DNA of 64,000 nucleotides. Origin: Cystobasidiopsis lactophilus. Taxonomy: Eukaryota > Basidiomycota > Agaricostilbomycetes > Agaricostilbales > Chionosphaeraceae. Below the pieces are notes generated by a model. The model had not been told where the DNA came from and made no database searches. It worked only from the letters and a program-made list of their open reading frames with translations. The position numbers and the translations under genes were made by a program. Positions 1-64,000 of the stretch are shown in pieces. Each line of letters opens with the position of its first letter. The first letter of the stretch is position 1. The DNA lies in contig BCIO01000006.1 of NCBI GenBank assembly GCA_001599975.1, forward strand, positions 429,587-493,586, in the 5' to 3' direction.

Positions 1-940
1 GTGATGTCGACCATAGTAAAACCTACTTCCCACGTGAATCGACTCGAGAGAGCCGGGCAAAGCGCCAATGAACGAGGAGAACTCGATATCGTCGTTGGAG
101 TAGAGCCCTTTGACTTCTACCGTTCGCAGCGAGACACAGAAAGGCAAGGACTCCTTGACCTCTTCTAGGTAACACGGGTCAATTTTGAGGCTGAGTAGAC
201 CCGGACCCAGACTTTGGATGATCGCCGTGCCCAAGGCAGCAGAGCTGTCGATGAGGTCGAGGTGGCGAACCGGCCGAGGAAAGACGAGCCCGAGGTTTTG
301 GATGGAAAGAGACGAGCTATTGAAGGTGCAGTCGTCCAAGCGAAGGCGTTCAATGGATGGATATTGGTGGGTGGCTTGCCAAAGATCGTCCAAATCAAAC
401 TCGCTGAGGGACAGGCTCTGCAAAGCTTGGGCTTGCGCCAGTAAGGGCCTCAAGGACGGTGGACGTTCATACCACCGTGTCACCGCGAGTGTAATGAGGA
501 CAGAGCTGGCCAAAGTCTGCAGGAACGCAACGTGAGAATCTATCAACAAGCCGCGCGAGGCCGCATACCTCTGTGAATCCAACTCCCTCTTTCCCCCAAT
601 CAATCAGCTCCAACTTTTGGAGGCGGTGGCAATGTTCCAAAAGGAAATAGCCGTCGATCCCCGTGTGTAGCTCCTTGATCAATCCCGCGTCGACTTCCTG
701 GCCCCAGCTTCTCTTCTCTATCAGTGTCTCGGGAGTGAGCACAGGCAGACTCCAGCGGTCGGTGACATCGATACAGCGGAATGTGCGAGCCTTGATGGCG
801 AGGAACAGCGTTTTGCAGAGGAAGGGGTTGAGCTGGCGCCAAAGGAGGGCAGGATCACGACCTTCTACGCATTCGATGACCATCTCGATGATCTCGACCG
901 CCAGACGGAACCCTTGAGGGGCGGACGACGACGNCGACAT
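1..940 (-). CDS. F-box-like / leucine-rich-repeat protein, 3' end beyond window
   Basis: Starts at the ATG at 940 (MSxSSSAPQGFRLAVEI) and runs off the left edge. Exon 1 is 940-569, the intron 568-517 (GTATGC...CTGCAG, 52 nt), and exon 2 runs from 516 and stays open to position 1. Residues ~10-30 (FRLAVEIIEMVIECV) look like the degenerate F-box helix found at the N-terminus of many basidiomycete F-box proteins. Downstream the protein shows repeated LxxLxL segments (LQSLSLSEFDLDDL, IERLRLDDC, VRHLDLID, LLSLKI), as expected of leucine-rich repeats. Such proteins are presumed substrate receptors of SCF ubiquitin ligases; no substrate can be inferred. Base 934 is N, so residue 3 is undetermined. 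Confidence 0.7.
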
Positions 941-1358
941 GACAGCTTGATGAGGCTTTGACAAGTGCTCTAGACCCGGAAAAGCGAAATGCTGGGCTGC
1001 AGGGTGACTCTGAAGAGCGGTTCGATGGCCTGACAGGTTCACTAGCTTCACGAAAGTGTAGTTGGAGCGCGCTTGGGGTCCTGTGCTGGAGCAAGGGTGG
1101 ACGGCCGGGTGCAAGAAGTCCTAAGACTCAGATCATGGGAGGGGCTTCTCTGAAGGTCGCGCTTAAGGTGCCGTGACTACTCGTTCTTGGATCTATAGTG
1201 TCCTTTAGAAACCTCGCATGCTGTCCGTTGACGCCATAACTGCTCGTCCTCCCCATCGCCAAGGCACCGTTCGTTGCGCTTTTCGTAAGTCCTATCCTTC
1301 CCAGCCCAAAAGCTCGTGTCAAATGAAGCAACCTCTTTCCCTCCGTTTGAGAGTTCGC
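941..1358. other. Intergenic, F-box gene promoter / NECAP 3' side
   Basis: No coding signal found. This stretch holds the promoter of the leftward F-box gene and the 3' flank of the NECAP gene. Short open frames here lack family resemblance. Confidence 0.5.
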
Positions 1359-2116
1359 TCATCCCTTGCGGCGGATCGAATTGCCCGAGCTCGGCGGGGG
1401 TGGCAAGAACGGAATGGCTCCTCCTGCTGCTGACGGCGCCGGTTTGGGCTTGGAAGTCGCGCTTGAAGAAGTGCCACCGCCCAGGTTGATGGAGATCATC
1501 TCGCCCGCTTTGAGGGAGAAGTCGCGCGGCGGGGCTTTCGGCGCCGCTGGTTCTTTCGACGCTTGAGCTTGAGCTTTAGTCCTGTTTTCCTCTCCCACCC
1601 AATGAGCTCTGGACTTGAGCAGGAAGAGAGGGAGAACGAGAACCTTTTGGACTCTTGCAAAGCGACGTTGAAGTCGAACGAGTCGCCGCGCTCTTGGAAG
1701 CCGATGCCCAGGAAGGCCTTCTGGCCAGAGTTCACGTCCACCACGCGCAAGACAAAGTACCTAGACGAGTCGATCACCGGTTCCACAGCCTTTCGCAGCC
1801 GCACTTTTCAGCCCCCGACTAGAAGCGCGAAGAAGGACGATTGGCTCACGCTGGATTCGGTATAAGGAGCGCTCGCGAACAAGCTCCCATCCGAGCTGTC
1901 CTCCAGCCTGATCTCCACCTTCGCCTCCCCAGACACTTCGTCGTCGTCGGCCAAAGAAGAAGTCTCCAACACCCGCAACCTCCCAGTCCAAATGAGCGAG
2001 TTGGGGTCGTCGTTCCAGGATTGCGCCTTGTGCCCTAGGGTGGAGGAGCGCGGCGGGATGCGGAAAACTTGCACGCTTTGGCACACGAAAAGCACTCGCT
2101 GGATCGCGTCGTCCAT
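1359..2116 (-). CDS. NECAP-family endocytic coat-associated protein
   Basis: Three exons: 2116-1850, 1789-1653 and 1608-1359 (654 nt, 217 aa); both introns are short (60 and 44 nt). The protein opens with [20 protein letters not shown] and continues with [36 protein letters not shown], then [38 protein letters not shown] and WVGEEN. This is the PH-like NECAP domain (formerly DUF1681) almost end to end. The tail ([16 protein letters not shown] followed by a Pro-rich end) is also typical. Family members bind AP-2/clathrin and FCHO-type proteins and act in clathrin-mediated endocytosis. The second donor (GTCCAA) is unusual and was chosen because it restores the family reading [11 protein letters not shown]; a donor at GTTCTC is the alternative. 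Confidence 0.9.
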
Positions 2117-2653
2117 TGTTGAAACTGTGGATTGGGAGCAAGAGTGGCCGCGAAAGTTCGAGCGCGAAAGCAGACAGGAGAGGGGAGCTGTGGTGCGTGT
2201 TCTGGGCGGGCTTACACGTCGATAGGCACCTCAAAACCTCAAAAGACCTCAATCAGCGCTCAGGAGAGCGCCAGAGCGAGCAAACAGCGCTCAAAGCTTT
2301 AAGAGTCAAAGTGGCAAAGGTGGCGATAAAGCGGACTGTGCTCCTCGCTCCCAGACGTGTAAATGTGCAAAAAGTGGCAAAGCAAGCGCAAAGGTGTGTT
2401 TCTCTGAAATAAAGCCCCAAACCACCGCGCGCGAAAAGGCGATACCGAGAAAGTCTGTACAACCTGTCCTCCCCCAAATGCCTTGCCGCGGAAAAGCTTC
2501 GCTTGAGATGACGAGTAGGCTGGATAGGGATCGAGCAGGTAAGGATGGAAGTTGAGTATATAGGTGGGTTCGAGGATCTATTTCTTGCCGGACCTGAGAG
2601 CAACGCACCCGACAAATGAACTTTGTCGAAGGTCATTGGAAGGGGAGGAGGGC
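2117..2653. other. Intergenic, NECAP promoter and TMA7 3' flank
   Basis: Both neighbours are leftward. The segment near 2225-2300 is rich in CTCAAAA / GCGCTC words, but no gene is visible. Confidence 0.45.
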
Positions 2654-3268
2654 TCACTTCTTGATGCCGGCACCTGAGCACACCGGGCCTGATGTCAGCA
2701 CCGTCAAACGGGAGCTGAAAGGGGGATGTGCGCACCTAGTGGCTTGCCCTGTCAAGTCCTCCTGATGTTGAGCTCCTGGCCTCGCAAGATCTCCATAGTA
2801 AGAGGGCAACTGACATCCTTGAGACCAGCAGCAGCTGCCTTCTTAGCCGCCTCGTCCCTGTGCAAACACTTTGGCCACTGCCCGGAGTGGGCATAAGCGG
2901 TGGGCGCCACTCACGCCTTCTTCTTGGCTAGGAACTGTATCCTCGCGAATCATCAGCTCCCGGGTATCGTGAGCTAGATGAGGGAGCGAGACGTACAGCC
3001 TTGTCATCCTCGTCCATCTCCACCTTCTCCTCTGTCGTTTCAGCCCGCTGCATGAGCATCAAATCTCAATCGATGGGCAGCTGGGAACTGACTCTTGGGC
3101 GCCTTTAACGGCTGTTCGCGCTGATTCTGAGAAGAGCTCATCAAGGGCTAGAGTAAGAGCCAGACGAACCTTGGCTTTGCCACCTGTCAAGCCAGGCCAA
3201 AAGGAAGCATGAGCCATCTTAAAATCTCATCTGAGCGGAGGCAAAGGCTGACCTTGTCGTCCAGACAT
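2654..3268 (-). CDS. TMA7: Translation machinery-associated protein TMA7, eight exons
   Basis: A 59-residue protein assembled from eight exons: 3268-3253, 3183-3170, 3111-3093, 3031-2997, 2934-2915, 2857-2815, 2748-2736 and 2673-2654, total 180 nt. Every junction uses GT..AG and keeps frame. The product begins MSGRQGGKAKPLKAPKKEKV, has the acidic block EMDEDDKAF, a Lys/Ala-rich helix, and ends GKPLGAGIKK. This is the TMA7 (coiled-coil domain 72) family; human and yeast members have the same N-terminus and usually end GGIKKSGKK, so this one lacks the last few residues. Yeast Tma7 copurifies with ribosomes; the molecular role is poorly known. Exons of 13-43 nt make it invisible to simple ORF scans. 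Confidence 0.95.
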
Positions 3269-3653
3269 GCTTGTCTCTCTGTGGGCAATACCTTTTACTA
3301 TAGCTCAGCTAAAAAGGCAAGGGCGGCAACCCACAAATTAAAATCTAAAGCGAGAGAACGCGGTCCAGGTTCAAGAGGTTTTCGAGAGGGTTGTCGAGGA
3401 GCGTCCGTGCTGTCCCTCGAATTCTGGGTTGTCCTGTCCTCTCTTGCCTAGCTTCGAGGTTGCTTAAATGAACCAGCGCCAAGGATCCGCGCCAGGATGG
3501 GGGTTTCGTTCGCCCGAAGCCGGCTCGCTCGCAGCTCTCCGTTACTTGGATGCCGCCTTTGTTTTGATTCTTCGGTGTTTGGCTCTTGACCTGCTTCGAC
3601 CATCTGCCCCTTGTCTCGCGGCTCTTTGAGGTCGTCATCAACAAAGGCCACAA
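3269..3653. promoter_or_regulatory. Divergent promoter region, TMA7 and secreted CX6C gene
   Basis: The 385 bp between two divergent start codons (3268 leftward, 3654 rightward). I see no clear TATA box; no coding signal. Confidence 0.4.
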
Positions 3654-4555
3654 ATGTCATCAAGGAATCCAGCGAGCGCCTGGAGGTGGTTCTTGTTGCT
3701 TTTGGCCATCTGCCTCGCCCACGCCGCCCTAGCGACGTCCAAACGAGAGGAATGCCTGGCCACCTGCTCTTCCAAGTTCATCAAATGCGACGCGGCGGCA
3801 ACCGCATTGAAAAAGCGTTCGTTGCCTCTCCCCTTCCCCTATTTCCCACCAAAACTGAAATGATCGGCCGGAGGCAACGAACAGTCAAGCTGTTCAATTA
3901 CTTCCTGGAGCAAATGAACTTCCCGCCAGACCGGTTCCACGACCCGATTTGCCTCTGGAAGCGCAACAGTTGCACAGATGGTGAGCCTCTTCCCCCCGCC
4001 TCGCACCTTCCCTTTGCTTTTGCTTATTGGAGGATATAGAATGTGCTTTGATTCCTGAGAACGAGTCTTCAGCGCCAATCTCAGCGCCGACGTCGAGACC
4101 AAGACCGAATGTGTTCGTCTTGCCCTTTAACACTAGCTCCAAATTGGCGGTAGCTGAAAGCTTTCGCGAGCGAACAGCCCGGACCTCCCAGACCCGACTA
4201 AGATCCTCTCCTTGGCCCAGCGCAAGTGTGCAAAGTACCAGACCAAATGCCTAGGTTCGTCCCGCGCTTGACCACTTAGACCTCGAGCGACAGTTTGTCT
4301 AAGTAGTCGAGGTGTCCGAACAGAAAGCAAGAATAAAACGACGTGCGCTAAGCAATACGACACTTGTGAGAGGCGAGCGGTGGACGTGGCCGTGTGCAAG
4401 GTCATCAAGCAAGTCTGCGTTTGTTCGTTTTCCCTCTTTCCTGGCCCTTGACCGAGAACATATCGCTGAGAGGTTTGGGTCGGGGACCAGATGAAGGGTT
4501 GGGGCATTGTGAAAAGGTGCTGGCAAGGTGCTACAAGCAGGCGGTGGCGGCTTGA
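3654..4555 (+). CDS. Secreted cysteine-pair (CX6C) repeat protein
   Basis: Six exons: 3654-3816, 3885-3980, 4040-4112, 4178-4254, 4324-4422 and 4491-4555 (573 nt, 190 aa); lengths sum to a whole frame. The N-terminus (SAWRWFLLLLAICLAHAALA) is a strong signal peptide. The mature part holds six cysteine pairs spaced exactly C-x6-C: CSSKFIKC, CLWKRNSC, CAKYQTKC, CAKQYDTC, CKVIKQVC and CEKVLARC, with further single Cys. Four of the five introns use the donor GTTCGT. No family recognised; the regular spacing suggests a disulfide-stabilised helical array. A secreted effector-like or wall-associated role is possible but unproven. The exon with Pro/Ser (NESSAPISAP) is a linker between pairs two and three. 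Confidence 0.8.
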
Positions 4556-4835
4556 CCCTCCCTACCTTTTGGCCTGTACCCTTTGCGCTCCCGCTGTCTC
4601 TCTATAACTTTGAACCATACAATCGCAATGCATTTGGAAAGGAGTATGCAGGAACAACAAAGCCCAGCTCTTTGGTGGATTAAAGTCCCAAAAAAGTTCG
4701 TGCGCAAAAGCATTTTGTTCCTTTGCAAAATAAAAGACGTATGGAGGAGCAAGAAGACTAAAGAACAATGAGTGTGTGGTGGTGTGTGCAAAAGCTCTTG
4801 TTCGCTCTAATTACCTGTTCAAGTGAGCGAGAGCT

Positions 4836-6184
<1,349 letters not shown>

Positions 6185-6494
6185 GTTGTGTGGAGGAAGC
6201 TGGCCAAGCTGCGAATGCCTGGCCGTTGATTGGCTCGGAGGAAGCCGGTTGGCCTGCTCCTGCCAACTGCCTGCTTGCGCGCGTTCTGTATGCCTTCCGA
6301 GTGTCCCTACATGCCCTCTTGACAACGCGCGCTACTGCCGATGGCGTTCCCAGAGCTTGAGTCCCCAAGTCCGAGACTTCCGCACAGAAAATGTGTGTCA
6401 TGCTGTCCTCCCTCCGAGGTCAAAGCCGAGGAGCCTGCTTTGCACCGCTTCTCTTGCTTTGACAACCATTGCTCTCTTCTCTTGACCAAAAGTA
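6185..6494. promoter_or_regulatory. Divergent promoter region, SDH2 and first PPxY gene
   Basis: 310 bp between divergent starts. No clear core promoter element or coding signal was identified. Confidence 0.35.
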
Positions 6495-6922
6495 ATGCCC
6501 TTGTTCAAATTGGCCACCTTGAAGCGCTCTTCCAGTTCCACCGAGTCGTGCCCAAAAGCTGCCAGCGTCACTAGCCCTTTGCCTCCTCCACCTCCTTACA
6601 CTCCTGCTTCTGAGGAAGACATGGCGTTGGTCCGCGGCGAGGACGACTTATGCGGCATCGTTGGCCAACGAGAGCTCTATTACTCAGGCGAAGGTGAGCA
6701 TCCGATGCCTCCTTGACAGGCGTCATAGACCTCGCGTTCTGTTTCTTCGACTGATCACGGAGGTCTATACGTGCAGTCTACTCGGCGATGCTGAGCGACA
6801 ATGGCGAGCTCTGCGCGGCTGTCGTTCCTGTGTTGAACTTCTTACCTCCGACTTTGTTCGTCCTTCTCTTGCTCTCGCCCGTGGTTGCTGGTCTCTATGC
6901 TCATCGTGAATGCCGTGCTTAA
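6495..6922 (+). CDS. Small tail-anchored membrane protein with PPPPY motif
   Basis: Two exons, 6495-6693 and 6777-6922 (345 nt, 114 aa); the intron has GTGAGC..GTGCAG ends. The N-terminal half is hydrophilic with a PY motif (PLPPPPPYTPASEED, residues ~28-42). The C-terminal exon holds a hydrophobic segment (FLPPTLFVLLLLSPVVAGLY) followed by a six-residue tail, so the protein looks C-terminally anchored with the motif in the cytosol. PPxY motifs bind WW domains, classically those of Rsp5/NEDD4 ubiquitin ligases. It sits beside two other PPxY membrane proteins at 7337 and 8843 but has a different topology and no clear sequence similarity to them. Confidence 0.55.
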
Positions 6923-7336
6923 AGAAAGAAACTAGTAGCCAAATAGACGGCACCACTCCCGCCCTTTTTAGAACTTCGAACTCTGTGCTTAGGTTCGTCC
7001 TCTTTTCCGCTGCATCTTCTGGTGCCCCTGGCCTTTGAGCCCGACTAAACGACTCCAAGCAGATGTCCTCTCTACAACACACTGTATAAAAATGCACCCA
7101 GCGTCATGCCGCCTTTTCCGCACCTTCCGCACCAACCTCGGACTTCTTGCTCTGGGCCCTCTGCTCGCATGGCACGTCCCGTTGATTGCGCTCCACCGCC
7201 TCCTCCCGCTTCCGTGCGTGAGAGACTTCATAAAAGCGCGCTTTCTCCTCTCTCTCTCTTTCCATCTCCATCACACTTCAACTCCCAACTCTTCTTTCCG
7301 CCAACCCACTACCCCCCTCAGCTCTCCAAAAGAAAA
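6923..7336 (+). promoter_or_regulatory. Upstream region of PPxY gene B with TATA-like boxes
   Basis: A perfect TATAAAAA lies at 7085-7092 and an ATAAAAG at 7230-7236. The second is about 100 bp before the ATG at 7337 and is followed by a CT-rich tract (7241-7330), a common layout for strongly expressed fungal genes. No coding signal. Confidence 0.45.
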
Positions 7337-7735
7337 ATGGTCTTCTTCCTCGCCATCATCCCCATTGCTCTAGCCGTCACCCTGATCGCCGAAACGTCCG
7401 AGAAGCGAAGCGAGAAGAAGAAGGCCAAGCGCGCCGCTGCCCTCGCTACCAACTCTGAAGCGGTCGTCTATGGCGTCGACGGCGGCGAGATCCCACCTGC
7501 CTACACCACCGTCAAGGGGGATATGGCGCCCGCTTTCGTCGATGACTATGACCTAGAGTGCGCTTTCTTCTCCCTCGTCTTCGGATCAGTGGAACTGATC
7601 AGAAGGTCCCTTATCTTATCCAGACCTCAATCCATCACTACTCTCTCCAACCAGCCTCTCCAAAAGTCCAAGAAGCAAAAGAGGTGGCCTGCAAGTCAGT
7701 TCAAAAGCGCCAAGCGGGCCATCGCTCTGGTGTGA
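7337..7735 (+). CDS. Small single-span PPxY membrane protein, paralogue B
   Basis: Exons 7337-7557 and 7624-7735 give 110 aa. The 66-nt intron (GTGCGC..CCAG) is in frame, so the unspliced reading is also open. The protein starts with a membrane segment (MVFFLAIIPIALAVTLIAE), then a basic stretch (KRSEKKKAKRAAAL), a PY motif (EIPPAYTTV) and an acidic patch (APAFVDDYD), and ends in a basic tail. The order and spacing match the protein at 8843, including an intron at the same place and phase, so the two are paralogues. By analogy to yeast Rcr1/Rcr2 (N-terminal membrane span plus PY motifs) it may recruit an Rsp5-type ubiquitin ligase; this is inference. Confidence 0.65.
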   Translation: MVFFLAIIPIALAVTLIAETSEKRSEKKKAKRAAALATNSEAVVYGVDGGEIPPAYTTVKGDMAPAFVDDYDLECAFFSLVFGSVELIRRSLILSRPQSITTLSNQPLQKSKKQKRWPASQFKSAKRAIALV

Positions 7736-8842
7736 CCGACGAATTAGTGAGCCTTGCCATCTCCTTTACGTCTTGCGCCCGTTCCAACTTATCTTGTCGT
7801 CAGTACTTGTTCGCTCGCCCTTTCTTGATGCTCATTGACACGCCAACCTGTCCTAGAGGTGTGTTCGCTCGTCAGCTTTTCGCTTGCCATCTCACATTCT
7901 GACAAATCCAATGTGGCGCGCAGTCTCTTGGCTTTCCCTAATCCCACTTGTAATATAATCTCATACGTTCTCACGCCCTTTTGTGTAATTCACTTGCTCT
8001 CTGGCTTCTGCGTTTCGTTCCGCACGCTATTCCGCACCGTCTCGAAATTTTGAGGTTTCGCTTTGCTGCCACCATTTCCATAATCTGACCATGCCTTGGG
8101 TGTTTTTCGTTGTTGCTTGCTGTCTGTTTGTACATGGACGTGCCCGTCGCCCTTCGGAGCTGTGTCCGACGACTCGACTGCTCGATGCCACTGAAATTTC
8201 GCGGCCGGACTCACGCTTTGGTTTGCTCGGAATGCTTTGCCTCTTTCGAGTTGTCTGTCTTCTGCTGGGCTGTCACTTCAAACAAAAATACAAATACACT
8301 GGCGTGTTTGCCTAGCGAGACTTTGCTTGCTGTAAAGCTGGTTTCCTGTTGCGCTGGCGTGGGTGAAGGAGACGATGTCCTCCCTTCGCTTTCGTCCTGA
8401 TCGCTTGCTCTTGATTATGACACTCTCACGTTCTGTTGATAACTTGGTTTGTGCAGAGGTGGAGCTTAGCAGTCTTCAGTGTTGCTAACTCTCATGGAGT
8501 GTGTCATTCTCACTGGCTCTTTAGCTGTCCTTGGCGTCGTTCGGCGCGCTTGCCATTCCAATATGATAGCTGCCTCCTCTCTGTGCTCTCGGTTCAGAAA
8601 CGCAGCCAGCATACCGCAAGCTCGGGCACATGACGTTAAGGGCTCGGCCTGGCCCACAGACCGACTCTCTCTTTCCAGCGACGAACTCTCCGAACAGTAT
8701 ATCGATCCAAAGACAAGGCGTCATCCTATCACCTCGCTAATTTGGTCGACCGAGCCCGCAAAGGGTAGGCTATAAGAAGGCCACTGGAAGCTTGTCTCTT
8801 CATCTCGCATCGGCTACATTTGAGCCTGCGAAGACAATCGAG
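7736..8842. other. Long intergenic stretch between PPxY paralogues
   Basis: 1.1 kb rich in T/CT-runs on the + strand (TTGTTGCTTGCTGTCTG and the like). Short open frames here start with hydrophobic runs but look like translation of pyrimidine-rich DNA. I see no supported gene. The 3' UTR of the upstream gene and the promoter of the downst. gene lie here. Confidence 0.4.
8771..8777 (+). promoter_or_regulatory. TATA-like box of PPxY gene C
   Basis: TATAAGA about 65-70 bp upstream of the ATG at 8843, a reasonable distance for a fungal core promoter. Confidence 0.4.
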
Positions 8843-9202
8843 ATGGTCGTCTGCCTCGCCATTCTTCTTATTAGCACTCTGAGCCGCCACATCCGCCAGC
8901 GCAAAGCCAAGCGCGCCCGCGATCGTGAAGGCGCACCTCTCTTGGTCGAGCCTGCCGACGCCATGGTCGAAGTGCGGTCGATCGGCAGCACTCAGCCTCC
9001 TTCTTACAATGCTGTCATGAACGAGGATGCTCCACCTCTTGTCGACGAAAAGGCGGCGTGCGTGGTGTATCCCACCTTTGCTTGACTTGAGCTGAGTGCT
9101 CTGGGCAGGCTGCTTTCCGTCGGAGCGCCAGTTGATGAGCGAAAGAAGAAACGATGTGGTGGATGCTGCTCAAGGAGGGCGCCTGCTATCATCTCCGAGT
9201 GA
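8843..9202 (+). CDS. Small single-span PPxY membrane protein, paralogue C
   Basis: Exons 8843-9057 and 9109-9202 give 102 aa; the intron is GTGCGT..GGGCAG, phase 2. Layout: hydrophobic N-terminus (MVVCLAILLISTL), basic stretch (RQRKAKRARDR), PY motif (TQPPSYNAV), acidic/proline patch (EDAPPLVDEKA) and a C-terminal tail with a basic cysteine cluster (RKKKRCGGCCSRR), a plausible palmitoylation site. The PY region aligns with paralogue B as PPxY-xxV-x(3)-xAPx[FL]VD. Predicted membrane adaptor for a WW-domain protein such as Rsp5. The short hydrophobic segment could be a signal anchor; a peripheral acylated protein is the alternative. Confidence 0.7.
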
Positions 9203-9494
9203 GTCATCCATCGGCGACACTAGTCAAGCGCGAACTGAACCGTGGTCTCCAGGCAGGCTGTGATGCGCTCGGGCAGGTGCGGCAAGTCTCGAAGAGCTCA
9301 CAGAGTATGACCTTCATTCTTGTTCGCATTTACGACACAGGCGCTTACTTATTTGAACTCAGTGCTGAGCGTACCTGCAAAGTATGAAGCGCTATGTAAT
9401 GTGTATTCCATTGTAATGCTGCTTTACGTGGAAATGAAAGATACAAAGCACGTCAAGCATGAAGCATGAAAGAGGGAAGGGTGGTGTGTTACGT

Positions 9495-11482
9495 TCAAAA
9501 GAATTCGACCCGGACGGTGTCAACATCGTTGCCGCTGGTGGCAACAGGCGCACTCGTAGAGGCAACACCGGCGTCAGTATGACCAACCGCAGGACTGTCA
9601 GCTTCCTGCTGCGAGTTTGTAGTTGAGAGGGGCGGCTGCACAACAAGCTGCACGCGTTCCGATCCTGGTCCTTTGGGTGTGTACGAGGTGACGATGTTGG
9701 CGGCTTCGGCCTGATTGATATATTCTTTGCTGTATGAGAGAGTGGCGTAAGCCATCCAGCAGCTACAATAAGAAGGAAGAAACCAACAAAGAGATTTGCT
9801 TGGCAGCCAGAACAGCTTTGACACTTCCGTGAGCACCGACCTGGCTCTTGTATGCTCCTTGGCCTGCCATTGCTTCTGTCATTAGGAGGGTATGGCTGTT
9901 ATGACAGAGAATACGCTTGCCTTTTGTGTCATTTAATCTGATCGCGATTCTGAGGGGTTCCCATTCGTCATGCCTGGGCGAGAATGGACCCGACGTCGGT
10001 GCTTTGAAGAGCAAAGGAGAGCTGGCAGGATATGTAAAGTCGGAAGCGGGAGCACCGTCCACGCTGGTGGTACTGGCTGGCGAACCGGGCCGTTCTTTCG
10101 AACAGGACAATGAGTGTAGCCCGCCACTCCTTGCCGACAATGGACTCACTTTGGGGTGGTACTTTGCCTTTGTAGAACACAACAAGAGCGTGATCCAGCT
10201 CCTTCCTTTCTTGAGGAGTTTTGATCGGTTCGTGGCTGTAATTGCAGCGCGTGGCCGGGAAGGGACATTGCTCGCCCTCCGTATGGACTGTCGGCAGGGT
10301 CAGAACTGAGTCTCTACGTACGCAACATAACATACTCACATTTGACACAAGGCTTCTTGTGCGGCGCCGGTTTGGTCGGCGATCCATTGAGGCCGTTCGT
10401 GGCAAACGGAAGTTGAATCTTGCGCGGTTGAAACAGCGACCCAAAAGAGGTCTCCCTTAGCGCCAGGCCTTGGATTTCGTAAGCATTGTTGTCATATGCT
10501 AGACCTTGGGTGAGCCAAGCTAGCGTGAACAAATGTGGTCGCTTGCGCACTTTTCAACAAAGTAATCTTCGAACCAAGGCCGCGAGTGGTGAGCGAATTG
10601 AGCGTGGAGGCGTAGCCACCATCAAATCCTCCAGAGAAAAGGATAACCTGATAGTCCTGTAAGCCACCGTCGAATCCACTGAGAGAAGAGAGAGTGACCT
10701 GATACTGCGGCAATGCCGCATACAGCTCGAGGGTTTTCTTGATCTTAGCATCCGCTGCCTCCTTTCCGGGACCGCAATCGACCATCTCAAAAAGAGGGTC
10801 GGCTTGATTGAAGCCCAAGCAAAACTGACGGGACGAGCGGGTCAGCAGTCTGTTGCGTTGGTCAGGGTCTACACCTGCTCACCTTCTCATAAGTGTTCCT
10901 GTCTGCCACTTTAAATTGCTCGAAAGTGTTGGCTTGCCCAGTCTTGTTGAGATCTGCGACACGAGAAATCAGGTGAGGTCGCCCGGTGGCGAGGTGGTGC
11001 TCACACAATTTCGCTTGCACCTGGAAATCTCGACCGGCCAACTGTCCCTTCGCAAATGCAATAGCATGCTCGTTCAACTCTTTTGCTGCCTGCTTTCCTC
11101 CGTGCTGCCCATTTCCGACGAGGTCTCGCCGGACTGTCGGACAGCTCTCAGCTTAGGCGGTTCCGGCCACCTTTGCAAGACCTACTTAGTGATCCATCGC
11201 CATCTAAGAGTACCAGGACCATGCATACTTCTTTGTACGAGTTCAGTTGAGCGTTGAGCGATCCAAGTTCGCGAATTTGGTTGGCTGCGCTTCCTCGCAA
11301 GATTTGTTCTTCAAATTCATGCTTCTTGACCTTCTCGGAGAGCTCTTTGGTGTAGGCGACAAACTGAGAAGCGGCTGCTTCGAAAGCTGCTTGTTTCAGG
11401 GGTCAAGGCGTTGCAGACCTCGGCGTTGCATGAATGGGCTGCTCGCACCTAGAGCTTTCTGTTCCGCATCATTGCCGTTCAT
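9495..11482 (-). CDS. Fungal CCCH zinc-finger protein with DGDG N-terminal domain
   Basis: Well-supported exons: 11482-11449, 11389-11186, 11133-11005, 10953-10883, 10824-10699, 10656-10551, 10504-10340, 10287-10150 and 10094-~9841, then a 3' part ending at the stop 9495-9497. An N-terminal coiled coil (KELSEKVKKHEFEEQILR) leads into a domain with VLVLLDGDG, an LYLNKTG strand, FNQADPLFEMVDCG, KEAADAKIKK and VILFSGGFDGGYASTL. This matches the domain preceding CCCH fingers in many asco- and basidiomycete proteins (Pfam calls it DUF7923, as I recall; NYN/PIN-like fold). One CCCH-like finger follows (CVKFHTEGEQCPFPATRCNYSH). Likely RNA or DNA binding. The exon structure of the last ~100 codons (9495-9840) is unresolved. 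Confidence 0.8.
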
Positions 11483-11896
11483 TCTCTCATCCAGTACTCC
11501 CCGAGCGATCAAGGAGTGCTGGATGCACTCAAAAACTGATGGATCTGGATCAAGAAAAATGTGGCTCTCATGCACAGCGGGCACCTCAAAGATCCGAGGG
11601 TTAGCCGCAGATTGTGGTCCTTGCGGTGCTCAAAGGGAAGCCCAGATTCAACTCAATTTCTCTCAACGCTGAAAGGTGGAGAAAGGTGGCCTCCAAAATC
11701 GACGCTTTTGCAAGTTGAGGCGCGGCCGAAGGTCCAGTTTGCCACCAACCCTCCTTTCGCCGCAGAGAATAATCACCAGGGATAGGGAGCACCAAATCAA
11801 ATTGGAGAAATCGGCAGTCAATCATTGCATTACGGCCAGGCCGCATGCGCAAGGTTGTGGGCGGGCGACAAATGGCGTCCAACCGACTCCGCCTGA
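11483..11896. other. Intergenic, CCCH gene promoter
   Basis: Upstream of the leftward CCCH gene and 3' of the leftward NmrA gene. Open frames of up to ~70 codons occur, without family resemblance. Confidence 0.4.
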
Positions 11897-13202
11897 TCAT
11901 GCAAAGACCTTGGAGAGGTCTTGCTTCTTGATGTACTCTTCCCATGAGGTAGGCTTGCGAGCCAGACCGCTCAAGCTCGAGCTCGTGTCCGCACCGCCGT
12001 AGTCTGCGTTGCAAGGGAGTCAATTAGGAGGAACTAACGGCAGTCGAAGAAAAGTGGCCTACATCCGACTTCGTAGTGCGCCTCCAGCATCTCAGCGAAC
12101 TCAAGAGCGACGACATCGCCCATTTGCTTGGAGAGGGCGCCCACGAAGGCGCCGTGCGGCACCTCGACGATGTTGATTTGCTTGCCGCTCGCTATAGAAA
12201 GCGGTCAAGACGCATCCTCAATGCCAAAAGGTGCAACCTACCCTTCTTGTAAATTTCGATCAGGTCGCTTCCCTTGACGACGTCTCCGACGGCGAGCACG
12301 GTGTCGCCCTTTGGCGGGTTTTCGATTGCGGATAGGACAAAAAGGCCGTAGTCAGCGGGGGTGTCGATGAGGGAGAGGTGGGCTTGACTGAAGCCTTGGA
12401 CGGTGAAAAAGACCTTACAAACGCCAGGATGTGAGCGATCCTGGTGAGCGACGTAAAACTCCGAAGACTCACGAAGGAACCGTCCTCTTGCTTGCGAGGA
12501 GCCATGCCGCCGAGGAAGTTGGACATGTACCTATGCCCTCATTGAATTCAGCATCAGATAACACAGGCCGCGCGCGAAAAAACCCAACATGGCCGGTTGG
12601 ACGGAGACAAAATTGAGTCCGGAGACCCTCGCGTAATCGTCGATTTGAGCCTTGCCTTCAAAGTGGTCGACGTGGGTGTACTTGGAGTTGGTGATCTTGA
12701 TGTAAGAGGGCAGGCCCGAGAAGATGAAGGTCTTGACACCCGCTTTCTTGGCGGCGTCGACCATCATGCGGCCTTCCGCAATCTCGCGCTCCATCGAGAG
12801 GTGTTCCCAGAAGTTGGTGACCGCCTTCGCTCCTTCTGTTAGTAAGCGAGCCAGGTGGACGGTAAAGGTGGAGCAACCCACAAAGAAGTAGTCGGCGCCG
12901 TTCAAAGCGTCCGCCACAGCATCGCCATTGTCGGCCGCCAAGTTGACAGAGACCATTTTCGCGCCCTTCTTCTCCAGAGCCTGCGAGCTGGGCTTGCTGG
13001 CGTCACGAGTGAGCCCGAGAACTCGGTATGGCTTGGAGGAGGATTGCAGAGCTTCGAAGACGCTGCCGCCTTGCTGGCCGGTGATGCCCCCGATGGCGAC
13101 GAGCGGAGCAGACTGTTCTTGGGTGATAGGCATTTTGAGAGCGGCAAAGGTGGTGAAAGTGCGGGCAGGCAAAATTCGCTTGGAAAGAAGTTGGAGGAAC
13201 AT
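11897..13202 (-). CDS. NmrA-like NAD(P)-binding protein, probable mitochondrial presequence
   Basis: Five exons: 13202-12589, 12530-12473, 12413-12242, 12191-12063 and 12003-11897 (1080 nt, 359 aa). The Rossmann signature is VAIGGITGQQGGSVFEAL near residue 37 (GxxGxxG-like), followed by LGLTRDASKP and ADYFFVGCS, all typical of NmrA-like atypical short-chain dehydrogenases. Later segments YMSNFLGGM, YGLFVLSAIE and WEEYIKKQDLSKVF also fit the family. The first ATG adds a basic, hydroxylated leader (LLSKRILPARTFTTFAALK), as in mitochondrial targeting; an in-frame Met at about residue 24 could give a cytosolic form. Members act as redox sensors or reductases; the substrate is unknown. The first donor (GTTGGG) was chosen to restore AMYMSNF. 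Confidence 0.88.
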
Positions 13203-14349
13203 GGGCAAGGAGCGAAGAACGTCTTAAATCACTGCAAGTTCGGTGACCTCGGGCTGCGGAGAAATCGATAGTCATGTGAAATTGTAAGCCTTCGACGGCC
13301 GAAGCTTGATTACGAGCAGCACAACAGCACTGCAAGGGAGAGGCTTGCGTGGAAGGACAGGAGCTTGCGTGGAAGAGTTCGGGGCTTCCGCGGAAAGGCT
13401 CCTTAGATTCAAGGGAGTGGCTAGTGCCGGCCGAATAGTATATCTCAATCCAAACACATCCCTGGTCTACAAGATTGCTACTCAAACGATGATATAAACC
13501 TTTAACAAAAGGCTTTCTATGCTCTTCGAAAGAAGAGCCAAGGGTCGACGCAGAAACGACCGCTCTCGGTTGGCATTTGCTCGTTTAACGACGAAATCAA
13601 ACAGCACTAAGACGGAAAGCAAAGGTCAGGATTCTCTCAGTGTACACTGTGCTTTGAGTATATGTGAACGACTGACGACTTTTTAAGGCGTTTCTTTTGG
13701 AGGTGGCAAGAATGACCGACTTGTGATCCGGAAGCGCCGAGCCCACAGCCAAGTATCTCTCGATACAAGTGCATTAGGTCATTCTACGCATCATGGCAGG
13801 CGGGATCTGGCGCCAGGCCCAAAGAGCACACTGGTGTCGGGAGGCGTTTTGAGCTCAGGCAAAGTCTCGGCCTCGTACAGTATCGCTAAACCTGCGATTC
13901 CCCTTCACCCAGTCGTCGATATCTTTTAGATGATCGAACTGGTGTAACTTCAGCCGTCCTGGGGCCAGTTAAGATCCACGAGACCGATGTCGATGTCGCT
14001 GCGGTGCCGCGGTGATCCCACATCGACAAGAGGAGCAGCAGCACCAGACCAAGGGTGGCATTCCAGCACATATACTCATCCAAGTAGCCAGTTGAGCATC
14101 CAGAGACGAGGCGCTCTGCAGAGCATGGGGCGAGACGTTCGCCACCGGCTCTGCCGCAAGCTGACATGACCTGAGCAAACCGACAGCAACGCGCTTCCAG
14201 CGGACGACACAGAGCCTGAACACAGCAATCAAGCTACTGAAGGAGCCACTTTAGAAACCAAGAGCAGCCGAAAACTTTTCCAATTGGTCGGCGCAGGAAG
14301 AAGTGCACCTTGCGCCTCGACGCTCACGTTGCGCCAAGCTGGGAAGCGA
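13203..14349. other. Intergenic, NmrA and HID1 divergent promoters
   Basis: 1.15 kb between divergent starts. Open frames on the - strand around 13886-14167 include a Leu run, but frames overlap and no splice model gives a convincing protein. Nothing else seen. Confidence 0.4.
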
Positions 14350-17312
14350 ATGCTGGCTTTGGGCAGCAAGTGGCTTGGCCTCGAGGATGGCACCTCGGGC
14401 AAGCTGGCCTTTCGCCAGTCCCTGCAGCGACTGTGCACCGAGACCATCGCGCCGTCTGAGCTGGGCTTTTGGTCGCAGGTCGGGCTCCCTCCTGGCTCTC
14501 CCTGCTGCCTTGCGATCCTGCCCTCAACGTTGACGAACAGTTCTGGCTCGTGTTCACGTCGGCGTCTGAGGTCTCGTCCTTGATCCCAGCCGAAGTCGTC
14601 CGCTTGGCGCTCCAGCAGAAGCCCGCGAATGTGGCGACGCTACTCGACGCCGTGTCAGGGCACCTGCTGTTCTTGCTCTCCAGCAGCACTTTTCCTACTG
14701 CCTCTCAGTCATCTTGGAAGCTCGGCCTGTCCTCAGGCGGCAGCAGCCAGAACGCGACCTTGGAGCTGCTCAATTGTTTGCGAGTCCTCACCCGCACGCT
14801 GCCCTTGGTCTTTGAGGCCTCGACGCCGCCCCAATCCGCGCTGGAAGAGCCAGTGGAGGACCTGGATGCCATCGAAAAGCTGCTGTGGACGCCTGCGGTG
14901 GAAGGGGTCGCGGAGGCGTCGCAACAGTTTGTGATTGACGATGAGGAGGATGCCAACGAGACGACCAGCTCCATGCTGTCGGCCACCACGGCATCAGCCA
15001 GCTCCCCTGCACTGGCTCACAAACTGTGCGTTGCTCCCTCCGCTCTATGGAATGTTGGCACTGTTCTGACATGCGCATGAGCAGCGTTCAAGCGGCAGTC
15101 GACTTGCTCTTTGTTCCAGATTTCACGCTGCCAGCTTCCGCCACCAAATCAAGCCGGAAAGTCCAATACACTATTTGGGAACCTGGGATTGGCTCCTCGT
15201 CCGCGCCGCTCAACGCGACCAAAGCCCAATTGTCGCACCGCTCCGAAATCTTACGCTTCCTCCTCTCTCTAGTCTCCTCGACCATGTACCTCACACCCAA
15301 CCATTTTTTGCAAGTCGTCATCACGCTGAAAGAGCGCAAGCCGGCCCTCACCTTGCTTTGCTCGCTGCTCAACACTGCCACCAACAAACGCTCGCTCGAT
15401 TCCCTCTTTTCGCCTTCGGAGGCGTTCAGCAAGCTCCAGGCGGTCACCACGGGGCAGCGCGAGATCGACGAACAGGCATCTGCCTTGCCGCACCTGTGCT
15501 ATGCCCTCCTCGACGTGCTGCTCATCTCCCACGACCTGCCCGCCTCTTCCGACTACCCTGCCAACTTTGCGGTCGGCCTGCAATCTCCCACAAGAGAGCG
15601 GGACGAATCAAGTGCCGGGACCTCATTCGCTGCCAGCAAGGACAACATCTTCAAGTTTTACTTCGCCAAGCTCCACCAGCCCGCGGACTTTGCCATGCTC
15701 GCCGACGGCCTGGTGGCGACCATCCAAGCAGCTTCGAGCGGTGGCATTGTCCCAACGGCTGCCAATCTCTTGCCAGGCGCATTGGTCGCACCCAAGAGCC
15801 TGACCGAATCGATCGTCCTGCTCTGGAAGTTGATCGAGTCGAACAAGGTCGGTGGCTGGCCCTCTTGCGCCCAAACGCCCTGCTCACACTTACACGCCAG
15901 GCTTTTATGACGTACCTCATCGAACAGGACAAATGCGCCGAGCTGGTCATCTCCCTCCTAAACGTGTGCCTCGACCACAAGGACGACCCGGCCTCCTTCG
16001 GCCTCCTCCGGCTCTGCGCCTTCACACTACAGACTCTATCGGCCGAACGCGGATTCGGTTCCAAGCTGAACGCACCTCTGGCCAACTTTGCGAACAGTAA
16101 AAAGCACGGCGGCCCACTTTTGGCCTCGCAAGGCCGCGTCTTTGACTTTGTGGTCATCTCCGTCTACTCCCTCGTCTTTTCGAACCAGAGTTTGAACGCC
16201 ATCTACCCGTCGTTCGTCCTGCTCATCTCGAACTGCTCGCCATACGTCAAGGGCTTGTCCGTTGTCGCATCCACCAAGCTTCTCCAGCTGTTCCTGGCCT
16301 TTTCAGCACCCGCGTTCATTCTGGCTGAAGAAGGCAACCCCAGACTGGTGTACTACCTGTGCGTGTTGCGTTTTCCGCGCGCGCTCTCCCATGCTCACAA
16401 GTGGCGCGCAGAGTCGAGTCGTTCAACAACATCATCCATTTTCAGCTCTCGGACAACCCGCATCTGGTCTATGCGCTGATCAGAGCTCACCGTCGGTTCG
16501 AGAACCTGGCCAGCTTCACTCTGAAAGCCGCCGTGGAGGAGATCCGCCGCGTCCGGGCTGAACGCCGCTCGGCTCCGTCAACACCCAGCCTCGATGCCGA
16601 CAACAGCCAGCACACCCGACCTGAGCTCAAGCAGACACTGAGCACTCTATCGCTGCTCTCGGTCGGCGAAGAAAAGCTGACGACGGACGAAGAAGACCCG
16701 GTGCGCATGTCGGAAAAGGCAAGAGGCAAGATGAGAGAGCGAGAGGCCTCTGTGGACGACTCGGAAGCCGGCGATCCTGGCGCTCCTGGACCCTACCGCA
16801 GCAGATCTGGTTTCACGCCGACGGAAGCTTGTTCGTCCTCCTCGCTTTGCGTTCCAAGCTCTTGAGTACTAAGAGCGTCCGTTGTAGGGGTCACCTCCTG
16901 GCGCGACCACATGCCCCTCGACTCCATCCTCATCCTTCTGTCCGAGCTGCGCCCCAAGGTGTCGTCCCTGTGCTCGGTGGCCTCAAAGCAGACCGACCAC
17001 GCGGTGATTGACTTTCTCAAGTCTGTCACCCTCATCGACGTCTTGCCCTCTGCCCCTTCGCTACGACCTCGCCGCTTTCAGCATTCGCCCTACAGCACAC
17101 GCTGGCTGTGTTCCCTCGTGTGGAGCTGCGTCTACGTGTCCAACTTGCAAGTCTTCGCGGGCTCCTACGTCAAGCTCTTTTCCGTGCAGCACCAAGCCCA
17201 AAGGGACGCCGTCACCGAAGCTACAGAGGCGATAGGGCGTGTGTCGACAGCGGTGATGCAGCGTTTGCCCTCGGCTGGAGCACAGACTCCTCGCCGCAGC
17301 TTTACTTCGTGA
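14350..17312 (+). CDS. HID1/dymeclin-family Golgi protein (S. pombe Ftp105 type)
   Basis: Six exons: 14350-14478, 14541-15025, 15082-15847, 15901-16358, 16412-16830 and 16888-17312 (2682 nt, 893 aa). Family landmarks in order: GKLAFRQSLQRL, FWSQFWLVFTSASEVSSLIP, ANVATLLDAVSGHLLFLL, LLNCLRVLTRTLPLVFE, AVDLLFVPDFTLP, SEILRFLLSL, ALTLLCSLLNT, YVKGLSVVASTKLLQLF and FNNIIHFQLSDNPHLVYALI. A charged low-complexity insert follows (codons ~620-700), then AWVTSWRDHMPLDSILILL and the C-terminal helices. HID-1 proteins are peripheral Golgi proteins needed for secretory or dense-core granule sorting; S. pombe Ftp105 tethers the deubiquitinase Ubp5 at the Golgi. N-myristoylation (MGxxxS) typical of animals is not seen at this ATG, so a further 5' exon is possible. 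Confidence 0.88.
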
Positions 17313-17535
17313 CCCTTAGACCCTGGAGATCTTCCCGTGCAACGTGGCAGATCTCAGACAACGGCACTGAGCAAAGCTCGCTCTCGATATAGGGGCGGAA
17401 GGGGAGTGGGGCAAAGGACGAAGGAAACAGTGTGGGTTCGTTTCAAATGCAATGGGAATCCATGTTGAAAATTTCAAGTCAATGTGTACAAGTGGCCGAA
17501 GCCGGGTCGTGCGAAGTCACAAAGGGGGAAGACGC

Positions 17536-17937
17536 TTAGACGGAGCGCTTGGCATCGTAGCCGTCAGCCTTGGTCTCGTGCTTCTCCTGCGGGCAGGGAT
17601 AGGAACATCAGCACTGACCACTCGTGAAGCAGGGGAAGAAGTAAGGCTCACTTGGTTGAACTTGTCAGAGACGGCATCAGTGGCAGCGTTGAAGCGGGTG
17701 CCGATGGAAGCATCGTCGTTCTTGGCGACGTCCTTGTTGGCTATATGAGGAAGCTGTTAGCTCTGGGCACAGTAGGGGTAGGGAGGATATAGCTTACCCT
17801 CCTTGGAAGCCTCGTAGCCCTTGCCCTGGACGGTCTCGACGGCCTGGTTAACTGTTCGTGGCAAAGAAGACGTCAGATTCAAGTTCGCATTGAGGGCAAA
17901 GCGACGGGCACCAACCGGTATCCTTGACGTATTGCAT
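17536..17937 (-). CDS. GRG1/CCG-1-type glucose-repressible stress protein
   Basis: Four exons: 17937-17916 (22 nt), 17851-17798, 17740-17652 and 17586-17536, total 216 nt, 71 aa. The protein reads MQYVKDTVNQAVETVQGKGY, then EASKEANKDVAKNDDASIGT, RFNAATDAVSDK and EKHETKADGYDAK. This is the small hydrophilic family of Neurospora grg-1/ccg-1, strongly induced by glucose depletion and stress and clock-controlled there. LEA-like composition suggests a protectant, though its biochemistry is unknown. The promoter carries a TATA box and CRE-like sites (separate entries), which fits high conditional expression. Confidence 0.92.
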
Positions 17938-18010
17938 GTTGGTTTGTTTGGAGTTTGGTTTGGATTGGAGTAGGAGGATGTGGTGAGAGAAGAGCAAGAA
18001 GTGCAGAGCG

Positions 18011-18018
18011 CTTTTATA
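18011..18018 (-). promoter_or_regulatory. TATA box of the GRG1-type gene
   Basis: TATAAAAG read leftward, about 75 bp upstream of the ATG at 17937. Confidence 0.65.
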
Positions 18019-18029
18019 GGGAGGATTTG

Positions 18030-18114
18030 TGACGTCAAGGCAACCGACGTCACTAGAACGCCCCCACTTCGGTAACAGTTGGCGCGTGAAATGGTTTTGG
18101 GCTGAGTGACGTGT
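18030..18114 (-). promoter_or_regulatory. CRE/ATF-like bZIP sites upstream of GRG1-type gene
   Basis: A perfect palindromic TGACGTCA at 18030-18037, CGACGTCA at 18045-18052 and TGACGTGT at 18107-18114, all within 100 bp of the TATA box. Such sites bind ATF/CREB bZIP factors (for example the Atf1 stress-MAPK branch in fungi). The regulator here is inferred. Confidence 0.55.
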
Positions 18115-18238
18115 CACTACAAGGCCAAGGCCAAGGAATGGGGGGGCTGTAGGAAGGACTGAAGCCGGGGGGCCAGCCTGAGAGATCACTTCAGTTCAGC
18201 TCAATTCCACATCCTTGTCAGGGCTGAAAACATTGCGT

Positions 18239-18544
18239 ATGGACGATACCAACGACAAGTCGCAGCAGATCATCAGCACCGGGCCTCAGGCTGGGCCGGG
18301 CTCCGGCTTGGTGCGGGCGCCAGTTGAGGAAGAGGCAGCTAAGGACAGCCAGCCATCGACCGACGCGCCCATGTCTGCGTTTAACCCTGTACGCACCGTC
18401 GACAACGCTGGGCCTTCACATACACCAGGGCAGCCGCCGTTGGACCCGTTCGGGGATGCTTTGAAAGCCATCAAGGCGAACAAGGGGGACGAAGCCATTG
18501 ATGCCCAAGCGGTGGATGCGACCATTGGAGGAATCTCCCATTGA
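18239..18544 (+). CDS. Small acidic, disordered protein of unknown function
   Basis: Single open frame of 101 codons from the ATG at 18239 (MDDTNDKSQQII). Composition is polar, rich in Pro, Ala, Asp and Gly (GPQAGPGSGLVRAP, GQPPLDPFGDALKAIK), with no cysteine and no membrane span. Codon use is like that of its neighbours. A more ordered helix may lie at DPFGDALKAIKANKGDEAIDA. No family recognised. It shares its upstream region with the GRG1-type gene, so it may also respond to stress. Confidence 0.5.
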   Translation: MDDTNDKSQQIISTGPQAGPGSGLVRAPVEEEAAKDSQPSTDAPMSAFNPVRTVDNAGPSHTPGQPPLDPFGDALKAIKANKGDEAIDAQAVDATIGGISH

Positions 18545-18969
18545 ACAGCAGCTTGATGGATCGACACTTCGTGACCAGAACTTTGGTCTTCACAGCAATC
18601 TGCACAGCCAGCCATTCTGTTCTAGTGAGTGCGAGAGGGAGTCGAATTCGCGAAACCTTTTTTGCTGATCTTCTCAAACATCTTATAGACACGTCCAGAA
18701 GCACCATGCTCGCGAGTCACATCAACTGCTGCAGCCACTTGTCAGGACTGTGGTCGCGAGTGAGCGGGTCGTTGCGTGCCAACGCCATCAGAATTTGGCA
18801 TGGCGTTGGCAGTCCAAGAAGAGTTGTTTGGACTGCATTCGACTTCGGAGGCAATTAAAGTAACACATCGTGCACTACCAGAGAGCGCTTGGAGAACAAG
18901 GAGGCCGTTGAGCGAGGACACTCTGCATTTCGAACCTTGCACTCGAAGGACCAGCAAAGCGGTGCCAAT
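18545..18969. other. Gap before tyrosine phosphatase, possible 5' exon
   Basis: An open frame from the ATG at 18800 (MALAVQEELFGLH) and the in-frame extension upstream of 18970 (LENKEAVERGHSAF) look protein-like. A 5' exon of the phosphatase gene may lie here, but I could not join them in frame. Confidence 0.3.
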
Positions 18970-20266
18970 ATGGCCCACGACGGCGTCGGCTTACCACCCT
19001 TTCTTGAATTGACCGATAGAGAAGAAGATGACGAGTATCAAGCACTAAGAGTCCGCGAGAGGGCTCGCCACACCGCTCGCCCGCCCGCCGATCTGGACAA
19101 CCCTTTCTCCGTGAAGACGGCGCTTTCACGCTCTTGCATCAACCTCAACAGGTGAATCCTTAGCTACCAGAGATGACGCATCGAGCTCAATGAGCGCGAA
19201 GATACGCCGGCCTCTTCGCCTACGAGAGAACGCGGGTCAAGCTGCGGCCTGGCCTGCACGACTACATCAACGCGAACTGGATCGCTGAGGCGCAGTTGAC
19301 TCGCCAGCCTGCTAAGCTGCGAACCTTCATCGCTGCCCAAGGGCCATTGGACGCCACGGCAAGTGCCTCTTACCGGGGCTTCCCACAATGTGGGCTGAGT
19401 GCGAAGGCAGATTGGAGATTTTCTGTCTCTCTTCTTAGATCTGCCAAATCCGCCAAAGATCGTTGTCATGTTAACAGCGCTGAAGGACAATGGCCGTGTG
19501 AAGTGCGCCGCGTACATGCCCGCCAAGGTGGTGAGTTTCTTCGCTGACGAGTTTGAAGGTGGAGCACTGAGTCGATACAGGGCGAAACGCACGAATACTA
19601 CACTTCCAACAATAAGGACGACGCGATACGATGCACGTTCCTAAGCACCTCGTTCCATCACTTGGCTGGAAGCGAAAACGAGGCTCCGCTGTGGGCTGTC
19701 AATAAGCTCCGAATCGGACGGCCTGGAGATCAAACCCCCCAAGATGTCACGCATATCGAGTTCTTGGCTTGGCCAGATCATTCGGTCCCTGAAGATCCCG
19801 CTATGGTTATCGACGTGCGGACCTCTTTTGACCAAAACCTGGACTTCAGAGAGCTGACCTGAGACGGACAAGCAGCTGTACAAATATCTAATGACCCTAT
19901 CGCCTAATCCAGCAGACGATCCGCCAATCGTCGTTCACTGCTCTGCGGGCGTGGGAAGAACTGGCACTTTAATCGTCTTGGCGAATCTACTCTCTCAGCT
20001 AGGTCAATCGGCCAGGCACTATATTCATTGCCGTGCACTAAACAGATCCACTAGTACAGACCAGCTAAAAGAGGATTCAAAGACGCCTGCGGGCGTGGAC
20101 GGAGACCCTGTGGTGAAAGCCATAGATGCGGCGAGGGACCAAAGGTGCATGAGTGAGTAATGGATGTCGTCAAACCCATCTCTTTCTAATGTCAAATACA
20201 GTGGTCGAATCAGAGGAACAGGTGGCGTTTGTAAGGTCCACTTTCAAAACGGCATGGCTCAAGTAA
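18970..20266 (+). CDS. Classical protein tyrosine phosphatase
   Basis: Six exons: 18970-19151, 19202-19358, 19411-19530, 19581-19814, 19864-20152 and 20202-20266 (1047 nt, 348 aa). PTP motifs in order: NRYAGLFAYERTRVKL, DYINANWI, FIAAQGPL, IVVMLTAL (substrate loop region), the WPD loop as AWPDHSVPED, and the P-loop HCSAGVGRTG with catalytic Cys and Arg. The Q-loop region is MMVESEEQVAF. All catalytic residues are present, so it should hydrolyse phosphotyrosine. Intron 2 has a GC donor (GCAAGT at 19359), required to join PLDAT to IGDFL in frame. The N-terminal ~60 residues are charged and not family-specific. The start could lie further upstream. Confidence 0.9.
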
Positions 20267-20610
20267 TCGAGAAGAATCGAAAGCCTTTATCCTCGAGTGC
20301 TGCCAATTGCTCCTTGCAATACATTTATTTAGAAAATCAAGAGGCGGACCTCTCCTGAACCGCGAGTGCAAATTCATCCAACCCGAGCTCAACTTCTTCG
20401 ACGCGGTGGCAACTTGCGCCTGCGCTTCGCCCTGCATTCCCTCGTCTTCTCTGGCTTAGACACAAGTCATTCCTACTCGAGTCGTCTGTGCAGTGTTAAC
20501 TGAGCGAAGCAATCCCTGCCTTTCGTACATTGCCTTATCAAGAGCCGCCCCCACTTGACACTTCGTCGACGCCTTCTCCTGTTCCGCATCAGCCACCTAG
20601 ACTTGGGAAC
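20267..20610. other. Intergenic, phosphatase 3' flank and PhzF promoter
   Basis: No coding signal seen beyond chance frames. Confidence 0.4.
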
Positions 20611-21670
20611 ATGACCAGCCATTTTTTCAGTACCTACGATGCCTTTGCCACCGAAGCACCCTTCTCTGGCAACCCGGCCGCTGTGCTGACCTTTCAAAAG
20701 GACGAACCGGTGCCGGAAGAGCTTTTCCAATTGATAGCAAGGCATGTGGATAAGGAGCTTCGACACTGGAAGCTGGCTGACCGGTCTAGGCAGAGAGTTC
20801 AATTTGAGCGAGACGGCCTTCGTCTACCCCGCCGCCGAGTTGGTCGACTCGCTCCCAACTTTCCACCTGCGCTGGTACACAACAACCCGAGAGATCGACA
20901 TCTGCGGGCACGCAACCCTAGCGGCTGCCCGTGGTATCTTGACAGACCCGGCCTTTGCAGGAACGGACAAGATCCTCTTTCTGACCCGGGGAGGCGTGGT
21001 GGGCAATAGCAACTTGCTTCACCGGTTCACAGACGCTGACTTGCTGAATGCGTCAGATCCCAGCCGGCAGGGTCGGCGAGGACATGTTCGAAATCGACTT
21101 CCCTTCCGACTTGCCCGTCCCGGAGGTCGACGTTGCCGCCAAAGACCACGCAAGAGCCATCTTTCGCGAGGCCGTGCCAGCTCTTTCAACTTTGACGTTT
21201 GAGATCTTCCGTCACCGACGTGGCTACATGGCGCTGGTCAACCTTCCTGAGACAACCAGCCTGGCGTCTCTGCACGTCGAGCCGAAAAAGTTTAAAGAGC
21301 TGGATGGGGTTGTGCACTTCCTTACGGGCGAACAACATCTGGGTCCGGGCATCGATTTCTCCTCTCGCACATTCTGCCCGTCAATCGGTATTCTTGAAGA
21401 TCCGGTTACCGGAACAGCGCACGCCGCTCTTGGGACCTTCTTTTCGAACAAGCGCAGGCTGGTCACCCACAGCGACGAACCAGTGGAGCTCACGGGCTTT
21501 CAAGCCTCGGCGAGAACGGGTGTGGTCAAGTGCCTCGTCAAGGGCGACAGAGTGAGTGTGCACCTCATCGAAAGGGCTCGAGCTCATTCGCTGCTGCCCA
21601 GATTCTGCTGCGCGGCAAGGTGGTGCCGGTTTTGCAAGGCGTCATGAATTTGCCTGCTGTTGGGAAGTAA
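20611..21670 (+). CDS. PhzF-family isomerase-like protein
   Basis: Four exons: 20611-20741, 20794-20998, 21057-21551 and 21602-21670 (900 nt, 299 aa). The start is typical (FFSTYDAFATEAPFSGNPAAVL). The catalytic-Glu segment is REFNLSETAFV. ICGHATLAAARGIL and EDPVTGTAHAALGTFF are the two glycine-rich family motifs. PhzF proteins are diaminopimelate-epimerase-fold enzymes; bacterial PhzF isomerises trans-2,3-dihydro-3-hydroxyanthranilate, but eukaryotic substrates are unknown. Intron 1 has a GC donor (GCATGT at 20742), needed to give IAREFNLSE. The third exon acceptor at 21056 is the only in-frame choice I found; the donor could be 20996 or 20999. Confidence 0.9.
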
Positions 21671-21761
21671 AAAAGCCTCCATGTGCCACGCTCTAAAGTG
21701 ATCGTGCTTGTCAACGTGGCCGCCGAAGATAAGGCCGTGTAAAATGCATGTAGGTATGCCA

Positions 21762-24700
21762 TCACCATGGGCCTTTCAAAGACATCAGGTTGAAGCGAAT
21801 CGTGTCGACGTCTGAGTTGACCAGCTGGGCCATTTCCCCTGCGCGTGCTGAGTGCAAAGTGTCGAAGACGTCCAACAAGTCGCCATCGAGCATGCCGCGA
21901 TTGAGTGAGCGCGAGACAAGCTCGTTGTTGACTGTGCGCAAGGCGCGAGGGTTCAGAGAGGCGAAGTGCGGCGCGTGGCGCTGAAGCTGTCTCTCGAGCA
22001 GCTGCAGCCGCTTGTACACGGCGTCTCTTGCCGGGCTGATGGTGTTGATTGAGCCGTCGACACAAGCTGTGCAACTCATAAGCTCACTGATATTAGGAAT
22101 AGAGGAAAAAGAGGCTTGCCTTGTAGAAGGCCGCTCTGCTTGGCCTCTTCTTCCGACCCAACTCGCTTCGAGTACAGCAAGGTGGCGGCGGCTTCCGCCG
22201 AGCTCTGAAACTCCGTTCGGAGCAGCAGACGCTCGCCTCCACGCGATTCTAGGTTGGCTGGGTTGTACTCGAAGACACGTTGGATGCCGGCTGAGTCGGT
22301 CGTGATGAAGCCAACCTTGCCTTCGTAAACGATGAAGTCGGCCGTTACGGAGGGCCGCGCTCGGACATCTTTTCCCAATGGAAAAATCTTGTAAGGGTTT
22401 TCCTGATACAAATTGCATAGTCAGCTGCGAGCTGCGGAGGGTTCAGAAAAGGCTCACTTGGAAGGCGATAAATGTGATGCCGCGCACGGCATCGCCGAGC
22501 AGGAGAAAGTTCTTGAGCGACTTGATTGAGGTCGTGTGCGCCCCGATATCCAAGAAGCCGACGGAGAGCAGTCGCTCGTCCGATTCAAACGATTTGATGT
22601 AAAGCTGAAATTCTCAATCAGTCGGAATGTGGACAATGCACCAAGCCGAGACCAACCTTCAATCCCAGCGAATGGCAAAAATATCCATTGATGTCGCAAA
22701 TGTGCGCGACAGCCAGCTTCTGATCTTCTTTGAACCGCAAGCGCAATTGGCGAGACAGGTGCGGGTCATCGCCGTCGGTATTGGTCTGGATGACTTCAAA
22801 GATATAGAGCTACCAGTCATTTGGGTCGCCTTTTAGCTTGGAACGGGGCAAAAGGAGGGAGATCGCTCACGGCACCTCGAACCGCCAAATCTTCGCCCCT
22901 CGCAATGCCGGTTCCAATGCCGATAAATTCGCGGGAGCCGGACGGTGTGCTCTTGCTTTCAATGGTCACAGGTTGCATGCTGAGGACCATCTCGTTGCTC
23001 CGGAACTCATATCTGCGCCGTGTCGGATCAGAGCTGATTGGCCAGCCTCAAACCAAACGTACCCGTGAATGGTCTCCCAGCTTCCGGGCAACAGCAGCTC
23101 CAAGGTAGACCTAAAGTTTTCTGGTTGGGGGTACGCTTGGCTAGGGTCTGCATGCATGAAAAGCGGAAGATAAGCGCAACGGAATTCAGATGCGGCTCCA
23201 AAACGAACCTTCAGGGCGCCAGATAGGGACACCGTCCTCGTCGTTGAAAAGCTCGAATGGAACCGAATAAGTCGCAGCGCAGACGTACGTCTCAGAAGGA
23301 CGGTCGTAAGCGATTTGAGTGTACGTGCGGTCGGCGTTCACGGTGGTCCAAGGCAAGGCGCCGTCAAAACACCCTTCGTTTAGGTGGCCGGTGAATAGAC
23401 CGTCTTTTGAACTGTAGACGATCTGGCCAGCTTGGGTAGAGGCAAGCCAGTGTATGGCCTTATCGTGGTAGTCGAGGCGCTGGATCGGTCCATGATCAGT
23501 CTTGACGAACAAAGTGGGTTTGTCGCCAGATACAAAGACGCCAGAGCACCCATTCGGAAGAATGGGAACCGCCGAAAGAGCGACTGCCACGACAGAGCGA
23601 GTAGACACCTCCATCGTCGCAACTTTGGTGAAGCGGGCAGCCAACACGTCCCGTGTTTCGGCAGAAGAGCGTCCGAAGCTCAAGTCCGACTCGTAGGCGG
23701 CCAAGAGACCATTCTTCAGCAAGACGAACAGGTGCAGCTTGGGCGCCACTTGGCCAAGGTTGGCGAGCAGCACTCGGGCGACTTCCGAGTACTCCTCTGG
23801 CGCATTCGGCTCGAGCTTTTCGGTGGTGTGGGAGAGGCGGGTAGGAAGGTATCGGATCGAAGGGTTGTTGAAAACGAGGCGCATGTCGGGCAGAGCGTAG
23901 ATCTACCAGACAAGATGATCAGCACGGCCCGAAAGAGGACAGTTTGGACAAGGACAGTACCTGAAGGACACCTTCGGCCGTGCAGCAAGCAGCAAGCTGT
24001 TTAGAGCCGTCGCACAAGCCCGAGAATTTAGGAAGGCCGTAGTTTCGATTCTTGCCGGCAGTGTAAAGGCTGTCGCCGGCTGAGTAGTCGACCTCGTCCA
24101 GCATGTCGTCCATCTTGGTCGGCATCGGCTTGGCAGCCGCAGGCGCACTTTCCGAGATGAAGGCCAGACGCCCATGCGAGTCAGTGAACAGTGACCAAGA
24201 CGTATTGGGGGCTTGAGAAGGCAGGGGCGTGGGCGTGGGCAAGAGGGTGCGTTCTTCAGCGGAGTAGATTTGAGAGGATCCATCTGCCCGCGAAATAAAG
24301 ATGGAAGGAAAATCGATTTGGACAGCGGTGATCGGTGGGGTCGAGGGCAGGCTGAGAGTTTGCTTCGGAGAATCATCTGTAGATGAGCACAGATTGAGAC
24401 TTGGCTGAGCGAAAAAAGAACCAAAGGGGCGAACCGAAGAAGGAAGCCTTAATGGCCGAAGCAGTGACCTCGACGAAGCCAGCTCCTTGGAAGAAGGCGC
24501 CAGCGGCTAACACTTGCTCAGATCGTTCCTCCACTGCGGTCAGGTCGCCTGTAGAGGATAAAATATGGACCTCGGAGCTAGATGAGGTGCCAGTAAAGAG
24601 CAGAAAGTCGCCCGTTGGACGCGCGATGGCGCTCCCATAGTCCGTCGTCTGGCTGTTGAGCTTCCGTCGTTTTCTCGGCGTGACACCTCTCTGCAAGGTG

Positions 24701-26394
24701 GAACGAGTGAGTGGGAGGTCAGCATCAACGGAGCCCAATGAGCACTCACGCTGAAGACCGTCAAGCCGCCTGACTGGATGCCACCGGTGCAAGCGACCAA
24801 CTCCGGTTGAGTCTTCAAGACAGGTTTGAGTAAGATACTGGAGGCGAAACGATTAAGGAAAGAGGCTCACATCAGCAGACACCAAGCCGACCGTCATTGC
24901 CCGGATAGGTCCGTAGGCGTCAAGCGAGTCACAGTATTCCAGCAGCGGCAGGTCAGCGAGCGGGTTCTCCAAAGCAGGCGTCGCTGGGGGCTTGGGCGTG
25001 GTCGCGGCCGTGCCGTACAGCTCGTCTTCCAGATCCAGGTCCATGTCGTCCGCCGCTTCGTTCGACTTGGCGGCGGTCGACGACGCAGAGGGCGCATTCC
25101 ACTTGAGCATCGCGCCCGGCCCAACTGCCGAAGCCACATAGACAAACTCCCTCCCCACCGCTTCCACGCGGCTGGGCACGGCGGACATGCCGACTGGTTC
25201 GTCGTCCAAATGAATGGCGGACAAGGTCCGGCCGTCTCGCTGGAACGTGAGGCCAAAGATCTCGCCGGAAGCGGCAAAGACCAAAGCCGAGGTGGGGTTG
25301 GAAGAGGAGAAGACGAGCTGGCAGTTGTCGAGGCTCTTCAAGCGGGAGTCGACCTGGGCAAAGGCGGGGAGGGAGCACGTGCGCTTGTGCCAGCCGTTGA
25401 TGGCCAGGGTGAGCATCTTGCCAGACTGATCGACGTGCGTGAGGGCGTTTCCTGAAAGGACCAGGAGGCCGCCGAGGTCTTTAGGGCACGGAACCAGCTT
25501 GAGCGAGTCGTAGGGCAGCCCCGAAGACACCTCGAGGATGACGGCGTGGTTGGCGCCGGCCGACGAGGAGGATGGGGAGAGATCCAAAGTCAAGATGAGC
25601 AGGCCGTAGTTGTCCCTCGAGTCGGGCAAGTCCACGCGGCCGGTCCAGCTGGGTGCGGAGGTGAAGAGCAAGGCCAGGGTCGGCTCGTTGAAGCCGGGCA
25701 GGAAGCAAAAGTCTTGGACGTGGTACACTGGGGCCGTGGTGGTGATGCTGGTGCGCAAGGGCAAGGCGAAAGAAGGGGCGTAGGGAAGAGAAGCCGAAGC
25801 GGTGGTGAGTTCGAGGGCGTCTTGAAAAAGCGGCAGGACGGCGAGCGTCGGCTCGTTGCTTGTTGGCAACAGCAGCGCAGCAGCTCTGGACGCCGGATCA
25901 GTCCTCAGGAGTGGCAGGCGGTTCTGCACCAGGTTCTTGCCGCCCATTGAAATCTGCGGAGCAATTGGACGTGAGCGCTGGCTCTGACGCTTGAGGCCCA
26001 AGGTAAGCCCACGCACCACATGAGGCAGCCTCTCGTAAGAATGCAATGACACTGGCACCAGGTCGGCCACGTCGGCGCTCCACTCCATCAAGCACAACTT
26101 TGCGGCCTTGAAGGCGACCAGCAAGCGATGCAGCCCATCCTCAGCCGTCTCCAGCGTGCGCACTCGGTCCAGGCCGCTGATCACGCCGTGGCACTTGTGG
26201 CTCTTGACGTGCTCCAGGCGGCACAGGCCCGTCTCCGGCGAGAGGACGACGTTAAAGATTTGCAGGAAATTCGAGCGGGCGACGACCAGGTTGCGGATGG
26301 TGTTGGAGCCGAGCAGGCACTCGGGGCTCAGCCTGAGCGAGACCACATGCTCGTGCCCGGAAGGCGGCAGGGCAGAGTTGTAGATGGTCTGCAT
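21762..26394 (-). CDS. CFT1: Cleavage and polyadenylation factor CFT1 (CPSF160)
   Basis: Long leftward gene starting at the ATG at 26394 (MQTIYNSALPPSGHEHVV) and ending KGPW at 21762. The first exon block (to ~24871) probably contains an in-frame 63-nt intron at 26016-25954. Recognisable CFT1 segments: NTIRNLVVARSNFLQIF, GVISGLDRVRTLE, LRTDPASRAAALLLP, AYGPIRAMTVG, ACTGGIQSGGL, then the C-terminal CPSF_A domain: FLDIGAHTTSIKSL, FLLLGDAVRGITFIAFQ, ADFIVYEGKVGFITTD and GMLDGDLLDVF. Acidic linkers (DDMDLDLEDELYG) are present. CFT1 is the beta-propeller scaffold of the pre-mRNA 3'-end processing complex. At least seven introns interrupt the 3' half; not every junction was resolved. It converges on the PhzF gene with about 90 bp between stops. 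Confidence 0.9.
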
Positions 26395-27028
26395 CTGGAG
26401 GCGCTGGGCAAAGGATGGCCGCCTGCGAGGGAGAGTGGGCTGTTGACTTTTTGGGCATTCGGCCTTGGCTTCTCAGTGGCTTCTCTGACCAGAATGCAAT
26501 TGCAAGTGCTACTGTACAGTGCTAATAAAGATAAGACCAGGGAGCTCAGAAGAGGACCCAGCCGACAACACCCAAATCGCCCAAGGCAATGAGAACCCAA
26601 TCCTCTCGAGACTCCAGGTCGCCGCACCTGCCATTGCCTTGTCGTAAGGTCCTAGTCGTGGCCAGCGAAGGGCCGGTAGTTGTACGCTTCTCTGCCGGAG
26701 TAGTACGGTCGAAGTTCGCCACCAGGCAGCTGCTCGACGCATCGTGTCTGATTAAAGCGTGAGGATGCATGCTGTCGAAAGACAGGAGAGACTGCCCACC
26801 ATGACAGACTCGGTTCCTCATTCGAGACGATTAACCAGGACTGGGCTCGGCTTTGAAAGAGACGCCATCGCCGCTGTCGGCTACTCCAATCATGCCGCCA
26901 TAGTCACCCGTCCTCTGGCCCGTATACCTGGCAAGAGGCAAGGCCATCGTGAGGCTCTTACTTATGTCAAGCGAGAGCGAGTCAGAACGCACCACATTCG
27001 ATGAGTCCCATACACCTATCGAAGGCGG
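26395..27028. other. Intergenic, CFT1 promoter; possible unresolved small gene
   Basis: Several overlapping open frames on the - strand between 26530 and 26960, including one with a plausible start at 26742 (MRRAAAWWRTST), a Tyr/Arg-rich frame (LRPYYSGREAYNYRPF) and a hydrophobic stretch. They might be exons of a small mitochondrial-type protein, but no splice chain was convincing. Confidence 0.3.
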
Positions 27029-30000
27029 CTACTTTTCGAAGTAAGCCTTCAGCGCCCGGTCGTCCAGCTGCCCCTCCAAGAGCGCATGGTAGCTCTCCCC
27101 CACCAACGATTTGACGGCGTACGCCAATCTATCCAATCGATTGACTTTCGCGGCTCCTTGTTAGTACGGAGTCGATAGCGAAGGCGAGGACAACCAACCT
27201 ATGGCGTAGGCAGTTGTCACCGCCACCGCGAAGTACATGTACTCTGGAGAGCTGAGGGTCGCCAGATCCACGTGCTTGGGCAACCCCTCGTGCGGCTCCA
27301 GCGACACTTCGTACGAGTAGAGGGTGAAGCTGTGGAACTCTTCAAGCAGAGGCGTATAGAGGGTCGGCAGGGGGAGAGCCAAACGGAGGCTGGAGGACAA
27401 GGAGTGAAAGCAGGCCATGATGCTGCCCACAAATTTCGGGTCATTGAAGCGACAGCGGGTGAGGAACGCTTGGCACCAAGGTGCCGGCATCTCGGCCGCC
27501 ACATCGACCAGCTGCGATCTGAAAGGTTTCCAAAGTGAGCTTGTGGAATTGAAAAGCAAGTAGGTCCTCTTGCTCACATCCACGACACCAGCTCGAGTTG
27601 GATTGTTAAGAGTGCATCGTAATGTTGCTGTACGATTTGTCAAAACGTGCCTGAACATGATACGAGACAATGCTCGCCTTTGGCCAGGGACCTCTGAAGC
27701 TGTACTCGTAGTCGATAAAGGATTTGTGGAGCATGCTTGCCTTGAGCTTGCCGCGAATGGCGTAAATGTTGGCCGTTAAGAATTGCGGCGGAGGTGTGGG
27801 TGCCTGTTTTGCGTTCGCGAAGGAGAGCGTGTCGCAGAAAAGAAAACCGAGTTCGTGCAGCCTGTGGCAGGTGTCAGGAGGTTTCCCAAGGCGACGTGCA
27901 GCAAACCAGAAACGCACGTCCGAGAGTAGGTCAGCCGCAAAGCCTGCTTCTGGGTAGCCCTAGGAGGCAAAGAAGCCCACAAAAAGGATGCTGAATTTCT
28001 TTGGTCAGACGACATCCAAATAAGTATGTGAAGGGAGGCCAGACACCCACCGACAAGCCCGGCACTTGACATGGCCACTCGAACCCAAGCCAAATGAAAG
28101 CCGGTTCCGACACTGATAATTGTCGAATCCTGAGTATTTTGCCACCCGTACCCAATAATCAAAGCGCCGGTCGTAAGGCTAACAATAGCCAGGGCCGACT
28201 GATGGTGAAACAAGCGCAGAAAACTGCCAATGAAGAAGGTGAAGAACGAAATGGCGGCCAGCCCATATGGGTTTTCGCGGCCAATCTCCCATGTCAGGAG
28301 GCCTACCGCCGCCCCAAGCAATGTCCCGACTAAGCGCCACACTAATCCAGACGCGGTGTCGCCCACATGCTGCGAGAGCGTCATGGCCGCGAAAATAGGG
28401 GCCCAGATGGCACGAGTTCGGTAGTAGTCGAAGGCAAAGGACGGAAGGACCCCCGGAAAGAGGAGAAGCGCCATAAGCGCGGCCGCTTTCACGGCAAAAA
28501 AAGTGGACGGCCCTGTTTGTAGTTGAGTGCTGCCCGCAATGGCAAACGAACTATTACTCACGTGCAACGATCTTGTACACATCAAAAGCTGAAGCACAAA
28601 TGTACTGGACCAGAGTCTCTGGAGGCAGCGCTTCTGGATCTCGCTCCGCCCGGCGACGTCCCTGACGCAAGCCATGAATGGTTTCCGGATCGTCATCGAC
28701 GTTTCTGGTGCCGCTGTGTTGAGATCCAACCAATATCATACTTGACTAAAAGCTTACGCATCAGTAGCGACAGGCAGAGGGTTCAAGATGGCAGAGAGCT
28801 CCGGAATCCAAACTCGAGGCTTCTGTCGGTTTGACTCCAAGACGACGATCTGAGACAGGAGGTCGTGGCACTCCTTCGCTACTCGAATCAGAGTGTATTG
28901 GTAGTGAAAACACCAGAACAGGCAACGATGTGATGGTGCCGTTACCCGGCTGTCGGCTGGCGCGGCGGGATCAAAAAGCCGGCCGAATGGTCGCACCTGC
29001 TCCCGTGCTTGAGTATAGCTATCTGAGTGCAATAGAATACTGACGATGTCGAGCCTGTGAAGCGTCTCGTACTCTGCAATAGCTGCTGAGAGCGCCAGAG
29101 CTGCTGCTTCGCCCTCTTGTCGAAACTTGGCGGAAATGTGGGCGGACCCTCGCAGATGCTTGAGGATGGAGGTCGACTTCAGTTTTTGGAGAGCGTCGGT
29201 CGAGTGGTCCAGGGCGCTGCAGATCGCGCCGAGCAATTCCTTAGACGAATCCTGCAGAAGCTTGATGAGCTCCTTCATGTTCTTGATGTCATTCGGATTG
29301 GCCGTCAAATTCTCGATGCGCAGATATCGTGCCGACATGTAAAGCCCCACAGGCTCCTGCTCCTGCTTGTTGCGAAAATGGAAGGCGTTCTTCGAAGTGC
29401 TTGTCGTCCTTGAACGAAGCTGTTCGGGTGTGGAAGGTCTTGACCCGGTAAGCTGCGGATTTGAAGAAGCGTGTGGGTGTCGAAAGAAGTCTGATGAGAG
29501 TATGGAGGGGAGATGATGCTCGCGTTGGCTTTCGACGACAATGGAATTGCGCGGGGTAGAGTTGACTGGCGTGGCTGGCGGGCTGACTGCTGGGTGGTGA
29601 AGCTCTGGCGACATGTATATTGTGAAAGTGTTGAGGTCGGGGACAGCAGACAGCGTGTCTCGTTGGGCGACATGGCGAAGGATCAAGAGGTAGAATTTGA
29701 CGAAGCCGGCAGCCGACGTGCCCGCCTTCTGCATGGCGTGCAGAACTGCCGCCGTGTCTTTGGCCCCCAATCGACACCATGCAACTTCTGACCGCAAGAG
29801 GTATTGAGCTGTTGGAAAGGATGGCTGAGTCGGCTCATCGTGCGCCCGCAAGGAAAAGCCCATACTTCGGGAAAGAGCGAATAGGCCCGTCATGACCTTT
29901 CCGTGTGACTCGTTCAGGGAAGAGAATTCCTTCCATTTCGACAGGTCCGTGGGGTCCGTTGATAGCATGGCGGCCTGGTCCGCCACGATCTTCCGAAGCG

Positions 30001-30812
30001 GTCGAAGGGCGGCAAGCATTTGCGTCAAAAATCGATGATTGAGGTTCTCGGGGAAGACGAGCAGGGTGAGACCGAGATTGATGAGCATTTGGACGATAAA
30101 AGGGCGGAACACGAACACCCCTGCCCCGTAGTAGGGATATGGGTAGAACAGAGCGAAGCCAAAGATTGGCACTATCAGTTGAAAGAACCATAGGATTGAA
30201 CTGGCAACATGGGGCGAGGTGGCGATGCGACCGCGAAACCACAGGGCTGCGCCGAGCCCAGCCGACAAGAATGCCACCGTGACGGCCGACGAAGATGCCT
30301 CCAAAAACGCTCCGGAGTACACCAAGTGCTGGATCTCGTCTACAGACAACCCTTGCGAAGCAACATAGCTATCAAAGCCTGCTTTTGAGAGGCGATGCTC
30401 GGTCCTGGCCAGCCAGGCGATCCAGATGATGAAGCAGTCGAAAGCCCAGAGGAACGCCATGCACACGGTTGTGAAGGCCACCTTTTCCAGATATACTGCT
30501 ATGCATTCGCTTGGGGGTTGAATGAAGTGGACGATAAGAACGAGGTCTATCAGCTTGCAATCAGCGTCGCCCTGTTTTCGTTCGCTGCTCCCGACACTCA
30601 CAGCCGCTAGGCCCCAAGAAAGCGCGCGACGGGTTGCACAGGAGTAGAACCAGCCCAATCCAGGCGCCAAGCGCCGAGCGGAAGGTGATCTGAAGGTCCC
30701 GTCTATTCCAGTGGCCATTGCTCCAAGCCAAGGAAGCCTTTGCAAAACTCCAAACACCTTCGACATGGTCCCAGAGCGGCTTCCGGGCGGTCTTAAATCG
30801 AGCTTTGCTCAT
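27029..30812 (-). CDS. ArAE/FUSC-type integral membrane transporter (DUF2421)
   Basis: Starts at the ATG at 30812 (MSKARFKTARKPLWDHVEG) and ends ALKAYFEK at 27029. The N-terminal half has about six membrane spans (GAWIGLVLLLCNP, VAFTTVCMAFLWAFDCFIIWIAW, LGAALWF, LIVPIFGFALFYPYPYYGAG). A long cytosolic loop (~400 residues, Ser/Thr-rich centre) follows, then a second membrane cluster (FAVKAAALMALLLFPGVL, FFTFFIGSFLRLF, LTTGALIIGYGW), and a cytosolic C-terminus with the family reading YSFRGPWP. This is the fungal family with putative ER transporter 6TM N-terminal (ArAE_2_N) and DUF2421 domains, related to aromatic-acid exporters; S. cerevisiae relatives are poorly known. Multiple introns, several junctions unresolved near 27.5-28.0 and 28.75 kb. 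Confidence 0.85.
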
Positions 30813-31271
30813 GGCGTCGTCGCTACGGCGATGTAATTATCATGACACGGACGAAGAAGAGCAAGAAGGAGGTGGCGGCCTCGGGCAACTTCTTAGAACA
30901 GAATTGGTTTGATATCGACGGTGGCGGCTGCTGCGTACTGATTATATGCATTTTAGCAAAGCATACGGAAGACCACGAGGCCCAAAAGTAGTAAAGGGAC
31001 GATTTCATGCGCCTCAGCCTAATTTTGGCACTGGGCTGAACTTCGTCACGGTGGAAATGAGCAGACGCGGGCCGGATTGAGGCCCCGTAGTAGATCCTGC
31101 ATAATCTGAGGCACGCCTTCAGGCGACGGACTGCACAATCAAGGGCGGTCACCCATGTGGCGTGCAAGTTGATTTTGACAGTGCAATGTGGCAAACTTGA
31201 GAACTCTAGGAATGATGGAAATACTGATGCTATCTGCTATAGTCCATGGGCTGTCGCTTCGGACTAGCTGC
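30813..31271. other. Intergenic, transporter promoter
   Basis: 459 bp between two leftward genes. No coding or structural signal seen. Confidence 0.4.
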
Positions 31272-32331
31272 TCAAACGCAGTATTTGAGTCCATGGCTGC
31301 ACTTGCAGTCGCCCGTCGGGCAGCTGATGGAGCATTTGCCGTTGGTGGTGCAGTAAGGAAGACCATTTCCGTTGTAGTTGTAAGTGGCGCACTGCGAGAG
31401 CAGATAGCCATTTAGTGACAGGCCAGTTGCAAGACATCAAAAGCGCGACTTACAGCACCGCAATCTTGGCATTCGGTGTAGTTTCCGTAAGTTGGGTATT
31501 CGCCGGCGGCGCAAGCACCTGAAAGAAGAGTCAGCTCATGGCAAGGTGAGAAAAACTCGCAATGCCTACTGCCGTGGCTGTCCGGTCCGCTCTTTGGCTG
31601 CATTACGGACATCAGACGCTGCCAAAGGCCGCTCGTCATAGAGCAACGCACCTTGAGGACACACTCTCCAGATGCATATTCCAGGCCGAGCCATGCGCAG
31701 CTCTCCTCGCTGGGCTTCTTGAAAGGTGAGTAGCACGTCTCTGCAGGAACGGTGAGATCCGGAGAGCGGCGGTCAAGTCAAGTGGCCTACTCTTCACGGG
31801 GTCGCTGCGAGAGAACGAAGAGGACAGTGCACCGTTAGATCACCCTGGATGTCGCTCATATCAAGAAAGGCATACAAGATTTTGCCCAAATATTCGCCTG
31901 GAATATGATACTTTGAGAAATTCATATAGAAACCCTGATCAAAGACAGTGCTCACAGTTAACCTCGCTTGGGTACTTGCCAGGAGCATAGCAAACTAGTA
32001 TAGTCGTGAGCCTCCAAGCATTGGATCTGGTCTTCCATTTCAAACTTACTGTCTTTGGTGATATCGCTGCTTTCGCATTCAGCTTGGTTGCCGAACAAAG
32101 GTTCATAAAAACTCACTAGACCTTGCACTTGGCCTCGCACCACTCATCACCCTCGGCCTGAGTCCAACGAGCCTCGAGGTCATAAGGATGCTCAAAGCTC
32201 CGCTTCGCACTCGGATCTGCTACAATTTAGCTCCGGTCCTACGTCCGATAAAGTTGTGCGCATGTACCTCTGATAGAGATGGCGCAGACAGAAACAACCA
32301 AGCAAGCCAGAACAGTGACGGATTTGAACAT
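31272..32331 (-). CDS. Secreted cysteine-rich protein, about nine exons
   Basis: Exon 1 (32331-32268) encodes a signal peptide (FKSVTVLACLVVSVCAIS). Exon 2 starts at 32219 (ADPSAKRSFEHPYDLEARW ... WCEAKCK). Small exons follow that read SDITKD, ICYAPGKYPSEVN, CEYLGKIF and DPVKK (a 14-nt micro-exon near 31800). Then come TCYSPFKKPSEESCAW, ACAAGEYPTYGNYTECQDC and the last exon, CATYNYNGNGLPYCTTNGKC to GLKYCV at 31272. At least 20 Cys. No family recognised; the C-terminal module with CSISCPTGDCKC resembles small EGF/hevein-like knots only loosely. The junction before ACAAG (around 31500-31650) is ambiguous. Likely an extracellular or wall protein. Confidence 0.65.
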
Positions 32332-33483
32332 TTTGGAGGGAGTTTTCGGTGGTTGTAGTTACTCCTTTCAAGTTCTCCTCCGGTGCGGCGGTGTCTGGAC
32401 TGGGCGATGATCCGCAAAGACAGTCTCGAAGGACCACCGCTGGGTGTCTGGCATTGTGGTGGTGCGCGCCCAAGCCAAGCCTTTTCGCAAAACATGTCTC
32501 AGCGCGAGTCGCCATCAGCAGTGCCTCTTCGGGCCTCACGGCCACCAATATTTGGCGATGGACTGAAGCATAAAGCTGCCTTTTTGTCGCAACAACGCCC
32601 AAGTCTTATCCTTGATCGCACTCTTCGAAGGAACGCAACCTGACGCGTCTTAAAAATTTGGCTGGGCAGCCAGTGGCCAGGGCGCCAGTGCAGTATTTTT
32701 GATTGGCTAGCGAGATGGGACGCAAGGAATGAATGTCGCCTACGGCACTCGATCGGAAATCCGCCATGGCACGTCGAGAAAGCATCTAATTAGTGGCACA
32801 AATCCAGCGCGTCGAAGGCGGCGTGGACGATCCTAGCGAGAGCGCGAGAAACGTGAGGCGTGGATGCCTCGGCCAAGCGGCCAAGGCTGAGATGTGCGAG
32901 AGATTGATGGCCTGCTTCAGGCGGCGCCATTTTAGCTTTTGGCCAATGCAATGTTAGGAGGCACCGAGCGAGATCGGCGGCGGCGAGTCGATCTCCCAAC
33001 TCTGACAGCGCTGCACGGCGAGGTTACAAACTAGTCATTTGCCATCGCTTCAGGCTCGCTCACCAACGAGAGAAATGCCGATCCCCAGATCACGCAAATC
33101 GAGAGCCTTGAGAGCTGCCAGTGGGCATATGCATCATGACGCGGACTTCGAAGGGCTCGCTCGGGGCGTCAAACAATGTACAGCCTAGGAGGCAGCATGG
33201 CTTTAGGTCGTGTAAAGAGGCGCCAATGTATTTATTGGAGGCATCGACGAATGTGGCAAAGCCATCATCACCAGAGGATCGTAATGTGGCACCTCTCAAC
33301 TTGTGACATTAGCACAAAGCAAGAGTTGCGTAACGACGACATCGTGAGCTGTAATCAGGCGAGAGCCAACTATAACCCAAAATTCATTGCGCTCCCTTAC
33401 GCCACACCTGCACAACGCAAATCGAAACCCTGAAAATGTACACCACAACCACCGACCAAGAAACATGCCATCCTTGAAGCCAG
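32332..33483. other. Long intergenic stretch
   Basis: 1.15 kb with several short frames, none with ATG plus family or composition support. Nothing identified. Confidence 0.4.
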
Positions 33484-36115
33484 CTAAGGATCGCGAGTGG
33501 CACCTCCAGCGCCAGCCTCAACTGGCTCGACGTCGCTCGCCGCAGGGGCCGCATTGGTTGCCATCCGCAGCCGCTGACGCTCAGCGGCTTGCACTGCCGT
33601 TTCGTACATTGGCGGCAGTTCGTCAATGTCGGGTTCTGCGTCGTCGGCGTGGACCGGAAGCTGGCTGGCAGAAGGACGTCCAGGCACAGACGGCAAAGTC
33701 CGGGCCAGAGTGGGAACGGAAGAGGTGCTGCCACTGCTGGACGCGCCCGGCCGACCTGACAGATACTCTTGTGGCAGCTGGCCTTTTCCGGTGGAAGACG
33801 CAGAAGTCACTTCGCTTTGCTGGTCCGACCAAGCGGGCGACGAAACGACTTCGTGGAAGATGGTGCCTTCCTGAGCGGGCGCGTTCTGCTGGGCAACGCC
33901 GGGCGACCGATTCAACGCGGACTCTGCTGGCACCACGAATGGTGTGGGGTTCGCGCCGTAGGAGGCCATTGCTGGTTCTTCCTCGTGGTCCCAGATAGCG
34001 CCGCGTGCGGGAGCAGCCTGCTTTGCGGCATGGCGGCGGCGGCGGCAGCACCAGAAGAGCAGAAGCAGCGCCACAACGCAGACGCCACCGACAACACCGC
34101 CCACACTTTAGCAAAAGACTGCTTTGAGTATTCGCTCCCCAACAGAGGTTGAATGCGGCTCACATTGCTCCAATAGGTGTCTTCTTTGAGCCACTGGAAT
34201 CTCCTTCTCCTCCATCATCGCCAGTGGTCGTGTCGCCCAAGGTGTTCAAAATGTTCGTATTGGGCGCAAGCAGCGCGGGAATGCGGTAAGCGGGGAGAAG
34301 GTTGCCGACAACAGAAATCATGTCGTTGCACAAGTAGCCTGTCGCCCCAGGAGCTTGAGCAATCGTGACGGCCATCGATATTGGCCGTGGCGCGTTGTAC
34401 TGGGTGTACGCCGCAAAGTCTGTGCATGAAACACCAAATTGGTCAATCGCTCGAACTGGGGAGGCAACAAGGAGGCGAACGTACAGGGCGTCTCGGCTCC
34501 GGTCGGCATTGTATTGGCATTTTGCGACGTGTAGTTGCTGACGGTGAAGGAGCTGCGATCGCTGCCGCCGGACGTGAAGTACGTGAAACCCACACCGATG
34601 AATGCGAACGAGAAGCTGGCATGCGGGTCGTTCGAGCAGGTAATTGGACTGCTGTAGTGGTTGGCGGCGTCGCCTACGCTCGTCGTCCACCCGCTGCCAG
34701 AGTACTGGAAGAGGTTGCTGTGCTCCGCGCTGGAGTAGTTGTAAACTGTGGCGGTCAGGTTGCTGGGGAACACGTAGAGCTTGGGCCCAGGTACACTCCA
34801 GAAGGCAACGCTCTGCTTCTTTCATGAGGACGATGGCTGTGCAATGTAAATACCGGACTGACTGGATCAGCCGACAGGCTGGCAAAGTTTGCGCCAGAAT
34901 CTGCCGAAAAGCATTGTAGCGACCGGCCTGAGTACAAGTTCTTGCACACCACTCACAATAGGTGCCAATCTTCTGTCCAGGTGGCGCAGTCGCTCCCGCG
35001 CTGGTCAATGACGTTTGTGTACACCTGGGCGGCCGCGTTCTTTATGACTTCCGAACTGGACCCAACCGCTTACTTACCAGGAGTAGAATTGGGGATATGC
35101 TGGCGCGACGGCCCCTGTTTCGCCAGTCGTAAACAAGGTGCAATTTTGAGAAGGGCAATCCCTCAAACGGACCTGGAGAATTCTTTGCAGTTTGCTGCCA
35201 GAAGCAAGCGCTCTCATAGCGGATCAGGTAGTTGCCGCTGATCAAGTCTGCCGGGATGATGCTGGTGTACTCCGGGCCCGCTCCACTGGTGTCCGTTCGG
35301 AAGTTGGAAAAAAGCTCCCAGTCTGCAAGTCACTTTGCGGTCAGATGTGCCCTCCTTTGAGAGTAGGCTAATAAGCGCACATGCTACAGCCCATCCCTTG
35401 CCATCAGAGCCGCCCGAACGAAGCCGGAACCAATTCAGGGAGGAAGCGTCGACCGTGCTGCAGTCGCCGTTGCAATTGGCCATATCCAGTGCCTAATCTT
35501 CTCCATATCAGAGACGTTGTGCGACAATTAGTTTCAACCGGCCTACGTTGGAACAGGTACTGAGGAAGGGCTTGCCCAGCGCACTTTCCATCGTGAGAGT
35601 GCTTTCGAGAGGAAGACGCCTTAGTCGACATGTGGACCTAAGCTCAGGGCTTGACGTACAACAAATCGCCGCCTTTGATGGGCAACGAGTCTGTCGGTGT
35701 CGAGCCATTGGCAACGGTTCCCATACCGCCACATGCGAAGGTCGGCACAGTCGGCTACAGGCAGCTTGAGCGGGCACAGATGCAAGCAAGGAGCAAGCAA
35801 CCCACATCATTGATCCACCCTGCACAGAAAGAGCTCAGAGGGGCGATCTATATGCGGGAAGAACTTGTCTCACCATTATTCCAATTGGATGGGCGAGTAC
35901 CGACATTCTTGCTGCCAAATACCCCGGACGAGAGCATGCTGGCATTGGTGTCTAGTACTGGGTAGGTTATGTCGGCGACTGCACAGCAAAGTAAGGAAGT
36001 TAGCGTGGCAAACTGGAGGCGAGCTACAACACTCACTGCGGACCGACGTCAAATAACCTGCGCCTAGGGCGACAGGAGCCATGGCCAATATGAGAGGGGC
36101 CAGCATTGGTACCAT
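33484..36115 (-). CDS. Single-span surface glycoprotein with cytoplasmic LPPMY tail
   Basis: Start at the ATG at 36115 (MVPMLAPLILAMAPVALGAG), a signal peptide. The ectodomain spans several exons: ITYPVLDTNASMLSSGVFGS, LPIKGGDLLYVKP, ANCNGDCSTVDASSLNWF, YVFPSNLTATVYNYSS and FTYFTSGGSDRSSFTVSNY, with many N-x-S/T sites. A Ser/Gly linker (SSGSKKTPIGA) precedes the transmembrane segment (GGVVGGVCVVALLLLFWCC) and a basic stop-transfer (RRRRH). The ~185-residue cytoplasmic tail is Ser/Pro-rich and ends with a PY motif (DELPPMYETAV). Ectodomain exon borders around 35.0-35.8 kb are unresolved, and two adjacent genes cannot be fully excluded. Layout resembles basidiomycete surface sensors; the PY motif suggests ubiquitin-dependent turnover by Rsp5. 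Confidence 0.6.
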
Positions 36116-36696
36116 AGTCGACCGGTTGTAGAAGGACAGGCTGTGAAGTCGCGCTTCGCCAAGGCTATGGAGAGGTCTGACTGTGAGACAAGTCGTTGAA
36201 GATCTTTTGGTTCCCGCCAGCTTAGATTGGCTCTGGTCGCTGGCCTATGGCCCTTGCAATTACTCTTGGCATTATGCGATCTTGTCTCTGCCCGGCCGCG
36301 TTCGGTCGCACGCGTTTTGTGAGCGACGGGCAAGCTTCTTTGCAGCAGCTCAGACTGCCGACACGAACGGAGACATCGGCGCATCCCTCGTTGCTTAGCC
36401 ACTGATTTGCGCGAGACCTCGCTTCAGGATACTGAGGCATAGAAAAGCACAAGCCAGGATAATTGCCATTGGGTAGGCAGCAAAGATCTCATGGTGGGCT
36501 GCAGCAAAGGGTTGAAGTCTGTGCGCGCGGGAGTGACATTACGGGAGTGCAAGATTATTTGACAGTGCAAAATGCGATGGGATGAATGAGGGTGAGGTAT
36601 ATGGCCGAACACAGAGCCCCAAAGGAGGAGAAAGAACATGCTTGGGCGAGAAAGGAACTTGGGCGGCGAAGCGGAGTTGCCCGCGATGAAAACGCA
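36116..36696. other. Intergenic, surface-protein promoter
   Basis: No gene seen in this 580-bp stretch between two leftward genes. Confidence 0.4.
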
Positions 36697-38817
36697 TCAG
36701 AGCAGCCCTTTCTTGTGCGCCTTTTTGAGTTTCTTGCGACACCACTCCATGAACAGATCTGGGCTTTCCACGACGAACGAGCCGGACAGGGCGTTCATGA
36801 TGTTTTCGAAGTCGGCCTTGGGATGCAAGATGTAACCTGCGCCCAAGATAGGATGCCAAATTGAGAAAGAGCTGGAGGCCCAAAAGGACGCTAAATACGT
36901 ACTGCGCAGGCCCCAGATGACAGCCAGGGCAACGACGATCAGCAGGTCGGAGCCTTCGAGGAGGTAGGCGTCCCAGATCCGAAGTTGAACTTCAAAGGAG
37001 AATGTGGAGGAGGTGTAAAGGGTGATGTACCACTTAGTGGCGTATGACGACGGATGGATGAGGTGCTTTGTCTTCGGAACCCGAACCCTGATGAGCGACC
37101 TGTGGCAGCGGAAACCCTTGAAGGAACCGACGAACCAAGACTTGCGCCACCTTCGGCATCCACAGCTGACAAAGAGCCTCTTGTTTCTCAAAGCACCCGT
37201 GCAGACCAGGAAAGCCAGTTCGCATCATGTCGTGCATCTGGAACTTGTCAAATGGCGACTTGACACTAACAGGCGGCGCGGGCTTTTCTTCGAGGTGGTG
37301 GCCATTTCCATTCATTTTGCCGTTACTTTGGCCATTGGATGATGGCCGCAAGTGTTCTGGGCCGTGGAAAGTGCTCATGAGCGAGCCAGCGCCGTAAGCG
37401 ATGCAGATGCTGGCTATGCCGGCCATGCCTTGGCAGTAGCCGCACTCTTCGCCTGAAAGTCGGGCTCGGCTAATCAGCTACTGCAAATGGGCGGCAATAG
37501 GCCACAAGCTCACACGTAGCCGACAGCTCATGCAACACCTCGAAGAGCATTCTTTGGCCTTTGCCGTATCGAGTGACGAACAGTGTGTGAGAGGCCAGAG
37601 TTCTGGGGATATCCAAGTCAATTTGTGTGTCGTGCGGTGTTGGCGCGCTGTGGGCTCCGCGGCCCAATATTGACCCTTTGCCAAAGTCCGACTGGAGGTC
37701 TGCCAATAGTCTCGCCATCAGAACGGTCCGCCCAACCATTCAATCTTGTACTGACGGCTTTGTAGAGATGGGACGGCCTTGAAATCCGGGGTGAGTCCAG
37801 AAAGGGCAGGCCAGACGGCCGGCCTCCACCGGTCTGGAATGCCTTTGTATATTCGCTTGCGCAGCTGTAGCAAAACGTGCTCACCAAACTTGAGCGACCG
37901 ATCACTAGGCGGACGAGTCGCAAGAGCGCACCTTTCTCCGACTAGAGCCTGACGAAAGCAGGGAGGGCTTCAGCTGCCAGGTGCTGGCTTCGGCGGTCGG
38001 ATTGGGATGGGACAGCATATCTAGCCATTTTTCAGTTCTAGCGTTCTCTTTGTCTAGTTCTTCGGGAGAGGGGGAGTGAGCGGAGGTCAGGATGGCTTTC
38101 GGCGGGTTAGGGGTAGCAGCTGGCGGCGCCACTTTGGCGTTGTTGCGCGTGTACGCTGATGCGGCCAGTAGCACCGTCCTAGAGTCGGCTAAAGAAGGCG
38201 ACGAAGGGGCAACAGGGTCTTCAGGCGGGCCATCAACGAAGAAGCCAAAGCGGTCGACCTCTCGATCCGGCCTGGCGCGGGCGTAGGTCGTCGAAGTGCC
38301 AAGGATAGCGCTCGACCTGGGCATGCCAGCCTTTGGGCCAAAGCGCGCTTCGCAGAGCCGCTCCTCCCAAGCTCGGCGAGCTTCTTTGGAAGCCATGGCA
38401 TGTTGGGCCCGACCGTCCCTTGTGAGCTCGACCCCTGGCAGCCAGCCGTCGCCGTACACACCGCCCACTCTTTCTAGCAACGAGTAAGTAGCCTATGTAG
38501 CAGCAGCCAAAAGTAAGCGACAGCGCAGAGATTGGGGCACAAGTAGGACGCACGACAATCTGTTGAGCTTCCGACAGAGGCGAGGGCTCGAACGACTCTG
38601 TGGAGACGGTGGCCTTCGTGTTTTGCTGTACGGCGCCTAGCAAATGCTTGTTGTTCAAGTGCTGACAGGGCCCCAGCGAGTCGGACGACGGGACCAAGTG
38701 CAACGCTGGAGCCGATCGCCTAGACGAGACGGACGAGCGCCGAGTGGGCGACGGGTCATCGGCGCTGTCAATTGAGATGCCAGGAGGCGACGGCGCGGCT
38801 AATTCCTCCATCCTCAT
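36697..38817 (-). CDS. TBC-domain Rab GTPase-activating protein
   Basis: Start at the ATG at 38817 (MRMEELAAPSPPGISI), end KKAHKKGLL at 36697. The N-terminal ~230 residues are Ser/Pro-rich and disordered. The TBC domain then shows YKGIPDRWRPAVWPALSG, the arginine-finger motif as IDLDIPRT (IxxDxxR), HTLFVTRYGKGQRMLFEVL, the glutamine finger YCQGMAGIAS, LRIWDAYLLEGSDLLIVVAL and a final helix block. Both catalytic residues (Arg, Gln) are present, so it should stimulate GTP hydrolysis by a Rab. Target Rab unknown. Several short introns; the stretch at 36840-36900 contains one that separates the two last membrane-like helices. Confidence 0.85.
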
Positions 38818-39043
38818 TGGTCAAGACATTGGGGGTAATTGCTCGTCCAGAGCCAAGTATTGCACTGAGGAGCTTCTTCGGCAATTACACCCGGCATGTG
38901 GGTTAGCCGCACCGCTGCTTGGCAATTCCTTTGAGTTGGATGGTGAACTGTTACATTTAGCTCTGTGGGAGCGCCGCAAAGTATTACAAGATTAGTGAAT
39001 GCTGAACGAAGGGGAGGACCAGAGCCTCATGCAAGCTGCCGGA

Positions 39044-40476
39044 TCAATGCGCATCAGCGTGAGCTTCGAGGGCGTCATCGTCTCTTGCTGTCTGTAATTC
39101 TTCAAGGGGCGCCTTGGGAGTCTCGTAAAACGGCGTCAACGCGGGAGGTTGGGGTTCTTGGGCGCCAGTGCTGTCCGTCTTTGCCACCTCCGCTGGTGCC
39201 GCCGGCGCTCCGCTTGCGGCTGGAGCTGATGAGGAGCCGTTGGGAGTTTGGGAAGAGCTGTATTTCCGCTGCCGGTTCTCGAGCCACGGCCCAGCCGAGG
39301 AGAGGTGGCAGCCGCCTGGGCACTCGCACGCGCCACCCAAGATCGAGGGCAGGTTCTCGGCTGGGATGTCGGCCAGCAGCTCGCTCTTGTAGTCTTTGCC
39401 GAGGATCCGAATCTTCTCCTGCGTTTCCTTAGCCAGCCATCCTTTGATGATTTCTGTGGTGGTGGCGCGGCGACGGCCCAGGTCAGCTTGTTGCTTCAGA
39501 GCCACTCATCTGAAGGAATCAGACCCACTCCAGATATACGTGAAGGACGAAGGGCAGTTGATGATAGACAGGTGGCCCATCGTTTCCGGGTAGTAGTTTT
39601 GGGAGACGTGAAAGCACTTCTGGGCCAGCGTCTTGATTTGCCAGAATTGCGAAAGCGAGAATCCTTTGAGCTGCAATCACCACGTCAGGATTTTGAGCCA
39701 AAACGTGACGAGGAGAGCGAGGAATACGTCGACGATGCAATAGGCGCTGTCCAAGTACGTCCCAGCCGCTCGAGTGCAGGCTGGAAGAACCTCGCGAGGC
39801 AGCGCTTCGCAATTGACGACCACCGTCTTCCAGTGCCACTCTGGTGACGAGACCTTGTAGAGGGCAGGAATGTTCATGGCGCCAAAGAACTGAATGTTCA
39901 GCGGCCGGCCTTTGTTGTCCGTCTTGTGGAACCACATGGGCCAGTACTTGAAGATCTCGTCCTTCTTATCAAAAGCGAAAGGGTCAATTTCGTCGTAGCT
40001 GTTCGGATCCGGCATGAGAGCTGCTCGAGCGGACTGGCAGGCAGAGTCAATGGCACGAACAGCTGATCGATGTGTTTGCCTTCCACGCAGTCCCTTCGCC
40101 AGGTTTGACAAGACCGGAACAGGTGGACCGACGCTTGCATGTTGAACCGCCTGAGCACACAGCATGAGAACCGGTCGTGTTTACCATTGCGCCCTCCAAG
40201 CTGCGCCAAGCGCCTGGGGATCGCAGCTCACCTTGCCCTCAAGAATCGTAGCAGTGTACCGTCTCCATTGATTGGATCCAGGATCGAGTCGTCTTCGTCG
40301 AGCAGGCCTTCCTTCTTTAGTTCCTCTCGAAATGCAAGCAGCTTCTCCTCTTGCGCTTGCGTCAGGTTGCCCAGCCGCCCGCCGCCGGCGCCAACGCTGA
40401 TCACTGAAGCAGACCTGGAAGGCGGCGGCCTGCTTGAGCTGGCCATCTTCCTCGTTGTCTGAAGGCAAGCGGACAT
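39044..40476 (-). CDS. SEC14: Sec14-like phosphatidylinositol/phosphatidylcholine transfer protein
   Basis: The CRAL-TRIO N-domain reads LGNLTQAQEEKLLAFREEL, GTLLRFLRAR and CVEGKHIDQLF-like segments; the lipid-binding domain continues FKYWPMWFHKTDNKGRPLNI, FFGAMNIPALYKV, LKGFSLSQFWQIK, CFHVSQNYYPETMGHLSIIN, WLAKETQEKIRILGKDY and LPSILGGACECPGGC. These match fungal Sec14 closely over its full length. A C-terminal extension of about 80 residues (QRKYSSSQTPNGSSSAPAAS) is extra and low-complexity. Sec14 coordinates PI/PC exchange and PI4P synthesis at the Golgi. Two Met candidates, 40476 and 40446; the second (MASSSRPPPSRSASV) starts where the family usually does. Confidence 0.9.
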
Positions 40477-40602
40477 CACCGAGCTCCCCCCTCTTCGTCT
40501 GGCACGGCCGAGGAGAGACTAGTCGCGCTTGACCAATCCGCGGCCAACTCAGCCCATCGCCATTTAAACTTTACAACACTCCCAACAGCACTAGCATTCA
40601 CC
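40477..40602. promoter_or_regulatory. Short divergent promoter, SEC14 and TIM-like gene
   Basis: Only 126-156 bp separate the divergent start codons, so the two promoters must overlap or be shared. Confidence 0.5.
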
Positions 40603-41438
40603 ATGCCAGAGGCCAAGCGCATCGTCGGCTGCTCCTTAAAAATGTACTTCACCCTGGCCAAAACTCAAGCCTACTTGTGCGCTCGCCTTCCCGCTTGAAC
40701 GATGTGCATGGTTCTGATATGGTTCCGATTCATCTCCGTCCTAACAGGGAGGGCGTCGCGGCGTTGGAGAAGGAGATTGCCAAGCTGGGCGTCGACTTCT
40801 TTGTTGTGCCCGACTTTCTCAGCTTGCCGGCCACCCAGCGGCTCTTTGGCGACTCCAAGACCATCGCGTACGGCGCTCAGGACGTCTTCTACGAGGACTT
40901 TGGCGCTTACACCGGCGAGGTATCGCCTGCCAACCTGAAGGAACTGGGGGTGACTTATGTCGAGGTCGGGCACGCCGAGCGCCGAGCGCTCTTCAAGGAG
41001 GACGACGCCACGGTCGTCAAAAAGTCATTGGCAGCAGCGCGGAACGGCATGGTGCCGCTCGTTTGCATCGGCGAGCTCAGCGAGGCGGGCGGCGTCGACT
41101 CCGCTGTCCAGCAGTGCTCGGCCCAGATCCTGCCCATCCTGGCGGGCATCGCCGACCCTAAGCAAGAAATCGTCTTCGCCTACGAACCTGTCTGGGCCAT
41201 TGGCCAAAAGGACCCAGCTTCCGCCGAGCACGTCAACCAGGTGATTGCCCACCTGCGTGAGCTGATCCCAGTCGCGCGCAAGGCGGCTGTTCGATTCTTG
41301 TACGGCGGCTCCGCCCAGAGGGGCAGCTTCGCCAACTTGTCCGGTCAGCTGGACGGCCTCTTTTTGGGCCGATTCGGACACGACTTGAAAGCCCTCCACG
41401 ACATCGTGGCTGAGGTCGCTGCCGCCCCTCGCTCCTAA
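40603..41438 (+). CDS. Triosephosphate-isomerase-like sugar phosphate isomerase
   Basis: Exons 40603-40676 and 40748-41438 (765 nt, 254 aa). TIM-barrel landmarks: the first strand as VGCSLKMYF, the catalytic His in YVEVGHAERRALF, the catalytic Glu in FAYEPVWAIG and the phosphate loop as FLYGGSAQRGSF. Catalytic Lys, His and Glu are all present, but canonical TIM has N-W-K (GGNWKMNG) at the first site; here the Asn is Ser, and YGGSV is YGGSA. This is the branch of TIM homologues that includes tetrulose-phosphate isomerases in bacteria, so erythrulose or another sugar phosphate is a likelier substrate than DHAP (inference). The housekeeping TPI would lie elsewhere. Confidence 0.88.
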
Positions 41439-41593
41439 TTTCAACTGTGAAGACCAGGCCGCCGACTGACTCTTCGCGTGACTCCATACCCCTGCCTCCC
41501 AGTATACCACTCCCCCTTTCGGCGCAGCTTGTCCTTCCGAAGCCTTCGGACGTCCCGCCTCCAGCGCCTTTTTCCTTGACCATCACCATCAAG

Positions 41594-42311
41594 ATGATGC
41601 CTCAGTCCCCTCGGATGATGCCGGCCTACAATCAAGTGCAAGCGCAAGCGCAAGCTCAAGCGATGCGGTCTCAGCATGTGGCAAGGGTCATGCAGCAAGC
41701 GCAGCGGGATGAGCTGGCGAAGCTCGACATGGCATTCACGTCCCTCGCCTCGGATTTCCAGCTGCGCTGTCGGCGCATTGATTACCTCCTCTCCCTCGAC
41801 AGGAATGTACGTGCTTTGCGTCCATTAGAGAATTCCGAGGAAAGGGCGGCTCAGCGATTTGCAGGGGTTGGATGCGATGCGCAACGCCGCTCGGCTCCTC
41901 AGGCGTCACCTTGAAACGGCGCTGAGCATCGTCAACATGGACGTCATGTCAGATGCGGACCTTCAGAACCTCAACAAGACGCTCGTCGATGCCACTTTGT
42001 GGAGAACGTGCTGGATGAGGCCGGACGGCGGGTACGCGGCCAAGAGGGCGCTCATGTTGCGCCGCAAGCAGCACATCCAGGCGGAAGAGCAAGCCTGCCA
42101 GCGGCTTCTGATGAAGAAGGAGACACTCTTGGCGAGGGCGACCATGCTTTTTCCCGCAGAAGTCGCGCGCGCGAAGGCCAACCTCAGGCAGACCACGTCC
42201 CTCCAGGACCACTTCACCATCCCGCTGGCCCTCCCTGCGCCAGTTTCTGCTGCTCAACAAGCTGTCATGCCAATGCAGATGCCGCAGATGCCGATGGTGC
42301 TCGCCCAATAG
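41594..42311 (+). CDS. Unknown 219-residue helical protein
   Basis: Exons 41594-41806 and 41865-42311 (660 nt); intron GTACGT..TTGCAG. After MMPQSPRMMP and a Gln/Ala repeat (QVQAQAQAQAM) come amphipathic helices (DELAKLDMAFTSLASDFQL, RNAARLLRRHLETALSIV, RKQHIQAEEQACQRLLMKKE). The tail is Pro/Met/Gln-rich (MPMQMPQMPMVLAQ). No signal peptide or membrane span. The shape suits a coiled-coil subunit of a nuclear or cytoskeletal complex, but I do not recognise the family. Transcribed in the same direction as the TIM-like gene, 155 bp downstream. Confidence 0.65.
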
Positions 42312-42636
42312 ATTCTTCTTCATCTTCGCCAGTCGCTCCTCGCTCTCATCTCTTGCCCGTACTAAATTGGCATGGAATCCTATACAGAACTTTGTCGAAA
42401 CAGTCGGAAACGAAAGGTGTCAAGACTTGCGCAGAAAGTGCGACCTTCGGCTCTTTCACTGTCCAGGCCAGTCCCTTTGTCGAAGCCGGGTCTCGCATCC
42501 TCCGTTGCACTTCCAGCGCCGGTCTCAACCACCCGTCTTCGACCACCACCTCATGCGACTTGCATGCCGCTTGGCTCGCATCGAGGACCAAGCCACTGGC
42601 ACGGTGGCGTTCGCTATGGGCGCGAGAAGAGAATAG
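42312..42636. other. Gap, probable 5' part of the next gene
   Basis: Three overlapping open frames; one or more exons of the following membrane protein (signal peptide and start) probably lie here, but the frame is not decidable by eye. Confidence 0.35.
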
Positions 42637-44649
42637 CAGTCCTGCCGTCCTCTAGGCGGCTTGACCCCCGTCAGTCTGACCCTCAGCCATCTTGATTTCG
42701 GCCAGCTCTCATGTTCGTACCCAGCAACGCCGCCGGAGAGCACTTCGGTCGCCGCTGGTCCTTCTTCAACTGCGGCAGTGGTACCCCCAGCTTCTTCATC
42801 CAAAGCGACCGCCCCCGTCCAAGGTGAATCTTCTGACTCTCTGCATAGCAGCACAACGATCTTCAAGGCTCAGCCTGTTCTGACTCCAGCGGCGCCTCCG
42901 AGTAAGGGTCCTGCGCCGCCGAAACGCCAAGCCGCGCTGACGTGAAGGGACTTTAGCTTCCACCCCGACATCAACGCCTTCTCAAACTAGCATTGCGCAG
43001 ACCCGCTCCGCGAACCAGTCTTCATCCAGCTCGACGACCCTCCAACTCGCATCCTCTCATGCATCATCCAGCGCGAGTCAGTCCCGGCCGTCCGGAGCGT
43101 CTTCCAACCATTCATCTGCGTCCAAGACGACGTCTTCGGGCTCCCCTGCCGTCGTTACGGCAGAAAAGCCCACCTCGACCAAGTCTACCAAGAGCGCGAC
43201 CATAGCCGGCGTCGTCGCAGCAGTAGTGCTCATCTTGGTCTTTCTTGCAATTGGGGCGTTCTACTACTGTGCGTGACTATCTCTTTTAAGGCTCCCTCCA
43301 CCGACACCGAACCCACAGGGAAGAAGCGAAAACGCACGCGGCAGTCTGGCTTCAGCATCGGAGACCGACAGCACTCGTTTGTCGTTGACAACATATCTGA
43401 AAAGTCAGCCGACGACTTTGGACGAGGGAGTCATGGCGGCGACTACCCCTACGGCGGCGACTTTGGAGGTGGCGTCGCACAAGGGGGCAGCAATGTACAA
43501 AAGGGACACAAGCGATCGGACTCCGACAAGTCATATGTTGCGTATCAGCCACCCCCTCGTAAGCTTTGCCACTTTGGAAACGTCCAAACTGAGTGTATGT
43601 TCCGACAGCTCAATGGCAAGCGAGCGCTCCCCACCATTACGCGGAAACCCCTACTCCACCAGCTTCAGATCAAGCCACGCATCCTTACTCTCGCCCTCCT
43701 CTACCACCTTCGGACTACAGCGACAACCGGGCCGCGCACGAATTAGCAGGTTCCGAACAAGACAACCGGCAAAGTTCTTACTTCCAGCCTCGTCCTCCAG
43801 CTGGCCAGGCGCAGGATGTGGGGCCGCTGAAGATCACCGCGCGGGGTACAGGCGGGTGGTTCAAGAAGCCGGGCGAGAAACCGCCGCAAGATGGTCGACT
43901 GTGAGTTAGCAGAAAATCTGTGTCAAGATCTTCCTGAAAGTGGAGCAACCAGATTTCCTCCCACTCGTGATTCGGCGTATGGCCCAGAGATTGCAAGACT
44001 GGCGAGCGATTCGGGCATGGGGGCTTTGACTCTCGCCGAGAACTGGTCGAGCCAAGATGGGCCGCCCCAAATCCCTATGCCAGGCCATCTTCAAATGCCT
44101 CCCATGGCGAAGCAATCGAATAAAAGCGAAGGGGTGTTGACTATGGCGGAGCAATGGGCGCAGCCGCAGCCGCAGCCCAACCAGCAGCGCCGCCAGCAAG
44201 CTCGTCAGCCCCCGCCCAAAGCTCAGCCCCAAGCTGGCTTGCTGAGCGATTTAAGCATGTTGGACGATTGGTCGAAACCTCTCCCTCCACCCAAGCAGCT
44301 CGCCCCACCCAAGGCCAATCCTCGCGCCACTCGGGCCAGCAGCAGCTCGCCATTCTCACGCACCCTTGCAGAACAGGCGGATTACTTTAGACGAGGGTCC
44401 AACACGCCATCGCTAACCGACAAAGACAGCGAGATTCTCGCGGGTGGCACCATGGCCTCAAGCCAGGTCCGCATTGGCGACAGCCAATTCTTCCCGCCAT
44501 CGAATGCTCCGCCTGTTCCGGCTATCCGTCAGTCGCTGCTGGCTCAAAGCAAGCCTCTGACACCTCAGGGCCCTGTTGGCATTCTGAAAAATGCAAATGC
44601 CAAAGCACCAGCCGCGGTTTATAGGTCGTCCGAGAGCCCGCAGCAGTAA
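42637..44649 (+). CDS. Mucin-like single-span surface protein, 5' end unresolved
   Basis: From an acceptor at 42636 the frame reads GGLTPVSLTLSHLDFGQLSC, followed by a Ser/Thr/Ala-rich ectodomain, a linker (PTSTKSTKSA), a membrane segment (TIAGVVAAVVLILVFLAIGAFYY) and a basic anchor (KKRKRTR). Exons after the span: from 43319, with donors at GTAAGC (43561) and GTGAGT (~43900). The ~400-residue cytoplasmic tail is Pro/Gln/Ser-rich (QPPPPQW, PLPPSDYSDN) and holds two similar motifs: GALTLAENWSSQDG and GVLTMAEQWAQ, plus LLSDLSMLDDWSKP and SRTLAEQADYF. Ends SSESPQQ at 44649. Architecture is like WSC/Mid2-type wall sensors or SKG6-type proteins. Start not located. Confidence 0.6.
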
Positions 44650-44867
44650 GCGTTGTTTTCTCTCAAGACTGGTGGCTATTTTGATCGTTCCGCATCTCAG
44701 GGTCCTGAATTTGCTGGACAACTACGGGGCGTCTCAACCGACCTTCACGGATTCGTCGCCGAGCGGGAATTATTCGAGATAACAGAGGCACTGTTGTTGC
44801 CCATTGTTTTGTGAATTTCAGCATACATCTGGCCCTGTTTGGCCATATCGAAGCCCTTCGGTTTGAT

Positions 44868-46508
44868 TTACTTGTAGTATTCGCCCTTGAAACCAGGGAT
44901 GATCGTTGCGCCTTCCTTCTGCTTGTGGGTGCCGGAGCTCTGTTGCCACTTTTGCTTCTTGTAGGTGAACTGCAGGCCAAGTTCAAAACTTGTTCCATAT
45001 ACGGGAGGAGTTTGGCTTACGTCCAACATCGTGGGCACGGGGTTCCCGCTGGCCTCGATTTGGTTCTGAACGAACCCTTCGCGTTGGAGAACCGGAGAGT
45101 CCTGAATAGTGCTGAGAACCAGATCGTTTCTGGGACGGGCAAACTAGATCTTGGTGTCAGCAAAGCGAGTCCGTCGAAGAAGAGGTAGCTTACATAGAGC
45201 AGGCCAAGGCGGTGAAGGTGGCGCTGATCCTTGGGCGGAAGAGAGACACGATGGATCGTGCTCTTGATGTAGCCGCCCGTGAGCAAGCTGAACGCGTCAC
45301 AGGTGCTGCATGCGTGGCTTCAGACGAACTCCTCGGTGCTCCAAAGGATCAGTGCACTCACTTGACGGTCAGCGTAGCATCGACGGGCTTGGCCCATTTC
45401 CACTCTCCGGTAACGTTGTCCTTGATCTGAACACAAAGAAAGTTAGAAACATAGCAAGCTAGATCTGGCTGGCCCAAGAGCGCCTCACCTGGAGAGCGGC
45501 AACAGGCTGGCGGAAGAGCAACGTGATCGTGCCAAGATCAGTGTGTCCCTGGGCGTAGAGGCCCTCAGGAACCTCCTTGGCTTCCTGGTCGTTGTAGGGA
45601 GAGTAGCGCATGTAGCGGAGGTGGTCCTCGGACTTGTCCTCATAGCGGTGCCGGGAGGTGAAGTAGTCCTCGGGGAGCTCCAAGGCCCTGGCGAAGAGGA
45701 CAAACAAGGGATCAAGGACCTTGCTATGCAGACTGTCCCTCCATAATGTCAGACTGCGCTCCTTTGAATTGGGAAGGCCATGAACTCACTCTTCGGCGAA
45801 GGCTTGGATCTCGCCAATGTTGTCTTTGATCAACTTGGGCTGAGCCCACTCGTAGTCGGGGTGGTTAGACTTGGGCAGGTTGTAGACCTCGACCCTGTAG
45901 ATGATGAAGCATTCAGGAGATGCTCGCGACCCTCGCGCAAAGCCAACGTACTTGTCCTTCAAGCCAGTCTTTTCATTGATGACACGGAGGCCAGCTGGAC
46001 GGTAGCCGTTGTATTGGCCATTCTCAAGGTCGGGCTTGTGCTTGAGCTTCTCCTCCAGTGGAAGATCGTAAAAGGCCTGGCCAAGCTCGAACTGCCTGTC
46101 GACCCTCTCTTGGGCAATCTGCAAAGATTTGCCACAATAATGAGCCTGTTGCCGATCACGCTGCCGAGAGCACGTGCAAGTCGGCAAGGAAACACAAAAC
46201 TCACGTCGAACCCTTTGACATAGAGGAATCCCTTGGTGCGGACCTGATCACCATGACAAGCAGGCATTAGACAAGATGCGAACGACGCGAGCAAACCCAC
46301 CGAGTTGATCAAGATTTCGGCCTGCTCTGCTCTGCCTTCTTCGGTTCCCAGCCTTCACCGATTGCTCAGCCTTCGCGCCTGGATTGCCGTCCTGATTCGT
46401 TTGAGCTCACTTGGAAAGGTCCACAGTGGGAAGCTCGGCCCAGTCGAGCGGCTCCTTGGTGAGCGGGACGTCTTGGTAGCGGGTCGCTGCTTTTTGGATG
46501 GCTGGCAT
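44868..46508 (-). CDS. 2-oxoglutarate/Fe(II)-dependent dioxygenase (IPNS-like)
   Basis: Start at the ATG at 46508 (MPAIQKAATRYQDVPLT), stop at 44868 after KGEYYK. N-terminal DIOX_N segment: LPTVDLSK, GFLYVKGFD, LPLEEKLKHKPDLENGQYNG and YRPAGLRV. Core: the iron motif HTDLGTITLLFRQPVAALQ (His-x-Asp) and the distal His in IKSTIHRV, followed by an Arg for 2-oxoglutarate. Then DSPVLQREGFVQNQIEASGN and a basic C-terminus. This is the isopenicillin-N-synthase/flavonol-synthase-type superfamily, with many oxidative functions, so the substrate is unknown. It is divergent from a Dal5-type permease at 46891, which may import or export a linked compound. Confidence 0.87.
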
Positions 46509-46890
46509 CTTGCTTCTGCGGCTGTTGCGAGAGAAGACAAAGAGTTTAAGAGAGCTCCTTTGCGTGCTCCTTTTGGCGCTGACTACTAAGGTGGCCACGA
46601 GTCATGCCCGGGTCAATGCTATTGAGCAAGGAAATTAGGCCATTGCACCATCCTGGTGGGGATTCGCCATATCTGCCCCTGCCGTCGTGCCCGCGAGCGG
46701 GCTAACTACTCAGCAAGAATAAAGTAATGGCGCCTTCTTCTGTTCGGAGCTCGCTATCTTATTGCCACGCCCGCTACGATTCTTCCGGCTACTAAAAACA
46801 ACCTGCTTGGCTTCTACTACTACTTGCTGCTTCATCCCTCTTGTCCCTGTACCCACATCCTGACCGCTCAAGCCTTCGGAAGTTCGCACA
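46509..46890. promoter_or_regulatory. Shared divergent promoter, dioxygenase and MFS permease
   Basis: 382 bp between divergent starts. No confirmed factor site. A short pyrimidine-rich run precedes the permease ATG. Confidence 0.4.
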
Positions 46891-49005
46891 ATGCTCAAGA
46901 ACGCCCGCCTTCGTTACCCTGTTGTCGATGTTCTAGTGGATGTGTTCGACTGGTAAGAGTCAACTGCTTTTTTCCTTGACGAGCTCTCTCAAAGAACCCC
47001 TCAGGTATCCCTCGCATTACTCCCCTGCCGAACGAAAGCTACTCCGAAAGCTAGACTTCTCCATTCTGTGCTTCACCTCCCTGAGCTGTGAGTGTTCTAT
47101 CGCTTGCACTTCGCTGGGCGTATGATGCCCACGCAGAGTCCCAGTCTTTTGTAAATACCTCGACCAGTCCAACTTGACCAATGCATACGTAAGTGGAGAA
47201 TGGATCAACCCACACTTCGTGTCAAGTTGACTGTTGTCCAGGTCGGTGGAGAGCACATCAAACCACACTCCCTGTCAGACTGACTGTTCTACAGGTCTCC
47301 GGCATGAAAGAAGCGCTGGGCCTGTACGGCAACGAGTTGAATTACTTGAATAGTTTTTATTATGGAGCCTGTGCGGACCCCTTTCCACAACTTTGCTTTC
47401 TGCCTATTGACTGATTTGCCTTCTTGTTACAAGACATTCTCGGCCAATGGCCATTAGTGATGCTTTTATCAAGAAAAAATTTTGCGCCATACTTGCTGCC
47501 AGCTCTCGAGATCGTCTGGTCGGTCCTGACGTTTTGCGAAAGCTCCGTCACCAACGTCAAGCAGCTCTATGCCTTGCGTGCCTTGATAGGCTTCTTCGAA
47601 GCCCCGAGTGTAGGGCGGCTTGCATCTTGGGTCAAAGACGGGCTAATTTCTTGGCGCAGTTCGCTGGCACGCATTTCGTCTTGGGCAGCTGGTACAGGAA
47701 GGAAGAGCTGTTCAAGAGGGCAGGCGTTTGGTTTATGGGCAACAGCCTGGGATCCATGTTCTCGGGGTACCTGCAGGCAGCGGCCTACAAGAATCTGGAC
47801 GGCGTGGCTGGCCGAGCCGGTTGGCAGTGGCTGTGAGAACGGATTCCCTTCCTGATGAGGCTGTTCTTGACGCATAAAGCTTTAAAAGATTTCTGATCGA
47901 CGGCGTCATCACTCTGGTAAGTTGAGCTTTGAGATGTTCCCTTCGTAAGTCAAGCTCATCGCGCTCGTCACAGCCAATTGCCTTTGTTGGCTTCCTCCTA
48001 TTCCCTGGCCTTCCCAGCTCTCGCAAGCCCTGGTATCTGTCCAAGGAAGAGCACACACTGGCCACGACCAGAATGCCACCGAGCCACAAGCAGGCTAGCC
48101 CCCTTAACCTGGATGTTGTTCGGCGCGCCCTGAAGAACCCACTGTTCGGCTTATCCATCATCCTTTACATCTTTCTCATTCAAATGAGCTACTGGGCCTC
48201 CTACATGACCCTGTGGCTGAAGGCCACCAAGCACTATTCTGTCGTCCAGGTCAGCTTTATTGGCTGCCAATTTTAGCTCATGCTCACTGCATCTGCCAGA
48301 TTAACGTGTACCCAACTTTTCTCAATCTGCTCTCCGCTTTTTCCTCCTGGTTCTTCACAACCATCGCGCAGTCCGTCTCTATCCCAATCCTGTACACCTT
48401 CATCTGCACGCTATCGCTGTTCGGTGCCATCGTTCTCACCATCTGGAACGTCCCCACTGCCCTCACTTTCGTGGCGTTCTACATTGGCGGCGGCCTCGGC
48501 ATTGGTGCTGTCTCGCCCATCCTCTACAGCTACGTGAACGTGATCTTCCGAAACGACCCCGAAGTTCGCGCTCTGACGGTGTCCAGTATGATGGTGTGTA
48601 ACATTGTCCTCAACGAGAACAGGTGCTGATAGCACTTCCAGACATTTGGATACACTAGCCTAGTTGTGATGTGAGTTTGCATACCGTGGTATGCCAGAGC
48701 CGCGCTGAGCCCACACTCACACATTCTGCAGCCCCATTTTCACCTTCCCTACCAAAGAGGCGCCGTCATTTCCCAAGGGCTACCCAACAAGTCTTGCCTT
48801 CACCGTCGCCCTCTGGGCGCTCTTTATGGTGACGATCCACATCGGTCGGCGACAATACGATTCGTATAACGAGGTGGGCAGCGCTACTTCGACAGTCGTC
48901 GAGAGCGAATCCCCGGTTCAGAAGGGCAAAGACAAATTCGATGAGGAAAGCGACAGCGCTGTATTGCCACCGCCTCTGGTGTTCGCTCCGGCGGCGCAGC
49001 CATAA
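46891..49005 (+). CDS. Dal5/Tna1-type MFS anion or vitamin permease
   Basis: Start at the ATG at 46891 ([20 protein letters not shown]), stop at 49003-49005. Joined exons read [94 protein letters not shown] and WQWLFLIDG, the standard N-terminal half of the allantoate permease (ACS-like) family. The second half has [38 protein letters not shown] and a charged C-terminal tail. Twelve membrane spans are expected. Yeast members carry allantoate (Dal5), nicotinate (Tna1), pantothenate (Fen2) or biotin (Vht1). Intron 3 is a tandem duplicate of two full introns (separate entry). Confidence 0.88.
47189..47294 (+). repeat. Tandem duplicated intron inside the MFS gene
   Basis: Two adjacent 53-nt units, 47189-47241 and 47242-47294, each starting with GT and ending with CAG. 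By manual alignment 39 of 53 positions agree (about 74%). The upstream exon ends in NLTNAY and the downstream exon begins VSGMKEA, and the family reading is unbroken only if both units are removed. Unit 2 alone as an exon would shift the frame (53 nt). Confidence 0.85.
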
Positions 49006-49244
49006 AGTCCACGGGCCACGAAAAGCGTGAATTGGGTATACTGAAATTACAAAGTGCACAAGCCAAAGGCTTCAATGATGCGAATCGCTGCTGTTTGACC
49101 TGAGTCGATTTTGGAGATGAAGCGGCAGAACAACGGGCATGGGCCGATTGAGTGACTGGTCCGACCTGGATGACTCGCTGGTGGCCCTTGCACGAGGTGC
49201 GACTGGTTGCAAAGGTGACAGGGATCAGCGGGAGGGCGAAGGGA

Positions 49245-50389
49245 TCAGCGGGTAGTCAAGAGACACCCACCGTTCTCGACATCCTTCCGCCACTGAAGGT
49301 CTCCATTTGCCACCCGCCGAGTTTTGACAGTGGGGGAAGCGGAGGAGATGGAAGTCTTGGACGACGAGTTTGTGATCATAGTGTTGGCAGAGGCTGAGCG
49401 CGACATCGAGCTGGACTCTGCGTCCGAGTCAATCACTGGTGGGAGCGGTTTAGGCGTCGCTTCTGCTGGCGCCAGTTCCTTGCGCTTGGAATGCTGCTTG
49501 GAGGCAATCTTGCGCTGCGCCCTTTCGCGCTTGCTGTTCTCAAAGTGCGCCGTCGCCGCTTCCTGCAGCATTCGCCCCACGTCGTGGCTAAAAGCGTATT
49601 CGGAGGGCCTAAGAGGGAATGTGTGAGTTTTGCATTGTCGATAGGATGAGTGTGTAGGCACGAACGTCCATCCTCCGTTGTTCTTTACGCTGAAGAGGGC
49701 GCCGCGCTCAATCTGGAGCCAGGGAAGCGCGATGAATCAGCAGCTGTCGGACTCGCAGGGTCACCTCTCACCAAAAGACGAATGCAAGCAGTTTTCCCCC
49801 ATGCACTTGCATAGTGCAGAGCTGTGTCGCCTTGAGTGTCTGCGAGGCTGCACAAATCGCCAGTCAGACTTCTCTCTATTTGCCCCAGCCGGGCGATCAC
49901 GTACTTGATACTGGCAGACGCGTCGAGCAAAAGCTGTATGAGGTCTTCATGCCCGAATTTGGCCGCCAGATGCAATGCCGTCGCGCCCATCGCGTTGGAG
50001 AAGTCCACGACATCTTGAGGGCAATAGGCCAGGTACAGCTCGGCGGTGGCACAGTCACCTCTCTCTGCCGCCTTGTGGAGGACCGTATTCTGGCTATACA
50101 CGACCAAAACCAAAGAGGGGGAGCAGAGTCAGAGACCAGTCACTTCTCGTCTTTCAGGCAACAGCAGCAGGCCTCACTTTGCGTCGCGAGCCGGACGCAC
50201 GGAGGGCTCGCTGTTTCCCAGTAGCCACTGCAGGATGTCAAGGTGACCAAGTTCAGCAGAGCGCAGGATGAAAGGCCGCAAGTCCAGAGGGGCGGGGTGG
50301 GCCAAGAGCGCCTTTTCGACCTTAATCGAGTTGCCGCTTTCAACACTGGCGAAAGTCTTGAGCTTTCTCGCCGCACAATAGGTCCTCAT
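49245..50389 (-). CDS. Ankyrin-repeat protein
   Basis: Start taken at the ATG at 50389 (MRTYCAARKLKTFASVESGN); an earlier in-frame Met at 50518 is possible. Ankyrin units: LRPFILRSAELGHLDILQWL, NTVLHKAAERGDCATAELYL, ATALHLAAKFGHEDLIQLLL and DTALHYASAWGKTACIRLLV, with TALH and GH/GD turn consensus. The C-terminal region is charged (AHFENSKRERAQRKIASKQH, then a Ser-rich stretch) and ends at 49245. Intron positions between repeats (around 49850 and 50120) are inferred from broken frames. Likely a protein-interaction adaptor. It shares a divergent promoter with the DUF4336 gene at 50675. Confidence 0.75.
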
Positions 50390-50674
50390 GGGCTTACGCT
50401 CTGTGAATCCGGCTCTCCATGCTGCATCACCGTTGACTTGGTCCAACTTGTTCGTCGCCTGGTCCAGGCGGAGATGAAATGCCCCGATTTGCCACCGACG
50501 CGCGTGACCCAAAATCATGACCTTCACTTTTCGAAGGTTGCTCGTAACGGCCTTCTCGGACGCCCAGCTCTTACCCAAGAAGCATCATACTATAGCGAAC
50601 CAGATCCGAGCCGCCTCGTGTCTCTTCGATTCACGCCATCCATCAATCGCCACACAATCGAGCTCAGAAGACCG

Positions 50675-51686
50675 ATGTCCCAGACCAGCATCTTTTCGCC
50701 CTTCCCGGGCATCATCACTTATGCCGTGCCCTTCATGCGCTTCAATGTGATCCCTTTTGGTACGCGCTCAACAGCGATCAAGCTCAAGGACGGCTCGGTG
50801 TTCTTGGCGGCCTCCTCGCCTCTGGACAAGGAGACTGAAGCGTCCCTCGAAAGCCTGGGCGAAGTCAAGTACAGTGCGCTCCACCAGACTTGAAAAAATT
50901 TCTCTCTAGACTCGGCTGACGCTGGGAGCAGTTTTCGCATTTGATGTCGAGCACCATCTCTCGCTCTCCCAATACGTCGCCAAGTATCCCAACGCGCGTT
51001 TGATCGGACCAGAGCCTTTGGTAGCTAAACGCAAGGACCTGAAGGTGCGAGTTTATTTGCATGCTCCTGGGCTCTTGCTGACTGCAGAACCCCCGGCAGT
51101 TCGATGGAGTGTTCGGTCGAGACGCTGAACCTCTCGGCCCAGAGCTGACTGCCAGCGGAGAGCTCAAAGCCGAATGGTTCAAAGGCCATGGCAACTCTGA
51201 GTAAGCCGTGTCATAGCCGCTCAGCATCCCAATATATTGAGCCGCTTCTAGCATTGCTTTGTTCCACCCCGAAAGCAAGAGTCTGATTCAAGCCGATCTG
51301 CTCTTCAATCTTCCTGCAAAAGAATCCGTATGTCATTTCAATCACAGGTAAGGGTCAATCAATTGACCGCTGCTCGAATGTTTTCAGTTCTCCAAATCGT
51401 CGGGCTCGGCCAATGGATACTTCCCTATCTCGCTGCTGGTGAAGAGGTGGCACGCTTGGCACCCTGGACACAAGGGTCTCCTGAACCAGGTCGCCAAAGA
51501 CCGACAGCAGTTCGCTGAGAGCGCGAAGATTGTCGAAGCTTGGGATTTTGAACGGGTCATGTGAGGTCTACTTCACCTGGTCTTGACTGTGAATGAGCTC
51601 ATAGGTCGTGCAGCCCGTGCCACGGAGACATCATTGAAGGCAAGGGCAAGGATGCTTGGCAGACAGCCTACCAGGAGTTTCTCTGA
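50675..51686 (+). CDS. DUF4336 metallo-hydrolase-like protein
   Basis: Exon 1 is 50675-50873 (MSQTSIFSPFPGIITYAVPF, RFNVIPFGTRSTAIKLKDGS); exon 2 starts at 50932 (FAFDVEHHLSLSQYVAKYPN). Later exons read RQFDGVFGRDAEPLGPEL, ALFHPESKSLIQADLLFNLP and the final VIPCHGDIIEGKGKDAWQ, ending QEFL at 51686. This pattern, including the HH pair and the PCHGDII motif, is that of the fungal/bacterial DUF4336 family, whose fold resembles metallo-beta-lactamases. Function unknown; the conserved His/Asp may bind metal. All exons are joined by GT-AG introns of normal length. Confidence 0.85.
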
Positions 51687-51773
51687 GGGCTGTTTTTGGC
51701 TCGCGAGTTGTAAAACAATGTGTAATTGTGATTGCAAAAGGTGCCTCGATAGCAAGCCCTACTGGTCGATAGC

Positions 51774-53871
51774 TTAAATCCATCGCTTGAGGAGACTGAT
51801 CTTCTTGGACTTCTTCTTGACATCAGCAACGACGGCATGCGAGGTGCGGTGGAGAGTGCCGGGGATGGTGTCGATCAAGGGGCGGCCTCGGGCTTGAATC
51901 TCGCCAGCAGTCTGGTCAGATTCGATGTCGAGATCGGCGTCAGCATCACCAGCCGACCTGCGCTTGCCGCCGAAAGATCGTCGCTCGACCGACGAGGGCG
52001 CAGGAGTAGTTCGGGGTGAAGAAGACGGGGCGTCCGCTGCCGAAGCGGTGTTAGAAGCGGCCGGCATAGCAGCAACAACAGAAACCTCGAATGCCGCTGG
52101 AGTGACATGGAAGGCAGAGGCCGAAGACGTGGATGGGGTCCACATGCCGTCATCACTGGAGATCCAGGTCGATCCAGCTGACGATGCTGCTGATGCCGGG
52201 CGTTCGTCGTTGTGCATAGCTGCAGGTGTAGGCAGAGGGAGAGATGGAGTGGCGCTGTGGTGCCTGCTGCCTTTGCCAGCAAAGCTGTGGCTGGCGCTCT
52301 CGGATGGCTCCACACCGGCCATAGTGGATGATGGCATCGCGTCGGCTTGGATGGCGGAGGCGGCAGCAGACGACGACGAAACAGAGCTGTAGTCGGAGTA
52401 AGAGGCCGACCAAGCGGAAGAGTGTGCCTCTTTAGCGACGTGGTGAATCGGCAGAGGGACTGAGCTGACTCCGCTAGCGACAGCATTGGCAGGCGCAAGG
52501 GACACCGGATTCACGGGAGCGGCACCCGCAACGATAGATATCGGGCCGGGAAGGTCAGGGACAGCCCGGACTCCGCCAGTGGGAAGAGGGGTGGCAGGTG
52601 CGCCGCTGACGGCTTGCCCGACGACGGCCACAGGATTGATAGGCAGAGCATCCGTCGGCAGAGAGTTGGGCACGGCAGCTGGATCGACTGGTGCGGCGGA
52701 GACAACGGGCCCGGCAGCAGCAATCGGATTGACGGGAGCTGTGACTGGAAGTTTGCCGGTGACAGTAGAAGGGTCTGCTGGGAGAAGGCGATGGACGGCC
52801 TCTGTAGATTGAAGCTTGTTAGATCCTACAAACGCCCACAGGTTATGGAATAGAACGTACCATTTGTGACTTGCGTCATGGCGTTGAGCTGGCCCAGGAG
52901 TCCAGCAACCGCAGCGGCAGGATAATAGACCTCGCCGTCCTCTGCCGGTTGAGACGGTGTGAGATGATATTTTCGGAGAAATGGAGATCACTCACGGCCC
53001 AAGATCGGATTCACGTCGACAGGCAAGGCGCCAACCGGCGCAGAGCCGACTGCGCCGCGAGCAGCGCCGGCAATTTGTCCAAGGCCTCCAGCTGCTGTGC
53101 TCGGAATAATGCCAGCAGGAGAGTTGGCGATGACCTGGCCCAGCGGAAGGTTCGAGGCGATCTGGCCGATGGGGCTATTGGAGATGGTTTGGCCAACGGG
53201 GGAGCTGCCGACCAAAGCGGGAGACTGGCCGGCAGGGCCCACGAGCTCGTTGACCTGATCCATGTCGGGGTACTGGATGCCGCGCTTTGAGCCTTTCTTT
53301 GCGGCTTTGCCGTCAAAGATGGGGCCGAGATCGAGCCCGTCGCCGACAGCTGCGTCTCGAAATTAAGCAAGTCGACATCGTGATCGCGATGGCAACTTAC
53401 TCTTGACAAGGGGACCCACAGGCGCCGGAAGGCCCACCAAAGCGGAGCCCAATCCGGTAACCACATCACCGACGACAGGCAAGCCAGCGACAGTTTTGGC
53501 GGTGCTGGTCAACAGAGGGCCTGCGATGGGGCCGACAACGGGAATGCCGTCGATCAGACTGCCATCGCGAATTTGGAGGGTCGAATCGAGAAGTTGTCCG
53601 GTCCCAACTGAAATGCCGACGCCACCTTCGACCGAGTGAGATGAATGGGCACTGGCGTGGGCATCTGGCGACGGCACGAAAGTATCAGCTTGTTCCGTTT
53701 GAGAGGTCCTGCGAGAGGAAAGTATTCACGATTGTGGCGAGGACGCTTTGCACCGCGATGAGAGACTTCTGCTTTGACGGAGTGGCGGCCCTCGCGATGA
53801 ATTTGCGCCAGGGGCACGGCGTTGGTGGCCAAGAACAGCGAGGTGAGAACAAAGGTGACAGTGAGTTTCAT
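51774..53871 (-). CDS. Secreted Ala/Pro/Ser/Val-rich repeat protein
   Basis: Starts at the ATG at 53871 with a signal peptide (KLTVTFVLTSLFLATNA) and stops at 51774 after KKISLLKRWI. Exon readings: SKVEGGVGISVGTGQLLDST-like region, IPVVGPIAGPLLTSTAK, GLPVVGDVVTGLGSALVGLP, a block of degenerate decapeptides (SSPVGQTISN, NSPIGQIASN, NLPLGQVIAN), and a second Pro/Val block (PVTAPVNPIAAAGPVV, PINPVAVVGQAVSGAP). A Ser/His/Ala tail ends in a basic KKKSKK run. Only ~4 exons, with introns at 52806-52863 and 52925-52994. Composition suits a cell-wall or extracellular structural protein; no catalytic domain is seen. Confidence 0.75.
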
Positions 53872-54420
53872 GACGTGGTAAAAAGATGGGTTGAAAAGTG
53901 AGGCAAAAGCAATCGCAGAATATCGCAGATAGTCGCGGGCAAGGAAACGTCAAAGACCGGCTTTGACTTGGGGACCTTCAAGGTAGTGATGAAGCAGGAA
54001 GTAAAGTGACGCGGTGAGAGACGTCAAGTAGAAGTGGCGATGAGGGAACAAGAGCAGAGAATGTGCATTTTGTCGAGGTCTCCAGCCCACCGAGCCGGGC
54101 CTGAATAGAATTCTCGTTTGGACTGCCTGCGCTCGCAGTTGAGCGCCCGCACAAGCTGAAGCAGCAGGAACAAAGCGGCACGCCAGTCTCCAGCCCAAAA
54201 GAGATGGCGGCGTCACGGATTATGCCGATTTCGAGAGGCGCGGAGTCGGACTCGAGGAAGGGAGTCAGGAGAGAGGAGCCTTCGGGAGCCAACTCGGGAC
54301 AGGTGCAGTTCTGTTCTTGATCGAGTCACCGGAACCCGTGCTCTCCACGCCACCCTGTGCAAAAGCTGTGCTCAAGCTGGAAGGAACAATTTTTGCGTTG
54401 GTTGGCCCAAGACGAGCAGC
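53872..54420. promoter_or_regulatory. Divergent promoter region, secreted protein and ABC transporter
   Basis: 549 bp between divergent starts; no clear elements noted. Confidence 0.35.
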
Positions 54421-57400
54421 ATGGCGACTGTAGCCGGGCTTCAGTTCCAGCTGCAGGTGCTCTTAGCTGCATGGACAGTCGCAGTCTTGGGCACGGACGC
54501 TGTGGCTGCCTTTCCATGGCCGTCTGAGTGGAAGCGATTGTTCTGGCTCGCCACGAAACCTCTGCGGCCTTCCATCTCTGCTGAAGACTTTCTTTCGGCA
54601 GAGCAGCTCGCTCCAGACAAGCGCAAGAAGCTGCCCAAGTGGATATTCGTGGCCCTGCTGGGTCTCGCTGCTGTCGAGACGGCATCATGGCTGGCGGTGT
54701 TCGTACTGGACGCTTTCGGAAGCACACCCGATTTGCTTAAAGGCCTGGCTCTGGCTTCCTGGATCTTGATTGGCTTGGTTCGGCTCCCTATGACCGCCAA
54801 AGCTACACCGAACTACGCCCTGCTGGCCTTGGCCATGATCCAGCTTTTTGCCGACGTCGCCACCGGGTTCTCCATCGAGCTTGATTCCCTCGGAGAGGGG
54901 TTGCCTTTTGTTCTTGGCGCGCTTTTGCTTCGTTCCGTCTGCAGCGTTGTGATAATCGCCATAGCCTGCGGCCAGCCGATGGAAGATCTCATCGTAGGGC
55001 CTGACATCGCCGAGCCCAGGGAGGTGAGTGCCTGCTCGCACCCATTAGTAATCCAGAATCTTACAGTGGAAGTGAGGAAGGCTTTCTGCTCCGAAAAGTA
55101 TACAAGTCCTCTTGACTCGACGACTTTGTGGTCCACCATTTCTTTGGCGTGGATCCGCCCGCTGCTCGACCTCGGCTACAAGCGCACTTTGACCCCCAAG
55201 GACGTCTGGCGCAGTTCTCCATACCTGGCGGCCAGCATAGTTCATCGCCGCTTCACATGGAACCCGAAACGCAGCCTCATTCTTGACCTGCTCCTTTGCA
55301 ACGGCATGGACGTGCTCTTTGATGGCGGCTTTCAAATCATTACATCCTGTCTGAAGTTTGCTCCCGGTGCGCCTTTCAGCTCAACATCGCTATCTAGAAG
55401 TCCTTCTCACGTGAACTATCCTGCAGCGCTCCTGGTCAAATCCATCTTAGAATGCATTGGCGACCCAGACTGGCAAGTGCGTCTTGGCGGGCTGGCCTAT
55501 GCTGCTCTCGCTCTTGTCATTGGTCTTGTCACGGCCGAGCTCGACGTCATCCACATTTTCCACGCCAATCGAGCCATCGTTCGGATGAAGACGCAAATTC
55601 TTTGCACCTTGCATTGGAAGGCTCTGAAGAGGAAGGACATGCAAGGAGCTGTGGATGCGGTGTCCAAGGTGCCGGCTTCAAAGGGCGACGAGGGCTCGGA
55701 GCAAGCGACCATTGGGAAAGTCATCTCTTTGATGTCGAGCGACGCCAGCCAAGTAAGAAATACCGAATTTGGTCCATCTAGATCATCTTGGGCTCATTTC
55801 TAAGCTAGGTTTCTAATGGAGTCACTTGGTATATGTTAGCACTCGAGATTCCAGTCCAATTTGCCGTCGCCATGTTCTTCCTCTGGCGGTGAGTCGGGTC
55901 GTGATTGGCAAATTTGCCTGGGGCTCATCAACTATGCAGGCTCATGGGCCCTGCATGCATCTTCGGATTGCTAGTCCTTGCAGTTACGGTGCCGCTCAAC
56001 CACTATCTCGTCAAACAAAACAAAACATGTAAGCCAGCTGCTGTTGATGATGCGCCCGAGCTCCAACATGCGACTTTGTAGATCGCAAGCAGTGGAAGTC
56101 GGCACGGGATGCCAGATTCACTGAGGTCAACACTTTGATCAGGTCTATCCGCTTCATCAAGAGCAACGACTGGCAGCAACGATGGGCTGATCGGGTGTTT
56201 GCTTTGCGCGATGCCGAGATGGTATTGCTGAACAAATCGCGCATCAACGGACTGGCAAGCATGTCCTTCATCCCCTCTAGGGTCGACTGACGTTCAAACA
56301 GGTTCTTGGAGCTATCTGGCAGCTTAGTCCGGGTCTTATCAGTGCGTCATCTCTCTAGCAAAAGAATACCTGGATGGTTTCCTTATGATTCAACCAGTTC
56401 TGAGCTCCTTCTCAGCATACACCAAGCTCTTTGGCCAAACCATCTCCATTCCTGTCGCCTTTACCGCCATCAGCCTGTTCTCCAGCCTTTCGGGCCCGCT
56501 CTCTTTCATTCCCAACATCCTCCTCGAGTTCCTGCAGACCGGTGTCTCAGCAAAACGCATTGAAGATTTCCTCAGAGAACCTGAAGTCGACGAGCGCGCT
56601 AGCACCATTAAGTCGGATCGCAAGCCGTCCTCCAAGCCTGAAGAGGTCTCTATAAATGGGACTTTCCGATGGTTCAGGCGAGAGTCCGATGCCGCCGCCA
56701 TCGCCAAAGCGGTCGCCGATGTCAACCCAGCCGATCTGGCCGACTTTCAGCTGTCGGTTCCGCAAAAGCTCACGTTCACACCGGGCATCACAATCGTCTC
56801 TGGTCCGACCGCTGCAGGAAAGTCGTCATTTCTGAGTGCTCTCTTGGGCGAGATGGAAGAAACCTCTGGCGAGGTCGTCCTCGACAAGTCGACAGGCAAT
56901 GTGGCCTTTGCTCCTCAACACCCTTGGATTGAAAACGGCACGATTCGAAACAACATACTTTTTGGTGAGCACTCATTTTACCGCTTTTCGAGACCTGCCC
57001 TCATGTGGGCTGCAGGTCTGCCCTTCGATGCCGTTCGATATACTGCAGTGGTCGCAGCGTGTGCTTTGGAGACCGACTTTGGCCTCTGGGAGGCGCGAGA
57101 TCAAACCATGGTCGGCGAACGTGGATTGGCATTGTCCGGCGGGCAGAAGGCCAGAATCGCACTCGCCAAGGTCGTCTACTCTTACAGCAAAGTGGTGTTG
57201 TTAGATGATGGTGCGCTATTTCGTTGCCTTCCTTTGATGTGGCGTCTGAGAATGTGGGTTTCAGTCCTTGCCGCCGTGGACACGCACACTGCAAAGGTTC
57301 TCGTCTACAGTTGTCTTACGCATGACATCATGCGCGGTCGCACAATCTTGCTGTGCACCCACCATCTCGACTTGTGCAAGCCGGTTGCGTCCCGGATCAT

Positions 57401-60400
57401 CACGATAGAAGATGGCCGCGTCTCTGACGACCTGGCTCTGACACCGGGCCAATGGCCGCCGCCAACTCGACCGCCTTCGCCCTTTCCTTCAACGCTGCTC
57501 TTCACTGAAGATGATTCAAACTTAACAAAGGGCAAGCGTGATGACGATGAGGAGGTCGTGGAAGGTTCCATCGGCTTTGCAGTCTACAAACGATACGCAA
57601 TGGCTGTCGGCACCAAAATTTGGCTGGTTATCATCGTGCTGCAGCTGTGTGTCCGAGGCAACATGTTCTTGTCTGACTATCTCGTTGTGAGTAAAGCCCC
57701 TGTCCACCAGCAGAATTTGCTCACTGGTAGTGTTAGAAAAAATGGGGCGAAGTAATGGCGATACCTGCCGTCTATCACATCCTTGCTGCTTCCTTCGGCA
57801 GTCCTCTCAACCACTGGGCCAAGCTTGACGGATTGCGAAGCTCGTCGGCCCGGTTTTTTCAGTGGCCGACGGCGGAGGACGGCCCGGATCCTTGGCTGAA
57901 AGCTTACGCTGCCATCAACCTTGCGCAAGCTGTCTTCAGGATTGCAATGGCGTCGAGCGTCTTCTACGGGGCGTACATAGCCGCACAGACGCTCTTCTCC
58001 GACCTACTGTACTCGATGATCCGGACCAAGTCTCGCTTCTTCGACAGAACGCCCACTGTACGTATAGGAACCTCGTACTCAGGATCTCCGAGACTCATCA
58101 AAGTCGTGACCAGGGTCGGATTCTGAACCGCTTTGGCGATGATTTCAATAAGATCGACGGCACCGTGGCATTCTCGTTCCTAGCCCTAATTTCCAACTTT
58201 ACCGCGATGTTAACTGGCATTCTGGTCGTTTCAACCATCATGCCGCCGTTTTTGGCGGCTGTATTCCTCCTTTTGCTTCTGGTTTGGAAGCTCTCTCGGC
58301 CTTGTGAGCAGCTGAGGCCGCTTATCCCTAGCTGTGGCGCTCATATTTCTTGTGAGCAGATGTGAGGTCGAGCCGAGCTCTGCGGCGTCTCGACGCCAAC
58401 TCTCGCTCGCCGATCTACAGCGGGTTTGGGGAGCTCTTGAACGGCATGTTGGTGACTTTACCTCTGCATGATTGGTTCACGGCTGAAGCTTTCGCAGAGC
58501 TGTGATTCGTGCCTTCGGGGCTGAACAGCGTTATCAAGAGCGAATGTACGCTCGAGTGGATGCACAAGTGAAGGTACGACGGCGGCCTCTTCAAAGGAAC
58601 TCTCCGCTGATCCTTAGCCTTCAGCTTGGCTGGACATATTCCATGGTCGGTTCCTCTTGGCGTCAGATTGAATTGGAAACGTTCTGAGATTACGACGCGT
58701 TTGGTCCAGGCCAACCGATGGCTGTTGTTCCGCTTCGACGCCCTTGGAGCGGCGATCAACGCTTTTACTTTCGTGCTGGCAATCGTGTCTGGCGTTTCTC
58801 AGGGCTGGGCGGCTGTTGCTATCGTCTTCGCTCAGAGCCTTGTCAACATCTGTCTATCGATGGTTCAAACTGTAGGTGGCGTCATTTAAGGGCTTCGGCT
58901 TGATCAACTCCCGAAGCTCACCCAAAATGTAGAGTGCCGTGCTGGGTGAGTGTCAGCTTGAAGCTCAACTCCAAGTACTGACGGTGATCCTCAGAGCTCG
59001 ACCTCAACAGCAGTACGTTGTCTCGCGAGGCGCAGATCTCAATGGCTCACCGCTCGATGCAGTTGAGCGAGTGGATCAATACATCAAGACCGAAAAAGAG
59101 CCTGCAGACATAGTGGAAGGTCACCGTCCAGCCCTATCGTGGCCTTCGCCTGACGGCTCGCTCTTCGTCTCTGATCTGCACGTGCGATATGACGAGAGCC
59201 TACCCGACGTGCGCACTGCTCCTATCGACACTTGACATTTTAAAACGCGACTCACATGTTGCAATACAGGTTTTGAAAGGCCTGACCTTCGACATCCGCC
59301 CTCGCGAAAAGGTGGCACTGGTCGGACGAACCGGCAAGTCCGCTAATGATTTTGGCTGCTTGCGAAATCTGACCCGAGCGTTCTTAGGCAGTGGCAAGTC
59401 GACATTCAGCCTTGCATTGCTGCGTTTTTTGGAAGCCCACCGTGGCTCCATCGTCCTCGACGGGATCGACGTCTCGACCATCGGGCTTAGTGATCTTCGA
59501 CGGAACATCGTGAGCTTTCTTGCGCTACAGAAGAGACAAAGGCTCTGATGTGAGCTCCAGACGGTCATGTCGCAAGACGCCGTTCTCTTCCAAGGCACCA
59601 TCAGAGAAAATTTGGACCCGTTCGGCGAGCACGACGATGCCGACCTTTGGGCAGTGTTGTCTCGTGCGTCTAGACAGCTTTTGTGGCCTATTCTTTTCCG
59701 AGCTGATCAAACAGCGATCCGCCAGAGTGCCAAATGATGGCAAGCTCGGCACCTGGTACAGCTAAACCGAGCCGCGTGCAATCCACCACCAACCTCCTGG
59801 TCCCTTCCAGTCACGAGAGTGACTCTGCGAACTCTTCAGCCACCGCCACTTTGGTGGGCGCCGAGGCGTCTCGTCGGGGCATCGCGACCCTGGGTAGGTC
59901 GTCCGCCGACCTGGACAATTTAGGCTCATCACTTGGCTATGCAGACGCCCTGGTGTCCGAGAATGGTCAAAACTTCTCGGCTGGCGAGCGCCAGCTGCTG
60001 GCTCTTGCTCGCGCTCTGCTTAGGCGACCCAAGGTCCTTCTCGTGCGTTCTTGGCGAGTTCTCCGTAGACGGTGCTGAGGCTTTGGCGGACAGATGGACG
60101 AGGCCAGCTCCTCCATCGACATCACCACGGATAATGTCATCCAGCAATTCGTCAAAGAGGCCTTTGCAGACGCTATGGTGATCACAGTGCGCAGACCTTT
60201 TTCTTGCCGTCGAATTCATCACGGTTGTAAGCTCAAGGGTCTCCTCAGATTGCTCATCGCTTGGCCACCATCATCGATTCAGATAGAGTTTTGGTTTTGG
60301 ACCAAGGCCACCTAGCCGAGTGTGAGTCATTTTCCAAGACTTGGACGTGCCAAGTACCAGGCTCAGAGATCGACAGTCGCCTCACCCAAAGAGTTGCTGG

Positions 60401-60501
60401 CTGCCAAGAAAGGACTGTTCTACCAACTCTGCTGCGACGCCGCGGACCGCGACCAGCTGTTCGCCGCTGTGGACGAGCCAGGGCCCATACCCACCTCATG
60501 A
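54421..60501 (+). CDS. ABCC-type (MRP/YOR1-like) ABC transporter
   Basis: Start at the ATG at 54421 ([20 protein letters not shown]), with extra N-terminal spans; stop TGA at 60499. TMD1 spans 55.0-56.5 kb. NBD1: Walker [10 protein letters not shown], signature [13 protein letters not shown], Walker B VVLLDD joined over an intron to VLAAVDTH (non-catalytic Asp, usual in ABCC NBD1). TMD2 is 57.6-58.9 kb. NBD2: Walker A GRTGSGKST, signature [19 protein letters not shown], Walker [12 protein letters not shown] with catalytic Glu, and the switch region [20 protein letters not shown]-terminus [20 protein letters not shown]. Members export conjugates and drugs at plasma or vacuolar membranes. One NBD2 intron has a GC donor (59334). 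Some TMD exon borders unresolved. Confidence 0.9.
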
Positions 60502-60645
60502 CTAGAGCACCTAAACGATTTCCCTTTGTTCGGTTGATACCACGCATACATAGTGCCAGTGCACGCTCTTAGACACGATTCCCCTGCAATCATGGCTCTC
60601 GAGGTCGCAAAAGCGAGAACAATTACAGAAGGGCTCGAGAACCCC

Positions 60646-62812
60646 TCAGTATGGAATCGTAGACAAGCTCGTCTTGAGCTTCTGCCTCCCTTCAACCACC
60701 AGCTGGTCAAAGTCGGCCAGCCGGCCTCTGAGGGCTTTCTCCGTCTTGGCCAGTTCCTCCTCGATGAGCTTGGCATACCAGTCTTTGAGGGTCAGCTGAA
60801 GCTCGGCGGGTGAGAGCTGAGCAGAGGCCGCCGCTGGTTTCGCAGGGGACGCCGCTTTTTGGGCGGCCAGCGCTTGCAAGGTGGGCAGGGCGGCATCGAT
60901 GTCCATCAAATCGGTGGCGGCAGGCGTTTGAGGCTCTTGGGGCTGTTCCTTTTCCTCGACTGACATCTCTTCCTCTTCTTCCTCGCCGAAATCGATCAAA
61001 GGAGCGACTTCGGGTTCGACTGCTGGGGGCAACGGAGGAGCGACGGGCGACGCTGGTGCCTCGGGTGGCGTCGGTGCGGACGTGGCCGTGTAGCCAAACT
61101 TCAACGGCGAAGCTCTGGCGGGTATTGGCGTTGGCTTGACTGGTGAAGCCGCCCGGAGGGATTCTTCCTCCTCGACAATGATGGACAAGTCCTGGGTGGA
61201 AGGGATGCCGGCGATGTGGAACGGGTCCTCGTCGAGGGGCACCTCCGGCAGGCTGGGCTGGAAGAACGAGTCGTCGCCGTCCATGGCTTGTGCGCCAGCC
61301 TCTTCTTCGCGCTCTTCGCCAGCTTCCGGCTCGACGTCAGAGTGGATGATCATCGATTCCTCCAAGCCCTTCTCTTCCACCGGCGTCATTTCGGGTGCCG
61401 TCTCGAACGAGTCGTCCTTGGGAGCCGGCGCTTTCAAGGCGGCCGCTCGGGCTTTCGGTGGCGGTGGCGGGGGCCTGGCGTCCAAGGCTGCCTGGTCGGC
61501 GGCCCTTTGGTCCACCTCCTCCTCTTCCCCTTCCTCCTCCTCGGGCACAGGGCGGACCGTCTTGGATGCAGTGCGCTTATGCTGCTTGGCAGAGGCGATG
61601 GGCCGGGCGCTCTTCTTGACTGGCGCGCTCTTGGGCGCTGGCAGCTCTGGTTCTGACGAGCCGTCGAGGTCGACGATCGGCCTGGCCGCTGGCGCCGACG
61701 CGGGGGCGCCCAAGAGGTAGGACGCCACATCGTAGCTGGACGCCGAGCCGACGCGGCCGGACCTGGTCAGGCGGGCCGACGAGCCGCTGAGGCCAGAGTC
61801 GGTGGAGGGCAGGGCCGAGGTGGAGGCGGCGAGGGACTTGAGGCGGGTGGTGCGCGTGGAGCGGGAGAGGGAGCCTTGGCTGGTGGATTTGGGAGGGATG
61901 ACGACCTCGATGGAGTCGTCGATGTCGGCCTGGGAGGAGAGGACTTGCACGGCGGGGATGGTGGCCTCGGCCGCTTTGGGTGCTTTCTTCTTGGGCGCCG
62001 CTCTGAATAATTGCAATGGTGTTCTGTCAGCTTATGATTGTGGAAGCAAAGGCAAAGAAAGAGGGCGCACTTTTTCTTAGGCGCCGACTTGGACTTTGTG
62101 GTGGCCTGCGACTGGACCTCCTCCCAGTCCTCCTCTTCAATAGCGGGCGCCTCTGCTTGTGCTGCGGGCGCCGTCCTTGACTGGGATGAGCTGAGGGAGC
62201 GGGTGAAGAAGTAGCAGTTGGGCGAGCGCTTGCGGTGTTCGTCACTGCCCAAAACGAGATCAAAACAAATGCCCCAAAACCAGGGCGAGGAGCTCACATC
62301 GGGCTGTCGTCCTTCTCCCAGCCGTCCAGCGCCAGCTCGCACCACGCGCAAGTCACCTGGTCGCTGCCAGCCGCGGCCGCGTCAAAGTAGAAGCCGGCGT
62401 TGGCGAAGGCGTCGACGGAGGGCCGCTCGCTGGCGTCCCACCACTTTTGCTTCTTGGCGCCGAACGTGTCCTTGCGCATCTTGACCAGCGTCTTGCCCTC
62501 GTCCAGCTCGAGCTCGAGCAGCCTGTGCTTGCCCGCCTTGAGCAAGGCGTACGGGCAGCCCTTCTTGGGGCCCGCCTTCTTGATGGTGTGCGCCACATGC
62601 TCCGACAGCGCGTCGTCCGTCGGGTCCCAGCCGTCGAGCGACTTGAGGCACAGGAAGCAGGTCGCCGAGTCCAGCGCGTCAAAGGCCGGGTTGTGATAAA
62701 AGCCAGCGGCGGCGAGCGCCTCTTTGGTGACCGAGTGCGGCGCTTTGTGCGGCCAGTCGGCAGTGAAGGACGCCAGGCGGCCTGCCAGGTGCTGATGTGA
62801 GCTCGCTGGCAT
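60646..62812 (-). CDS. BIR1: Survivin/Bir1-type protein with two BIR domains
   Basis: Start at the ATG at 62812 (MPASSHQHLAGRLASFTADW), stop at 60646 after LSTIPY. BIR1: AAAGFYHNPAFDALDSATCF with CFLC, then DGWDPTDDALSEHVAH and a later Cys. BIR2: FANAGFYFDAAAAGSDQVTC with CAWC, DGWEKDDSP joined to IDEHRKRSPNC. Both carry the C-x2-C..H..C zinc ligands. The ~600-residue remainder is charged and disordered (EEEDWEEVQS, EEEEEMSVEEKEQ), then a C-terminal helix (LTLKDWYAKLIEEELAKTEK). Yeast Bir1 has the same plan and acts in the chromosomal passenger complex with Aurora/Ipl1. First intron at 62297-~62250, a second near 62030-62070. Confidence 0.88.
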
Positions 62813-63205
62813 CGTGTGGGTTGCTGGATTGGGAGAAAGGGAGTGAAAACAACAAAGCTCGAGGGCGAATCTGGCGCGAGCTCGTGACAGGCTTGGGATC
62901 TGGCAATAGATTTGCCACCAAGAATTGCCGTGGGCCGTTTCAGCCGTGCTCCGAATGCAGTTTCCGGGTTGCAGTCGCATTCCACAAGTAGGGGATCACA
63001 ATGAAGGTCGTAGCCGAGCTCCCGGACTTGTACAATGGATTTCATAACTGGTCGGCCTCGGTGTGGCCTGCAACAACAACTCATACAAGGCCTTCTGCCA
63101 CGTCTCTACTTCTTGCTCTGGTCGTGCTTTCCATGACAGAATCAGCCGATGCGAGGACTGGGACAGGTGGATCTTGGCTAGCATGGCGACCAGTTCGAGC
63201 CTTCT
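62813..63205. other. Intergenic, BIR1 promoter
   Basis: An open frame on the - strand (62996-63184, HLSQSSHRLILSWKARPEQE) is protein-like and could be an extra 3' exon of the GT14 gene, but no junction is convincing. Confidence 0.3.
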
Positions 63206-64000
63206 TCAGGCCATGTGGGGCCGCGGTTGATCTGCTATCGCTTGATGCAGTGGCCAGTCATGGTCTGAATGCACAAAAACTTTAGACGAAGCATTTGGAT
63301 CGAGGAGAAGTAGAACTTGCACAAGGTGCTCCAGGCATTTGCCCTGGTCCGACTCCGCCACGAACTGACTCCACAACTCCGCGCTGGGGAACTTGCGCGC
63401 AAAGAGCACGTTGGGATTCGACATGGCCGCAAAGTCAGAGTCGTGCAGGATCCGCCCGTCCTTGCGGGGCCCAATGTAGATTGAGTCCACTTTTCTCTCG
63501 AGCCGCTGCTTGAACTCGGGGATGGAGGCGACCACGGTGGCCAGGAACTGCTCGTCGGAGGCGAACAGGAAGCGCCCGTAAGCGTCGAACAGGGAGAAGA
63601 CGGCGGGCGAGGAGAGGATGTATTCGACAAAGCCGCGGGAGTAGATGGCCCACTGCGAGGCCCATCCTGTCCGGAGGGTGTAGTATGACGGATCTGTCAC
63701 ACGACTCAACCCGAATTCTATCGGGAATCCTCGAGGAAGCTCACCTGACGGGTTGAGCGACCACCCAGCGGGAGCGAGCCTTTCGGAGAGCCACCGCGTC
63801 GGATGCGAAATTGCCCCTGGGACTTTGGAGGCGGAAAAGTGATCTAGGTTGACGTGGAAGTCGTGCCGCGGCGGCGAACCCTCGCCGAAGAAGTCGATGT
63901 GAGAGACGTGCGGCTGGAGGTCTTGCAGAGCCGCCTGGCACCGATCCACGCACTTGACAGGCATGGTGGAGCCCCCGATGACCACAACGTGGTCCCAGCA
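63206..64000 (-). CDS. GT14 (core-2/I-branching type) glycosyltransferase, partial
   Basis: Runs in from the right edge and ends at 63206 if no further exon exists. An intron lies at 63744-63694. Readings: GGSTMPVKCVDRCQAALQDL, WLSERLAPAGWSL, YYTLRTGWASQWAIYSRGFV, LFASDEQFLATVVASIPEF, RILHDSDFAAMSNPNVLF and ARKFPSAELWSQF. The pattern SGSQWWxLSRxFVEY ... DEQFLATV followed by NPNVLFARKF is that of the branching enzyme / xylosyltransferase superfamily (PF02485). These are Golgi type II membrane enzymes; the fungal acceptor is unknown. The 5' part with the membrane anchor is outside the window. Confidence 0.75.
   Translation of the reverse strand, partial: CWDHVVVIGGSTMPVKCVDRCQAALQDLQPHVSHIDFFGEGSPPRHDFHVNLDHFSASKVPGAISHPTRWLSERLAPAGWSLNPSGELPRGFPIEFGLSRVTDPSYYTLRTGWASQWAIYSRGFVEYILSSPAVFSLFDAYGRFLFASDEQFLATVVASIPEFKQRLERKVDSIYIGPRKDGRILHDSDFAAMSNPNVLFARKFPSAELWSQFVAESDQGKCLEHLVQVLLLLDPNASSKVFVHSDHDWPLHQAIADQPRPHMA

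Follow-up and report, generated by a model that had tools for sequence, protein, structure and literature searches.

An entire 53-nt intron copied in tandem in a transporter gene of Cystobasidiopsis lactophilus, and its probable removal as two abutting introns

As compound elements of ascomycete genes, stwintrons consist of two U2-type units that share one position and are removed by consecutive splicing reactions (PMC7138796, PMC8469720; papers are cited here by PMC number). The units are nested, the inner one interrupting an element of the outer intron or lying just inside it, and under intron definition the smallest intron is chosen first (PMC7138796). One complex intron of Lipomyces starkeyi is removed both in a single step and in two, and the routes yield mRNAs that differ by 6 nt; the duplication proposed for the Lipomyces units is of the donor and spans 4-7 nt, and the passages on them do not describe full-length mutual copies (PMC7138796). 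Abutting splice sites are also found at the ratchet points of Drosophila, where acceptor and donor are juxtaposed as AG|GT and stepwise removal regenerates the donor; these points belong to long introns and depend on the presence of a cryptic exon (PMC8605326). Paired introns have been built as well in a synthetic yeast library, in which, by its description, an exon lies between them.

Models of intron gain offer a second comparison. In the classical tandem-duplication model, an exonic segment containing AGGT is duplicated and a new intron results (PMC3443670, PMC4974935): an exon (or an exon and part of an intron) is copied, AG comes to stand beside GT at the junction, and the coding sequence can stay unchanged (PMC3443670, PMC4974935, PMC2891723). 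The multiplication of existing introns is set apart from intron creation in PMC4974935, which cites segmental duplications, TOUCH3 among others, in which an entire intron was tandemly multiplied; in TOUCH3, flanking exon sequence was duplicated on both sides. In Zymoseptoria tritici, intron duplications not due to introners, intragenic tandem ones included, make up less than 1% of single intron gains (PMC4457414). A search of the open-licence part of PMC by title and start of abstract (subscription journals and preprints being outside its scope) found no nuclear gene in which a whole intron is exactly duplicated in tandem around a zero-length exon.

Here we describe such a pair in a 64,000-nt stretch of the basidiomycete Cystobasidiopsis lactophilus (hereafter the window, with positions counted from its first letter). 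Intron unit U1 (47189-47241, forward strand) runs over 53 nt from GTAAGT to TCCAG; intron unit U2 (47242-47294, forward strand), also of 53 nt, runs from GTCGGT to TACAG and abuts U1, leaving a zero-length exon. The two align without gaps and agree at 39/53 positions (73.6% identity), the differences being 8 transitions and 6 transversions. A sequence-only reading of this DNA had described two head-to-tail 53-nt units with their own GT and CAG ends and about 74% identity, and its coordinates, lengths and ends proved exact. It had also named computer alignment beforehand as a possible refutation; the similarity is significant, U1-U2 scoring highest (25.0, against 19.5 for the runner-up) when the 161 predicted introns no longer than 80 nt, both units included, are compared in all 12,880 pairs. 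When introns are compared over 53 columns with both ends anchored, 12,561 pairs of the 159 others average 18.0 identities (sd 3.2) and reach at most 31, against the 39 of U1-U2. Self-matches of at least 36/53 at periods of 30-150 occur in the whole 64 kb as 27 windows of 53 nt, all overlapping, all at this locus and all with period 53. Neither Tandem Repeats Finder (minimum score 30) nor a repeat search of 46800-47700 returned the pair, and two-copy arrays of 74% identity can escape both; RNA folding of the 106-nt stretch is unremarkable (z 0.31). Two significantly similar, complete units standing head to tail constitute a whole-intron tandem duplication, and the tandem copying of one entire intron at this locus is confirmed.

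Like a stwintron, the pair places two units at one position, and these would probably be spliced consecutively; unlike nested stwintron units, U1 and U2 lie side by side. Stwintrons in the strict sense were considered and set aside, as U1 and U2 meet at 47241/47242 with donor, branch-like element and acceptor uninterrupted in both; so were stwintrons in the wider sense, the units being adjacent without nesting. Whereas the L. starkeyi routes give different mRNAs, all routes here would give the same one, and U1 and U2 are copies of each other over their full length. The junction TCCAG|GTCGGT at 47241/47242 has the AG|GT form of recursive splicing (acceptor at percentile 0.80, donor at 0.28, as ranked below) and resembles a Drosophila ratchet point, except that it belongs to a duplicated pair of 106 nt in total; in contrast to the synthetic yeast introns, the units abut directly. 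If two-step removal is right, this whole-intron tandem duplication would be recursive splicing in miniature.

As to intron gain, the sequence-only reading held that models of new introns by duplication predict this form, which is only partly right: the tandem duplication stands, but the usual model makes introns from exons, whereas here an existing intron was multiplied in place. Intron creation by the Rogers model is accordingly rejected, no exon being duplicated and both U1 and U2 consisting of intron throughout, at a single position. The likeness is greater to the tandem multiplication of entire introns as in TOUCH3 (cited in PMC4974935), from which the pair differs in that no flanking exon sequence is duplicated.

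The host gene (46891-49005, forward strand) is modelled as encoding a D-galactonate-transporter-like MFS transporter of 504 aa; it carries nine further introns of 48-63 nt. Its product matches Pfam MFS_1 (E 5e-30) and TIGR00893 (E 4.6e-33; 114.7 bits, which is under the curated cut-off of 395), and the nearest solved structure is the D-galactonate transporter (PDB 6e9n, E 4.8e-10), while a third PDB match (E 0.053) was rejected as a relative. Fungal members of this group we take to be allantoate/nicotinate-type permeases. The upstream exon (47145-47188, forward strand) ends ...DQSNLTNAY, and the downstream exon (47295-47370, forward strand) starts GTC TCC GGC (VSG), with the same GT as at the start of U1 and of U2. 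Excision of both units along with the nine other introns restores the frame as NAY|VSG and gives 504 residues; with U1, U2 or both left in, the frame shifts and a stop follows at codon 77. The earlier claim that the permease frame needs the loss of both units is thereby upheld.

Comparison with relatives bears on the joint itself. A search of viral contigs for homologues found none; in genome contigs, 17 stretches fitted the search pattern and one coded for a relative (NYXK01000225.1, 13999-18771; 53% identity to the transporter in the best segment). Besides this gene, the D-galactonate transporter among PDB chains was the sole related sequence to emerge. Its gene is most likely fungal, because it has two short GT-AG introns (54 and 47 nt) in the spliced part; the contig is filed under a deltaproteobacterial MAG, probably through eukaryotic contamination of the bin. 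The relative reads NNAYVSAMKE without a break across the U1/U2 site, where it lacks an intron, and its alignment with the transporter is ungapped from KYLDQ to KEALG; the preceding intron is common to both in position and phase (phase 1). Absence of the intron in this single relative fits gain as well as loss. It is the relative alone that backs the exact joint, because the match to the PDB D-galactonate transporter has a one-residue gap exactly at the AY|VSG junction; the structure supports the predicted excision of the whole stretch without fixing the joint.

For comparison with other introns we used a simple gene finder self-trained on the window, which predicts 22 genes and 176 introns (U1 and U2 counted separately) with a median of 58 nt. 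Its intron penalty (-8.5) was set by hand, and its benchmark is one gene, that of the succinate dehydrogenase iron-sulfur subunit, with Pfam matches for two of the 20 other gene models. Between the predicted subunit (8 introns) and PDB 1yq3_B, the alignment covers residues 43-281 of 283 and has one gap, one residue long; the gene, at 4811-6184 on the reverse strand, codes for a mitochondrial protein and all its introns are short. Among the 174 introns other than U1 and U2, 125 measure 50-63 nt and 149 measure 45-70 nt; 11/174 reach at least 100 nt, and these we judge to be partly finder errors. Predicted donors in the window are loose (of 176: GTGAGT 23, GTGAGC 21, GTGCGC 14, GTACGT 11, GTGCGT 10, GTTCGT 8). 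With zero-length exons allowed, the finder parses the stretch as two 53-nt introns, and when the units are kept out of the models for donor, acceptor and length, rescoring gives two introns 4.4 log units (3.1 with the regenerated donor) and one intron 0.35. This advantage hinges on the intron penalty and the length prior, and we give length and parse scores little weight because the penalty was set by hand.

The splice elements were ranked as percentiles among the same 174 predicted introns, U1 and U2 being excluded from the score models and included in training the matrix that locates branch sites. On the forward strand, the outer donor GTAAGT (47189-47194, as TAC|GTAAGT) stands at percentile 0.60, the U1 branch-like element GTTGACT (47226-47232) at 0.13 and the inner acceptor CAG (47239-47241) at 0.80; the inner donor GTCGGT (47242-47247) stands at 0.28 behind CAG, the U2 branch-like element ACTGACT (47279-47285) at 0.32 and the outer acceptor CAG (47292-47294) at 0.97. 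The candidate branch-point adenines are 47230 in U1 and 47283 in U2. All six lie inside the range of the other introns, as does, though low at 0.12, the donor regenerated as TAC|GTCGGT once U1 is gone. U1 lacks the CTNA motif that 158/174 other introns have in the branch region, and a TTGAC without CTNA, as in U1, occurs in 4/174; the weaker donor (GTCGGT) and the weaker branch (TTGAC) are both inner ones. By sequence, each unit is a complete intron, and the scoring against the 174 introns bears out the earlier claim that both copies of the duplicated intron kept their splice elements.

Joining origin and splicing, we regard it as on balance probable that a 53-nt intron was exactly duplicated at the DNA level and is removed as two 53-nt introns. 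The spliceosomal intron would have been copied once, in tandem and base-exact, and the copies would later have diverged to 74%. To gain exactly one intron length, a duplication must have its breakpoints at the two splice sites or at positions rotated to the same effect; the likely junction is a short repeat, GT or GTC, common to the intron start and the start of the downstream exon, and slippage or unequal exchange between the two GTs would add exactly one intron length and zero exon bases. The first three bases of the intron are GTA and those of both U2 and the downstream exon are GTC, so that the +3 C of U2 equals the third base of the exon, from which it may derive. A downstream exon starting with GT is a minority configuration, because it follows 15/174 other introns of the window (3 of them with AG|GT on both sides).

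As for splicing, the spliceosome would recognise an intron in each 53-nt unit and remove the two successively in free order, with the AG|GT contact in the role that a zero-length exon has in recursive splicing; definition of two units is most likely because most introns of the genome measure 50-63 nt. A second probable route would take out the 106 nt in one step that uses the outer donor and the outer acceptor. The earlier statement that single excision and two steps are both possible agrees with the sequence. U1 before U2, U2 before U1 and 106 nt at once all yield an identical mRNA, which would be why the duplication is tolerated; harm would come only from incomplete removal, through the frameshift and stop described above. 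That two steps are the main route we take to be not quite twice as likely as a single step, because intron definition pairs the nearest donor and acceptor first, as reported for stwintrons (PMC7138796).

What competes most seriously, as a possible though less likely reading, is that the same duplication took place but the 106 nt now behave as an ordinary intron that is spliced out all at once, with the inner sites as decaying relics. Introns of 106 nt are easily handled by spliceosomes. The outer donor GTAAGT, the outer branch CTGAC and the outer acceptor outscore their inner counterparts; relaxed selection would leave the inner donor and the inner branch weaker, as they are, and the sole branch motif of U1 is the rare TTGAC. 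Yet one-step splicing would have to skip a closer complete branch and acceptor, and at 106 nt the intron would join the few long ones, the 11/174 of at least 100 nt. In simulations of neutral decay to the observed divergence, the three inner elements all stayed above the 5th percentile of other introns, and so still functional, in 25-28% of runs, but at or above their observed quality in just 7-14%. Since neutral decay can spare such sites, the one-step route is compatible with surviving inner sites; given these simulations and the weaker inner donor and branch, the balance on whether use of the inner sites is retained is therefore close.

The remaining alternatives concern the origin of the copies. 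An RNA origin of the second copy, in which the excised intron was reverse-spliced beside its own site and copied back (intron transposition), would account for a copy that is exact at both splice sites with exon bases neither gained nor lost, but DNA slippage at GT/GT is equally exact. The support for intron transposition is only indirect (PMC3443670). Against it also stand the +3 C of U2, which agrees with the exon's GTC (though a single mutation would suffice), and the comparison with the window's 159 other short introns, which showed no similar copy; we hold this origin to be improbable.

Still less credit is due to an introner-like element inserted twice, with U1 and U2 as members of a mobile family. 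The best scores of U1 and U2 against the 159 other introns are 12 and 11, whereas unrelated pairs reach 19.5 and U1-U2 itself 25, and no further near-identical copy of either unit was found among these introns, all of them predicted within the window and no longer than 80 nt. That the intron always measured 106 nt and consists of two unrelated stretches alike by chance can be dismissed almost entirely: donor, branch and acceptor motifs are common to short introns, but chance is a very poor explanation because the self-match is the sole one in the window at periods of 30-150 and its 39/53 identities are far above those of the end-aligned other pairs.

At the same 53-nt offset, the end of the upstream exon (47170-47188) agrees with the end of U1 (47223-47241) at 11/19 positions, which 0/171 other exon/intron ends equal, the 19-nt cut having been chosen post hoc; over 44 nt there are 17 matches, a number attained by 2.9% of the 171. 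This weak likeness may reflect a third, older repeat or chance.

The locus is one in one genome, and the multiplication of whole introns as such is already known. Should the preferred reading, exact duplication with removal as two introns, be true, the pair would be a natural test case for how intron definition deals with two complete introns, each about 50 nt long, that touch directly, and the duplication a way for introns to multiply or grow longer at the DNA level with the protein untouched. Exons that start with GT would then prime the introns before them for exact self-duplication through GT/GT microhomology, and a general silent path would lead to longer introns, to stwintrons and, by way of sequence intervening at the inner AG|GT, to new exons. 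We put this wider proposal forward tentatively, and give it less than even weight as a whole: a pair of very short introns around a zero-length exon with interchangeable routes to one product, self-duplication primed by GT-starting exons, and the general path just named.

The surroundings have a nuclear fungal look, with compact, intron-rich genes and a G+C content of 53-61% in 4-kb segments. Rfam at gathering thresholds gave no match in the window, and no tRNA was found there. Divergently oriented beside the transporter gene, at 44868-46508 on the reverse strand, lies a gene for a 2-oxoglutarate/Fe(II) dioxygenase (DIOX_N, E 4e-16; 2OG-FeII_Oxy, E 1.4e-7), and the two products may serve a common pathway.
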